Made by a program: the position numbers and the translations under genes
In this document: positions 1 to 64,000 of the stretch, one piece after another
Layout: every line of letters begins with the position of its first letter
How positions within the stretch are numbered: the first letter of the stretch is position 1
Source of the DNA: Pegea sp. RAD2-039
Taxonomy: Eukaryota; Chordata; Thaliacea; Salpida; Salpidae
NCBI GenBank assembly: GCA_034620365.1
Contig: JAQGEQ010000289.1
Location: forward strand, 398,240 to 462,239
DNA length: 64,000 nt
Reading direction: 5' to 3'
Notes under the pieces: generated by a model
Database searches by the model: none
What the model saw: the letters and a program-made list of their open reading frames with translations, nothing else
What the model was told of the DNA's origin: nothing

Positions 1-2050
1 CTTGCCAGTTACTCATAACTGATTAATCATTAAGTAATAAAGTTATAAATAAAACTAATATTTTAAATCGAAGACATTTAAAAATATATCTAAACTATTT
101 AACAAATATCTAAAAATATAATAAAAAAGAAAAAAATATTCGATTACAAAATTAAACTTTGAATTTGTTAATGACATCAGCATCATAAGATCTGTGTCAT
201 AAGAATGATAAATACAAATTTCAAATGTTTGTTCACTAAAATCAAGTAATCGTTAAAAAGAAAAAAAGATAAAAGTTACAAAGATAAAAGCTAATTCCAA
301 ACTGCTTTCAAAATCAAATTGATTTTTCTTATACATAAATAAAAACTTTAAAAACTTATTAGGGATTCTCTTGAACACTTTAGATCAATTTAAAATTACA
401 TCAGAGTTTTTACATCAAATTTATAAAAAATAAAAGAACTATGATAGATTTCAAATCTCTAATGTAAAAGTTGCTCAAATAAATTGATGATAAAAATCTT
501 TGAAAAACATAACTTAAGCAAATATACCTTGTTTACTATTTCATCAGGCAAATGTATCAGTGTAGACACTAACTTTCATTCTGAAAAAAATTTTGATAAA
601 ATTTATTGAAAAACTAGAAAATAGTAAAAACATCTTAATTACTTTTAATAAACAAAAATAGTTCAAATATTTTTAATCACAAAATGATAATAAAACTAAA
701 GTTAGATAAAAAAAAGTAAATTGCTGAATGAAAAGAATTTTAAATGTAAGTTATTAAAAATTCATTTGAAATTTTTAATGGAATAATTTAGGGAAATCAA
801 TACAAATAAAAAGTCAAAGTGTCGCCATCATTGTTATAACTTTTAAAATATCCAAAATTGAAAAAGACACTTATTTCAAAAATATTTAAAAATTAAATAA
901 ATACTTTTTATGAATCAGGCAAAAGTTGTATACATTTTCAAAATCTTTTAATTAACATTAAACTAGAAATTGATAATAAAATAATTTTTTAAATTTTTAA
1001 GTTTATATAAACAAACAAAATGAACAAATTTTATTCACAAAATTCAATAAATCATCAGAATTAATTTTTTAAATTGCTCAAAATTTAAATGAAGAAAAGA
1101 TAATGCACAAAAAAAACTATTCTAATATTTCAAAAAATTTCGATTAAAATATTTTCTATTAACAAATTTAGTTTGCTAAAAAATTGCTTGTTGATAATAA
1201 TTATCGGTTGATAATTAATGATATCCAAACTTTAAAAATATAGTTTATATATATATATATAAAAGTTATAAAAACATATTTTCTTCTATTGGTACTTTTA
1301 TTTATTTTTCAATGCATGGCTGCAGATGACAAATTATACAACTAATATAAGCTTCTAGCTAAAAATGGCTAACAGCAAAAAACAAAGTATAATAAATAGG
1401 AGTAAGTTGCAATCTTATCAGTTACAAAATAAAATTTATTTCTAATTAGGAAAGCTTATATCAACTATTTAATTTTAATTGTTATAATTCAAAATATTTT
1501 CAAATTATTTAATGTTAGTAACTTTACAAGAATTTTTTATTAAATATTTCAGCATTATATCCAAACGAACCATTAAAAGAAAATTTATCAAAATTTTAAA
1601 ATAGAGAATTAAATTAAGTATTTATGAAATAAATTATAAAATAGTCAACTAACCAATTTTGTTGATAGTAATTTTGTAGACAAATCTCTCTATAATAGAG
1701 CTTGCATAAGTAGATTACATCAATATACTTTACAATTGCTTAAAATTTTGACCTGGCTATGCAAGAAACTATTAATTTATATATAAAACACCTACTTTGC
1801 TATTACAGGAAATTATCAGCCTATACGAAACTATAAGATCAACTAAGGGTAAGTCCCAGTTTAGCGAGTACAAACTTTATTTTGAAAATGTTTTGATTTT
1901 GAACTGAAATTGTCTGCGAAAACTACGACATTTTTAAACAATTTTTTTTAATATTTAAAAATATTTTATTAATTAAAGTAAAACAGCTCATGAAAATTTT
2001 TGCTAAGACCATCACGTTTTGAAAATAAATACTTAAATATAGAAAATATC
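1..2050. other. AT-rich intergenic desert
   Basis: This stretch is strongly AT-rich, with stop codons in all frames and only random short ORFs. It contains a short TA dinucleotide run near 1245-1260. I see no exon, RNA gene or recognisable repeat in it. Confidence 0.6.
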
Positions 2051-2059
2051 TTATAAATG

Positions 2060-2520
2060 TATAAATCCACAATTTAGTTGACCTTAAATTCGATGATTTC
2101 TTTTCCATTAGTCCTTCCCTCAAGTTATATCAACTCAGAGGACACACATTATACCTTAATAAGCCCATACCACCTGGTACGTTAATCAGAGCAATTTTTT
2201 CTCATGCTGCACAATTAGTACATGGAACCATCTACCATCAGACATTGTCAGGTCGGGATCACTCGCGTTGTTCAAGCAGAAGTTGAACCGTTATAATATT
2301 GACAACATTGTCATTTCTAAACTATGATTTTTTTCTCTTTTTATATATTATTAACATTCTATGTAATTGTTCACTGTTATATACTTTGAGTGATATCAAA
2401 ATACCATGTGTTACATCTTTTACTTTCTATATTTCTAACTAAATATATATTATTTGTGGGAATGTATGTTCTTTTCAGGCACCCTCCTTCACATTTATTG
2501 AAATAAATGAATGAATAAAT
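2060..2520 (+). mobile_element. Non-LTR retrotransposon 3' end (truncated)
   Basis: The segment matches, by eye, the 3' ends at 49090-49540 (+) and the body at 8190-8560 (-). It holds the last codons of the reverse transcriptase ORF (reading like ...NRYNIDNIV.. before a stop) and then a 3' UTR. The 3' UTR ends in a shared motif with CAGGCACCCT, followed by a short AAAT-type tail of repeated AATGAATG/AAAT units. It is a 5'-truncated, inactive copy. Confidence 0.8.
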
Positions 2521-2578
2521 ACTGGCAGTACTTTAATGTCCGAAGATAGAAAAGGAAATGGAAATGGTAGTATAGAAG

Positions 2579-2584
2579 TTTATT
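2579..2584 (-). terminator. Polyadenylation signal AATAAA of the 2618-2904 exon
   Basis: On the minus strand AATAAA lies about 35 nt after the stop codon of the 2618-2904 exon. It supports that exon being the 3' end of a transcribed unit or of a processed copy. Confidence 0.5.
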
Positions 2585-2617
2585 AAGAAGTGACAGAAAG
2601 AAGAATAGCAGGATTGG

Positions 2618-2904
2618 TCAATATGATGTGAAGACCTTCCCATAAGCTTCCTCGTGACTAGACAAGTCAAAGTAAAAAGTATAGGTTAAAGTGGTGAACT
2701 TTACACAGAGGTGAATACAATTCCTTGGGACAGTGGCACCCTTTCCTTCCTTACGCTTTCTCCCTTTTTCACAAAAGATGTTGACGCACTGCTGGAAGAC
2801 TTCTCCATACTGCTGCAAGTTAAAACAGTTGAGTAGACGAGAATTTTCTAAGTCTTTGTACTCTTTTTTGGACTTTTTCTGCAGCCAGATGAGAGTTCGC
2901 CACG
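2618..2904 (-). CDS. Orphan 3'-terminal exon of an unrecognised protein
   Basis: The minus strand has an open stretch of about 95 codons that begins right after a plausible acceptor (ATATAG) at 2904 and ends in a stop at 2618, with AATAAA shortly after. The codon composition is less AT-rich than the surroundings. The peptide is rich in Lys, Cys and aromatic residues; it contains QQYGEVFQQCVNIF and ends in AYGKVFTSY. I do not recognise the family. I could not find a matching upstream exon between 2905 and 4400, so it may be the last exon of a gene with a long intron, or a relic copy. The start codon is not in this exon. Confidence 0.45.
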
Positions 2905-4558
2905 CTATATAATTATTATAAGAAACTTTTTAAAGCGTAATTAAAATCAGTATAAATTTTTCAAAAGCGCTGATTAAGATATTATAAGTCACTGTAAGAC
3001 TGCAAAGTTTTTAGCTAAGACTTCGTAAAATGCTTCTTAGATGTAAAAAAATGCTGAATTGTTAGAGATAATTTTGAAAATACTTTGATATGCGATTACT
3101 TTATTCACGTATAAAACAATTACTGAAAGCTTATCTTAGTAAATTTTGCATGTCAAAATAAAATTATTTTATCATAAGTCAGGTGCGGCTGTGGTCTCTG
3201 CGTGTCAAAGGTAACTCTAACCATGGGCTGTCTATAAGCTAAATTGTGTCTGTGGCCATATATAGATGCCATTTTCCGCCGTCAACGTTGTAAGACTGCT
3301 CAAGGTATATATTGCCTAACATATTGGCTTCGATTATAGCGGAGAGTAGCGTGCATTGACTCACCCCCACTATTTAGATCCAATGTTCAGTTACCTGACT
3401 CAGTGACTTGAGACAGTGACATTGAGGTACAAATTACAAAGTTTTTAGTCGGGGTTCATTCCCATAGCCCTTGCTTTTCAAACCGCAAGGCAGGGAGCAC
3501 TATTTATTCATAGTTGGGGAAACACTTTCTATACCTGATTGCTAGTGAGAAGGAATCTTTGACGATAATAGGGTTTGAATCCACGCTCAATGGATTAGTA
3601 GCTTATTGACTTAAGTCCATCTTATGTTATAATCACGTATTTATAAAAGGAAATAAACAAACTATTTGGAAGTTTATATGTATGCAGTGATTTACAGTTT
3701 AAAAATAATTTTTTTAAATTATATTTAAGGAAGGTTATAAACATTTTAATTCACTATTTAATTCTTTGCATTTATTGAAACAAATAAATAATGAGCTCCC
3801 TACTATCTGATTTAATAACTTTAGAAATTAAAAAAATGTTTTATGCCTATTGTACTATTTTTTTCAATCCACTAAAAAACTAAATTTTGTTCGAATTTCT
3901 TGATATTTAAAATAAAATTATTACTTGTAAATTTTTAAAAATTACTTGTTAAGCCGATACTTTTGTCATCAAAGGTACTTTTAGGAAAATAAATAAAATC
4001 GTGTTTGTTTTTTATAGTGTAACTATAGTAACAATCACATTTTTTAATAATTGAGTTATTTGCAATTCTTTTAGAAAACTAATTAATGTGATTATTATTA
4101 ATGTTGTAATTCAATAAATTTATTTTATAAATGATGAAATGATGGTCAAATAAATTGTTTAAAACCACGTTCATTTTTATATTAAGTATTAAATTATTTT
4201 TCAAACTTACACATCTAAAAAAACTTAAAGGGTTTTTGATTTCTTATATTTCTGAAAAGTGTGACATATTTAAATTATTATTTTTAAAAATTTGTTTCTT
4301 AGATCTCTTTTATTAAGTGTTAAACAATAAAGATATATCAAAATAATTGTAATTGTTAGAGTATAAAGAAGTATTATTATATTTATATAAAAGTAATTTG
4401 ATTAATAGTAATTCACAGTTAAAGATTGATTTAAACTGGTTGGTGTATCTTCTTAATCAATACTTTTTGTAACATCTAGTTTTAATGAAATTTTTGGATT
4501 TAGCATTCTGCTGTTGTTTGTTAAGAAATACAATTAAAAAAGTAAAACAAAATCAGTT
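2905..4558. other. Intergenic, with an unclassified GC-richer island at about 3180-3630
   Basis: Most of this interval is AT-rich and empty. Positions 3180-3630 stand out by near-balanced base composition. They include a box-B-like GGGTTTGAATCC near 3578, but I cannot fold a tRNA or identify an ORF. It may be an old SINE or other dispersed repeat. No second copy was seen in this window. Confidence 0.4.
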
Positions 4559-5341
4559 ATGAGTTCATTTTTAGCAAGTCTCAAACACTTTAGTGGTGTT
4601 TGTGTTGCTGTCAACTTGATGAATCATAAATGGATAAACCATCAAACTATTACAGCAAAATGTGAAACAGAAGTTTCTGAATGGGACTATAACTGGGATA
4701 AATGTGATGAGCTTAGAACTTATAGTAGAAAGTATAACTATTTGTTTTTAATTCGTTCAGGACAGCGCAAAATTTGCAAATGTGCAGATAATGACAGACC
4801 TCTTACTGATTTAGGCAAACATCAACTGAAGAAGCTATCGAGGCATTTACATTCACTTTATGGAAACACTTTTTTAAACCGTGAAATAAAATATGCCACA
4901 GGAAGAGCTGAAATGGATACAGTTGATTATTTTCGAAATTTTAACCCCACTAGATTAGCAATTCCTCGTTTAGAAGAAATGGTACCAGTTACACCTAATC
5001 CAGATACTTTTCCATGGCCAAATACAGTTTCAAATGAAGAAGAGGCTGATGCATTTATAGAATACTTATCTAAAAATATGACTAGACAATGTCCTGATTC
5101 CTTTGAAAATCGAAATAGGAACCAAAATTTAGATTCGAAAATGATTTTTCTTGTCTTACCAGCTAATTTGATTCGTTACATAGTCTGTAAGCTTATGCAA
5201 TGGCCAACATCTGCGTGGTCCAGGTTTAGTATCCCTCATGCAAGCTTTACAAAATTAAAAATTGCTGAAAAAGGTAATGTTCAATTTTATGGATTGGGGG
5301 ATGTTGGTCATCTTGATAAGGAGGAAATCACTTTCGAATAA
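4559..5341 (+). CDS. PGAM5-like histidine-phosphatase-fold protein lacking catalytic histidines (intronless)
   Basis: This single-exon ORF of 260 aa resembles PGAM5, the mitochondrial Ser/Thr phosphatase of the phosphoglycerate mutase superfamily. It keeps the WDxNWD multimerisation motif (WDYNWD, residues 42-47), a DRPLTDLG segment (79-86) and the late NLIRYIVCKLMQWP block (203-216). The RHG/RHS catalytic motif is RSG (66-68), so the phospho-accepting His is Ser67. The second active-site His, in the family's HAN motif, is Pro201 (PAN). Arg66 and Arg116 of the phosphate pocket remain. The family's N-terminal membrane segment is weak or absent. The lack of introns in an intron-dense genome suggests a retrocopy that kept an open frame. 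It is predicted to be catalytically dead; a scaffold or dominant-interfering role is inference. Confidence 0.85.
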   Translation: MSSFLASLKHFSGVCVAVNLMNHKWINHQTITAKCETEVSEWDYNWDKCDELRTYSRKYNYLFLIRSGQRKICKCADNDRPLTDLGKHQLKKLSRHLHSLYGNTFLNREIKYATGRAEMDTVDYFRNFNPTRLAIPRLEEMVPVTPNPDTFPWPNTVSNEEEADAFIEYLSKNMTRQCPDSFENRNRNQNLDSKMIFLVLPANLIRYIVCKLMQWPTSAWSRFSIPHASFTKLKIAEKGNVQFYGLGDVGHLDKEEITFE

Positions 5342-7010
5342 AGTCTTTAATTTACTTATTTCATTAAGTTGTTGATAACTTACATCTAAAATATAACGCA
5401 ATTAGAATGGAATATTTAAATCAGTATTTTATTTGCATATTTTTTTTAAATTAAAAAGCTGTTTGATAAATTTGGATAATAAAAGCAAAATATTAATGTT
5501 TAAAACACTTTTGTAAGCAACGAACCGAATTAAAGCTGTTTTTGTAAACTCATGCAAATGTGGTTTTTCAATTATATGTAATACAAAATGCTTTTAATTT
5601 TACAATTATTCTTTATACATTTGGAGTAAAAAACTTTCTCAATCTTATAATTGATTTAAATTTTACAAATGTCTGATATAATTTTAGTAGTTTTAACATT
5701 ATGTTTAAACAACCAAAAATACATCAAATACTAAGTCATAAAAGTTACAACCAAAATCGATAGTAAAATGATTTAGTTGGATTTCAATTTATTTCTTTAA
5801 CGAAATGAATAAAGTCAGAAGAAGTAAATCTTTTTAGATATCTTTTAGATTTTTTACAAATATAAAAAGTCAGTTTTACTTAAATAAATTGACAGTATCA
5901 TACATTCATATTACAGTTTGATACAATTATTTTGCTTTTAAAAAGTTTTAAGTTAACTTAATTTAACAGTTTTACACTAAGAGAGAATTCCGAGTAATTA
6001 TAAATATGCTCTTTTTCTGATAATGCAATTCATTCTGACAATTCAAGTAAATGCATTTACATATGAAAAATATTTTGTATACCTAAATATAGGCAAAGTA
6101 AGGTCTATCTGGTCAAAATAAAAGGATTACCTTATTTAGAATGTCATTTTAATCTTGTTATAGCTTTCACAATTTAAGTTTTATTAAATAAATTACTACA
6201 AATAAGTAAACATTAAGTTTCACAGTAAATAATGTTTGATAATTAATTTCCAATTGAAAAATATTAAAAACAGAATATAAACGCATAATCATAAAAAAAA
6301 TAAAGTATTTTCAAATTAATTGAAATGATAGAAAACAATAATTGGTTAAAATATAAGGTGAACGCTATTTGTAAAATCATTTGAACTTAATGAAAATGAA
6401 TAATTTTAGAATTAAATCAATAACTGAATTCGATTTTCTCAACTCTCATATGTCTTCTGTAGCTTTATTTCATTGTACATCATAAGATCATTATCTCATT
6501 TTTACCTACTTTGTTAAGATGACAAATCTGTTCAACAGACATCAGTATCGCTTTTAACCTCTATTAAAGATAAACCAGCTTTTAATCGTCCACGAATGTT
6601 ATTTAAGTGTATGTTGACAGTACCAAGGATTTTTAACAGGATTTTTATCTTTACAGTTTCGCACTTAAGCTAATTAATCATTCTTCTATTTACTACAAAA
6701 CTTCTTGAAAACTTTTATTTCCACCTGATTACCTCACACTTATTTAACACAAGTAATTTCATAAAAGTCTCGACCTCTTTGAAGTTTTTAAGCCCAGATA
6801 AAAGTTCACAAAACTAGAAGAAACAACTGAAGAAAAAAACATTTTGTTCATAAGTTCACAACTCAATCATCTTATGATAATTTCAAATGTTGGTGATAGT
6901 TTATTAATAATTAATGAGAAGAAGAAAAGTTATTAGCCAGATTGTCACCAATCAATTTGGAGTTTGCTGATTATGCAACTAGAACAAGATTTACTTCAAG
7001 ACTTTATTTT
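5342..7010. other. AT-rich intergenic, no gene seen
   Basis: I find no ORF with coding character and no RNA gene here. Base composition rises slightly after 6400 towards the next gene. TTTATT near 7014 could be the minus-strand poly(A) signal of the gene at 7303-7701. Confidence 0.5.
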
Positions 7011-7302
7011 CAACTTTATTTGATCTTTTGAAATTCCTTAAAAATTTTTTTTAGATTAGCTCTGATTATAAATCTATTTTTCCTATTAACTAAATTTAGT
7101 CTTCAACTGTAATAACTTCCCCTTCTTCATCGTGACGTCATCAATCATTATGGCGTAACCAGGCAGCGAAACTTCTCACTAATTACCCGGATGTAGCTTC
7201 AGTGCGTCTCTACATTTAGGCCCAAAACGGATTTACAACTTTGGTCTTCGGCCAATTATAGGTTCAAACAAATTCGCTACTTCTGGTCCTTCTACTTGGT
7301 TA

Positions 7303-7701
7303 CTATGGCAACTGTTGACATCGCGCTTTTACAAGGTCTGCTGCAGTCGGTAAGTCTATAATTTCTGCCATCGTGATTGGTTTAAAGCGTTTATGACGTA
7401 GAAGAAAGTAAGTGAATGACGTAATAAAGCAAATGATAACAATTCCTAGCATTTGAACAAGATGACAGTCACGTGACGCGTCGCGACAGATGACGTAGAT
7501 GAGTGCGGACATAAAAAGAGCGAGAAACAAAGCTACTTGCTTGATTTGCATCCGATGTTGCTTTCTAACTAATGCTGCTGTATATCGCGCTTGTGACGTC
7601 ACACTGCGTGGTGCTTCCATAGAAGTGGTGGATAGTGACGTATCTATGACATCACACAAAGGAATCGACTTCTGCGTTGATGTCATCTCAACTTCCGTCA
7701 C
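7303..7701 (-). CDS. Small two-transmembrane protein, unknown family
   Basis: This single open frame of 132 aa lies in a GC-richer, TGACGTCA-rich island. Two hydrophobic helices are visible. The first runs about 56-73 and includes ALFLALFMSALIYVI. The second runs about 84-101 and includes MLGIVIICFITSFTYFLL. A short charged and Cys-containing loop separates them and a basic RHKRFK follows, so a hairpin membrane topology is likely. The N-terminal 50 residues are polar and Ser/Thr-rich; the C-terminus holds MAEIIDLPTAADLVKAR. A minus-strand AATAAA occurs about 290 nt downstream. I do not recognise the family. The start is the first ATG of the frame, and an upstream exon cannot be excluded. A shorter overlapping frame on the other strand (7499-7717) looks like a shadow. 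Confidence 0.5.
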   Translation of the reverse strand: MTEVEMTSTQKSIPLCDVIDTSLSTTSMEAPRSVTSQARYTAALVRKQHRMQIKQVALFLALFMSALIYVICRDASRDCHLVQMLGIVIICFITSFTYFLLRHKRFKPITMAEIIDLPTAADLVKARCQQLP

Positions 7702-8107
7702 TTTCTATGTAAAATAATGCAATGACGTCATCAAATCTTACACGATGACGTCACAAACCTTTGGCGTGGACGGTAGTGATTTGCAGCAACTGAAGATCGC
7801 ACTTTGAGATGAACATCGTGTCGTTGTGACGTCATCACCACAGCAACACTTGGCAGTGACGTCACCACTACCACAACATTTAGTTGGCATCTTTGTCTGC
7901 TTCTCATATCACAGCGTGTTGTTTCTTATATGTGTCGTGACGTCATCACTTTTTTCTCAAACTCGCTTTTTTGTCCATCACAGTTACTTGCAAAATCATT
8001 GGAGCGGAACGACCACTAACCACTAAAGTTTGAAATTAAAAAAAGTTTAAGAGTCATTTTTTATAAATCCTTGATGTTATGCTTAATTATACTTAAAAGA
8101 TGTTTTT

Positions 8108-8170
8108 TGTGAGAATGTGTGTTAGCTCTTTTCAGGCACCCTTCTTCGCATCTATTGAAATAAATAAATA
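8108..8170 (+). mobile_element. LINE 3' tail in plus orientation
   Basis: This 60-nt piece (TGTGAGAATGTGTG..., CAGGCACCCTTCTTCGC..., then a TTGAAATAAATAAAT tail) is the same 3' end as at 49475-49535, in sense orientation. It directly precedes an antisense LINE body starting at about 8190. Confidence 0.75.
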
Positions 8171-8189
8171 AGTATAATCAAGGATAGAT

Positions 8190-10430
8190 AGAAAAATATG
8201 AGTTAGAAATACAGAAAGCAAAAGATGCAACAACTAACAATGTAACACATGGTATTTCAGTTGTCCTCAAAGCATATAACAGTGAACAATTACAGAGAAT
8301 GTTAATAATATAAAAAAGGAAAAATCATAGTTTAGAAATGGCAATATTATAACTTCTGCTTGAACAACGCGAGTGACTTCGACATGGCAATGTCTGATGG
8401 CAGCTGGTTCCATGTACTAATTGTACGGTACGAGAAAAATTTGCTATGACCAATGTACTAGGTGATAGAGGCTTATTAAGATGTAATGTGTGTCGTCTGA
8501 GCTGATATAACTTGAGGGAAGGACTAATAGAAAAGAAATCATCAAACTGAATGTCAATTAAATTGTAGATAATTTAAAAAATAAGAATTAAGTCGTATTT
8601 AATCCGTCGAATTTCCAAAGTATCTAAATTGAAGAAACTGAGACGATTATGATGATTTATAATTATCATATTTAATATTAAGTTTCCTGCATACTAATCT
8701 TGTAAATGTTGTCTGAATAGATTCGATTTTTTGATATCACTAACTTGATATGGCATCCATGTACTGACATTGTATTCAAGAATTGGACTTACGTACAATT
8801 TGAAGGGATTAAAAAGAAGCATGGATCCTTAAAATTAAAGGTCTTTATACTAAGGTAGACAAGATTTACAGATTTTCCAAAGATTTTGGAAACATAATTG
8901 CGCCATTTAAAGTCAGATGATAGAGTAATGCAAAGGTCTAGGACCGAAGATACTCGTTGAATAATAAATCTATTGATGGAATATTGGTTCAAGCAATTTA
9001 CAGCTGGTTTACGAGAAAAAGTTATAAGTTCAGACTTTGTGGGCTGGATTCTGAGCTGCCAATTCGTAGACCAGTTTTCTACAGTGTGTAGTGCAGTTTG
9101 AAGTTTTGAAAGATTACAAGATAATAGCTTGATATCATCTGCATATACAAACACACTGACATCATCTACTGCTACTAATCTTCTGATGAGGTCTTTGATG
9201 AAAATTAAAAAGAGAAGGGGACCCAGAACAGAACCCTGAGGAACACCACTAGTGATTTGACTAGGAGTAGATAAAGATCTTTCTACAAGAGTTTGTTGGA
9301 TTCTACCTGATAAGTAATCTTCAATCCACTGTAAGATAAAGATGTTGATTTTTAAGCAAGGGAGGTATTTGAGATCTCGCCTTAAGCTTGTGATTTATGA
9401 AACCAAAAAATATTTTCTTGCTAGGTGAAGATAAAACTGCACTTTCTCTTCCTAAATAGAAATTAGAAATAGATTTCTTGTAAACTATTCAAAGAATTTT
9501 GCACAGAGATTTGATGGAAGGGTCTGCTTTAATTTGCTTGATTTTTTAAATGTTGTAAATTACTCAAATATTTGAATGAATCAAATTAGCGTTTTAACGT
9601 TCATGAAAAAGTTTGAATTCAATCATGTTGTAATTGTTAAAACTAGAGGTTACTTTCGATCAACACATATCAAGTTATCAGGTTTTGATGTGATAAGAAG
9701 ATCCAAAGTATTACCACTAACTTGGCTAGGAAAAGTAACACTCTGAGATAGATTATTGGCATTGAGGAAGTTTACAAAGGCATGACTTAGAGTAGCTTAT
9801 AGGATTGTTGCTATCCAATGATTTTCTCATAAATGTTGAATTTGGGTTATTCCAATCAATTTTATTAAAATTTAAATCCTCAAAAATATATAACTCAGGA
9901 CACACAACATTCTTCAAAATGATCAATAAGGCCTTAATAGTAACCTCATCATTAATTTTACTGGGTAGCTAGATAAAAAGCGAAAAAATTTGAGCTTCCA
10001 GTAATGAAAATTGAAAGCGATAATCCCTAATCTGAATTTTATGGGTCATTATAAGTCCTGAGAGATCAAAAGAGCTTTCAATCTGAAAACTTTGTTGATA
10101 ACCGACTGCGTGTTGAAGAACATACCTGATGTAAAAGAAGAATTGTCTTTTAGACGCTTGTGAGATTTGGTGATAAGCTTCAGTGAATTGATATATTTAG
10201 TTGAAAGAATTATATTCTCAATTATGTGCGGAGAGAAACTGAAAAAATTTAGATGTGGTTATTTACTACTTCTGTTTTTTCAAAAAAAACCTTGACAATT
10301 CTCAAACCCAAGGTGAACCTCAAACTTTACATTGAAATCAGTTCCTTCTGATTTCGATTATATGCCTCTTTTAGAAGACGCTTATTTTCTTCGAAACCTT
10401 CATTTACGTTTATGATAAATAAATAAAAAA
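8190..10430 (-). mobile_element. Decayed non-LTR retrotransposon (endonuclease + reverse transcriptase)
   Basis: Read on the minus strand, the copy shows in order an APE-type endonuclease remnant near 9840-9890 (DLNFNKIDWNNPN, matching the family's GDFN block), then reverse transcriptase. The RT core reads SGVPQGSVLGPLLF at about 9230-9270 and the catalytic FVYADD at about 9140-9155, then ALHTVENWSTNWQLRIQPTK. The C-terminal RT part runs down to about 8340. Stops and frameshifts interrupt it, so it is inactive. The family has many 3' fragments in this window. Clade is not certain; a CR1/L2/jockey-like element is most likely. The 5' limit near 10430 is approximate. Confidence 0.85.
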
Positions 10431-11298
10431 CAAAAAAAAATGTCGCCGCTAAGTGGCAGTAGAGATTACTTGTTTAATATCGTTGTTTATTTATCTTAAA
10501 TTTTATATCTTTTAAATCAACGATGTTTGAAACAACTTCTATCTACTAAGTGACGTCACAAATCTTTCGAAGACATTCTCTTCTATAAACTGATCAGGAT
10601 GCATCCATTGATGTGTGGTGACGTCATCAATAGTTAATTACACAAACACAAAATGACAAACAAATTGGTATTACAGCTAATCAAAGTTTAAATTTAGTAA
10701 CTTGTATCATTCAAGTAATTGGGTAAATGACATCATTCTTCTGACGTCATCAAGTATCTTGAAACTTACTGATTAGAGATATGAAATTTGTCAGATTTCA
10801 CTTTTCGGTGTTTTATTTGAAAAAATGGATTTTCAAACTTTTATATCCAACAAAATTCCAAGATTCAATTGACTGAGAATCGCGTTTTATGACGTCAAGA
10901 ACGCGCGAAAAAGAGAAAAAGCTGAAGATAAGCGCGATGTCTTCTCGTTTATTATCTTCTTTGCTCTCTCTTATCAATTACATCAACTAGAATATGAAGA
11001 AATCAGTTTTTATGCTTTTCTCGCCATTTCTTTGATTTTTATTTTTACTTCAGTCGATCATTAACTTTTATGAAAGTTTTTTTTCATTTTCAGAAAATCG
11101 TTTTTTTTTTATTGGCGGAATTTTTCAAACTTAAAGAAATCTTTTTTTAACTTGATTCAGAAAATTGTTTTTTTTTTGTTATGTAAACACTGAAAATCGC
11201 TGCTCATGAACAAATCTCAATGAAGCATAGGAAGTTGCAGATGTAATTAAAACTTATTCTTTCAAAGTTCTAATCTTTAATCTGATCTTTCGCTCTAG

Positions 11299-12169
11299 AT
11301 GCGGAATCGGGCAGCTACTAGCCGCTCTTCCGACTTTTGTTCTTGGATTAATCAATCTAATTACAAATACAACAGCCACTGACCCTCAATCAGCAGGTTT
11401 ACTGGCCACACCAGTATGGGCCGCACTTCTGGTAAACTGTTTGCTACTTTGTCACGGTTCATTGCACATGAGCTTATGTGCAGCGAAGCATGACGACTGT
11501 TTTTGTTGTCAGATGTCAATTTGTGGAAGTGTTGGGACTTTCATTAGAAAAACATCGAAAAGATGTTGCCCAGTTTCAACACAAATTCAAACCTTCGCGC
11601 TCGGCTCGCTTGTCACCGGACTACTGACCATCGCGACGATGACGTCATCAATCATCAGCCTCTGTCAGCTATCGTATAATGAAGGAGCAGCATCTGTAGA
11701 GCTGAACTTTTCGGTAATTTTGTGGATCTAAGAGCAATTTTCAAAACAATAAATTTCGTTCCAGATCACTGCACATGGCAACCGAATAAGAAATTTTACA
11801 GAAACATACCAAATCGAAGAAGTCGAGTTACAACGACGAAAAGCGTGTGATATCGCGATACTCATCATCAACTTCATCGCAATTTTTCTTTGTCAACTCG
11901 CGATTTTCTTCTCGTGGTCAGCTATTCACGGGAAATCCCCAGATATGAGTCCAGCTGCTGACGTCACGATCGCGACTGTTTCGTCAAACAACATTCACCC
12001 CAACATTTCCGTCGCTGAATACTTTGAAGACTTTGACGGTAGCCATGGTTACGTACGTAATGGTTGTGACGTCATCAACCACTCGATATACGATCGTGAC
12101 GTCATTGACAAATCTGTTTATGACGATTTTCCTGACTTCGACCAGTTCCGTGATAATATCGAGCGTTGA
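11299..12169 (+). CDS. MS4A/CD20-like four-transmembrane protein (5' exon not found)
   Basis: Two exons are clear: 11299-11713 and 11765-12169, joined by a 51-nt phase-0 intron. The frame contains four hydrophobic helices: GQLLAALPTFVLGLINLI, VWAALLVNCLLLCHGSLHM, ALGSLVTGLLTIATMTSSI, and IAILIINFIAIFLCQLAIFF. The order, spacing and the PVWAALL...GSL..xxxxAK signature after TM2 resemble the MS4A family, whose members are small plasma-membrane tetraspanners linked to receptor complexes. A Cys-rich intracellular or loop segment (CFCCQ, RCC) lies between TM2 and TM3. The C-terminal tail is long, acidic and Tyr-rich (YFEDF, SIYD, SVYDD), giving possible phosphorylation sites. The exon begins mid-codon after CTCTAG, so a 5' exon with the start codon is missing; I could not identify it in 10.6-11.29 kb. 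Family assignment is moderate. Confidence 0.65.
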
Positions 12170-12216
12170 TGACGTCACACGTTCTTCCGTGTACATCTTT
12201 TTTAATTTTCTATGCA

Positions 12217-12222
12217 AATAAA
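12217..12222 (+). terminator. Polyadenylation signal of the four-TM gene
   Basis: AATAAA occurs 48 nt after the stop codon of the MS4A-like gene. The 3' UTR would therefore be very short. Confidence 0.55.
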
Positions 12223-12239
12223 ACAATCGTGACGTCATA

Positions 12240-15180
12240 CGCGCGAATTTGTAGGATGTCAGCTGCTAACAAGTAAGCTTGGCCTAAAAGGACCAGACTT
12301 TAACTAAATTGGCCCTCTGAGTTGGACACGTCGAAGTTCAACTTTCAGAAGTTCATTAAAAAGATCATCAGAAGATCTGTTTGTGGATTAAGTAGAAGAC
12401 TCATTGATTCGTTAGAACAACATTCAGAGTATTTTGAGCAAATTCTTGCAGCAAAATAAACTGTTCAATTTCGTTTAGGGTTTGAACAGCTTGCAAATAA
12501 AATGTGCAACTTGTTGAAGATGTTTGTGTTTAATAATCAATCAATTGATTTCTTTGAAAGCAGTTTTCAATCTCATCTTTTCATCTTTTATTTACTTTGT
12601 GAAATAAGTCAAGATATATTTAAAAATATTCTTTTTCTTTTTATAAAAAACTTTTTAAAGATAGATGTTTGCACTTTGCAAAATATACATTAAAAATTTG
12701 CGGATTTTTTATCTTTTTGTGAATTGTTCTGTGATAAAACTTATTTCAGTCTCATTTTAAGATCCAAATTTAAAACCTTGAAAATATTTTAGGTCCTTGA
12801 AACTCGAATTTATTTCCTTCATGAAAGTTGTTTATTCTACAAATTGAACAATAAACCTCTGAGTGAATTAATTGAAAATTACAAAAATATTCTTTAGCTT
12901 TATTTAGAAAGCTATCTTGAAAAACAACATTTGATTTAATGAAGTTGATAGAGAGATGACAATAAATAAAACCAACTTGTTTATCAACTAACTTTCATCT
13001 TCTACATTTTTAAAGATAATTTAATTGAATAAAAACTCTCAACAACTATTCTCATTAATTTTCCTGAAAGTTGAACTTTTATGGATTCTGTCTATTAATT
13101 TATCAATTTCTCTTAATTTCATTTCAACTTTTTTATTCATTTTAGTGTCTGCAGTATTAGAAAACTGTATAAAAAACAAATTTGAAAGTAGTTGTTGGAA
13201 TAATATTTCACTAAAATTTCATTTAAATTTCAATTGAACAATTTAAGAAAATAATCTATTATTTTCAAATACCGTCTTTAACATAAAACTTGAAGTTGCC
13301 AGACGAGATTTAATTATCTAAAAACAAAAACTTAGACCTTTTGCTGATTAAAAGTTTTATTAAGCACATTCTTTAACCGCTTTGGTTTTTTAAATGAGCA
13401 AATGTACTATCGTTGAAACATTATATGTTTTTCAAGTAATTTTTTAGTTATTTGAAAATAATTTTAAATTACTAGAACAATAGGTTGTAAATGTGTAGAA
13501 TATTAACCTGTCAGATATTGATGTGTTATTTTAACTTGTAAATATTTTCTTATTAAAGTAACTAGCAAAATTTCACCAAAATATTTATAGCTAAGAGCTA
13601 TTTGAAGCTGTTACCAAAATATTCACAAATTTACTTGTGTATGCGATAATATCTACAAAGTTCTATAAATATTCTTTAAACAAGTTCGTCTAGTTGATAC
13701 TGGTGACTTATGTACAAACTATTTCAATTTTTAACATAAATGTTCCTATTTTGGGTTTATTAATAACACCTTTGAAACTTACAGATTAAAAAATATCATT
13801 TATTTACAGTAACACCAATATACAAGAAATAAGTTGATTGGTGTTAAATCGAAAAAAGTTTTTCTAATATAATTTCTGTTAAAATACTTTCTCATGTAGC
13901 ACAAGAATATGATTTACGTAAGAGAGGTTATTTTTTAGTTTTTATTCGTTCTTTTAAATAAACACGTGTAAATAAAACATGAAAAAGAAGTACATGACTA
14001 ATTTATAAAAGATTTCTTTTCATTAAACCATTTGATGAAACACTGCTACCTAGCGGATATTTTATTTAGTATTTAGTATAAAAAAATACTTAAAGCTTTT
14101 TTGCACGGTTGGTTTAAATAAAAATATCTCCTTCAAAATTAAAACATAACATTGAAATAAAAGCTTGCTTATTATATAAATAGTTTAGTGTCTACTAAAT
14201 CTAATCTGACAAAATCAGATGAGGCTTTAAGATTTCGGTTGAGTTGCAATCAGTTTTATTCACTGAGTCAGTTTAAAGACTTCTGAAAATTAAAGGGAAA
14301 ATAATATAGGAAAGTATGATGTAGATAAATTGAGTTTGCAGAATTTATTGAAGATGATTATAACTTATTAATTTCAACTAAATATTGCAACTGTTTATCA
14401 AACAGATTCAAGTAATTTAAATGTTTTTAAACTAAATGAAAAATCATAATCAAGCTCTTTAAAGTTCACGAAAACAACTTGTTTTTGGCGGCCAAAGGCT
14501 ATTATTATTATATGATTTAAAAAACAAAATATTGTGATATTTTTAGGAGTTATAGAAATGGATAAATTTGATTTATAAAGTTTATAATTTTACTAAGACT
14601 AAAGTTGAGCTTGCATTTAACTATCAAATAAATCTTCTTATGTAAATAGATTCATTTAGCTTTTACAAACTGTTTCTTTTTGAAATTCTGGAATAAAAAT
14701 GATAAAATTAAATTAGTAGAGTTTGTGAAGTTTTGAATATGTTGTATAATCTTATGTTTCATCTACTTTTGTAGATTAATCAAATTCGCTTTAGTATCTT
14801 TATTATTCTTTATTGATTATATTTTATCATAAATCAGCTGATCGCTCTTGAATAATCAACATTCTGAATGTAGCAATAATTGCGCAATATTCTCGATATA
14901 AAAGAAGTTCGAATTTTCATAACTTGTTTACATCAATTTGAACTCAAAGATGAACTATCTTTAGAGTAGATGTCAATCAGGTGATATATTGGTTTTCTAT
15001 TTGATAAACTCATGATTATATCTTAATTATCAAACTATATAAAGTGTTGATTCATTTAGTATTTTATATTTATGAAATTACTGAAAGTCATATCTAAAAT
15101 TGAAAAGATGATTTTTTAAATTGTTTGAAGAGATGAGGACTAAATAGCTGATAAAAGGGAAGAATTTACAAAGATTTAAA
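12240..15180. other. AT-rich intergenic desert
   Basis: I see no coding exon, RNA gene or repeat family in this interval. The short ORFs at 12502-12693 and 13025-13237 have random composition. Confidence 0.5.
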
Positions 15181-15185
15181 CTTAC

Positions 15186-15233
15186 TGTGTGAAGATGAAG
15201 ATCTTGTAGAATCAAGAACTTCATCTTCATACA
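15186..15233. repeat. 48-nt near-perfect hairpin
   Basis: The arms GAAGATGAAG (15191-15200) and CTTCATCTTC (15219-15228) are perfect complements. Pairing extends outward by five more pairs (one G-U) and inward, after one A-A mismatch, by TCTTG/CAAGA. The loop is the six bases TAGAAT. The stem is about 21 positions with one mismatch. Confidence 0.7.
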
Positions 15234-15379
15234 AAGAGTTGTTATCTACAACCACCAGGCGTCCTCTTCTTTATTTTAAAAAGTCAGATCAACAGCTTGG
15301 TATGCCGCCAGACACTTTTTGGAATCAACAATTTATTTGGTGTTTTTTTCTTCTACAGAAATTTAGTTTTGGGTTTGGG

Positions 15380-15415
15380 CATCATATCCGGCGGCTTTAA
15401 CTACCCGATATGATG
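15380..15415. repeat. Inverted repeat with 9-bp arms
   Basis: CATCATATC (15380-15388) and GATATGATG (15407-15415) are perfect complements separated by an 18-nt GC-richer loop. It lies in a less AT-rich patch (15250-15450). Function unknown. Confidence 0.6.
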
Positions 15416-15590
15416 GTCAGAACTAAAAACTAATTTTCTACGGGCTTCAAATGTTTACAATCTAACTTAGAAACCTGCTAACATCTTTAACTAATTTGTT
15501 TAAAAATTAAAAGTTTATTTATTATCAAGGAAATGGTTCAATTTTTGTTTAAATAAAAAGTAATCTATTGAAAATACCTCTCTCTGGCGG

Positions 15591-15655
15591 TTTAGTGGTT
15601 AAAATTTTCGTGCCCCGCCCCAGAGATCCGGGTTCAAACCTCGCGAACTGCATTT
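15591..15655 (+). pseudogene. tRNA-like sequence (degenerate)
   Basis: An A-box-like TGGCGGTTTAGTGGTTA and a B-box-like GGGTTCAAACCTC are spaced as in a tRNA, but the acceptor stem does not pair and the anticodon arm is unclear. It is probably a tRNA pseudogene or the head of a SINE. Confidence 0.45.
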
Positions 15656-16076
15656 TTTGAAATTCAATCCCTATCTTTTCTGATTTTAATATTTGCGTTT
15701 CAAACAACTTTTACTTTTTTGCAACCAACAAATCTTTTATTTCTAAAAATATTTTTAAACTAATTATTTTAGTTGAAGTGTCAATCTAAATTCAGAGCAA
15801 GCTAATTGATGCAAATAAAGAATTTCAACTAAAACAAGAAAAAAAACTTAAGTTTGATTGAGTTTATAGTTTGAGGTTGTTTTTCAATAAATCTTGTAGG
15901 ACACAAAACTAAAGTTTTAATGCAAACTGACATTTTGAAACTATCAATCTGAACGAGAAACAGCTCTGTGATTGGCTGATTGAAAACTTTTCATAAAAAT
16001 TTCTTTTTTATTGAAGTCATGCTAATATTATAAACAAAAGTTCTGTGTATCATCGATTTCAAAATTAAAAAATTTA

Positions 16077-16148
16077 TGCGTCGACCGGGAGTCGAACCCG
16101 GAACTAGTGCTTGGAAGGCACCAATGCTAACCGTTACACCATCGACGC
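16077..16148 (-). tRNA. tRNA-Gly(TCC)
   Basis: On the minus strand a full 72-nt cloverleaf is present. The acceptor stem GCGTCGA pairs with TCGACGC and is followed by discriminator A. The anticodon loop CTTCCAA gives anticodon TCC. The T arm has GGTTCGACTCC. Body sequence is typical of eukaryotic tRNA-Gly. No intron is present, and no CCA is encoded. Confidence 0.95.
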
Positions 16149-17470
16149 TGATGCTACAATCTTAAAAAGATTTATATTATAATTATTTTATTAATTATTA
16201 AATTTTGATTTTAACTTTTCGGTTTTTTTAAATTATTACCAAAGTTTACAGATGATATTGAGGTTATTGAGATTAATAATAAATTTTGTTTTGTAGCACC
16301 TACTGAAATATATTTAATAAAACTCTTATCTTTTCTGCATGACATTTTTATAGTGCTAAAAAACAATATTTTGAACAAAATATTTTATGAAAATAATAAA
16401 AAATATTTTCAAATTTCAGTGGTAGATTTTTTTCATAATAAATTCAAAATAGAAAAAATGAAATTTATTTCAAAGTTTTAATTTAAAGCATTCAAATTGT
16501 AAAAAAGAAAATTGGTTCAAAAAAGTTTGTTGAGAATGACCTTTATGTTATTAAAATTTTTTTATATAATTAGAAATATCTGAAATCTATTGAAGTATAT
16601 TTTAACTATTGAAATTTTTACTAAATTTTGAGTTTATGGAATTGAATTAGATAAGTAGTAAATATCTACAAAAGAAAACAAGGAATAAAATCAAGATTGG
16701 TTTAAAATGTCATAATTCTTGTGTATAAGGTTTAACCAATTAAAGTTTCTAATAAACTGTTAATTTGTTTTAATACTACAAAAAATCTTAATAAAATTGA
16801 TAAAAAATAATATAAAATCGATTAAATGTAAAGTATTTGCTTAATTTATGAATAGTAAAACCTAAGGCGGTTACCAAGCTTACCAAAACGAAATTTTCTT
16901 TGCGAAATTACAAGGCTTACCGCTGTATTTCATAAATTATTAACGAAAAATATTTGGAAACATCGTTGAAGCATTCTGTGCGCATTCAAGTGTGACCGAC
17001 TGACAACTACAATGACGCCCAGAAAGATGAAGAACAGTTGAAAAAGATAGAAGTAGCGGCTAGTAGACAGAATATCTCACGATTTTATTTCTTCTCAAAT
17101 ACTTGCTGCTGGTTTTTCAGTCTTTTAATTTCACTTTTGATTATTTTTATTTATTTTATTTTCATTTGAAACACTTTTTGAACAAGTTTTCAATTTGTAT
17201 TCGTTTATCAACAAAATACTTTCAAAGTTTTATCACTGAAGACAGCTGTGTTTTGATGACGTCACTCAGACTAGCTAGTTTTATTTCATGATGATGACGC
17301 AGTCAGATCAGAATGTGACGTCACGTAAGAGTTAGAAGAAAATTGTAGTTGATGAAAATGTTTGTCGAAACGTTTTTAGTTTGCGGCGAGAAAAATATTT
17401 GAAAAATTTCAGCAAATTTCAATTTTTCAGATTTTGTTTTTAGTATGTTCTAAAACGCACCAATCAAACG
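16149..17470. other. AT-rich spacer and integrin upstream region
   Basis: AT-rich and empty up to about 16860. From 16900 the composition rises, and two TGACGTCA palindromes (near 17258 and 17314) lie within 220 bp upstream of the integrin start codon, a plausible promoter-proximal region. No TATA box is convincing. Confidence 0.4.
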
Positions 17471-20400
17471 ATGGAATCTCTCATTTGCATACTGTTGTTA
17501 GTTGTGACGTCATTGTGTCCTGATGTGCACGCGTATAGTTTTGAAGAACGTCTACCACTGTTTAAATTTGGTGGACCGAGGTCCACTTTTGGGTACAGCG
17601 TTGCTATGCATCGTTACTTAAACGGTTAGTTGCATAACAACGGCAGGAGAAGGTGTAACCAATGATGACGTCACAGATACAAACAGCGATTCAAGTATGT
17701 TAATAATCGGCGCCCCGACAGAAGTAGCTACGTTATCACAACCAAACACTGAGCGCCCAGGAGCTATTTATTCCTGTCCATTCTCAAGTAACACAGACGA
17801 TTGTACACGTGTCAATCTGGACCAAGGTCAGAATCAATTTGTTGTCACGTGACCTACCATTTGACCCATAAATATGGTCCAGACTCTAGATTTGTAGCTT
17901 TAATTTAAAAAACTTTTTCATGCATGACTAAATATGCAAATTCGAAATTCTTCGTTCCGCTTCACTGATCACGTCATTTGTTACGTCATACAGGTGGCTC
18001 GTCGATGTTATCGAACAAAAGTGACCAATGGTTGGGAGTAACATTAAAGAGTAAAGGTCAGAGGTCAGATTAATATGACGTCACAACGCCTGATGTTCCG
18101 ATCACGTGACAGGTCCTGGGAAGATGGTGGTGGCGTGTGCACACCGGAATCATGGATTCAAGAATATTGGTTTGCGTTCAGAAAGAATACAAATGTGTGG
18201 AAGGTGCTTTCCCTTAGATGGTAAACTTCACTCATTTGCATATGAGCTGTAATGACGTCACTTTTGTTTGTAGGATCAAGTCCTGAATTGAAAGAGGTTG
18301 AAGACACACAACTAAAAAGTGAGATGTTTGTGATTGGTTGATGGTAGTCACGTGGTTTTGTTTTCAGTCAACTTCTGTGACATCGACTTTAATAATGATA
18401 AAGCATTTTGGACTAAGAGAAGATTTGGTTTGACTCAAGCTGGAGTTTCAATTGATGTCGGCGGTGAAGATTACGAAATTTCAGTTGGTCAGTTCATCTA
18501 TAGAGCCTCATCTTCATCTTTAAACTTATTATCTTCTTCCAGGAGGTCCAGGTGCTTATGAGTGGCGAGGAATCATGTTCAATATCGTCGAATCACGTAC
18601 AGAGTTATCTTCTGATATGTACATGTATCGAAGCCCTGTCAGTGAAGATCCAGATGATATTGGGTTTAGTACCATGAATGGATTTTCAGTTGCTCGTAGC
18701 AACAATCTATTAGATGGAAACCAAAAAGTCTTTCTATCAGGAGCTCCAAGTCTCAAGAATACTGGAGGAGTTTTTTTTTATGTCAGAGGTAATGATGTAA
18801 TGTTGAGATTATTGTCAGATGTTTAATAATCATAAAATATTATTTTCATTTTATTCTTATTGAATAATAAACAGGAAATGAAAGTTTAAGCTTAGGAAAA
18901 GGAGAATCAGGTATGTGAAGACAAACTAACAGGGTTTGAAAGCAATTAACAAGTTGTAGATTACATGATGATACTTACTTCCTTCTTTATATCAATTCTT
19001 CAACCTCTTCCAACTTTCAAACTTGATCTCTTTTAACAAAATGTTTTTACTTTTTACAGCTAGCTTTACTTACAAACCTTTCTACTAACAACAAAACTTT
19101 CATTTCAACATCACAATTGCTGTTTTGTAGACAAATATTTGGATTATCAGTTGGTTCAAAAAGATTTGTTGATGGGGAAGCAACTTGGATCTAGTTTTGG
19201 TTATACTATGTTAGTAACTGATATAAACAAAGATGGTTTGGATGACTTGTTAGTTAGTGCACCTCAATTTTATCAACGTACGGTCGAAGGGAAATATGGA
19301 GGAGCAGTTTATGTATATGTGAGGAAAGCAGGAGTTGCAATCACGTGTGTATTTAACGATTTTTATTTTATCAAAATGTGAAGAAGTTTTATTATTTCAT
19401 TGATTTAAAGCTTTCATCTTTCCAAAAGATTTACTTCCAAATTGTCCTGGGACATTTATATTTACTTCCAAATTGTCCTAGGACATTTATATTTACTTCC
19501 AAGGTGTCCTAGGACATTTATATTTACTTCCAAATTGTCCTAGGACATTTATATTTACTTCCAAATTGTCCTAGGACATTTATATTTACTTCCAAGGTGT
19601 CCTAGGACATTTACATTTACTTCCAAATTGTCCTAGGACATTTTATAGTTGTTTTTATACTCAGGGAAACACAGCCACAAATGTTGTACGGTGAACTTGG
19701 TTCATCATTTGGTCAAACACTTGCTGATTTGGGAGATTTTGACCAAGACTCTTTCAATGATGTAGCAATAGCTGCTCCTCTTGGGGGCGAAGGAGGAGTT
19801 GTATACATCTATAGAGGTGAAGAGGATAGTTGTAAGAAGATTTATCTAATGAATCTTCATCACTAGGTGGTGCTGATGGAGTCTTGAAGCTATCTCAAAT
19901 ATTAGATGGTCACAAATTTAAATCTGATTCTGAAGAGTTTGGAATTTCAATCTCAGGGAATGTTGATTTAGATCAGAACGGATATCCGGATCTCCTCATC
20001 GGATCCAAATCCGACTTTGCTTTACAATTGAGGTTTCTCCTTCGTCAAAAACACATTCACTTGCTGATCACGTGACTTCAACAGATCGCGACCTATTGTC
20101 ACTGTGACGTCAACTTTCTCGACTCTTCCCGAACAAGTTGATCTGAAATCACCTGAATGTCAAGAAGATGGTGGTGGATGCTTCCAGATGGTCATCTGCT
20201 TCACGTTAGCTTTTGATGACGTCATCACTTTGTCTTCTCATCATCAGTTGCTATAGTTACGGCTCACGTCACGACGAGTATGAACGCGATTTCGTGGTTC
20301 GCTACACGCTGCATCTCGATACTGAGTTCGAAACTCCGCGTGTCGTCGCTGCTTCCGGTGACCACGTGATCAGTGGTGACATCACACTAGCGCGCGCAAA

Positions 20401-22410
20401 CGAGCAATTCTGTCTATCTGATCCACCGACTGTTTACTTCAAGAGCGCCGCTCGTGACCGCTTCACTCCTGTTCAATTCCGACTTGGTGACGTCATCACG
20501 CGCTTACTGATGACGTCATTGATAAAAATTTCATGTAGACTACGAGCCGGCAAGTTACGCGAATGAGGTGACAATTGAGCGACCAGGAAGTCCCTTAACC
20601 AAGATGATCGGCGTTCCAGTGATGGATGAGGACTTCCCATCACCACACGAGCTTGTTTTGTTGCTTAGCAACGACTGTAAGGACCCACAAGTGTGTGAAA
20701 GCGATCTGAAGGTAGAAGGGACAGTCCCGAAAGAAATCAACATCGGTAAGTCGGAATTGAAAAGGTGATGACGTCACGAGCGCGATTGTAGGCGAGAAGA
20801 AGTTCATGATGATGAAGTTGAACGTGACAAACGAAGGTGAAGAAGCTCACCAGGCTCGCCTAGTGGTGAAGCTTCCTTCAAAAAGCGTCTTCTATAGAAG
20901 TTTCGAGACCACCGGCGATTTCAATCTGACGTGTATTCCATCTGTAGTCAGTGAGTGACGTCAGTTAATGTGTGATGTCATCAAATGTGTTTGTTGAACA
21001 GATGGCGCAACACAGTTGGTTTGTGAACTGGGTAATCCGTTTGTGAATGGACGTAATGAAGAAATTAATATCAAATTTGATGTCTCAACTGTTCAACCTG
21101 CTTCTGAACAAGTCACATTCGAGTCTTACGTCACAACAAGCAGTAGAAACAAAAAGCGCGAAGCTTTGACGCTAAGAACTAAAGTGGTGGTTGAAATTAA
21201 GATGGAAGTCACACCTGTCTCACATCCTGCTCAAGTACGATGACGTCACTAGTACGTCACTAGATGATGACTTATGACGTTTCAGGTTCGTTACTATGAC
21301 AACCCTGTTATTGGTGAGTCAGGAATTAAGCAAGTTGAACAAATCGGACCTCGTCTTCAGTATACATATAATGTGAAAAACCTCGGTTAGTATCTTCTTT
21401 TCTCTGTCCCTTTGTGACGTCATATATTTAGGACCGGGGACCACTATGGCTGAGGGACTGGAGTTAGTTGTAAACTATCCGATGGAATTGTATAATGGTA
21501 AATGGCTGTTGTATTTGATCTCAGCCACTGTTGAAAAAGGAGTCACCAAATTTGGTGAATGTAGCACCAATTACACAAACTTACTGATGAAAGGTCTCGG
21601 TAATGCTGCTGCTAACGCTGTTTCACTCGTTCGCAACAAGCGTCAGGTGACGTCATCACTTTGTGAAATGTGACGTCATAACAGTGAGTTGTACAGGTGA
21701 CGCTTGGTGAAGATGGTAAGTTGGGAAGAGGTCCCAGTATCGTCCAATCACAGACAAGAGAAGGGCAGGAAGCAATTATCAGATGTGGTAAAGGAGCCGG
21801 TTGTGTTGAGTTAAGATGCTCTATTGAAGGTCTTGTCAAGTTTGCTAGTGCGTCGGTAGTGCTACAGGTGAGAACAATCACTTCCTGACCACTTCCTGGT
21901 CATCTAATGACCACTTGCTGGTCCGCAGTCTCATATGTGGAACGGAACTTTTATCGAAGAGTTTTTGAAATTTGAAAAAGTTTTCTTCGAGACAACAGCA
22001 ACAATCACGACCAGACAGAAAGGACTTCGACTCATCGGGAAGACACAAGCAACTGTTAGTCGTTTCTAGTCACGTGCTTCTCAAGTGTGACGTCATCATC
22101 ATTTGCATAGATTCATACAGAGGTAGATCACGCGCTACTACAACAAGCAGAATCTTCCCAATTCCCCTGGTGGTATATACTAATCGCGTTGTTGATCGCG
22201 CTTATTGTCTACGTCATCATCATCTTGCTTCTCATCCAATGTGGATTCTTCAAGAGGAAGAAGTGAGTGACGTCATTACTACGTCACACTCGCTTCATTT
22301 TCTTGTTGTAAAGGTTTGATGAGAAACCTGAGAACGCTGATCATGACGTCATAGAAGAAGACCGAACTGGAGACCGCGAACCTCTGCGAAGACCTGATAC
22401 GACGGTTTGA
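17471..22410 (+). CDS. Integrin alpha subunit (22 exons, 1090 aa)
   Basis: Exons: 17471-17624, 17677-17826, 17994-18056, 18113-18220, 18274-18318, 18368-18487, 18543-18788, 18875-18910, 19131-19344, 19665-19816, 19867-20032, 20085-20204, 20248-20486, 20539-20745, 20792-20950, 21002-21234, 21286-21385, 21432-21646, 21697-21867, 21929-22054, 22111-22262, 22314-22410. All phases agree. The protein has a signal peptide (1 to about 21) and a seven-bladed FG-GAP propeller. Three Ca-binding loops are visible: DINKDGLDD (about 338), DFDQDSFND (about 403) and DLDQNGYPD (about 463). There is no inserted I domain. The stalk has a furin-type RNKR site (905-908) that would give heavy and light chains. A TM helix (about 1030-1051) and the GFFKR motif (1053-1057) follow. 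It would pair with a beta subunit as a cell-adhesion receptor. The cleaved, I-domain-free type resembles the RGD- or laminin-binding groups. Confidence 0.96.
19431..19645 (+). repeat. 31-bp minisatellite in an integrin intron
   Basis: About seven tandem copies of a 31-bp unit (ATTTACTTCCAAATTGTCCT, then AGGACATTTAT) fill most of the intron between exons 9 and 10. Copies differ mainly AAATTG versus AAGGTG. Each unit contains the 12-bp palindrome TGTCCTAGGACA (one copy has a mismatch). Confidence 0.95.
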
Positions 22411-22760
22411 GAAGCAAACAGGTCACGTGGTCTGCTGGAAGCCTCGTGACAAACTAGAAACTTTGACTTTATGTAAATTGCTTGTGTGCCAAAAATTAAG
22501 TTGCTCTAAAACTTGTCAACACCAAAATATACTTCAACATATGCAAATTATCCTGAGCCCTCCACAAAACTGCTGCATGACGTCATCACCTAACACATGA
22601 TGAGATTTCTTTGCAATTTTCTTTTTGTAAAAATTTCTCGTCAATTATTGCACTATATTTGCATATTGGGATTACAAAACAAACTGACAATTTGTGTTTA
22701 GTTTTCTGATCAAAAGTTGAAAAACTTTAGTTCCAAACTTTTCAGTTCATTTCATCTGTT

Positions 22761-22766
22761 AATAAA
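22761..22766 (+). terminator. Polyadenylation signal of the integrin gene
   Basis: AATAAA about 350 nt after the integrin stop codon; it precedes the 18-bp satellite. Confidence 0.5.
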
Positions 22767-23014
22767 AAGTATCGAACTCAGCAGCTATTCTCCTTTCGAC
22801 AATTCATCAGAAATATTTTAGGAATGTAAAAGAAAAGCTGACCGAAACATTCCTTTATTTAGAATACAAAAATTTAAATTAAAAGTTACTTACAAATAAA
22901 ATAAAAATCAGTAAAAAAAGCAGTTTTCAAATTTCAATGATTTCATTTTTATCAAGATGTCATCTGCAAACGATAAGAAGTTTCTACTGAGTCTTGTCAT
23001 AACTCGAAGTAGTT

Positions 23015-24590
23015 GATTCATTCAACTTCAAATCTTCAACTAACTTCAAATCTTCAACTAACTTCAAATCTTCATCTAACTTCAAATCTTCAACTAACTT
23101 CAAATCTTCAACTAACTTCAAACCTTCATCTAACTTCAAATCTTCAACTAACTTCAAATCTTCAACTAACTTCAAATCTTCAACTAACTTCAAATCTTCA
23201 TCTAACTTCAAATCTTCAACTAACTTCAAACCTTCATCTAACTTCAAATCTTCATCTAACTTCAAATCTTCAACTAACTTCAAACTTTCAACTAACTTCA
23301 AATCTTCAACTAACTTCAAATCTTCATCTAACTTCAAATCTTCAACTAACTTCAAATCTTCAACTAACTTCAAATCTTCATCTAACTTCAAATCTTCATC
23401 TAACTTCAAATCTTCAACTAACTTCAAACTTTCAACTAACTTCAAACCTTCAACTAACTTCAAATCTTCAACTAACTTCAAATCTTCAACTAACTTCAAA
23501 TCTTCAACTAACTTCAAATCTTCAACTAACTTCAAATCTTCATCTAACTTCAAATCTTCAACTAACTTCAAACTTTCAACTAACTTCAAACCTTCATCTA
23601 ACTTCAAATCTTCAACTAACTTCAAATCTTCATCTAACTTCAAATCTTCAACTAACTTCAAATCTTCAACTAACTTCAAATCTTCAACTAACTTCAAATC
23701 TTCAACTAACTTCAAATCTTCAACTAACTTCAAATCTTCAACTAACTTCAAATCTTCATCTAACTTCAAATCTTCAACTAACTTCAAACTTTCAACTAAC
23801 TTCAAACCTTCAACTAACTTCAAATCTTCAACTAACTTCAAATCTTCAACTAACTTCAAATCTTCAACTAACTTCAAATCTTCATCTAACTTCAAATCTT
23901 CAACTAACTTCAAATTTCAACTAACTTCAAATCTTCAACTAACTTCAAATCTTCAACTAACTTCAAATCTTCAACTAACTTCAAATCTTCAACTAACTTC
24001 AAATCTTCAACTAACTTCAAATCTTCAACTAACTTCAAATCTTCAACTAACTTCAATTCTTCAACTAACTTCAAATCTTCAACTAACTTCAAATCTTCAA
24101 CTAACTTCAAACTTCAACTAACTTCAAATCTTCAACTAACTTCAAATCTTCAACTAACTTCAAATCTTCAACTAACTTCAAATCTTCAACTAACTTCAAA
24201 TCTTCAACTAACTTCAAATCTTCAACTAACTTCAAATCTTCAACTAACTTCAAACCTTCAACTAACTTCAAATCTTCAACTAACTTCAAATCTTCAACTA
24301 ACTTCAAATCTTCAACTAACTTCAAATCTTCAACTAACTTCAAATCTTCAACTAACTTCAAATCTTCAACTAACTTCAAATCTTCAACTAACTTCAAATC
24401 TTCAACTAACTTCAAATCTTCAACTAACTTCAAATCTTCAACTAACTTCAAATCTTCAACTAACTTCAAATCTTCAACTAACTTCAAATCTTCAACTAAC
24501 TTCAAATCTTCAACTAACTTCAAATCTTCAACTAACTTCAAACCTTCAACTAACTTCAAATCTTCATCTAACTTTAAATCTTGTTCTCAA
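23015..24590. repeat. 18-bp satellite array, about 87 copies
   Basis: The unit is AACTTCAAATCTTCAACT on the plus strand. Because 18 is a multiple of three, both strands stay open for long stretches (KLVEDL repeats on minus, SNLQLT on plus); that alone is not evidence of coding. The left half (to about 23910) mixes variants (ATCT for AACT, CAAACC, CAAACT), while the right half (about 24110-24590) is almost homogeneous. Short-unit breaks at about 23911 and 24110 shift the frame. The array sits between the poly(A) signals of the convergent integrin and receptor genes. Confidence 0.97.
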
Positions 24591-24605
24591 TTTCAGCAAA
24601 TAAAT

Positions 24606-24611
24606 TTTATT
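24606..24611 (-). terminator. Polyadenylation signal of the minus-strand receptor
   Basis: AATAAA on the minus strand, about 110 nt after the stop codon at 24720 and just before the satellite array. Confidence 0.5.
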
Positions 24612-24719
24612 CTTAGTTTATTTGGAAATCGATTTCTCTAATGTGTTACATGAATTAAAAATGAATTATTTTTTCAAATCAACTTGAGTAAGCATTTTAT
24701 GAAAATTTAAAAGAAAAAT

Positions 24720-27700
24720 TTAAAGTTTTTGGAAGTTGTGAAGACTTAGTTTCTTTTGTTGCATCATCAAATGAGCCACTTGACGGCAAACGCCATATTG
24801 TCTCTGAAACTATTAATCAAGAATTTTGTTGAATATCGAACTTCAACTCACAAAACTTCCGATGAAATCTTTTTTCCAACTTCTTAAAGACCTCACCACT
24901 TCAAATGCATTTACATCTTCTTCATGTTGGATTTTCATCCAAATGATCATACCAGCACAGATCACTCCTGGCCATCCTGATAAGTCCCTGCATCCCGAAG
25001 ATGAAATGATACTTTATCAGTTGTTTGATTTTTATCACCTGCAATGAATCATCAGAGTCGACTCTGCTTTCAGCAAACTCCCAATTTTCTCAATGGTTTT
25101 TAAGACATCTTCCGGGAAGATTTGATCTTTTGGATCATTAGCTTCCAGTAGAGTTTGAAAAACTTGCTTCTAAAAGTCAATTGAAGTATAATAAAGTAAA
25201 ATAAAAATAAAACAAACCTCAGAAGATTGAGATGAGATGAAGAAGATGGAATCTTTATTTTGATCACTGATTCTTCTCACTTTCACCTCCTTATACTTAA
25301 TACAACCTTCTTGAGGCCACATCTTCATCGACTGCTTCTAAAAGATGATTTCAAAGCAGCTGGCTCCTAATAAGCTACTTACATCAGACGTAAACATAAT
25401 CACGTGGTCAACAGAAGCATCCAGAAGTTGCTGAAAGAAATCCGTAGCTCGAGCAGATGATGAAGATAAAATCAGTCGTCGTCGCTTTGATGTCGACCAA
25501 TCAGTAGTCAGATACAACCAGCTCACGTCATCATCTGTTACCAAGCAACTAATCAGATGTTGATCAGATGCAAGTTACCCTACGTGATAAGATGATGACT
25601 TCACATTGATCACGGTTCAATGACATTTGCCGAGGCATTAAATTCAAGCTTTCAAATTCCGTTCGTATCTCATCTTCAAATCTTCAAGAAAGACATAGAT
25701 GAAAGTCATGATGATGTCACTGCCTAGCAACTTACTTGATGGAAGACTTCATCACCATCTCAATAACGAGCTGATGAAGTAGTTGAAACTGTTGCTGTTG
25801 ACAACAACATCTTATTCACGCTACATCTTTTCACTACTTACATAAGTATCACAGAAGTCGAATCCTTGTGTCTTCAGTTGGGAGATGACTTGATGAAAGT
25901 CGACAGCAGCTTCTTCCTTCAACATCCAACGTAGTTGATCAAGAGCGATCAATAGTCCCACTCCGGTAGTATCACTAAACTCATCTTTGTCATAACTTCT
26001 AGTAAACAGTCCTATCTTCCTCACTTGTAGTATATTCCGATTGGATGTTGATCCGTGATCTTCATCATCCATTCATGAATCTTCATCAGATGGAAACCTG
26101 TGATTTTATCCGATCTTTTCCACTGAAACTCTTTGATTTTTTTAATCTGTTGAAATTTGTATCATTTGATTCAACCAATCAGCAGCCAGTTATACTTGTT
26201 GATGAGAAGATATCAAAGAGTATGTCCTGAAAATGAAAATATGATCTTCAACTTCATCATCTAATCTCATCTGTCCGGATGAAATCGCTTCTTCAATCTA
26301 CAACGACCACTCAACCAACATTTATCAGATGAAGACTCACAAACCAGTTGGTCTTCATCGCGACCGGTTACCATCACAACCAATCTACAACCAGCTGCAT
26401 CCGTGATCTTCCACCAATCATCAGATGATGCTTTCGGTAAAATGAAGAATTTGGAGTCCTTTAAATGTTTGATTGTTGAAGTTTGTAGAAATCAATTCTG
26501 AATCACCTGAATCCTGGGAGCAATTGAGACCTTGAAAAGAGCTGTTGATTCATCTGATTGAAATAATTTGAAGAAAAAATCAAGAAAGAAATTTCACAAT
26601 TACTAAATCAAATCTCACCTAATCTCTGATCTTCATCCGGATTTCTTCCTTCTAATTCATCCATTTTTTCTCGAAGGATCTAAAAATTTTATTTTTTAAT
26701 TTCACAGAAATTTGAAATTTGCACAATTGACAAATCGCGAAGTGACTTTTGTGACGTCATCACCTGAAATTGTTGCTTTAAATCCTTGAAGTCATCTTTG
26801 CTTAACTCTTGACAAACTTTGATGAAATCTTTCTTCAGAATACGATTAGAGAATTGGATCTCTTCACTTTTAAAGTCTTTCAAAAATCACAAAACTATTT
26901 TAACATTTAAAGACCTTAAGATTGTTACAACCTCGTGCCCCATCATCAGCGTAAAAGATGCTTGTTGGGGATTCAATCTTCCTGAGAACATTTCAAGATG
27001 ATCAGAAGATTTTACAAAGTAGTTTTGACAACTTACTTCAGTTTTTTATACATCGCCCCGACAACAAACGCAACAACCAATAAGAAGCCGATGATCATAT
27101 GAAGCAGGAACTGCTGGTTGTTATGGAGAAGATGATTTGATGAAGATGATGTAGGTTTAAGAGCTGGAAATAAATGATTAATTCGGAATTGTGGAAGAGT
27201 GCTTGTTATACTTCCACAGTGGAGTGGTGATGTGAATTCGCCTGTGATATTTCCACAACTCAATAAAGCGAATGAGAGTTTGTAGATCAGATTTGAGTTG
27301 GTTTTGTTGAACACAAACCATCCACTATTACCAGTTTTGTGAAAAGAGACTATTAGGGAACTATTCGAGATAATTTGATGAATCTAGAATTTGAAATCAT
27401 CCCGACTAAGATTATCATCTTTAAAAGTAATTGATTAAACTAACTTTGAGATATTTGATGGAATATCTGTTGACATCGTGAGGTAAACTGAAGTTAATGA
27501 TACAGTTTCCCTGTTCAGTCTGATTAATATCTGTTACGTTGACAGCTTCAAGTGATTCTCCTTTTGTTTGAAAGATACTTTTAACTTCAACTTCTCTTCG
27601 CCAATACTTTGGTGTATATGTCAACTAAATTACAATGAAACTTTTGCTGATATTCAATCTTTACTTCTTACTTGAACAGTATAAACTGAAGAAGGTCTTA

Positions 27701-30700
27701 GATGTTGTAATCTGATAGAAGTTTGGTTTGATGAGAAAGGACCAATCACTAAATTATTTCGATTATCAAACACATTGATGACGTAATCAGATGATGAGTA
27801 GGTAAAGTCATCAAAGTTAACATCTAATTCTGTTTCTTCACAAACTTCTTCATCCACTTGAGATTGCTCTAGTGCTCCAGCTGATGAAAATGAGATTACT
27901 GATGGTGATGAATATTTAAATCGTTTTAGCCAACCAATGAAATGACAAGATGAAGATAGTCTGTCAATCCTCCCTCCTATCACTTCACATCTTTCAAGAT
28001 CTTCCATTTCAAATCCAAGATTCGAATGGAAATCATCTTCAGATATCTCTACAAACACACATCTTCAACTTGTAGATAAAAACGATCTTTGAAAATTGAT
28101 TTCAGATTACCTGAATCCAGTATAAAAGATTGAATTGTTTTCTGGTAGCTCTCAGCGATGCAGGACACATTTGCTCTCCATCCCAAAGATATAAGATTGT
28201 TGAAAGAGATAGAACTAGTTGAAGTTAGCTGAGATGTAGCTGTTTGGATTTCAAAGATTCTTTGATCTTTGTCAACTGATCTGTTATTGATCATCCAATG
28301 GATAGAAGGAAGGGGACGCCCTCTAACAAAACACGTGATATTAGCTTCTACTGCATCCACTATTTCGCTCTTTCTCGATTCGATCTTGGCTAGAAAGGGA
28401 ACCGCTGTAAAACGATTTTATTGAAATTTTCAGTTTGGAAAGAAAGGTGAAAAGAGATTTTCTAAACTTCAAAAGATCTAAAAGAGATCATTTAAAAACG
28501 GTTTGGAATTTCCAACCAATTCTTTGATAGATAATAGATTTGTTTGTGTTTGAAATGGAGCTAATATCAGAGATTTATACAAACTTTTAAGAGATGTTTC
28601 TAAAGTTCTCAGTATAGTTGAAAATCCTGAAGCAGATAGTTGAGAAAAGACACAAAAATATTTGCCATCATCATCTTTGGAAGGATTAATAAAATGAAGA
28701 GTTGATAATCTGTATGTCTTATGCTCTTCATATTGCTGATACAATGCTTGATTGATGTTCGATGTAACTGAGGATCCATTCCTTGTAAATGTTGACAGTT
28801 AATTACAAAAACTTCAATGAAATTTGTTATTTAGCTTTAAACAGTAATAATGAAGTTGCTACTGCAAACAAATTAACTCTTCAATAAATCTTTTCTCAGT
28901 TTAATAATCACCTCATCCAAGCAGCTGTGAAAGAAGAATTTCCAAGAACAACACAATTCACCTTTTCAGTTTTGCTTCTAACAATCACATGAGACTTTGA
29001 TATTAAACCAATACCAGCTTCTGCAAAAACACATTTTTGTTTGAATTATGTTTAATTGAAGTCTTTCGCTGACTCCGACAATGATTTATTTTTGAGATGA
29101 ATTTTTATAAGATTAATAAAACAGTTTATAAAACTTATAAAAATTTTTACAAAATTCATTACATAATCAAAACCAATCTACAATAAATTATATTTAAAGT
29201 AAACTGTTATTGCAACGTAACAAAAAACTTAAACGAAGTTTTATGATACATGAAACGAACGTAATTTCAGTTTGAAATCTGTACTTTTTATGTTTTAAAC
29301 TTCGATAAAACCTTCTTACTTCTTCTACACTCAAGCTGTTTCGTTTCGATTCCAGTCAAGTTTCCACAACTTACTAAAGCAACTGTGAATTTGTAACTGC
29401 AGTTGATGTGAGGTGTTTGTAGTTCAAATACATTCTCATCAATACTGCTCAGTGGAATCAGTTCAAAACCACTCGTTGAATAATCATGATCAAGCAAATG
29501 CTGCTCAAAAAGACGAACCTTGAAAAGTAGCGAAAATATTTGAGCATTTATTAGATCTCAAATTTGAAGTTTCTAGAAATATTTAAATGATTATTTTACA
29601 AGTTCAAGCAATGTTAGTATGGCCAGTTTCAGCCGAGAACGATTATGCATATATTTGCCGGGGCAGAAGATATGAAGATCCAGTTGTCGCCCATGCAGCA
29701 GGATTCCACGCCAACAAGGAAATGTAGCGGAACAGAAGGACTGATGCAGCTACACCCAACTGACGTCACAGGAGCTTCTAGAAAGACACTGAGTACAACG
29801 ACGAGCTGCCTACGAGGTTCCAACTCCGGTTTTAAATTCGGAGTTTTGCTTCTCCTAGAAATGTTGTCATGAAACTGACCAACAAGGTCCTTCTACTCTG
29901 GTTTTTATGAAATTTTCTTGTCGCAAATATGTGTCGCCCGGGCCACAAGCTCAATAAGCTTTGAAATATTATCAACTTTCGTTTAAAACTTCAAGCATTT
30001 AAAAATAGAATGAATATTACAAACAACTAGTTGAAATTGTATTAAACTAACTTTGAGATATTTGATGGAATATCTGTTGATATCGTGAGGTAAACTGAAG
30101 TTAATGATACAGTTTCCCTGTTCAGTCTGATTAATATCTGTTACGTTGACAGCTTCAAGTGATTCTCCTTTTGTTTGAAAGATACTTTTAACTTCAACTT
30201 CTCTTCGCCAATACTTTGGTGTATATGTCAACTGAATTGCAATGAAACTTTTGCTGATATTCAATCTTTACTTCTTACTTGAACAGTATAAACTGAAGAA
30301 GGTCTTAGATGTTGTAATCTGATAGAAGTTTGGTTTGATGAGAAGGGTCCAATCACTAAATTATTTCGATTATCAAACACATTGATGACGTAATCAGATG
30401 ATGAGTAGGTAAAGTCATCAAAGTTAACATCTAATTCTGTTTCTTCACAAACTTCTTCATCCACTTGAGATTGCTCTAGTGCTCCAGCTGATGAAGATCA
30501 AAGAATTAAATGTGATGAACACGAACATAAAAAATTTACCAACCTATAAATGTACAACGTTGGCGAGAAGGACTTGCTAAGGGAACAAAAGCTATTATTA
30601 AATTGTGGTTTGATATTTTGCTACATTTTGTTTAAAGTGATTAAAATGTTTTTTTTATATTTGTTGAAATACGATTGATCAATCTGCAAATTACTTCTTA

Positions 30701-31454
30701 GGATATATCCGTGCTTCTCTAAGCATCTTTGCCGAGATTTCTCTTGGTTTCTGGGTAGGTCGATGACAAAACTTCTTGGAGGTAGATATGAAACATCTTT
30801 AAAGAGAATATTCAAATAAAAATCCAAATAAAAGATGTCGCAGATCATTAGAAAGTCTGATATTTTCTGTTTTAATTTCTCAAATTTTATTCTAAACCTG
30901 AATTCAAGACAAAGTCAATTCTTTTCAACATTTGTTGTCCTCTTGCTGCACACGAAAGTTTTATTCCTTTTCCAAATGATATCGGATTATGGATGACAAA
31001 GACACTTTCTTCAAACTTCTTATCACTTGTTCGATGAATTGTAAAGATGTTATCATTTCTCTCAATCACTTGCCCATTTATCATCCAAGATATCTTAGGA
31101 TGAAGTGTACCTCGTGTTGAGCATGAAATATTGTCTGATTTCCACATTTGAATATATTTGCCATTTTTGGATTGAAGTTGATTGGAATTAACTGAAAATA
31201 ATTAGATGAGATCAAGTAGAAGATTTAAGATTTATTTTCATTGAATTGAAATAAAAGTTTTCAATTTTTGTTGAAATAATCTAATCATAATAGCTTTATA
31301 GTTTATACGGATTTATATAAACTTTCAATGTTGATAATTTACTTTAAACTAATTATTTTTATTTATTAAATTTATTTACAAATATCAAGTTATGAAACTC
31401 ACCAATTAATTGTAAGTTAAAAAAGCAAATAACGATTTTTATAAGTTTCTTCAT
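24720..31454 (-). CDS. Receptor protein-tyrosine-phosphatase-like protein with duplicated Ig/FN3 ectodomain and two inactive PTP domains (29 exons, 1308 aa)
   Basis: Exons, 5' to 3': 31454-31403 (signal peptide), 31191-30898 (Ig), 30796-30695, 30487-30279, 30231-30052, 29518-29320 (FN3 block), 29020-28912, 28781-28585 (Ig), 28404-28111 (Ig), 28048-27935, 27880-27672, 27624-27445, 27383-27212 (FN3 block), 27163-27037 (TM), 26981-26932, 26876-26764, 26679-26619, 26541-26507, 26458-26345, 26297-26196, 26146-26025, 25974-25842, 25794-25736, 25681-25605, 25534-25383, 25337-25218, 25169-25039, 24987-24852, 24803-24720. Phases agree throughout. The layout mirrors the plus-strand gene at 54858-63972 but has an extra Ig-FN3 set and no lectin domain. 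In D1 the P-loop HCSAGVxRTG is replaced by YYNDTTGVG (Y1010 on), losing Cys and Arg, and the WPD loop is missing. D2 keeps HC (1234-1235) but has Trp1241 in place of Arg. The protein is probably a type I pseudophosphatase receptor. The 27935 edge and D1 exon edges are the least certain. Confidence 0.85.
27436..27889 (-). repeat. FN3 exon-pair duplication, copy 1
   Basis: Two exons plus their intron (27445-27880) are almost identical base for base to 30043-30495. The FN3a peptide is identical and FN3b differs at one residue that I can see (Val for Ile). Neighbouring exons of the two ectodomain halves are strongly diverged. Confidence 0.93.
29640..29850 (+). repeat. Dispersed repeat, copy 1 (in a receptor intron)
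   Basis: About 200 bp match 54360-54562 at roughly nine bases in ten. It contains TGACGTCA and ends in a terminal hairpin, AACTCCG then CGGAGTT, around TTTTAAAT. It lies in the intron between two FN3 exons of the minus-strand receptor. It is unclassified and may be a non-autonomous transposon. Confidence 0.85.
30043..30495 (-). repeat. FN3 exon-pair duplication, copy 2
   Basis: Partner of 27436-27889, in the membrane-distal half of the receptor. Similarity includes the intron, which indicates recent duplication or gene conversion at DNA level. Confidence 0.93.
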
Positions 31455-33320
31455 TCTGTAATGACTGCAATTACTGCAAAACTGATTTCTTTTTAAAACA
31501 CTTTTAGTAAAATCTTTTATAACCTTTCTACATTTTACAAACTTTATCTTTTGTTGAATATAAATTCCCTGAAAATAAAATAATTATCGATATATTTAAT
31601 AGTCAAAATTCCAATTGACTTTAATACTTCTTTAGTAATAAAACTTTAGTGTCAAGCAACTAAATATTCAAACTTGCTTCTTATCTAGATAGCTTACATC
31701 ATTTTATATTTAAACCGTTTTCAGTTTATTTACATATTCTTCAAAATAAGAACAGACTTGGGAAACCTTTATTTCTTTATGTCAATGAGTTCTCTCTAAC
31801 ACCGGAAGGAAGCGAATCTCTACATCAATTGAGAATGTTTATCATTGAAGATGTCGTTTGTGGTTAAAAAGTTTACAAACATCTTCAAAATGTTTGCAAT
31901 TATTTGCAGATTCAATATTATCTATATATTTATTCTCAAATAATAGAAAATTAAAAAAAAGAGATTTAAATTGTTTAATAGCAACAAATAAAACAGAAAT
32001 TTTGTGCGACTCTACAAAGAGAAATATTTCAAATATGAATCATAGAAATTTGCCTGTTGACTTATTATAAAATTTATCTTTGAACATTTTATAAATAATC
32101 AAGAATTTGACTAATAATTTTAGTGGAATATTTTTGGCTGTAAGAATTTGAAAATATTTTTGATTATTTCTAAGTTAACAATAATTTTTAACTGAGAATT
32201 ATTTGCTGAATTTTTAGAAGATGAAGAAATGTTGAAAGCTAATAATTGCATTGAACGAATATTTTCTATTCGTTTTATGATACATTGAATTAACATTTAA
32301 GACATAACTGGAGAGAGTATCCCATAACTTTCAAAACATTTTTTGATTCAATCTTTTTCACGGAGATAATGACTTTTTCAGTATCAATTTTGGTGAAAAT
32401 TTTGTTGAGTGAGTACTTCAAATTGGGTCAAACCGGTTTTCAATGAACTTTCTGATTCTCAAAATTCAAATTCACGCCACCGATATCACAAACTGCAGTT
32501 TCTATAACACTACCGACAAAACACAAATGTTTTAAGGAAATGAAGTTCTCGAGAATTATGTTTTATGAAATATTTGTTACAACAACAGACTCCTCAACAA
32601 CCAGAGGTGGTAAAGAAGTTGAAACAAGTGAACTGTTCATCAACACTTTGAACTAAAAGGAAATTTTATCATTTATGACAGATCTTTGAGGTTAAAAGTT
32701 CCAATGTTTTGAAGTTTATGAAATACTGTAGAGGAAAATAATTATAGTTTTGAATATTTCCTTTCAATTCCGTATCTATTATCAAAATACATTTTTACTT
32801 CTGTCTGAATCAGTTGATAATCGGTAGGTGTGTCTTGGAGGTTTCTGTATCTTATTTGAAGAAATCTCAACTACTTAAAAATCAAATCATTTTATTCACA
32901 AATTTTATAAACTTTTAAAACTTATTTAAATGAAGTTAAATTGAAGCAAAGGTCTGCTGTTTATAAAGAAATTTTTCTTAACTTTGAATAAACAACTTTT
33001 ATCTGATTAAGATGTTTAGAGACTAAATCTAGCAATAAGTGAAATATTACAGCAAATTTGGTTTCCTCATTGTATTTTACTTTATTATATTTAGCAGATG
33101 TTTTTCCAAACAACAATAATGATAATAAATAACGTAATAGCTACATCTTGTAACATACAAGTTTGAAAACTCAACTGTAAGTTGTTTGCTGATTAAAAGA
33201 TCAGTTTTTTGTCATGTTTGGTAAGTTATTATAATAAGTGTTATTTAACTATTGAATAAAATCTATAAAATATTTCAAAGTCTAATTCTACAAAATTCAA
33301 AAACATAACTATCACAATTA
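31455..33320. other. AT-rich intergenic
   Basis: Upstream of the minus-strand receptor. I see no exon with coding character; the ORF at 31858-32070 is of random composition. No clear promoter motif is visible. Confidence 0.45.
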
Positions 33321-33327
33321 AATTCAG

Positions 33328-33655
33328 ATGCCAAGGTCTAGGACCGAAGATACTCGTTGAATAATAAATCTATTGATGGAGTATTGGTTCAAGCAATTTA
33401 CAGCTGGTTTACGAGAAAAAGTTATAAGTTCAAACTTTGTGAGCTGGATTCTGAGCTGCCAATTCGTAGACCAGTTTTCTACAGTGTGTAGTGCAGTTTG
33501 AAGTTTTGAAGGATTACAAGATAATAGCTTGATATCATCTGCATACACAAACACTCTGACATCATCTACTGCTACTAATCTTCTGATGAGGTCTTCAATG
33601 AAAATTAAAAAGAGAAGGGGACCCAGAACGGAACTCTGAGGAGCACCACTTCGGG
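33328..33655 (-). mobile_element. LINE reverse transcriptase fragment
   Basis: Minus strand, nearly identical to 8930-9250. It carries the FVYADD catalytic motif and the ALHTVENWSTNWQLRIQ block. Both ends are abrupt, so it is a short internal fragment without the 3' tail. Confidence 0.88.
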
Positions 33656-34347
33656 GTTATTTAGCTTTAAATAAAACATTTAAATCATTTTCAAAATCTA
33701 ATTATGATAGTTATAATCTATCTTTAGCCTGTGTTCTTTCTTACAAATATCTTTTATAATATTCCTTCGATCTTTATTTATGTGATTTAACCTAGCTCTA
33801 TTTTACAAGTAAGTAATATCATCGAGTATTCGTACTTCTCTAATGAGACTGCTAATAAACTTGTTAAGTTTACAAGATATCTTAAAAAGGTCTCTGATTT
33901 TATCTTTTTGAGATTTTTTCACTTTAATTTCATAGTTTTCATTTAAGACACTAAATACATAATTCTTTAGTATCATGAAACTATTTCAACACAACTAGTT
34001 TCGTTTCATCTCTTATAGGGAGCACAGAGCAATCTGCATGCGGATTGAGAATGAAAAGGTCTTAAGAATCACTTATATCTCTTCCAAAACGAGGACTCCA
34101 TCCGGAAGAGTTGGACTCTAATTTAGGACGGATAAATAGGTCAACATGTGATCCATAAATTAATTATGAAAACTTATTTATTCTGATTAGATCAAATAAG
34201 GGATCAGATGTCGACTTTATGCAAACATCAATTTTCTGATATTAAGTAGAAAGTATACGCAGATAGTCAAGTATTGAATTTTAGTTTGATGTCTTTTCAA
34301 TTGATTAATTTATGTTGCTAGCTCTCTGAGGAACTATCAAAAGGCAA

Positions 34348-34533
34348 ATGAACATCGATCGTTCCTGTCTTCGCTTCAAGGATACATGTAAGCGCGATAT
34401 GAAGTTGCTTAGTAACGATACCAATAATTGGGAGGTTATCGCAGAGGATCACTCCAAATGGCGATCTCTACTCCGCGTGCAATTAAAGGAGAGAGAAAAC
34501 AAACCAGCTTCAAAGAAAAGAAAGAAACCCTAA
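34348..34533 (+). pseudogene. C-terminal remnant of a second non-LTR retrotransposon
   Basis: The 61-codon frame LRFKDTCKRDMKLL, NNWEVIAEDHSKWRSLL matches the C-terminal tail (RxRFKDxCKRDxK...WExxAxDRxxWR) found after the RT domain of RTE/jockey-like elements. Upstream coding sequence is lost. It is a different family from the YADD LINE in this window. Confidence 0.6.
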
Positions 34534-34810
34534 AAACTGATTAGCTCCTTTGCATTTCACTGCTTTTTGCTTTGCTTTTGACAACACCTCTTGAGCACAA
34601 CCTGTAATCCTTCTCGGCCGAAATATACTAAATATTATTATATCGCTAAATTATTAAAACTCTCACTAAGAATGCTAATAGCAAAATCAAATAAGTTTAA
34701 AAACTTTCGACTAACAAAACGTATTCAGTTCATCACTCAAATGCCCTTCATTTAGTAAGTTGAAGGGTTTAATTTAAAATTTAATTAAAATAATTCGACT
34801 TATTAAACAG

Positions 34811-34882
34811 GGGGATATAGCTCAGTGGTAGAGCATTCGACTGCAGATCGAGAGGTCCCTGGTTCAAATCCGGGTGTCCCCT
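34811..34882 (+). tRNA. tRNA-Cys(GCA), intact copy 1
   Basis: Complete 72-nt cloverleaf: acceptor GGGGATA pairs with TGTCCCC, discriminator T; D arm AGCTCAGTGGTAGAGC; anticodon loop with GCA (CTGCAGA); T arm GGTTCAAATCC. A T-run follows directly, as a Pol III terminator. Confidence 0.95.
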
Positions 34883-35006
34883 TTTTTTAATTTTCTTTAA
34901 AGATTTGTAATTCTCTCACATAATTATTTGAATAAAGAAATAAATTTGATTTATCACCAAAAACAGCTGATTGAAAATTAATTTCAAAAAATTGAAGTTG
35001 AAACAT

Positions 35007-35078
35007 GGGGATATAGCTCAGTGGTAGAGCATTCGACTGCAGATCGAGAGGTCCCTGGTTCAAATCCGGGTGTCCCCT
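35007..35078 (+). tRNA. tRNA-Cys(GCA), intact copy 2
   Basis: Identical to copy 1, 196 bp downstream, with a nearly identical 3' flank, so the repeated unit is the tRNA plus its spacer. A T-run follows. Confidence 0.95.
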
Positions 35079-35186
35079 TTTTTCATTTTCTTTTAAAGAT
35101 TTGTAATTCTCTCACATAATTATTTGAATAAAAAAATAAATTTGATTTATCACCAAAAACAGCTTGAAAATTGAAGTTGAAACATC

Positions 35187-35222
35187 GGGGATATAGCTCA
35201 GTGGTAGAGCATTCGACTGCAG
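35187..35222 (+). pseudogene. tRNA-Cys 5' half fragment
   Basis: The first half up to the anticodon (GACTGCAGA) is present, then the sequence jumps to spacer DNA (AGATTGAAGGGTGTGAAACA) that leads into the next copy. It is a deletion/recombination junction. Confidence 0.85.
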
Positions 35223-35244
35223 AAGATTGAAGGGTGTGAAACAT

Positions 35245-35316
35245 GGGGATATCAGCCAGTGGTAGAGCATTCGACTGCAGATCGAGAGGTCCCTGGTTCA
35301 AATCCGGGTGTCCCCT
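35245..35316 (+). pseudogene. tRNA-Cys copy with altered D arm
   Basis: Full length, but ATATAGCTCAG is ATATCAGCCAG, which changes the D arm and the A box. The rest, including anticodon GCA and acceptor stem, is intact. It may be poorly transcribed or folded. Confidence 0.75.
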
Positions 35317-35438
35317 TTTTTCATTTTCTTTTAAAGATTTGTAATTCTCTCACATAATTATTTGAATAAAAAAATAAATTTGATTTATCACCAAAAACAG
35401 CATTGAAAATTAATTTCAAAAAATTGAAGTTGAAACAT

Positions 35439-35505
35439 GGGGATATAGCTCAGTGGTAGAGCATTCGACTGCAGATCGAGAGGTCCCTGGTTCAAATCCG
35501 GGTGT
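35439..35505 (+). pseudogene. tRNA-Cys copy lacking the 3' acceptor strand
   Basis: The body matches the intact copies, but after GGGTGT the sequence runs into GAAACATGGGGAC, i.e. the spacer/start of the next copy. The 3' half of the acceptor stem is missing. Confidence 0.85.
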
Positions 35506-35512
35506 GAAACAT

Positions 35513-35580
35513 GGGGACTCTTTTGGTAGAGCATTCGACTGCAGATCGAGAGGTCCCTGGTTCAAATCCGGGTGTCCCCT
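35513..35580 (+). pseudogene. tRNA-Cys copy with deleted/replaced D arm
   Basis: It starts GGGGACTCTTTTGGTAGAGC instead of GGGGATATAGCTCAGTGG. The anticodon, T arm and acceptor 3' strand are intact, and a T-run follows. The A box is damaged. Confidence 0.8.
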
Positions 35581-35992
35581 TTTTTAAATTTTTTTTCATA
35601 AAATCTACTCTTTTAGAAAATATCATTAATCAGAAATCTTCCCCGAGAAGCTATCTTACTAGTAGATGTTTCGCAAACCAGTTAGTTATTTGTATTAAAT
35701 GAGCTCACAGTTCAGTGATATGGGTTTGAAAGCCAAACTTCGTTAGTGTTTTATATTTTTATCACGATTTCAGATATTCATGATTGAAGCTAATTGAACT
35801 AATAATATATTTGAAATAACACGAGTTTAGATGAGCTTTTGAACAAATAGGAACTGCATCAGCTTTGTAGCTCAGTTTTCAACTTCAAAAGTTTGTTCTA
35901 AAAGTCGGTTTCAGACAAACCACGAAAAATCGATAACCAGTTGCCACTAGCAACCACTAAACGTCGAGAAGTTGACAGATGAGCTATTAATT

Positions 35993-35998
35993 TTTATT
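35993..35998 (-). terminator. Polyadenylation signal of Rab GDI
   Basis: AATAAA on the minus strand, about 390 nt downstream of the GDI stop codon. Confidence 0.45.
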
Positions 35999-36390
35999 TG
36001 ACGCATATGCTCGAAAACATGAAGATGATTAAACATTAAACTGAAATATCATTGCACCGGAACCACCTCTTCATCTCACATCCATATGACACACAAATCG
36101 ATGACGTCACATGTTGCTGTGGAAACTAACGCGGCGATAAGTAAAGTTGGAATGACTTCAGACTAACAATCAAAGGTGGAAATCGATTTCAGGCGCGGTG
36201 GTGGATCATCATAACAGCGCAACCATGCAACAGTCGAGAAGAAGAAGAGCTTTTACAAGAGAAGCGGACATCAAATCAAAGAGAATTACGTCATTGAAAC
36301 AGATAGTGACGTCATCATGCGGAAATATCTACACCGGGGATTTAGTCTAAGATTTCTGCAACTGAGATGGAAAGAACGATGACGTCATAA

Positions 36391-37713
36391 CTACTCGTCA
36401 CCGCATTGGTTGATTTCTTTCTCGGTGAACTCGAAAGGACGGCCCATGACGCGATCGTAGATATCCAAGATGTCGTCACAAGTGGTCTCAAAGTGGGTGG
36501 ACGCATCATAACTCTTCGAGATGAAGACTTTATCTTCGCGACCATCACTGATTGGTTCGTATAGGTCATCAACACTGACAAACGAATCAAGAATTGGTTC
36601 GAGAAGATTCATAGCTGGTCTGATTTCATCTTCTGGTTTATCTGTTTCCACTGTGGTACTGACAATAGCCAAGTACTTGCCCTTAGCTGCTACGTTATGT
36701 GCGAAGGACACACAACCAACATAGATGTCGTGTTTCCGGCCCAATTGGCTCTGGGGCAAGATAATTTGGCATGACAACGAGTTGTTGGTGTTTTGGATTG
36801 AGTGTTCCAGGATACAAATGGCCCGGACCACCTTGCCAACCAACTTTACTCGATCTGGAAAGTAAGAGGGGTCACCTACCACCATCTTGCCTTTCACTGT
36901 CTCGCCCTCTGACGTCACGTGCACCATTCCGCCGTCGACTTTGATGTTATCGATGGGTTTGTTGAGCATGTAGGTACCACCGTAGATGGCACTGAGCCGG
37001 GCAAACCCTTGTGGAAGTTCACCAAGACCATATAGAGGATAGAGGTAAGGACTGACTCCATATTGATTAATAGATTTCTGGTAGAGTTGAATCTTGGAGA
37101 ATGTCTCAGTGCAATCCTTATTAACGTAATCATCGGTGGTGTAAAGAGCAATTGAGTGACCTGTGACTTCTTGGATGTTTTTACCCAGATTGAACTCCTT
37201 GTATACATTTGCCATGGTCATACCGGGCTTAACAGTTTTGTGAGTCTTGGGGTCTTCTTTGTTGAAGGTCACAGCAGCTTCTAACATGTTTTTAAACCTA
37301 CGTTTCTCAAAGAAAGTCATCAAAGCACTTGATAGCACCTCATTAACATTTGCTGGTATCTTGTGTAGTTTGTTGTTAACAAACACATAACTACCTTCAA
37401 CAGATTTGAATTCTAGATATCTAGTCACATTGGTATGAACCAGTAACTTTACCAATTTGCCTTGTGCCATTAAAAACTTGGGAATTAAATCAACATTCCA
37501 ATCACGAAGTGCACCCATTTTATCTTCATTTTTAAAGTCTTTACCAAACTTCTTATAAAGATTAGTCAAGGGTGTCATTGATGTTGAAGCCCCTCCATAA
37601 TAATCATTTCTATCCATATGAAGGACTTTTAACTTTTCAACTGAAAATAAACCACTTAGAATACATTCAGTTAGACCAGTTCCTAACACAATCACATCAT
37701 ATTCCTCATCCAT
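36391..37713 (-). CDS. GDI: Rab GDP dissociation inhibitor (intronless, 440 aa)
   Basis: The protein is close to animal Rab GDI over its full length (family about 445 aa). It extracts GDP-bound prenylated Rab GTPases from membranes and keeps them soluble in the cytosol. It opens [17 protein letters not shown], the FAD-like Rossmann motif of the GDI/REP family. Other hallmarks are MDRNDYYGG (Tyr39 of the Rab-binding platform), [40 protein letters not shown] and [10 protein letters not shown]. The start at 37713 was chosen because the MDEEYD N-terminus is conserved; an upstream in-frame ATG would add ten residues. The C-terminus is shorter than in vertebrates. The lack of any intron is unusual next to the intron-dense neighbours and may mean an old retrocopy that became, or joined, the working gene. 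All motifs look intact. Confidence 0.96.
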
Positions 37714-40700
37714 TATTACAGGTGTTGTGGTTGAATGTAACAAGTAAACAAACTTTTAAAACTATAAAATAATAAACATGAAAGTTAGTATTGATTAAAA
37801 CTAAGTTTTGTAGTACTTCAACTACTTAAACATTTTGTTGGTTTTTTTATGACTTTGTATTCATAAAATAAAAGCATTTAGACAAAAACAAATTATCTAT
37901 AAAAAAAAATTAATTCAAGTTCAGATAGACTCACTTATAAGTATTTAAATTTAATTAAAAAAGTTGAAATAACTAAAAAAAGAAAACTTTATTGCACTAT
38001 GTTAAGAAATTGAGGTGAAAATGAAACAGCATGAATGAAACAACACATAATTATATATTGATCATTGTCAAGTAAAAGTTACTTTTGAAGGTTAAAGTCT
38101 AAATATAAATCTCTGTAAGAGTATGAGGCTATTATCTTCTTCCATTTTTATACTTTTAATCATAATCTAGAAAATTCTGTCTACAGATTGCCAAAAATCT
38201 GTAAAGGTGAATAAAATTCAAGATATTTATTAGTTTTTATGAAAATAATTTTATTTCTTTCAGGAACATATCCTTGTAATATATGATTTATTGTTTAAAG
38301 TTGATTCAGAATTACTAACAATTAATTAAAATTACTTATAAACTTTGAATTAAGAGATTATTTTGAACTTCATCTAGTATAATATGCAAGTTTAATGGGT
38401 AGCAAAATATCTAACATATTAATATAATGAATTTTTACTTTTAATCATAAATATCATCATTATTGATATTCTAATATAAACCTAAACATCAATATCAAAG
38501 TATTGTTTACAGAATGAAGAAATTGAAACAAAAAAATATAATTTTTATTTATAAAATAGCACACCAGTTAAAAACTCTAATAAAAATATAAGATAAATAG
38601 AAAAATTTAGAGATATTAAAATCTTAAACTCATTTATTTCTTGTAGAGCATAAAAATTGATTACACAATATAACTAATTTCTTTAAAACAAATTATTATC
38701 TTGTTTAAATTATATAAATGTCTCAAATAATTGACAAAATTTAATTTAAAGAACTAACTTAAAAGTTTGATATTTTAACAAACATAAAAACTAAGAAAAT
38801 ACCAGATTAAGATACAGTTCATATATTTAACCAAAAACTGATAAAATAAACATTCTAAGAACACATCTATTTTTATAAAATAAGTCTCTTAAAATAAATC
38901 ATATGTAAGTTTAACAAAAAGTAAACTGTTTATGAAAACATCACTTATCCATAAACTTATTAACTGATTAACACTACAGTCTTAAGTCAACATATTAAAA
39001 AAAAGTAAGATATATGTTGATACTAAATAAATTGCTTTTATTTTTAAATGTTAAGCTTATTTACATTAAATAAAAATTATATAAAAACTTCAAGTCAAGT
39101 TCAACATTATTTCAAATATAGAAATATTTATTTTTCAAAAAGTAAAATAAAATATTTTATAAGATATCGTTTTCAGTTACAAAATATTTAAATTTTCTAT
39201 TTATTGAGAGAAACAAACCCAAAAAGTGGAATCAAAGACAACGCGCTGGAAAGAAAAAAATTGTAAAATTTAATAAACCATAAATCAAGTAATGCCAACA
39301 TATTAAAAATAAACATCAAAAGTCGCATTCATTGACTTTAATAATTTATTGATTCAGTTAAGTGTTGTCATAAATTATTATAGATAAAAATGTTTGATTA
39401 AAAAAAGATAAAACCTTTGGATAAAACATAAACACCTTGTTTATAAATAACACTCTCAGATAAGTAAATAAGTAACATGATGTGTTATATAGTTACATTT
39501 AATAATTCTAGAAAATAATCATTTAATTAAAAATAATAATTTATGCTAAGAGCTATTACCACACCCAATTAATTAGTTAGATAACAGACTAACGTCCACT
39601 AGCCTACAGATGAAGGCCTACACAAAGCACTGAATCTATCTATTCAGAGATTTGTGTTATGATTGCGTATAAAATTTTGCCAAGTGTTCCGATTTAATAC
39701 CGTTAGTGTTAAAAAAACAAATAAAAATGTTAAAAAATAAAAAAAAATGTTAAGTGAAAGATTTTTTTTATATACATAGAAATAAGCTATTACTAATGAA
39801 CATTTTAATAAATGCTAAAGAAAAAATGTAAAATTGCTTATGCTGAATAATTTAGCTAAATTTAAACTATATTACTAAAATCAAATCACTATAACTCATA
39901 CTTTTCATTTGGTTTTAAATAGTAACTTTCAAAAATGTTTAACAATATTAGGAATTCAAAATAATCATCGTGTATATAGTAAAAAATAACTTTAATTTTT
40001 AAGGATAAAAAAGTAAATATTTAGCAAAGTTAGCTTATATAGTAATTAGCTTTAAAATTAGTTTAATTTTGTATGAGCTGTATTTCTAACATTTTGGTCA
40101 ACTGTAATTGCTTATTTTTTGTAAAATTTTAAAGAAAGTTTCATTTTAATTTTGTTAATTAATAGTTTTGGAGCAAAAATATACTCAAAACTTTATTAAT
40201 TTCTTAAAGTAAGCTCTTTGAATAAATATAATTCTGAAATGTATAACCTTAACTGTATGCTACAAATTATATTCAAAAAAGTTGATCAATATTTAATAGC
40301 ACCCTTTTGAAATTAGATTACGAATTAAAAGAAAAACTAAATTACAGGTATTTTTTTGTAAGCCTTGGTTTCCTTGTTCATCTCAACAATGTATATCAGA
40401 TTTGATTTTTAAAATCTATTAACACAGTGAGAAACCAAGAACTGAATATATAACATGTTGATGAAAACAAATTTTAAATGAATGCTCAATGTAATTTATA
40501 GATTAAGAAAAATTATAATAATTTTTTATTTTAATTTATACATTTACTATTATAGAATTTTATTTTGAATTTAATTTATTTGATATAAATTTATTTGTTT
40601 TGTTTTTTTGTTAAAAGAAGTTGAATGCAAACAAATGTGTCATGTAAAAATGCCTGTTCAGATGATGAAGAACTTTTATTAAAAGCATAAGTCGAAATTT

Positions 40701-41100
40701 CTTTCTCTTCTTTATAATTAGTTTTTAAGCATACTTTCAATAAGAACTAGTAGAAACTAGTAACCTGGCAGAAAAGCCATGAGCTAATTTAAATAAGGAT
40801 GAATCTCAAATAAGATAATCGACATCATTAATCTCTTTTTAAATGCATTTTGAATATCTAGCTAAGCTAAGCCATATTCAACAAAATATTATACTTGCAC
40901 AATATCAATGCACATTTTTTTAGGAAAAGTACACAAATTAATAAAATAGTCCTTTGAACTTACTTTCAAAAATTTTATCGTTTATTAGCGAAACAAATCA
41001 TATCGAATATAAACATTTTACAATAATTTTACTCAAATATTTATATTTGACAAAAAAGCGATTCTAAGAGAGTAACTAATTATTTAATCCAAAGTGTTAC
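37714..41100. other. AT-rich intergenic desert
   Basis: More than 3 kb of very AT-rich DNA between the minus-strand GDI and Bcl-2 genes. I find no exon, tRNA or recognisable repeat. Confidence 0.5.
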
Positions 41101-41103
41101 TCT

Positions 41104-41109
41104 TTTATT
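41104..41109 (-). terminator. Polyadenylation signal of the Bcl-2 family gene
   Basis: Minus-strand AATAAA about 20 nt after the stop codon at 41130. Confidence 0.45.
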
Positions 41110-41129
41110 AAATTATTATTAAATGATCT

Positions 41130-42582
41130 TCATCTGATCAAACTGACCAAAAAAAGAAAAAGAGAACTGACAATAAAACAAATGGCAACAGTGGCAAAGA
41201 CCATATTGTAAACCTTAGCTAATCGGTGATGATCAACTGCATAGTTACTGTTGCTAGTTGATCTTTCTACTTGAGTAATATGTCTTAATCTTTGCCAGCC
41301 TCCTTGCAGCTCAATCCATTTACCTATATCTTCACTATACACGAAATCAACACAACTTTCAATGATCGAATCGACCAGATCGCCATGCCCTTGCTTGATA
41401 CTTTCACTTGACAAATCTGAACATCTCAAATCAACATCGATTATTAATACTGAATATTAGCAACTTACTTGCGACAACCACTATAATAGCACAGACTCGT
41501 CCCCAAGTTATTTCAAATTTTCTTTTGCTTTCATCACCGCTTGCGATAGAGGGGATTACCCAATCGATGGTTTGTCTTCCACGGTGTGTAACTACATTTT
41601 CATTACCTTTCGTTCCTATCTCTAAAGAGCTACGTTTTTCTTCTTCCGATTTTGACTTGAAAATAAAACACGATGACGTCATACAGAGATAGCATGACGT
41701 CATGCAGAGATGGCATGACGCTGGTGATGAAAATTACTTCGGCAGAGGTAGTGATGAAAATCTCAGAACAAACTTCAAAAAGAATTTTTCTACAAATTTC
41801 TTCAGACCTTAAAGTGATTCCAAGCTAAAAAATAAATTTATTTAGACAGAAATAAAGTAAATGGTTTTTGACTTTGAAAGTGTTTTTCAGCTACATATTT
41901 TGAATACAAAATTACTTCTAAATTAAGAAAAAAATTGAGCTGGCAGATTTCCTGAATTTATTCTGAGTTCAAAAACACGTGTTGAAGTTATTATTGAAAA
42001 AAAACTTGAGCCACAAATTAATTTCAGATTTGCTAATTTAAAGAAAAAATATCTTCAAAGTTAGAAAACAAATTTCTAAATGAAATATTTCTGTTTATCA
42101 AAATATATTTGAAAACACCTTACTTGCTTGGAGATGTCTTCAAACACATCTCGATGCTTCCTCTCTAATTGATGCGTCACAAACAAGATGTCCTGGATTA
42201 ACCATTTTTCTAGGGACTCATGAGTCTTCAAAGAATTCCTTCGTACAACTCTACAATCAGTGAGTTTATCCAATTTTCAGCTAAACGAAGCAAAGCGGAT
42301 ATGACGTCATCAATTGATTGCTCACCTGCTTGCATCCATGTTGCATTTCTTTAATCGAAACACGATGTAATCGCGACAGATATGACGTAACTGCTCCAAA
42401 ATCTTCATTTCGCGTTCATTTGCTATCAGTTCTCTGAAAAACAGCTGATGAGGTATGCTTCGAGATCTATGACGTCATCAGCCGTGATCACGCAAAGGTC
42501 GAAATTGTTATGAGAAAGGGCGGAATGCAGACCTCGAACTTTCTCCTCGTCGTCTCGCAGCGAGACTCTTCTTGGTTGGCAT
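41130..42582 (-). CDS. Bcl-2 family apoptosis regulator, multidomain with C-terminal anchor (5 exons, 252 aa)
   Basis: Exons: 42582-42533, 42433-42326, 42250-42124, 41655-41469, 41416-41130; phases agree. The order of motifs fits Bcl-2 proteins. A BH4-like helix (LRHICRDYIVFRLKK) lies in exon 2. A BH3-like helix in exon 3 ends LERKHRDVFEDISKQ, where Bcl-2 has FSRRYRRDFAEMSSQ. BH1 (ITWGRVCAIIVVVA) is in exon 4. BH2 (KWIELQGGWQRL, about 190-201) is in exon 5. A hydrophobic tail (about 228-250) would anchor it in outer mitochondrial or ER membrane. The BH3 core LxxxGD is not conserved (LFVTHQ), and the NWGR of BH1 is TWGR. A BH4 and a full BH1/BH2 suggest a pro-survival type, but Bak/Bok-like function cannot be excluded. 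The start is the first ATG in frame with the conserved region. Confidence 0.88.
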
Positions 42583-45500
42583 GACAATCAGTAGATGTAA
42601 GCTCGAAGAAACAACAAGTAAAATGGAAACAAATGCGCGCTACCCGATCGACGAGAAACGTCATTTCCGGCCACACACGGCGCTGTCGACGACTCACTTG
42701 CGAGGTGAAGTGAGAATGGAAGAGGAGGTGGAATAGTGGATGGTGGAACGGCGACCACAAGGGCGACGGGAGCCACTAGAGGGCGGTAAAGAGAGTAGCA
42801 CTTTGCGGATATCTGATTGGCTTGGCGCTGAATTTTTACGTCGCGCGATTCGTCCATTTTCGTCACACACAAATCGTGTCTCGCCCACTAACAAGCGGTT
42901 TCGTGACGTCATCATTTATTCTCCTGCGTAAAATCAAACTAAAAAAGTAGAATATAAGCTGATGAAACTGATAAATCGGCTGTCATAGCAACACTATCAG
43001 CTGCTGATAACAAAAATGGCTTTTTAGTAGTACACTTTTTACAAAGCCACAAAACAAGCAGCAACAAAGTTAGCTTGTGACGTCACTACTTCGCGGTATT
43101 CTCGCTTTTTCTTAGTGACGTCATCAGCGCACAGTCTTTTTGTAGAAACAAGGCTTTTTAAAGGCTTTTTGTAGAATTTTTTGTAAAACTTAGTTAGAAA
43201 AGAAGTAGTAACTGATGAAGTAAAGATATCAAATTTTGAAATTAGTTTTCAAATTTGTTTTTATCTGTTTCAGCAAGTTGTTAGAGATGACGTCACTACT
43301 TCCCACAACTATTCAAAGCCACTTTTGCAGAAGTTTTCGATTAAAAAATAAATCTTAATTCAAAAGTTAACTTTCTATCCGCAAAATATAAAATCTAAAA
43401 ATCTCTGATTTCTGATTGGTTAATTTTAAGAAGTTCAAAAATTGAAATCAAAAACTTTCACTGACGACTAGAGAACTTTCTGATACTTTCACTAAAAATA
43501 ATAACCTGACGTCACGAGAAATATCGAACCAATAGCGAACTTAATGATTTGGAGTTGCTTATATTAACCATCCCGTTTTTACAATTATGTCTCATAGACG
43601 ACGTTTTTTAATTACTTTTGTTTAAAGTGTTAAAATGAGTTGGCGTTTATTGGTCACGTGTTTAACTGGTTATTGATTCACGTGAAATTATCCTAACAGC
43701 TTCCGTGTTGGTATTTTTCATTAGCTTTTATTAATATTGTGTATTTTAGCTGACCCTCAATATATGATTGTTAAAAAAAATAGTTCTTAATTTTATTGAA
43801 AATTTTCATCACTTCGTCTTGTTTCATCGTAAAATAAAGTAATAGAATTATTAGAAGATTGAACAACAATTTATTAAATTTAATCTTACGTTTTTTAGCT
43901 TCCAAATTTCTATAACTTTATTTAGATTAATAAAAAAGCTTACAATAATAACAAAAAGGTTTTTTAATTCAACAAAACATTAATAAATTAATTTAAAGCC
44001 GAATATTCATTTATGACTATTATTGATAGATTTGTTTGTAGAAAAACAACAAACTAATATAAACTGTTTTCTCTTTACAACAACTTGTACAATTGATCTG
44101 TTTACTGCTACTAGCTATTGTTATCAAAGCAAATAAACTTGATATTGTACATTTATTTTTTCTCAGGATGTATCAATTGAATTTTGTACAAGCCATTTTA
44201 GCATTTAAAGGAATTTTCAAAGGATTTTTACTCAAATTTGATCCGCTATGCTTCCATTATTCTATAAACTACATCTTTATTCATTTTTACAATTTTTTTT
44301 TATCTATATACATTAACGTTCGATGGAAAGAAAAACTCACCTACAATAGCAAAATTTTAGTTGTTGGTATTTTTATTTAGCAAACTTACTTGCTGTTATC
44401 ATTTTGTTTCAGATTTATTTATTAATGTCAACTAGATTGCTTTATTATTTATGTCTTCAGCTAAGCTTTGTGGTTAAACTGTGAAATCAGTTTTGATACT
44501 TTTAATGACACAAATTGCTAATTTAAACAGCTTGCTTCTAATTCATTGAAGAGTTTTTGTCTGTTTTAGTTTTATTATAAGATATTAGAAGTTTGAATAG
44601 TCTTATGCAGAGTGAACAACAAAAGCTAACATTACTTTACTATATTAAATTGTGATTTACTTAAGTTACATGTATTCAATAACAAAAACTTGATAATAAA
44701 TTCCATACTTGATGATATGTTAAAACAGTTAATATTAAAGAAGAAACAGAATTTGATAACCTTGTATGAAAGTTTACTTTCCAATCAAACCTTCAGTATT
44801 AATAATAAAATCTTATTTGCGTAGGAAAAGCAAATCACTTTTAATGTTATTTTAGAATGCAAACAATAATGTGTCGACTCAATATCCTTAGGAAACTATT
44901 TATTCGAATATTTCTATAACTTTATTATCGACATTTCATAATTAATTGTGTTTGTATCAATATAGAGCTTGTTCAATTGTCGTATACTTATTACTTTCTT
45001 ACTTAAACCAACAATTATTGATTTATTAAAATGGTTAAATTTAACTGTGTACGGAATTTAATAATTTTTTTTTTATTTTCATACTTATAGAAACTACTTT
45101 AAACGACTTTTTTCTATAAGGAAATTGCAAAAGAGTTTTTGAAATAAACTTGATATTTTTTAGAGTGAAACACTGGTAATATTGGGCTAGGTCTTATTTA
45201 CAAATTTTAATAGAAATTTGAGTCAATTTTAACCAGGAAGAGTGAATCTGTAGTTATTTTTATTTCGTAATGATTTATTCTGTTGTGAAAACTTTTGTTC
45301 TATTATTTAAAAAATATTATTATTCATTTAGTCAACTGTCTACATTCATTAACCTGAGTTTTACTATCTAAAATTTATCAGAAGGAAGCTAAAATCACTT
45401 TTTTATTCATTTTATGTTTTATTTTTAACAAATAATTTTTCTGTAACTCTTTTCAATAATATTTTTGTATTTCAATCGAAGGTGAAACTGGTTTTTAGAA

Positions 45501-46397
45501 ATTATGTTTTTATTAACAATAAACTCCAACAATATAAATAATAAATTTAATTTATTCTATTTTACTTATAACTTTAATTTTCTCGCTTTGAGTATTTTAC
45601 TTCTTAAATTTCAATTATAAATATAATCATAAATTGTTGTTTTATAGACTTTGTAAGTTTTTGATATTTTTTTTCTGATAAAATCAATCTTGAAACTTGA
45701 CAATAGAAACTTTGAAGTTTAGAATTTGATAGAATTTACAAAAATCTCTTAATTTATAAAATACTTTAACTTTTCTTTTTTGAATATTTTGTAATAATAT
45801 TTTTTCATTTGTTTAAAAAGTTGAATATACTTTTTATATAAATCTCTTTTTTTTTAAATTAAGTTCATTTTTAAAAACTAGTTTTAATATTAAAATATAA
45901 ACATAAAAGTTTATTTATATTTTTGTCAATAAATTTATGAAAATATTTTTACTATGAATAAACAATAAAAGTTCCTTGATGAAATTGGACTATTTTTTAT
46001 ACAACTTTAGAAATTAGTTTTTAATATGTATAAAAAAATTTATTAGATTTCAATTTCTCTTTGTTTTATTATATTTTTCTATATATAATATTATCTGTTA
46101 TATATATATCCATACAATGTATTTTTATGTTTATTATTGTTTCTTTCTTTTTATGAATTTTAAAATACATTTTTTACTATTTGAATTTAAAAAAAAAGAA
46201 AATTGAACTGGTTAACTGATAATGAAAATGATTTATTAACTGTTTGTTTACAATTGTTTTATCTTTTAATTTATAAGAATATATGTTAAGTCTTTCTTTT
46301 TTGAATTTTCTTATAAATCAAATTTCTTAACTTTGTTTAAGTTTATAAAAATACTTTAAGTTATTTTAGAGATAGGAGAAGATAGTGAAATAAAAAT
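42583..46397. other. Bcl-2 upstream region and AT-rich desert
   Basis: Positions 42583-43330 are GC-richer and carry several TGACGTCA palindromes (near 42904, 43079, 43117, 43288), so they are likely promoter and 5' flank. From about 43500 to 46370 the DNA is very AT-rich. The 95-codon ORF at 44093-44380 has AT-driven hydrophobic composition and no family signature; I do not call it a gene. Confidence 0.5.
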
Positions 46398-47993
46398 ATG
46401 TCTGATTGTGAAGATCAACTAACTGATGAAGAAAAGGTTTGTTTTCTTTTTAATGTCTCAAACTTTTTTAATAACTTAATAATCTTGCAGGCGACTATTG
46501 TACAAGATTTTATAACTCACGCTCCGCCAGGCGAAGTGGATGACGTCATAAGAGGTTGGTTAGTTCAAATATCCATTCACTTTTCTTACAAATATTATTT
46601 TATGCTGAAATAGATGTTCGTATTCTGTTGAATGATGATCAAAACTTTAAAGAATCCATCGTTCAGTAAGTTCTTTTTTTGTTTACTGTTTTGTAAAAGG
46701 CATGTGAAAGTTTCAGCTTGTTACTATAAAAACCTCAGATTACTTTCACTGGTTTGTTAATGAGATAAATCGCTGTTAGAAAGTTCATGGTGTGATTGTG
46801 TTTATTAAATAGTTCATTAAATCGTTGTTGTTAATACGTCACGATAAAGGTGAAGTTTCTCTTATTAATACCTGATTTGAAGCTCGTGGAAAAGTTTCCA
46901 TCTAACATGTATTCTTGATGTTTTGTCATAAAGTTAATTGATTAGCAGTTCTACAGATGATGGCTTGTAAACCTTTATAGTATTTCGAAATATAACTTAA
47001 AACCAAGCTGCAGTCACGTGATTAGTCTTTTCTATTTGCAGAGCTTTATCCAGGTATCAACAGACCCAGTTCTTGCCAGTAAAAGCTTCTCAAAATCAAG
47101 TTCTTCTCACTCCACATGGTTACCTTGACAACGGACGTTATATGGACCCATCAGCCAAAAAAACTTTCAAGTAACAACTTCCTCACCCGGCCAATTGAGT
47201 AGCTACTGACCTGGTTGCTTCAGATACGACTTCAGTAAAAAGACTTGTGTTGATGTTGAGGATGGAGCTGATGCAGATGCAAGCGAGGTTTGGCGCGCTG
47301 CTCTAAATTCTGCTATCAACGAGTATTTGAAGGAACATTATCCTGCTGGTGTTGCTACTGTAAGTTCCTCTTTAATACTTCAACTTTTCATCGAGCTGTT
47401 TGTTGAAGGTTTACGGCAAGTGTGAGGGTAGTGACGTGTTGCTTACTGCTTGTATCGAAGACCATAAATACAGCCCTGAAAATTTCTGGAATGGAAAATG
47501 GAGATCGGAGTGGAAAGTGAGCATTGCCGGAGAAAAGGCTTCAATAGTGGGCGTTTTGAAAACTCAGGTCCGATCTCTTGTTTGTTGGTGCTCCTATCTG
47601 ATAGGTTGTTTTAGGTTCATTATTATGAAGACGGAAATGTTCAATTGGTGAGTCAGAAGGAATGCAAAGACACTCTACCTGCTACGGTTAGTTTTTATTA
47701 ATTATTATTCATTTTGAACATCATGACGTCATCTGTAGGACGAGAAGCAACTCTCTGAAGCCGTCAGAAAGTTGGTCGAAAAATTAGAGCATGAATACCA
47801 GGTAACAAATGACAATTTGTCGATTTATAATAAATTGAATCTGTTTTAATAGAATGGTGTATTTGAGAACTACAACAACATGTCGACAACTACCTTTAAA
47901 GCACTCCGTCGTCAACTTCCTGTTACTCGCACCAAATTAGATTGGAATAAAATTCTTGGCTACCAGATTGGAAAGGAAATTGGCGGAAAATAA
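46398..47993 (+). CDS. CAPZA: F-actin capping protein subunit alpha (9 exons, 284 aa)
   Basis: Exons: 46398-46436, 46491-46554, 46614-46665, 47042-47170, 47224-47359, 47409-47567, 47615-47686, 47739-47801, 47853-47993. All phases agree. The protein matches CapZ alpha along its length (vertebrate 286 aa). It forms a heterodimer with the beta subunit and caps barbed ends of actin filaments. Clear signatures are [34 protein letters not shown] and the C-terminal [20 protein letters not shown], the actin-binding tentacle region. The start is the ATG of [13 protein letters not shown], near the conserved N-terminus. A TTTTAG acceptor-like sequence sits just upstream of the start, so a 5' UTR intron or trans-splice site is possible. 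Confidence 0.97.
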
Positions 47994-48287
47994 ATCTTTC
48001 AAGTCCCGCCGAAATCTTCAACATTCTCTGATTTCTTATATCCCCAATTCATTCAATCTTCTTTATCTTATAGTCTCCAACATATATTCAAGATCTCCAC
48101 TAATTTGATGAGACTCAAATAATCGCTGATGCGTGACGTGCTCACTCATATGTGACGTGTATGAAGATGCTACAATCTGCTTGTAGATGTTTTTCAATTG
48201 GATGTAATTTTGTTGGCATTCTTTTATGTTTAAGTTAATTGTTGTAAAAACTGAAGACTTTCACTCCAGCAATTTCTTCATATTCAT

Positions 48288-48293
48288 AATAAA
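48288..48293 (+). terminator. Polyadenylation signal of the CapZ alpha gene
   Basis: AATAAA about 295 nt after the CapZ alpha stop codon. Confidence 0.5.
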
Positions 48294-48830
48294 TACTTTT
48301 AATGATCGATTTATTATTTCAGCAGTTTTAAAAAGTAAAAAAAAAATTGATTTGAGTTGGATTTGCAGAAGATGAAACATAATAGTTTTAAAACATCATG
48401 ATAAGTAAAAGATAATTTACAAACTGAAGTATCAATTGTTATAAATGGAATAGAAAAGGTAGTGAAATGCGAAGACAGAGTGGAATAGAAAAGCTTTGAG
48501 GGTTTTTCGTGAAGCTGTTTTTCATCTATCTCCTTCAGTTTGCAAAATAATCAGATATTGAGGACAAATAGAAGTTGAAGATCATTTATATCAGTGTCCT
48601 GTTTAACTCGTTTGTTTGATTTTTGCAGTGAAATTTAAATGAAATAAAATTTTTCAATAAATTTTTCTTTTTAAATAGATTAGCTACACTAGTCAACTTG
48701 ATATTTTTATCTGAAATTAGTTAAAAACAAAAATCTTAATAAAATACAAATCATATTACAAAATCATTTCTAAAACCATTCAATCAATTATTTTAAAAAA
48801 TTATTACAAAGACCTTTAATTCTGAGGTTC

Positions 48831-49540
48831 CATGCTTCTTTTTAATCCCTTCAAATTGTACGTACGTCCAATTCTTGAATACAATGTCAGTGCATGGATG
48901 CCATATCAAGTTAGTAATATCAAAAAAATCGAATCTATTCAGGTAACATTTATGAGATTAGTATGTAGGAAACTTAATATTAAATATGATAATTATAAAT
49001 CATCATAATCGTCTCAGTTTCTTCAATTAAGATACTTTTGAAATCCGACGGATTAAATACGACTTAATTCTTATTTTTAAAATTATTCACAATTTAATTG
49101 ACCTTCAGTTTAATGATTTCTTTTCCATTAGTCCTTCCTTCAAATTGTATCAGCTCAGACGACACACATTACATCTTAATAAGCCTATATCACCTAGTAC
49201 ATCGATCAGAGTAAATTTTTTCTCATACCGTACAATTAGTACTTGAAACCAGCTGCCATCAGACATTGTCATCTCGGAGTCGCTCGCATTGTTCAAAAAG
49301 AAGTTGAATCGTTATAATATTGCCAACATTGTCATTTCTAAACTGTGATTTTTCCCTTTTTTATATTATTAACATTCTCTGTAATTGTTCACTGTATATG
49401 CTTTGAGGAGTACTGAAATGCAATGTGTTACATCTTTTGCATAATATATTTCTAACTTAACTGATATTATTTTTGAGAATGTGTGCTCTTTTCAGGCACC
49501 CTTCTTCGCATTTATTGAAATAAATAAATTAATAATTTCT
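48831..49540 (+). mobile_element. LINE 3' fragment (RT C-terminus + 3' UTR)
   Basis: Sense-strand match to the antisense LINE at 8190-8830. It encodes the RT C-terminal segment (ILEYNVSAWMPYQV, KIESIQ, RLVCRKLNIKYDNYKSS) with frame breaks. The shared 3' UTR with CAGGCACCCTTC and an AAAT-type tail follows. It is 5'-truncated. Confidence 0.88.
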
Positions 49541-52500
49541 TTATCCTTTATATTTTAAATTTTGCAGCTATTAAGTGAAAAAGTGAAAAAAAAATTCAAT
49601 TCAATTCTGCTTATGTGAATCACCAAAAAACCAGAAAAAGAACCAATATAAAAATATCATACGGAAAACATTCTGGAAGTTTGTAAATTTCGGTGGTAAG
49701 AAATGTATTTGTCACTTAAGTAGTCACTTCTTTTTAAACAATTGATTTTTCCCTTTGGATTCTTATTTCGCTAACTTCTGTTCGTTGGTAAAGATTAAAA
49801 AGAACTTTTTAAATGAATAACTCTTGATAAAGAATTCAATCTTGTACCGACAGTCTTTACTTTTAACAACAAAGTTTACTTTCATTTAAAATAAGAATGT
49901 ATCTTTTTAAATATTTTTATTTCCATCTTACAATTGAAATTATAACCGAAATCGACAAAAATAAGATTCTTAGAAATTTGTAAATAAATAAATACCAATA
50001 AATGTGAAAATGAAAGTATTAAATTGAGGCAGAGATTAAAATACGAACAACTTTTTCCTGCTGAGAGCAAAACAAAATTCAAGAAGGTGATGATGAAAGT
50101 AGTAAGGTATTCAATAAACATTTAGATGTGATGAAATTATTGAAGAGAGAAGATAATAATTCCAAAGATAAAGCTCTGATTAAACAGATAAAAAAGCTAA
50201 AGACTTTCCGAAGCTCCTTAAATAAGATATCAAAGTAGAAAGTGAAAAAAATGAAAATATTCTCGATGCATCTGTGTGGAGAAGCGGTTACCATAACTCC
50301 CTACCAAGTGACGGGTTCCGGGTTAGATCCCAAGTGGATATTAGAATTACCTTTGGAAATGATGCTGAATTAGATTATGTTGAAACTCAGGTGGAAGACC
50401 GTGTGAGTTTGGTTTAAAAACAAAACTTCCAAGACACGCAAAACATCAACTGAAAAAGTAACATTTTGTGGACACATGTTAGTGGCAAGAAAACTTCTAT
50501 ATAACAAACCCGGGAAGAAAATCCTTGTGAGTTTGGTAAATGACTGGTGGACACATATTTGCGACAAGTCCATAAAAAACCAGGGCAGAAGGTTTTGTTA
50601 GTATATAGGCAACAACTTCTGCCCTGGTACAGATTTTCTTGAGGAAATTATTGATAAATCGCCACTTATTGAAAGATAAGATCGAAAACCATCATAAGCA
50701 TCTTCATTATTGAGATTTTTAAATATGTAGTGACTGATTTTGAAGATTTTTTATTAAATTTAAAGAGATGTTACTTCTGGGTAAGCGATGTTACACTTCA
50801 AAGTATCTGAAGAAAGAAATTCAAAGAGAAAAAATCCTATTCAAATCCTTCTAAAAGAAATGAATTTACTAAGAGATCTAAGGTCATATAGAATAAGCTG
50901 AAAGAGAAATTTCAGAGGAATATTTTTGGCAGTGAGACTCAAAAATAATCATTTTCTCTTTCGTTGTTACTCACATTTACACAGCTTCATCTGTGGTTCA
51001 TCTGAAGATGAAGTTTTAGAAATTGTCTAATGTTACAATGAAGTAGCAAACAAATGAAAAGAAGTTGCAAGAACAAATGAAGAGATTAGAGAAGTCATAG
51101 TTTGCTATCAACCAAGTGTACCTGACAAATGTGTAACTTTCAAATTTTAGTAAATAAATTTTACTAGTAGACTGCTGTGAAGCTTATTTTCAGTATAAAG
51201 TTGTTTATGTGCAAACTTGCTTCTTCAACTGCTTGCTCACAATTGGTAGAGTTTAAATATAAAACAAGAAAAATTCAATTTAAATTTGAAGCAAATGTTC
51301 CACAGCATTTAGATGTAGATTATTAAGTGGAAAAGTATAATATAGAATATGATAAAGCTGTTAGAGAAGTTTATCATTTGAAACTCGAAAACTTTTAGAA
51401 CTTTCAAAACAATTGATGAAAAAGATAAGTGGCATCTCTTTCTCGAGAAACAGGTTTCATCCATCACACATCTGAAGCTGCAGTTTCACAGGCAGTTCGT
51501 CACTTTACTCAGTGTCCTTTCAAAGGCGAAAGAATTTTGGTAATTAAGCTTTAGAAACATCGTCATCATCACAAACATCCACAAAATAAGATCTGATCGC
51601 AAATCGAGATGTAGATCTTAATCTAAAGAGCATCGCACTTTCAAAAGAGTCTTTAGAGTCTTCCGTCTTTAAAGATCAACTTCATCATTCAGTTTGTTTT
51701 GATGCAAAATCTTCGGTGATTCCTTTTATAGTTTGGTAGAAAGCAATTGAAGCCATTTATTTATTGTGAAAATATTTTAGTAATCACAAAGGGAAAAGTT
51801 TTAAATTCTTTTCCAGTTTTCGATATTTAACTTCAGAAAACTAAAAAAATATGCAAAAAAAACGATAATGAAACTAGTCCATCTTGTTAGTTTGACAAAT
51901 TTGAGTTCCTACTTGCAAATCTCATTTCCATTTGATTGAAAAGTTGAATAATCAGATGTAAACTGATGCAACATCACTTTTACCTGAAGAGTTATTCCCA
52001 TGCAATAAAAGAATACTTTCAAATAGAAAGTGAGGAAAAGCACTCGAAGAACTACCTCTTGAAATTTCCATTCAGTTGAAGTTCCACCATTCATCATCTC
52101 AGATGAATCTTATAGATGTAACATTTCTAAAACTGTATAACTTCAAATGACTGATTCTGTTACACATCGCTTTATAAGTATCATTGCAAAAGCAAAAAAA
52201 TCGCAAAACCGTTTTAGTAATCACATTTTCGAATTTTTTGATTTAAATGAATAAATAATTTTAAAAGTATTTCAAAAATTTACAATTTTTTGAGTGTTTT
52301 GTTGACAACAACAGTTCATCTAACAACATTTTCTTTAATAAAATTGTCAAATTGATAGAACAGATAAGTTCAATTTAGCAAAATAATTCGTCACTTTTGC
52401 TTCATTGCAAGTAAAGTAGAATTTATTTATTCAACTAATTTCAAAACTTTAAGTTGTAAATGAAATATCAGTAGTTGAAGTTCTTGTTACTATATTTAGA

Positions 52501-54340
52501 AAAATCTTTTTCAATGTGACGGCTCAGGACTTCAAATCACAGACAACAGTGTTTGAGACACTGTTTATTTTTTCTGATTTTATTTTACAGATGATACTAA
52601 TGAAAGAAAATGTACAAAGATAGAAACAATTAACTTAATAATCAGTTTGTTGTTGTTTGCTTATTATTCTTTTTTGTGTAAAAATATTCCTAAAACTATT
52701 ACTATACTCTTTTTATAATAAAAACTTTTACAAAATACTTCGACATAAATACAAACATTTCAACATTTACTGACAATTATCAACTAAATTTTTGACAATT
52801 TTATTGAGTTTTGTTAGAGATGAAAGATGTAAAATGTATTATTCTCAAAGTTTTGAAAATTAATTGAGTTTAAATTTATTTTAGTTGCTAAACTTACAAA
52901 TCAAAAATCTAGAAAAAGCAGCAAATTAAACAATTTTAGTTTCAAAAGTTAATTTGATATTCTTTTTACTTGAAGTTAAACTCAAGTCTTTTCATTGCAA
53001 CAAAATTGTCTTCAGCGATTACTAGGAGCAAAATCGTAACTCAAGCTTTCTTAAAAGATCAAAAGTGAAATAAATTAAAATTTATAGTAAATTAAATTTG
53101 TTTAAAAACTAACTTTCGATTTAAAAATGAATCTTTTATTAGATTATATATCTGACAAAAAAGAATTTTAAAATAAAAGTTTGATTATTATTGTTGTGAT
53201 AGTAATTTAAAAAACATAAATATGTGAATTACTAATTCCCTGAAAGATGAAATCTCTGATTTAAACTCATATAATAAACTGTTTTGGGTTTTTTAACTTT
53301 TATTAATTTACTCGACATAAATTTTGTTGATCTGTAAAAAAAGGAAATTTTGAATTTCTTTTTATGGTTATTTTGAAGCTGTTTGAGAGATAAGCTTTTA
53401 GATTATCAAAAGTGATGAAGTTATTTACCAAATTGTTACAATATTATGATAGTAATTTATACAACATAAATATTATCTACAATTTTTTCATAAACATGTA
53501 AAGTTGAATAAGTTCAAAGTTTTTCAAGAACTAAAAAAAAATAAAAGACTTTTAAAACCTGTTTCAACCTCTTGTGGAGCAAAATAAAAATATTTTGAAA
53601 CGAGTTGAGAGCAAATTAAGAAACTTTTTGGCAATCAATCAAGTCCACAAAACTTTTCCAAACAATTCTTGTGTATGAAGGTGCTTGAAGCATTTTAAAC
53701 ATGTTTTTTTCACTAACAGATTTTTATAGTTAAATAAGAATAATAAACAAATATATATTTGAAATCACTAATATATCATCGAAACCAAAAAGATTAGATT
53801 TTATAAAAAAAAGTTGATTGAAAAGATTTCATTTCTATTTGATTATCTGTAACTGCTGACCACAAGTTATTTAGATTTTTTTGAAAAAATCCGTTTCCAG
53901 CTAAACTTTTGTAATTAATCAGAAAAATTTCCTTCATTTAAATCTATTTTGTTTTATTAAAATCTTTATTTAAATAAATTTGTGGCAACTTTTAAAAACT
54001 TTTAAAAATCTCAAATGTTTTTTTAAGGTAAAATTGATTTTATCAACTTTTAAACTTAATTTAAATTTTTGAACTTTTTTTCATCAAATGATTAAAACTT
54101 TTTATTAGCTAAACAAACAGATAAATAAAATTGTTTCCGGGTTCAAGTAGAAAGTAAACTTTTCAACTTTCAATTCTTCTCATAAATGAAATAAGATATT
54201 TTAAAGAAAATTTTTCTTAAAATTTAAAAAAGGAAAATCATTTAAGGAACAAAAATTCAATAAATAAAAAGCTTATTTAATCTTTTAATAAATAATCAGA
54301 TGGAAACCTTTTATATAAAGAGTTGATTAAATTTGTTTAT
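49541..54340. other. AT-rich intergenic, no gene resolved
   Basis: A long interval without convincing exons. Segments near 50380-50570 and 51400-51720 are less AT-rich and may be old repeats or gene relics, but I could not assign them. The short ORFs here look random. Confidence 0.4.
50270..50345 (+). repeat. tRNA-derived SINE-like head
   Basis: TGTGGAGAAGCGGTTACC resembles an A box and GGGTTCCGGGTTAGATCCC a degenerate B box at tRNA spacing, but no acceptor stem forms. Likely a SINE head; no second copy was seen in the window. Confidence 0.35.
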
Positions 54341-54349
54341 TTATTGTTT

Positions 54350-54562
54350 GCAATGCTGTAAGCCAAAGAAGAAGTTATGAAGATGCAGTTGTTGCCCATG
54401 TAGCTGGTATCTACTCTCCACGCCAACAAGGAAATGCAGCGGAACAGAAGAACTGATGCAGCTACACCCAACTGACGTCACAGGAGCTTCCAGAAAGACA
54501 CTGAGTACAACGACGAACTGCCTACGAAGCTCCAACTCCGGTTTTAAATTCGGAGTTTTGCA
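54350..54562 (+). repeat. Dispersed repeat, copy 2 (upstream of the plus-strand receptor)
   Basis: Partner of 29640-29850, same strand, with the same CAACTGACGTCACAGGAGCT core and the same terminal AACTCCG/CGGAGTT hairpin. It lies about 300 bp upstream of the start codon of the lectin-receptor phosphatase gene. Confidence 0.85.
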
Positions 54563-54857
54563 AATTTGTTTATAATTTTGATATTAAAAAATTTGTAAAT
54601 TAATTAGATAAATTATTAAGAAAATATTTGTTGAGAATTAGATGATTACTTCAAAGCAAACAAGTCAGGTTCCAATATTCATTAAGTTTTGTAAATTTTC
54701 TAAATATTCTTATTTAGTTCACTTCTTCACTTTTAGATATTTGTTTCAGGATTTTATAACTTTTTTGTACAAATCATCAACATCTTTCAAATAATAAAAT
54801 AGTTTGAAAATAAAGTAATCTTATGAGTCAAGGACACCTTCAAAGTTCTTTGTGAAA

Positions 54858-57800
54858 ATGGAAGAAAAGGAAATGTTTCTTCTTCTCTTCATTTACTTTA
54901 TTCTAACTTCATTTAGTGGTAAGTGACAAATTATATTTGATCAACTTTTTATTTGTTGTAATTAATAAATAAATTTGCGCCAAACTTGTAATCGTTTGAA
55001 GCCTAAAAACACTTTGCTAAGTATTAACAACTGCAAGTTTCTGTATTTTAATTATTTGTTTTATAAAAATTCGATGTAAAAACTATTTCTCAGAATAATT
55101 TTCTTTTTTGTCTGTAAATTTATAAACTACAAAATATCAGGAAATCTTTAATTTCGAAATCTTCAAATGTCTGATGTTTTATTAATAAATACAAAGTTGA
55201 AGTATACATCTAAACTTAATTAAACCGATTTTAACTTACATTATATGGCTAAACTATATAAACCTGGTCAATGTATTTATTTGATCATTACATTTGAATC
55301 ATTGGATATAAATTCTAAAAACTTTTTACTATTTCTATTTTTAGCAATATTGACAAAAGTAACTCATCAAAACATTAGTTTGTTATTTATATTAGTACTA
55401 ACTGATCATTTTAATCGTAATTATCAAGAAATTCAACAGTTTTCAAAACTTTTAACAAAATAAATTATATTTTAGTTGCAACTGAGAAACCAACAACCAT
55501 CAAAGTTGCTTCATTCGGAAATAATTTTTACACTTTTTATAATAAAAGTTGTAACATTAGTGAAGCAAACAAAACTTGCAACAAATTTGATGGATTCCTC
55601 GCTCATGTTAAAACTAACGAAACTCAAACTTTCATCAATCAACAAATTGTTGAGTATAAATTTAACCGCTTTTCTAATAATACGAAAGAATGGTTATCCG
55701 GATTTTGGATCGGATTACATCAAGAAAATGATAATAATAGCATCTGGAAATGGTCTGATGGAGAAAAGGTTCTCTATAAACATTGGAACACGAATACTGA
55801 TTGGATAAAAGAAGAAAATATAAATCTTAACTACAAGGGTGAACCAAATGAATCAAATGAAAAATGTGTTAATATCGCGTTAAGCTCAAAGTTTTTTGGA
55901 TATTGGTTCGATGAAAAATGCTCAAAGAAAAACAAGTTTATTTGTGAAAATAGTAAGTTAGCCTAAATAAGAAAGTTAATTAAAATATAATTTCGAAATA
56001 AACAGTTTACTTAAAAAGTTTCATTTTCAAATTTTAATGTTTCAAATCTTTATCAGAATCTGCAAGTGGAGTTATTTCAAGATCATCCATAATTATTACA
56101 GATAAATCCAAAAGCATCATTTGTAGGATTTACGGAAACAATTCCTATAGAGTAGAATGGAAAAGGTTTTTATATTTCAAATTTTTATCCAAATATTTAA
56201 AAAGTATCAAATATCATTTTAATTTTCTGTATTTTTGACAGAAATGGCAAAACTATAACAACTGACAAAGAACAACAAATTTATCAACAATATAAAAATA
56301 AAACAAACTACAAAGTTTCAATTCTTCATTTTGTGAATCCTTCCATTGAAGAAGAAAGAAGATATAATTGCATCTTCCATCAACAAATGACATCAGGGAG
56401 TTTAGAGATCATCAAAAATTTATCTGCAAATGTAAAAGGTTTGATTAAAGTTTTTACTTCTTGAAAAAAGAGGATTTTATAAAATCTGAATCTTATATTT
56501 GAAGTAAATTCAGAAATTTGAAAAACTTTTTCTTTTCAAATTGCAAATTTACTTTTTTAGATATAAAATAAATTTATAAACTTAATATTTAAAGAAATTC
56601 AAAATTTCATTATCAAAATTATAAATCTAAATTATCACTTCAAATTTGTTCGTTTATTTGTAAAAGTCAAACTGCTCATTATCAATTTAAAAGATTAAAA
56701 TAAATCAAACATCCAAAATAATCTTCATCAAAAATTCTTGGAGTAAATCTTCTTCAAAATTATTTGTTTTATTGATAAAATTTTATTAATTTCTATAAAC
56801 TATCTTGAAGTGGAATCAATTTTGTTGATATTTTTTTAGTTATTTCTTTTCTATCTAAAATCGAAACCAAAACTCTTGAAGAAGTTAAAGTTTTGGAATC
56901 GAAGAATATTTCATGTTCTGCAAAAGGTCGTCCTCTTCCATCAATATCTTGGAAGATTAACAATCAGTTGTTAGAAAAGAATGATAAAGTATTCATCATC
57001 CGAAATACAAATGATGAGAAGCTGATGACAGCAACAAGTTTGATTTCAATTATTAATCCAATTTCTTTTCCACCAAAATTAGCGATTATCTGTGTTGCCA
57101 AAGTAAGAAATAGAATTGGATCTGTTGAAGAAAATAAAACATTTTATCTTAATTCAGGTTTGTCAAATTTCCACAAAAATTGTAAAAATCCAAACAACTG
57201 ATCTGTTGTTTATCTAAATCTCTTGAAAAAGATTTAATTTCAATTTTTCTTTCAGATGCAGAAAAGCTAAAACCAAAAAGTTTCAAAGTTTTAATCGAAA
57301 AAAATAATGAAAATTCGAAGAAAGTTTGTGAATTGAAAAAAGGAAGTTTTCAAAGTAAGTTAGTTGAAAAGTTCCTCTCAAATTTTTATCATTTATATTT
57401 TACTCAAAGATTTTTCTTCTGAGTTTCAATGTTGTTTTATTGGTGAGTTTTTTTTACTAATAAAATATTTTTGTTGATAAATTAATTAATTATTTATTCA
57501 ATAGCTGCTTCACTTGAACAATCTCAAGTAAATAGAAAGATTTGTAAAGAAAATCAAATATTACTTCAATTGAACGACTTTACATTTTCATTAACACAAT
57601 TTAATTTAACTGTTTATGATAATCAAAATCAACTTGTTTCAAATCTTCAATCTAAAAAATCGATAGTCAAAATAGAGAAGTTGGAACCTCAAACTAACTA
57701 CACAGTTAAAGTAAGAAGTTGTATAAGTGAAGATTTATCAACTTTTTCACTTTTAAATCTAATTTTTAGGTGCAATATACACCAAAATATTGGTCAAAAC

Positions 57801-60800
57801 CAATTCAACTTGAAGAAATATTTCAAACTAAAGGGGGATTTCCCAATATTGTTGACGTCACTGGAATTGATTCAACTGAAGAAGGATTTTGTAGAGTAAA
57901 GTTCAAGTTATCTGAAAATCTTGATAATTATCAAATTGAATTTGTTCAAGTAAGTTAAAATTTGAAAAGTATTTGAAAGTCAGATTAAAAAACAGTTTAG
58001 TTTTAAAAGATCGTTTACTAAACTAAATATTTAAATCTTTATTTCTTAGATAAATATCAAATCTGTTAATGTTTCAAATCTTGACGAAAAAGTGAAAATT
58101 GAAGACTTTGATGAGGATCAAAAGATGTTTGTGATCGGAAGAAATGTCAAATGGAAGAAACTTAATTTTTCATTCAGTTTGATGAGTTGTGGAAATAAAT
58201 TAGGAAAAGAAACTGAAAATTTGATTTGTATAATAAGTACAAATTTTGATTTATAAAATTTGAAATCAAATTTGAAAAACTCAAAAATCTTTTTTCAGAT
58301 TCTTCTAAAAAGTCCTGGAATATTATGATTGGAATAATTATTTCTACATCTTTTACATTCTTCTTCTTATTATTCTTGATAATGTAATTTGATAAATTTT
58401 TTAAATAATTTTGTTATTTTGATTATTTCTTTCTAGATATCTCATCAAGCGAAAAACAAATGTTGAAAAAAATCTTGAAAATTCTAAATGTGAAACGGAT
58501 GTTGCTTTTGGTAACTTTTAAGAAATTTCAACAAAATTCAAATTGTTAAAAGTTAAAGTCAAGAAATATTTTCCTACAAAATTTAAACAATAAAATTATC
58601 TTGAAAATCATTTTAAACTAATTTCGTAAACTTGTTTTTTATATAAATTCTAAAAATTTATAATTAACTTTGAATAATTTTTAACTAAATTATCAAAAAC
58701 ATAAAAATTTTGTTTATTTAAAGAAGCAGAAGAAGAACATATTTACATGAATATCATTAATATCAAAACTTCATTATCAAGTACCTCAATTTTAAAAAAA
58801 GATCTCTTACAAGCTTACACAGATGCAAGAAAAAAGAACTTCCAAATCCACAACCATCAATTCCAAGTATTTTTAGCTCAATTTAAATTTTAATTAGTAG
58901 ATTGCAACATTAAATCAAAAGTTTCAATTCAAACCAAAAGTCTGAAGTTAATTTACCAAATAAGTTTTTTAATAATTAAAACTTAAAGTTTTTAAACTCA
59001 ACCAACAAGCTCCAAAACAGAGGAATCTTATTTTTATCACCTTAACTGAGAGTTTAAAGTATACTCAGTTGAGTGAATTAAGTATAAACAATTTTGAAGC
59101 TAACTAACCTTAATTCTGTTGCAAGTAGTTTATCTATTTTGAAAAACTATTTAGAAATTAAAAAATTTTTGTAGAATTTGAAACAAGAGCTTCGTAGATT
59201 GGAATTTTCATTTACTTTTGGTAAAAACATCCAAAACTCGAGAAAGAACCGATACCAAAATATTCTTCCTTGTGAGTCTTCAATTTTCTATTATTACAAT
59301 TTCGCTGATTTCAAATTAGAAAGTCTTTTGAGAGCTTGTTGCTCTTCATAAAGATACTTTCCTTTAATATTTAAGAAATGATTTGAGATATAATTAATTG
59401 CAAGCAACCAGCTATAAAACTTCAAGAAATTTTGTAAATACAAATCTTAATAAAACTTTCTTAAAATTTTCTGAACAAATTTGTTGATAAAAACTGATTT
59501 TCTGTTAATTTAAAATCCAATTAAAAAAAAAATGTAAGACTTTTATTATAAAAGTTAAAAGTAATTTGATTTTTTTGTATTTACATCAAATCAAATATCT
59601 GAAATATTTCTTTCATCAAGAAGTTGTTTGTTTGATTTCAATGATTAATCCAAAATCTATTTTATTGTAATCTATTTATTCGACTGATGAACAAGTTGGG
59701 TTGGTTGATAATCCATTTAGTCCGAATCGTCGTCGAAGATACGCTCTATTACGTCATCTTTCAAACGCGAAAAAGTATCTTCCTCAAATCTATGTAAATA
59801 GTGCCACTATCTTGTGGCTACTTCAGAAGAAGACCACGGTAGTGAAACTAGACAGAAAAGCTGACCACAATATCACTGTCCTAGATCATTAGGCCGTGTC
59901 ACCGAACATTTGGTCCAAATAATGGATACCAATGTTCACTATGATAAGATCTTATGTGAGGAAGTGTGGATGTCAATTTCCTTTCATCTGCTTACAAAGC
60001 TTCAAACAAAACTTCCTTAGATCTTTTTAATTAAACTTTTAATAGAAATATTTGAAAATATTTTTCAATTAATTTATTTATTAAACTGAATTTACTTCCG
60101 AAAAAATTTCTTCAAATTTCAATTATTTAAAACTTTTTAATTCCAAAAACTCATTCATGAAATCTATTTTTATCCAAAAACTTCAAAACTTTTCTTTCAA
60201 TAAAAATTTTCATCGAATTTCCCATTCAGTTTTTTATTCCTTATTTTAGTAGTTTGAAATTTGGAAACAAAAAAAAGTTTCAATTTCTTATTATTTCCAA
60301 ATTAACTAATTGAAAAATCTAGAAATGAATTTACAGATGATGAAACTCGTGTTGTGCTACCTACTCATGGAGACTCAAATATATCCGATTACATCAATGC
60401 AAGTTGGATTGATGTAGGTTTTTACAACAATTTTGTTGTTTTTGGGAATAAATTCACTTGTACCAGGGTTATAACATCAAAAAAAGGTTTATTGCAACAC
60501 AAGGACCCACAAGAAACACCACAAAAGACTTTTGGAGAATGATTTATGAAACTGAATGCAGAGTAATCGTCATGTTGACAAATCTAGTTGAAAATAAAAA
60601 GGTTGAAATTTAAAAATGAAATCAACAAAACTGAACATTGATAATTTGTTTCTATAAATTCCAACATTTGATTTAATTATTACTTTTATTTATCATTCAA
60701 GTTATCTGCTTTAAATGAACAAACAACTAAGAATGTGTTTCAAAAGTTGTTTATTTTTTTAGCTTTATTGAAATATGTTTAAATTCTTGTAAGTTTATAA

Positions 60801-63800
60801 AAGAACTTTTTCTTTAATCAAAAACTCTTTTATTACATCTTCTTCAGACAAAATGTCAAAATTATTGGAATGAAAGTACAGAAGAATTTAAGGTTGTTGT
60901 GAATTATACTGAAGAATATGACTTGTCTGTAGTCAGAACAATTTCATTGAGTTTGAAACTTCAAAAAAGTAAAGTAAGTTTTTATTTCTTTTCAATTTAC
61001 TCGTCTAGCAACAAACGTCGATTTGTAAACTTTCGATTTTGTGTTAAGTTTTGCGTAAAAACTGTTGATTGGCGATTGAGTCATAAAAATTAGTTTTACA
61101 AACAAATCTTATGTATGGTCGTCGAAGGTGTTGAGGACTTACCTATTTCTAGCACATTGACTTGTGAAAACTCCTCGACCAACAACACTGAGTCAAAAAT
61201 ATCTTTTCTTGAAACTAATCTTGTGTTTGGTGGTTGAAGATAGTGAGAACTCATCTGATTTTAGCAGTAAAACCATAAAAACTGTCTTAATGTCTTTACT
61301 TTGAGTTCAAAAAAGTGAAATATTAAACTGATAAACGTAAAACCAACTTAAACTAAAGCAAATGGTTTTTAATTCTAGAACAGAATTCAAAGTAAAATAA
61401 TCAACTTAGTAAATTTTTAGATTTAATCATCAATTGATAAATTCAACTAACAAATTAGTTTGTTTATCAATAAGCATACAAATAATAAATCTTTTATAAT
61501 TTACAGGAAAGCAGAACAATTAAACAATTTCATTTGACATGTTGGCCAAGTCACGGTGTTCCTGAAAGTACAAGTTCCATTTTACAGTTTCACAAACAAG
61601 TTATGAGATTTGCTGACTCATCAGAACTTTCAAACAAGCCTGTTGTAGTTCATTGCAGGTAAAAACACTTAAAGTAACAATCTTAAATCACTTCAACTCA
61701 AATGTTTATTTCTTGTGCTTCATGAAAAGTGCGGGAGTAGAAAGAACTGGGACTTTTATTGGATTAGACAACTTAAGTTTAATGTTGAAAGATAAAGATC
61801 ATGTCGATTTCTACCAAACTCTGTATGAATTGAGATTGCAACGAATGGATATGATTCAATCTATTGTTAGTATTTGAGACACAATTTAAAACAATTGGTT
61901 ATTATAAAATTTGTTACAAGCTCATTTTTCTCAATTTAAAAATATAAAATTATAAATTTGTGTTTACAGAAGCAATATATATTTTTGCACAAACTGATTG
62001 TAGAGCTTCATGTTCTTGGAGATACTCAACAATCTTTCCAATCATTCTCAGATCTTCTCAAAAACGATAAAAAGTTGCTTTAATCTCAAAAATAAATCAA
62101 TTTAAAATTTGTTCTTCTTCACCCAGACTTAAAGATCATATCAAAAAAGAGTTTGAAAAATTGGATTTGATTCCACCAACAAATACTTTACAAAAAGAAG
62201 CTCTCAGTCGCGATGTGAAGATCTTTAACCTGGATCCATCTGTCCTGCCTTGTCAGTTAATTTTAAGTTTTAAGCTAAATATGGTTTTATCTACAATTAA
62301 CAATCAAGTCTTGTTTTTGAGAATTAATCACAAAATTATTAATAGATGATAAGAATCTGTTTCGCTGTTCTTCTCGAAGTGAAGATTTCTACTTAAATGC
62401 CTCCATCATCAAAGTATTTCTTTATTTTAAATTTGTTGCTTTAATTGCTTTAATATCAGACTTTCTTTTTGTTATATAATTATCATTTTATGTAATTATT
62501 CACTTTTATATTGTATGGGGTTAATGAACTACTATTTATTACATCTATTTTTCTGTATATTTCTATCTTATTATATAATAATCATATTATTTGTGAGAAT
62601 ATGTGAAAGATTCTCTTTTCAGGCACCCTTCTTCAAATTATTTCATTTCATTTATAGAGTATCAGACAAAGAAAGATAATTTTATCTCAACATCCAGTAA
62701 AGTCAACAGCAAACAATTTCTTCCAAATGATTTTAGAGAATTCAATTTCTTATGTGATCACTGTAAATGATGATGTAAGTTTTATTTCAAAATTATTTTA
62801 ACGAATTTTTATTTCAAATTGAAATTTACAAAAATAAAATAAGCGTTCAGCTGAATATTTTGAATTTAAATTAAATCAAATATTGACTTTTAAATATTTG
62901 AGTTGTACTTTTATGTAGATTAGTATCTAAACATTTTGAATTCTTCATTTATATTTGTGATAAAAACACTTTTGCTATTAATAAATTAATTATTTTCGAT
63001 AACTTGATTTTAAAGGAATGTTCTCTTATGTACTGGCCCAATGATAAACAGAAAGTGAAACAACTCGGAAATGTTCAGATAGAATATCAATCACAAGTTG
63101 CCAATGAGAACTTACTTATCAACAGTTTCATTGTAACTTCAGACACGAAGGTTGGTTCCTTAAAACATAAAACTATTAATGAAGTAGAAAGTTTACTTTT
63201 TATAAACTTTTCTAACTAAATGAATTTTCTGTAGCCAAATGGAAGTCTTTTAAAGCAATTTCAAATCGATGGCTTAAATGATAAAACTTGGAATGCAGAA
63301 AAGAAGAAAGGTTTGAACAACAGAATCTACAGTTTAGTAAAAGAAATTGAAAATATTTGGACTGACAGATCATCAATACTTCTCCAGTGCTAGTCAGTTT
63401 AAGTTTGTGGAATATGATCAATTTGTTTCTAAATAATTTTGATATTAATTTACTTTTAAAGGTATTTATGTTTTATTGTAGTGAGTTTTTGGTTTGATTT
63501 TCTACTTTTTATCTTTAAATAACTTTTGTAATATTACAAAAATGTCTACTAAATTGTCGACTTCGTCTTTAACTACCAAACAGACAACTGATTTCTAAAC
63601 GAGATAAAGCCTCTACCCTATCAGCTTTAATATAATAAAATGCAGCTGACAAACTTTACTTCTAAAAAAATTAATCTTTTTCCACTATAAAGCGATGGAT
63701 CAAGTTACGGAGGTGTGTTTTCAGCTCTTTTACAAATATGTGAACAAGTAAAAGTGGATAACCAAATCGATGTATTTCGAACAGTGAAAGATTTGAGAGA

Positions 63801-63972
63801 TAAACGACCACTGGTGGTTCGAACACTGGTTAGTTGGGATTTTCAAGACACCCAACACCTAGACATTAAAACTTTCATAATTTTCTAGGATCAATACGAA
63901 CTTTGTTATCGAGTGTCAGCTCTAATTATTGAATCTCTTCAAACTTATGTCAACTTTCAACCTCTCAAATAA
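54858..63972 (+). CDS. C-type lectin/Ig/FN3 receptor protein tyrosine phosphatase (26 exons, 1261 aa)
   Basis: Exons: 54858-54918, 55476-55952, 56057-56165, 56242-56438, 56840-57157, 57256-57354, 57505-57710, 57770-57949, 58050-58236, 58299-58383, 58437-58510, 58724-58866, 59175-59271, 60337-60413, 60467-60601, 60848-60973, 61507-61658, 61730-61865, 61970-62073, 62127-62251, 62346-62413, 62658-62774, 63016-63150, 63235-63392, 63693-63828, 63889-63972. Domains: signal peptide (1-20); C-type lectin (about 35-178) with FWIGLH, WKWSDG, a Ca/sugar-binding EPN and [15 protein letters not shown]; Ig (180-281); Ig (282-387); FN3-like block (421-611); TM (about 619-641). The tail has [23 protein letters not shown] and the P-loop [10 protein letters not shown] (Cys907, Arg913), but WPS (870-872) where PTPs have WPD. 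D2 (about 990-1261) has QCYDGSSYGG: Cys1188 kept, Arg replaced by Tyr1194. It would be a cell-surface receptor whose phosphatase is weak or substrate-trapping. Confidence 0.9.
59640..60000. other. GC-richer insert in the receptor's intron 13
   Basis: This stretch of the 1065-nt intron between exons 13 and 14 is much less AT-rich than its surroundings and has a 63-codon plus-strand ORF (59701-59892) with RRRR and no PTP similarity. It may be a transposon fragment or an alternative exon; I cannot assign it. Confidence 0.4.
62484..62655 (+). mobile_element. LINE 3' UTR inserted just before exon 22 of the receptor
   Basis: The segment matches the 3' UTR of the window's LINE family (TGTAATTATTCACT..., GAGAATATGTG..., CAGGCACCCTTCTTC) in sense orientation. 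Its tail of repeated ATTTC units runs straight into the TTTATAG acceptor used by exon 22 (62658). Confidence 0.8.
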
Positions 63973-64000
63973 GATGTGAAAGTCTTCGAATCTTCATCAT

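Follow-up and report, generated by a model that had tools for sequence, protein, structure and literature searches.

The window, a stretch of 64,000 nucleotides, represents the right end of contig C19 (positions 398240–462239) in a genome assembly of 105.7 Mb and 387 contigs, which its genes mark as that of an animal. A gene for a lectin-containing receptor protein tyrosine phosphatase (RPTP) lies at positions 54858–63972 of the window on the forward strand. Exon-by-exon rebuilding from the raw sequence gave 26 exons and 25 introns with a frame that remained open throughout. All 25 introns had GT-AG borders, and the coding sequence (CDS) of 3786 nt encoded 1261 amino acids followed by a stop codon. 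The initial annotation had described 25 in-phase junctions and a CDS of 3786 nt, and our rebuild gave the same CDS length and junction count. A spliced aligner queried with the rebuilt protein returned the same protein, with identical ends for 25 of the 26 exons and a difference in exon 26 of the stop codon only; because the aligner received the rebuilt protein as input, this agreement is a consistency check. Two near-identical copies of the window gene (W), referred to as copies B and C, contained all of its exons at full length and gap-free, with one stop each. Elsewhere in the window, a minisatellite-like region in which several reading frames stay open over long distances (NFKSST/LKLVED repeats) was observed at 22984–24641, and a reverse-transcriptase-like open frame, judged by eye to belong to a LINE-type element, at 8789–9394 on the reverse strand. 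TTAGGG repeats occurred in the genome, some of them at contig ends, a pattern that argues against an arthropod or nematode source; searches for COX1 and for a bdelloid spliced leader gave no match.

All exons described here lie on the forward strand. Exon 1 (54858..54918), which is identical in copies B and C, carries the start codon and the predicted signal peptide and ends in phase 1. The entire C-type lectin domain (CTLD) is encoded by exon 2 (55476..55952), a single phase 1-1 exon with EPN at aa 143–145 and WFD at aa 164–166. Ig domain 1 is encoded by exons 3–4 (56057..56438) and Ig domain 2 by exon 5 (56840..57157), followed by a fibronectin type III (FN3)-like region in exons 6–9 (57256..58236), a transmembrane (TM) helix in exon 10 (58299..58383), and a juxtamembrane segment with a 12-residue motif containing Tyr 672 in exons 11–12 (58437..58866). 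The first phosphatase (PTP) domain, D1, with its 10-residue signature, spans exons 13–19 (59175..62073). The second domain, D2, which reads QCYDGSSYGG at the signature region, spans exons 20–26 (62127..63972) and includes the stop codon.

A Pfam search of the spliced protein, a check proposed with the initial annotation, detected Lectin_C at aa 47–178 (E 1.6e-14; 55 bits, cut-off 22.6), Ig_3 at aa 192–260, I-set at aa 296–343, and two stretches of Y_phosphatase (PF00102; E 3.5e-114), the better of which covered aa 733–965 in D1. Based on hydropathy alone, one TM helix was placed between the ectodomain and the PTP domains, with the most hydrophobic 19-mer starting at aa 622, and the second most hydrophobic stretch, at aa 6, corresponded to the predicted signal peptide. 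Thus, the domain series given in the initial annotation (signal peptide, CTLD with EPN, two Ig domains, one TM helix and tandem PTP domains) was recovered, but its "FN3 repeats" were weaker than stated: the single fn3 match (aa 450–502) scored 20 bits, below the cut-off of 25, and the number of FN3 units is not settled. A profile of the FN3-like region built from six family sequences matched eight PDB chains at non-significant E values (0.02–0.63). These chains belonged to ROS, angiopoietin-1 receptor, NCAM2 and fibronectin, all of which we take to contain FN3 domains. The lectin exon folded alone from its single sequence gave a mean pLDDT of 35.3, too low to speak for or against the lectin fold.

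By predicted domain content, the window gene is one member of a multigene family with the order CTLD-Ig-Ig-FN3-like-TM-PTP-PTP. Besides W, the CTLD-linked members are copy B (C19:252–262k), copy C (C77:301–311k) and six divergent genes: g19a (C19:108–119k), g250a (C250), g249a, g249b and g249c (C249), and g257 (C257). The six divergent members were modelled without signal-peptide exons; the g257 model contains one stop in D2, and the g249c model reaches the edge of the DNA examined. Four paralogue models were submitted to Pfam (two full-length, with two PTP stretches each, and two cut after D1), and all four contained Lectin_C, Ig and PTP matches, with no fn3 match at E 0.01. In a D1 tree that included 12 of the 17 other PTP loci (those on C1, C213, C18 and C341 and at C249:1392837 were left out, as was the PTP-less relative g250b), the family and a further model, g249d, formed one clade of 10 rows with support of 99/97. 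The tree flagged long branches, none of which belonged to the family. The LAR-type gene of this genome (L024; LAR match, E 8.6e-279) fell outside the clade, and the family is, in terms of its D1 sequences, distinct from that gene. The model g249d was rejected as a CTLD-linked member: its lectin exon at C249:949k is 5954 nt from its Ig exons and other Ig2-/FN3-like exons lie inside that gap, so it was excluded from the count even though its D1 falls in the clade. The ends of contigs C19 (W) and C77 (copy C) overlap by 9.36 kb at 99.6% identity in opposite orientation (window 54641–64000), indicating that the assembly probably breaks in the window gene and that W and C may be haplotypes of one locus, in which case the nine loci would be eight.

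Several relatives and neighbouring features were also observed. The gene g250b (L035, C250:190000–199900) is a lectin-Ig-FN3-like-TM relative with stops in the Ig2 region; a PTP domain was not found at this locus, and the gene would represent either a truncated receptor or a pseudogene. A very divergent relative on the reverse strand of the window (24723–29020) has the order Ig-Ig-FN3-like-TM-PTP-PTP, with no lectin exon found and IYYNDTTGVG in place of the D1 signature, and its model contains one stop. Another pair of Ig2-like and FN3-like exons lies near 31183–30267 of the window. Lectin matches form a large cluster at C249:898k–970k, together with some that are Ig-like, and one PTP locus (960820) was found within it. 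In a search for paired kinase receptors, none of the PF07714 matches listed was on C250 or C19, those on C249 were at 635–641k, and one at C59:20657 was less than 2.5 kb from a lectin match on the other strand.

We then considered whether the lectin exon belongs to the PTP gene. If the lectin exon belonged to a secreted lectin encoded by its own gene, and the Ig exons were the start of the PTP receptor, the fusion would be a reading artefact. The intron between the lectin and Ig exons of the window gene is 104 nt long and in phase 1, and its counterparts in the six divergent CTLD-linked models are 67–289 nt long and all in phase 1, which argues against separate genes. In a profile search of the whole genome, 9 of at least 102 Lectin_C matches were followed within 10 kb by a same-strand PTP exon, which lay 3.2–4.9 kb downstream, and accordingly 9 of the at least 27 PTP loci found were linked to a lectin, in identical order, against a chance expectation of 0.13 (both the PTP and the lectin counts are lower bounds, with Lectin_C scored for 150 of 204 candidates). 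In the orientation controls, a PTP exon lay upstream on the same strand of four lectin matches, downstream on the opposite strand of one, and upstream on the opposite strand of none. The nine loci share an origin by duplication and so do not count as nine separate lines of evidence; six of them are well diverged from the window gene (387–437 identical residues of 1002–1130 aligned). Certain observations would fit a separate lectin gene: the other 93 of the at least 102 Lectin_C matches were not followed within 10 kb by a PTP exon on their strand, and the g249d model linked its lectin exon to Ig exons across a join that is doubtful at best. Furthermore, a transcript that kept intron 2 would run into a stop after four residues (SKLA), so that a soluble lectin form is possible, and a short lectin product could arise in this way. 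Given the conserved intron and the repeated order, we regard separate genes as very improbable; the lectin exon and the PTP receptor very probably form one gene, and the single-gene architecture proposed in the initial annotation was upheld. A single exon bounded by phase-1 introns is the usual form of a module spread by exon shuffling, and the lectin probably joined the receptor in this manner.

The lectin exon was more variable than its surroundings. W and copy C differed by 33 substitutions over 9.36 kb, distributed as 11 of 477 sites in exon 2, 7 of 3309 sites in the other exons and 15 of 5574 noncoding sites (exon 2 versus noncoding, Fisher p 1.7e-6). In exon 2, eight codons changed the residue and two were silent, compared with two and five, respectively, elsewhere. 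W and copy B differed at the same 11 sites of exon 2; copies B and C are identical there, so the two comparisons count as one observation. In three pairs of close paralogues, the lectin exon was compared with the upstream flank (which may include the signal-peptide exon) plus the next intron. Divergence was 17.8% in the lectin exon versus 4.6% in this DNA for g249a and g249c (p 1.2e-13; Ig1 2.1%), 10.8% versus 4.5% for g19a and g250b (p 5.6e-5; Ig1 2.4%), and 8.2% versus 4.8% for g249a and g249b (p 0.018; Ig1 2.7%); two of these pairs share g249a, and one includes the PTP-less g250b. Thus, the lectin exon diverges above nearby noncoding DNA in four close pairs. By direct pairwise codon alignment of paralogues, the dN/dS ratios of the lectin in the pairs other than W and C were 0.65, 1.01 and 1.12, and synonymous sites were raised as well, so that the lectin peak may be due to gene conversion alone. 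The g249a–g249c pair was a mosaic in which the FN3-like and TM segments diverged more than the lectin. The divergence of the lectin would reflect either diversifying selection or gene conversion, which are not separable from these data.

The phosphatase domains of the window gene departed from the common forms. The active-site Cys and Arg of D1 (HC-x5-R) are kept in W, with a change of Gly to Glu inside the loop (VERTG instead of VGRTG), and the general acid motif is WPS instead of WPD in both W and copy C. WPDHGVP together with HCSAGVGRTG was present in D1 at seven of the nine CTLD-linked loci (copy B and the six divergent models), and W and C had WPSHGVP with the altered 10-residue signature. 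Copy B, which is 99.1% identical to W, has the common D1 forms, so W and C probably acquired their motif changes recently. In D2, Cys-x5-Arg was absent from all seven members readable there (W, B, C, g249a, g249b, g19a and g250a; the count was made without g257 and g249c). With WPS and VERTG in D1 and no Cys-x5-Arg in D2, the window copy is probably a poor or dead phosphatase. In a PTP that lacks the WPD aspartate, turnover is strongly slowed and substrate binding can remain.

The WPD and VGRTG changes could represent early decay rather than function, and the window copy would then be a decaying duplicate in which the D1 changes begin pseudogenisation and the lectin peak reflects gene conversion between paralogues. 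The presence of WPS and VERTG in two of the three near-identical copies, the relative at 24723–29020 with neither a D1 signature nor a stop-free model, and the mosaic divergence between g249a and g249c are consistent with this possibility. However, the exons are gap-free in all three copies, with one stop each, despite the substitutions between W and C, and we consider decay of the duplicate possible but the less probable course.

Between the TM helix and D1, the motif [IV]Yxx[ILV] was present 62–66 residues ahead of NRY in all seven distinct CTLD-linked sequences, and YxN was found in five of the seven. The YxN form is similar to the sites bound by the Grb2 SH2 domain, and Yxx(I/L) looks like an ITIM or an endocytic signal.

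A complete Ca2+/sugar site in a CTLD consists of EPN or QPD plus WND. The site of the window lectin is incomplete, with EPN but WFD in place of WND. Among the family lectins, EPN was found in W, B, C, g19a, g250a and g250b, paired with WFD, WYD or WID, whereas g249a, g249b and g249c had EPS with WND, and g257 had neither motif; EPN and WND occurred together in none of the aligned lectin domains. Judging from these motifs, sugar binding by the family lectins is plausible. The initial annotation had further proposed that the receptor would couple glycan recognition to tyrosine-phosphate signalling. This proposal presupposes that the phosphatase is active and the sugar site functional, and is not supported as written, given the WPS, the VERTG and the D2 without Cys-x5-Arg in W and the absence of EPN with WND from every aligned lectin.

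The lack of a complete site would also fit an RPTP of the ordinary adhesion type whose lectin binds no sugar and instead has a structural role or binds protein; protein, not sugar, is the ligand of many CTLDs. In the W–C and g249a–g249b pairs, however, the lectin was the most divergent of the segments compared, which a passive spacer alone would not predict, and in g19a–g250b it was the highest by nonsynonymous rate among the three segments compared there, the lectin, Ig1 and the FN3-like part. The g249a–g249c pair runs opposite, the lectin not being the most divergent segment there. On balance, an ordinary adhesion receptor of this type appears unlikely.

We consider it likely that the window gene encodes a type I receptor with a signal peptide, CTLD, two Ig domains, an FN3-like stalk, a TM helix, a juxtamembrane tyrosine motif and two PTP domains, with a putative role in recognition and a decoy-like window copy. 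The family as a whole is most likely a set of putative recognition receptors, immune or self/non-self. The lectin would bind a surface ligand, which could be a glycan or else a protein from a microbe or from another cell, and binding would cluster or exclude the receptor. In members with an intact D1, this would change the phosphotyrosine level both at the receptor's own YxxI/L motif and in kinase targets nearby, with D2 serving as a putative regulatory pseudo-domain. The window copy would most likely bind the ligand, and perhaps also substrates carrying phosphotyrosine, while turning them over inefficiently, and could act as a decoy, a scaffold or a dominant-negative partner of its active siblings. 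The likely setting would be immune or self/non-self recognition.

LAR-type RPTPs (PTPRF/S/D) have an Ig and FN3 ectodomain, one TM helix and tandem PTP domains, and share this Ig/FN3-type arrangement with the window family; we know of no lectin domain in LAR. PTPRA and PTPRE have a short ectodomain without lectin or Ig domains. PTPRE was the best PDB match of the window D1–D2 (E 3.7e-105), and D2 of the matched chain reads VHCSAGAGRTG, whereas the window D2 has lost such a signature.

Regarding precedent, the initial annotation knew of no classical RPTP family with an N-terminal CTLD. This doubt was fair, but a sea-urchin protein, PTPRLec, is said to be a receptor PTP with a lectin domain for which a role in immune defence has been suggested, so the lectin-RPTP architecture is probably not unprecedented. 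On this description, PTPRLec and the window family would be alike in being receptor PTPs with a lectin domain. The name PTPRLec was not found in the literature searched, and none of the titles and abstract starts among the literature matches listed described a lectin-domain receptor PTP. What probably goes beyond a precedent of the PTPRLec type is that the family is expanded, that its lectin is variable, and that it has one probable pseudophosphatase member. Expanded CTLD receptors discussed as innate-immune have been described in placozoans (PMC6321704). These differ from the window family in that 28 of 36 CTLD receptors in Trichoplax sp. H2 are seven-helix GPCRs, and "phosphatase" occurs zero times in the main text of that paper.

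The window family combines recognition and phosphatase domains in one chain, and its recognition domain is strongly variable among close copies. On vertebrate immune cells, by comparison, inhibitory lectin receptors rely on ITIM motifs to recruit phosphatases. A hypervariable lectin, whether generated by selection or by gene conversion, joined to tandem PTP domains with active and disabled members, might constitute a phosphatase-based system of self/non-self or pathogen recognition in which negative signalling is built in rather than ITIM-recruited; we offer this reading tentatively and with more doubt than the receptor role itself. If the genes are expressed in immune or epithelial cells, they would provide a direct, testable invertebrate case of phosphatase receptors used for recognition, for which the D1-intact and D1-changed siblings form a natural set for comparison.
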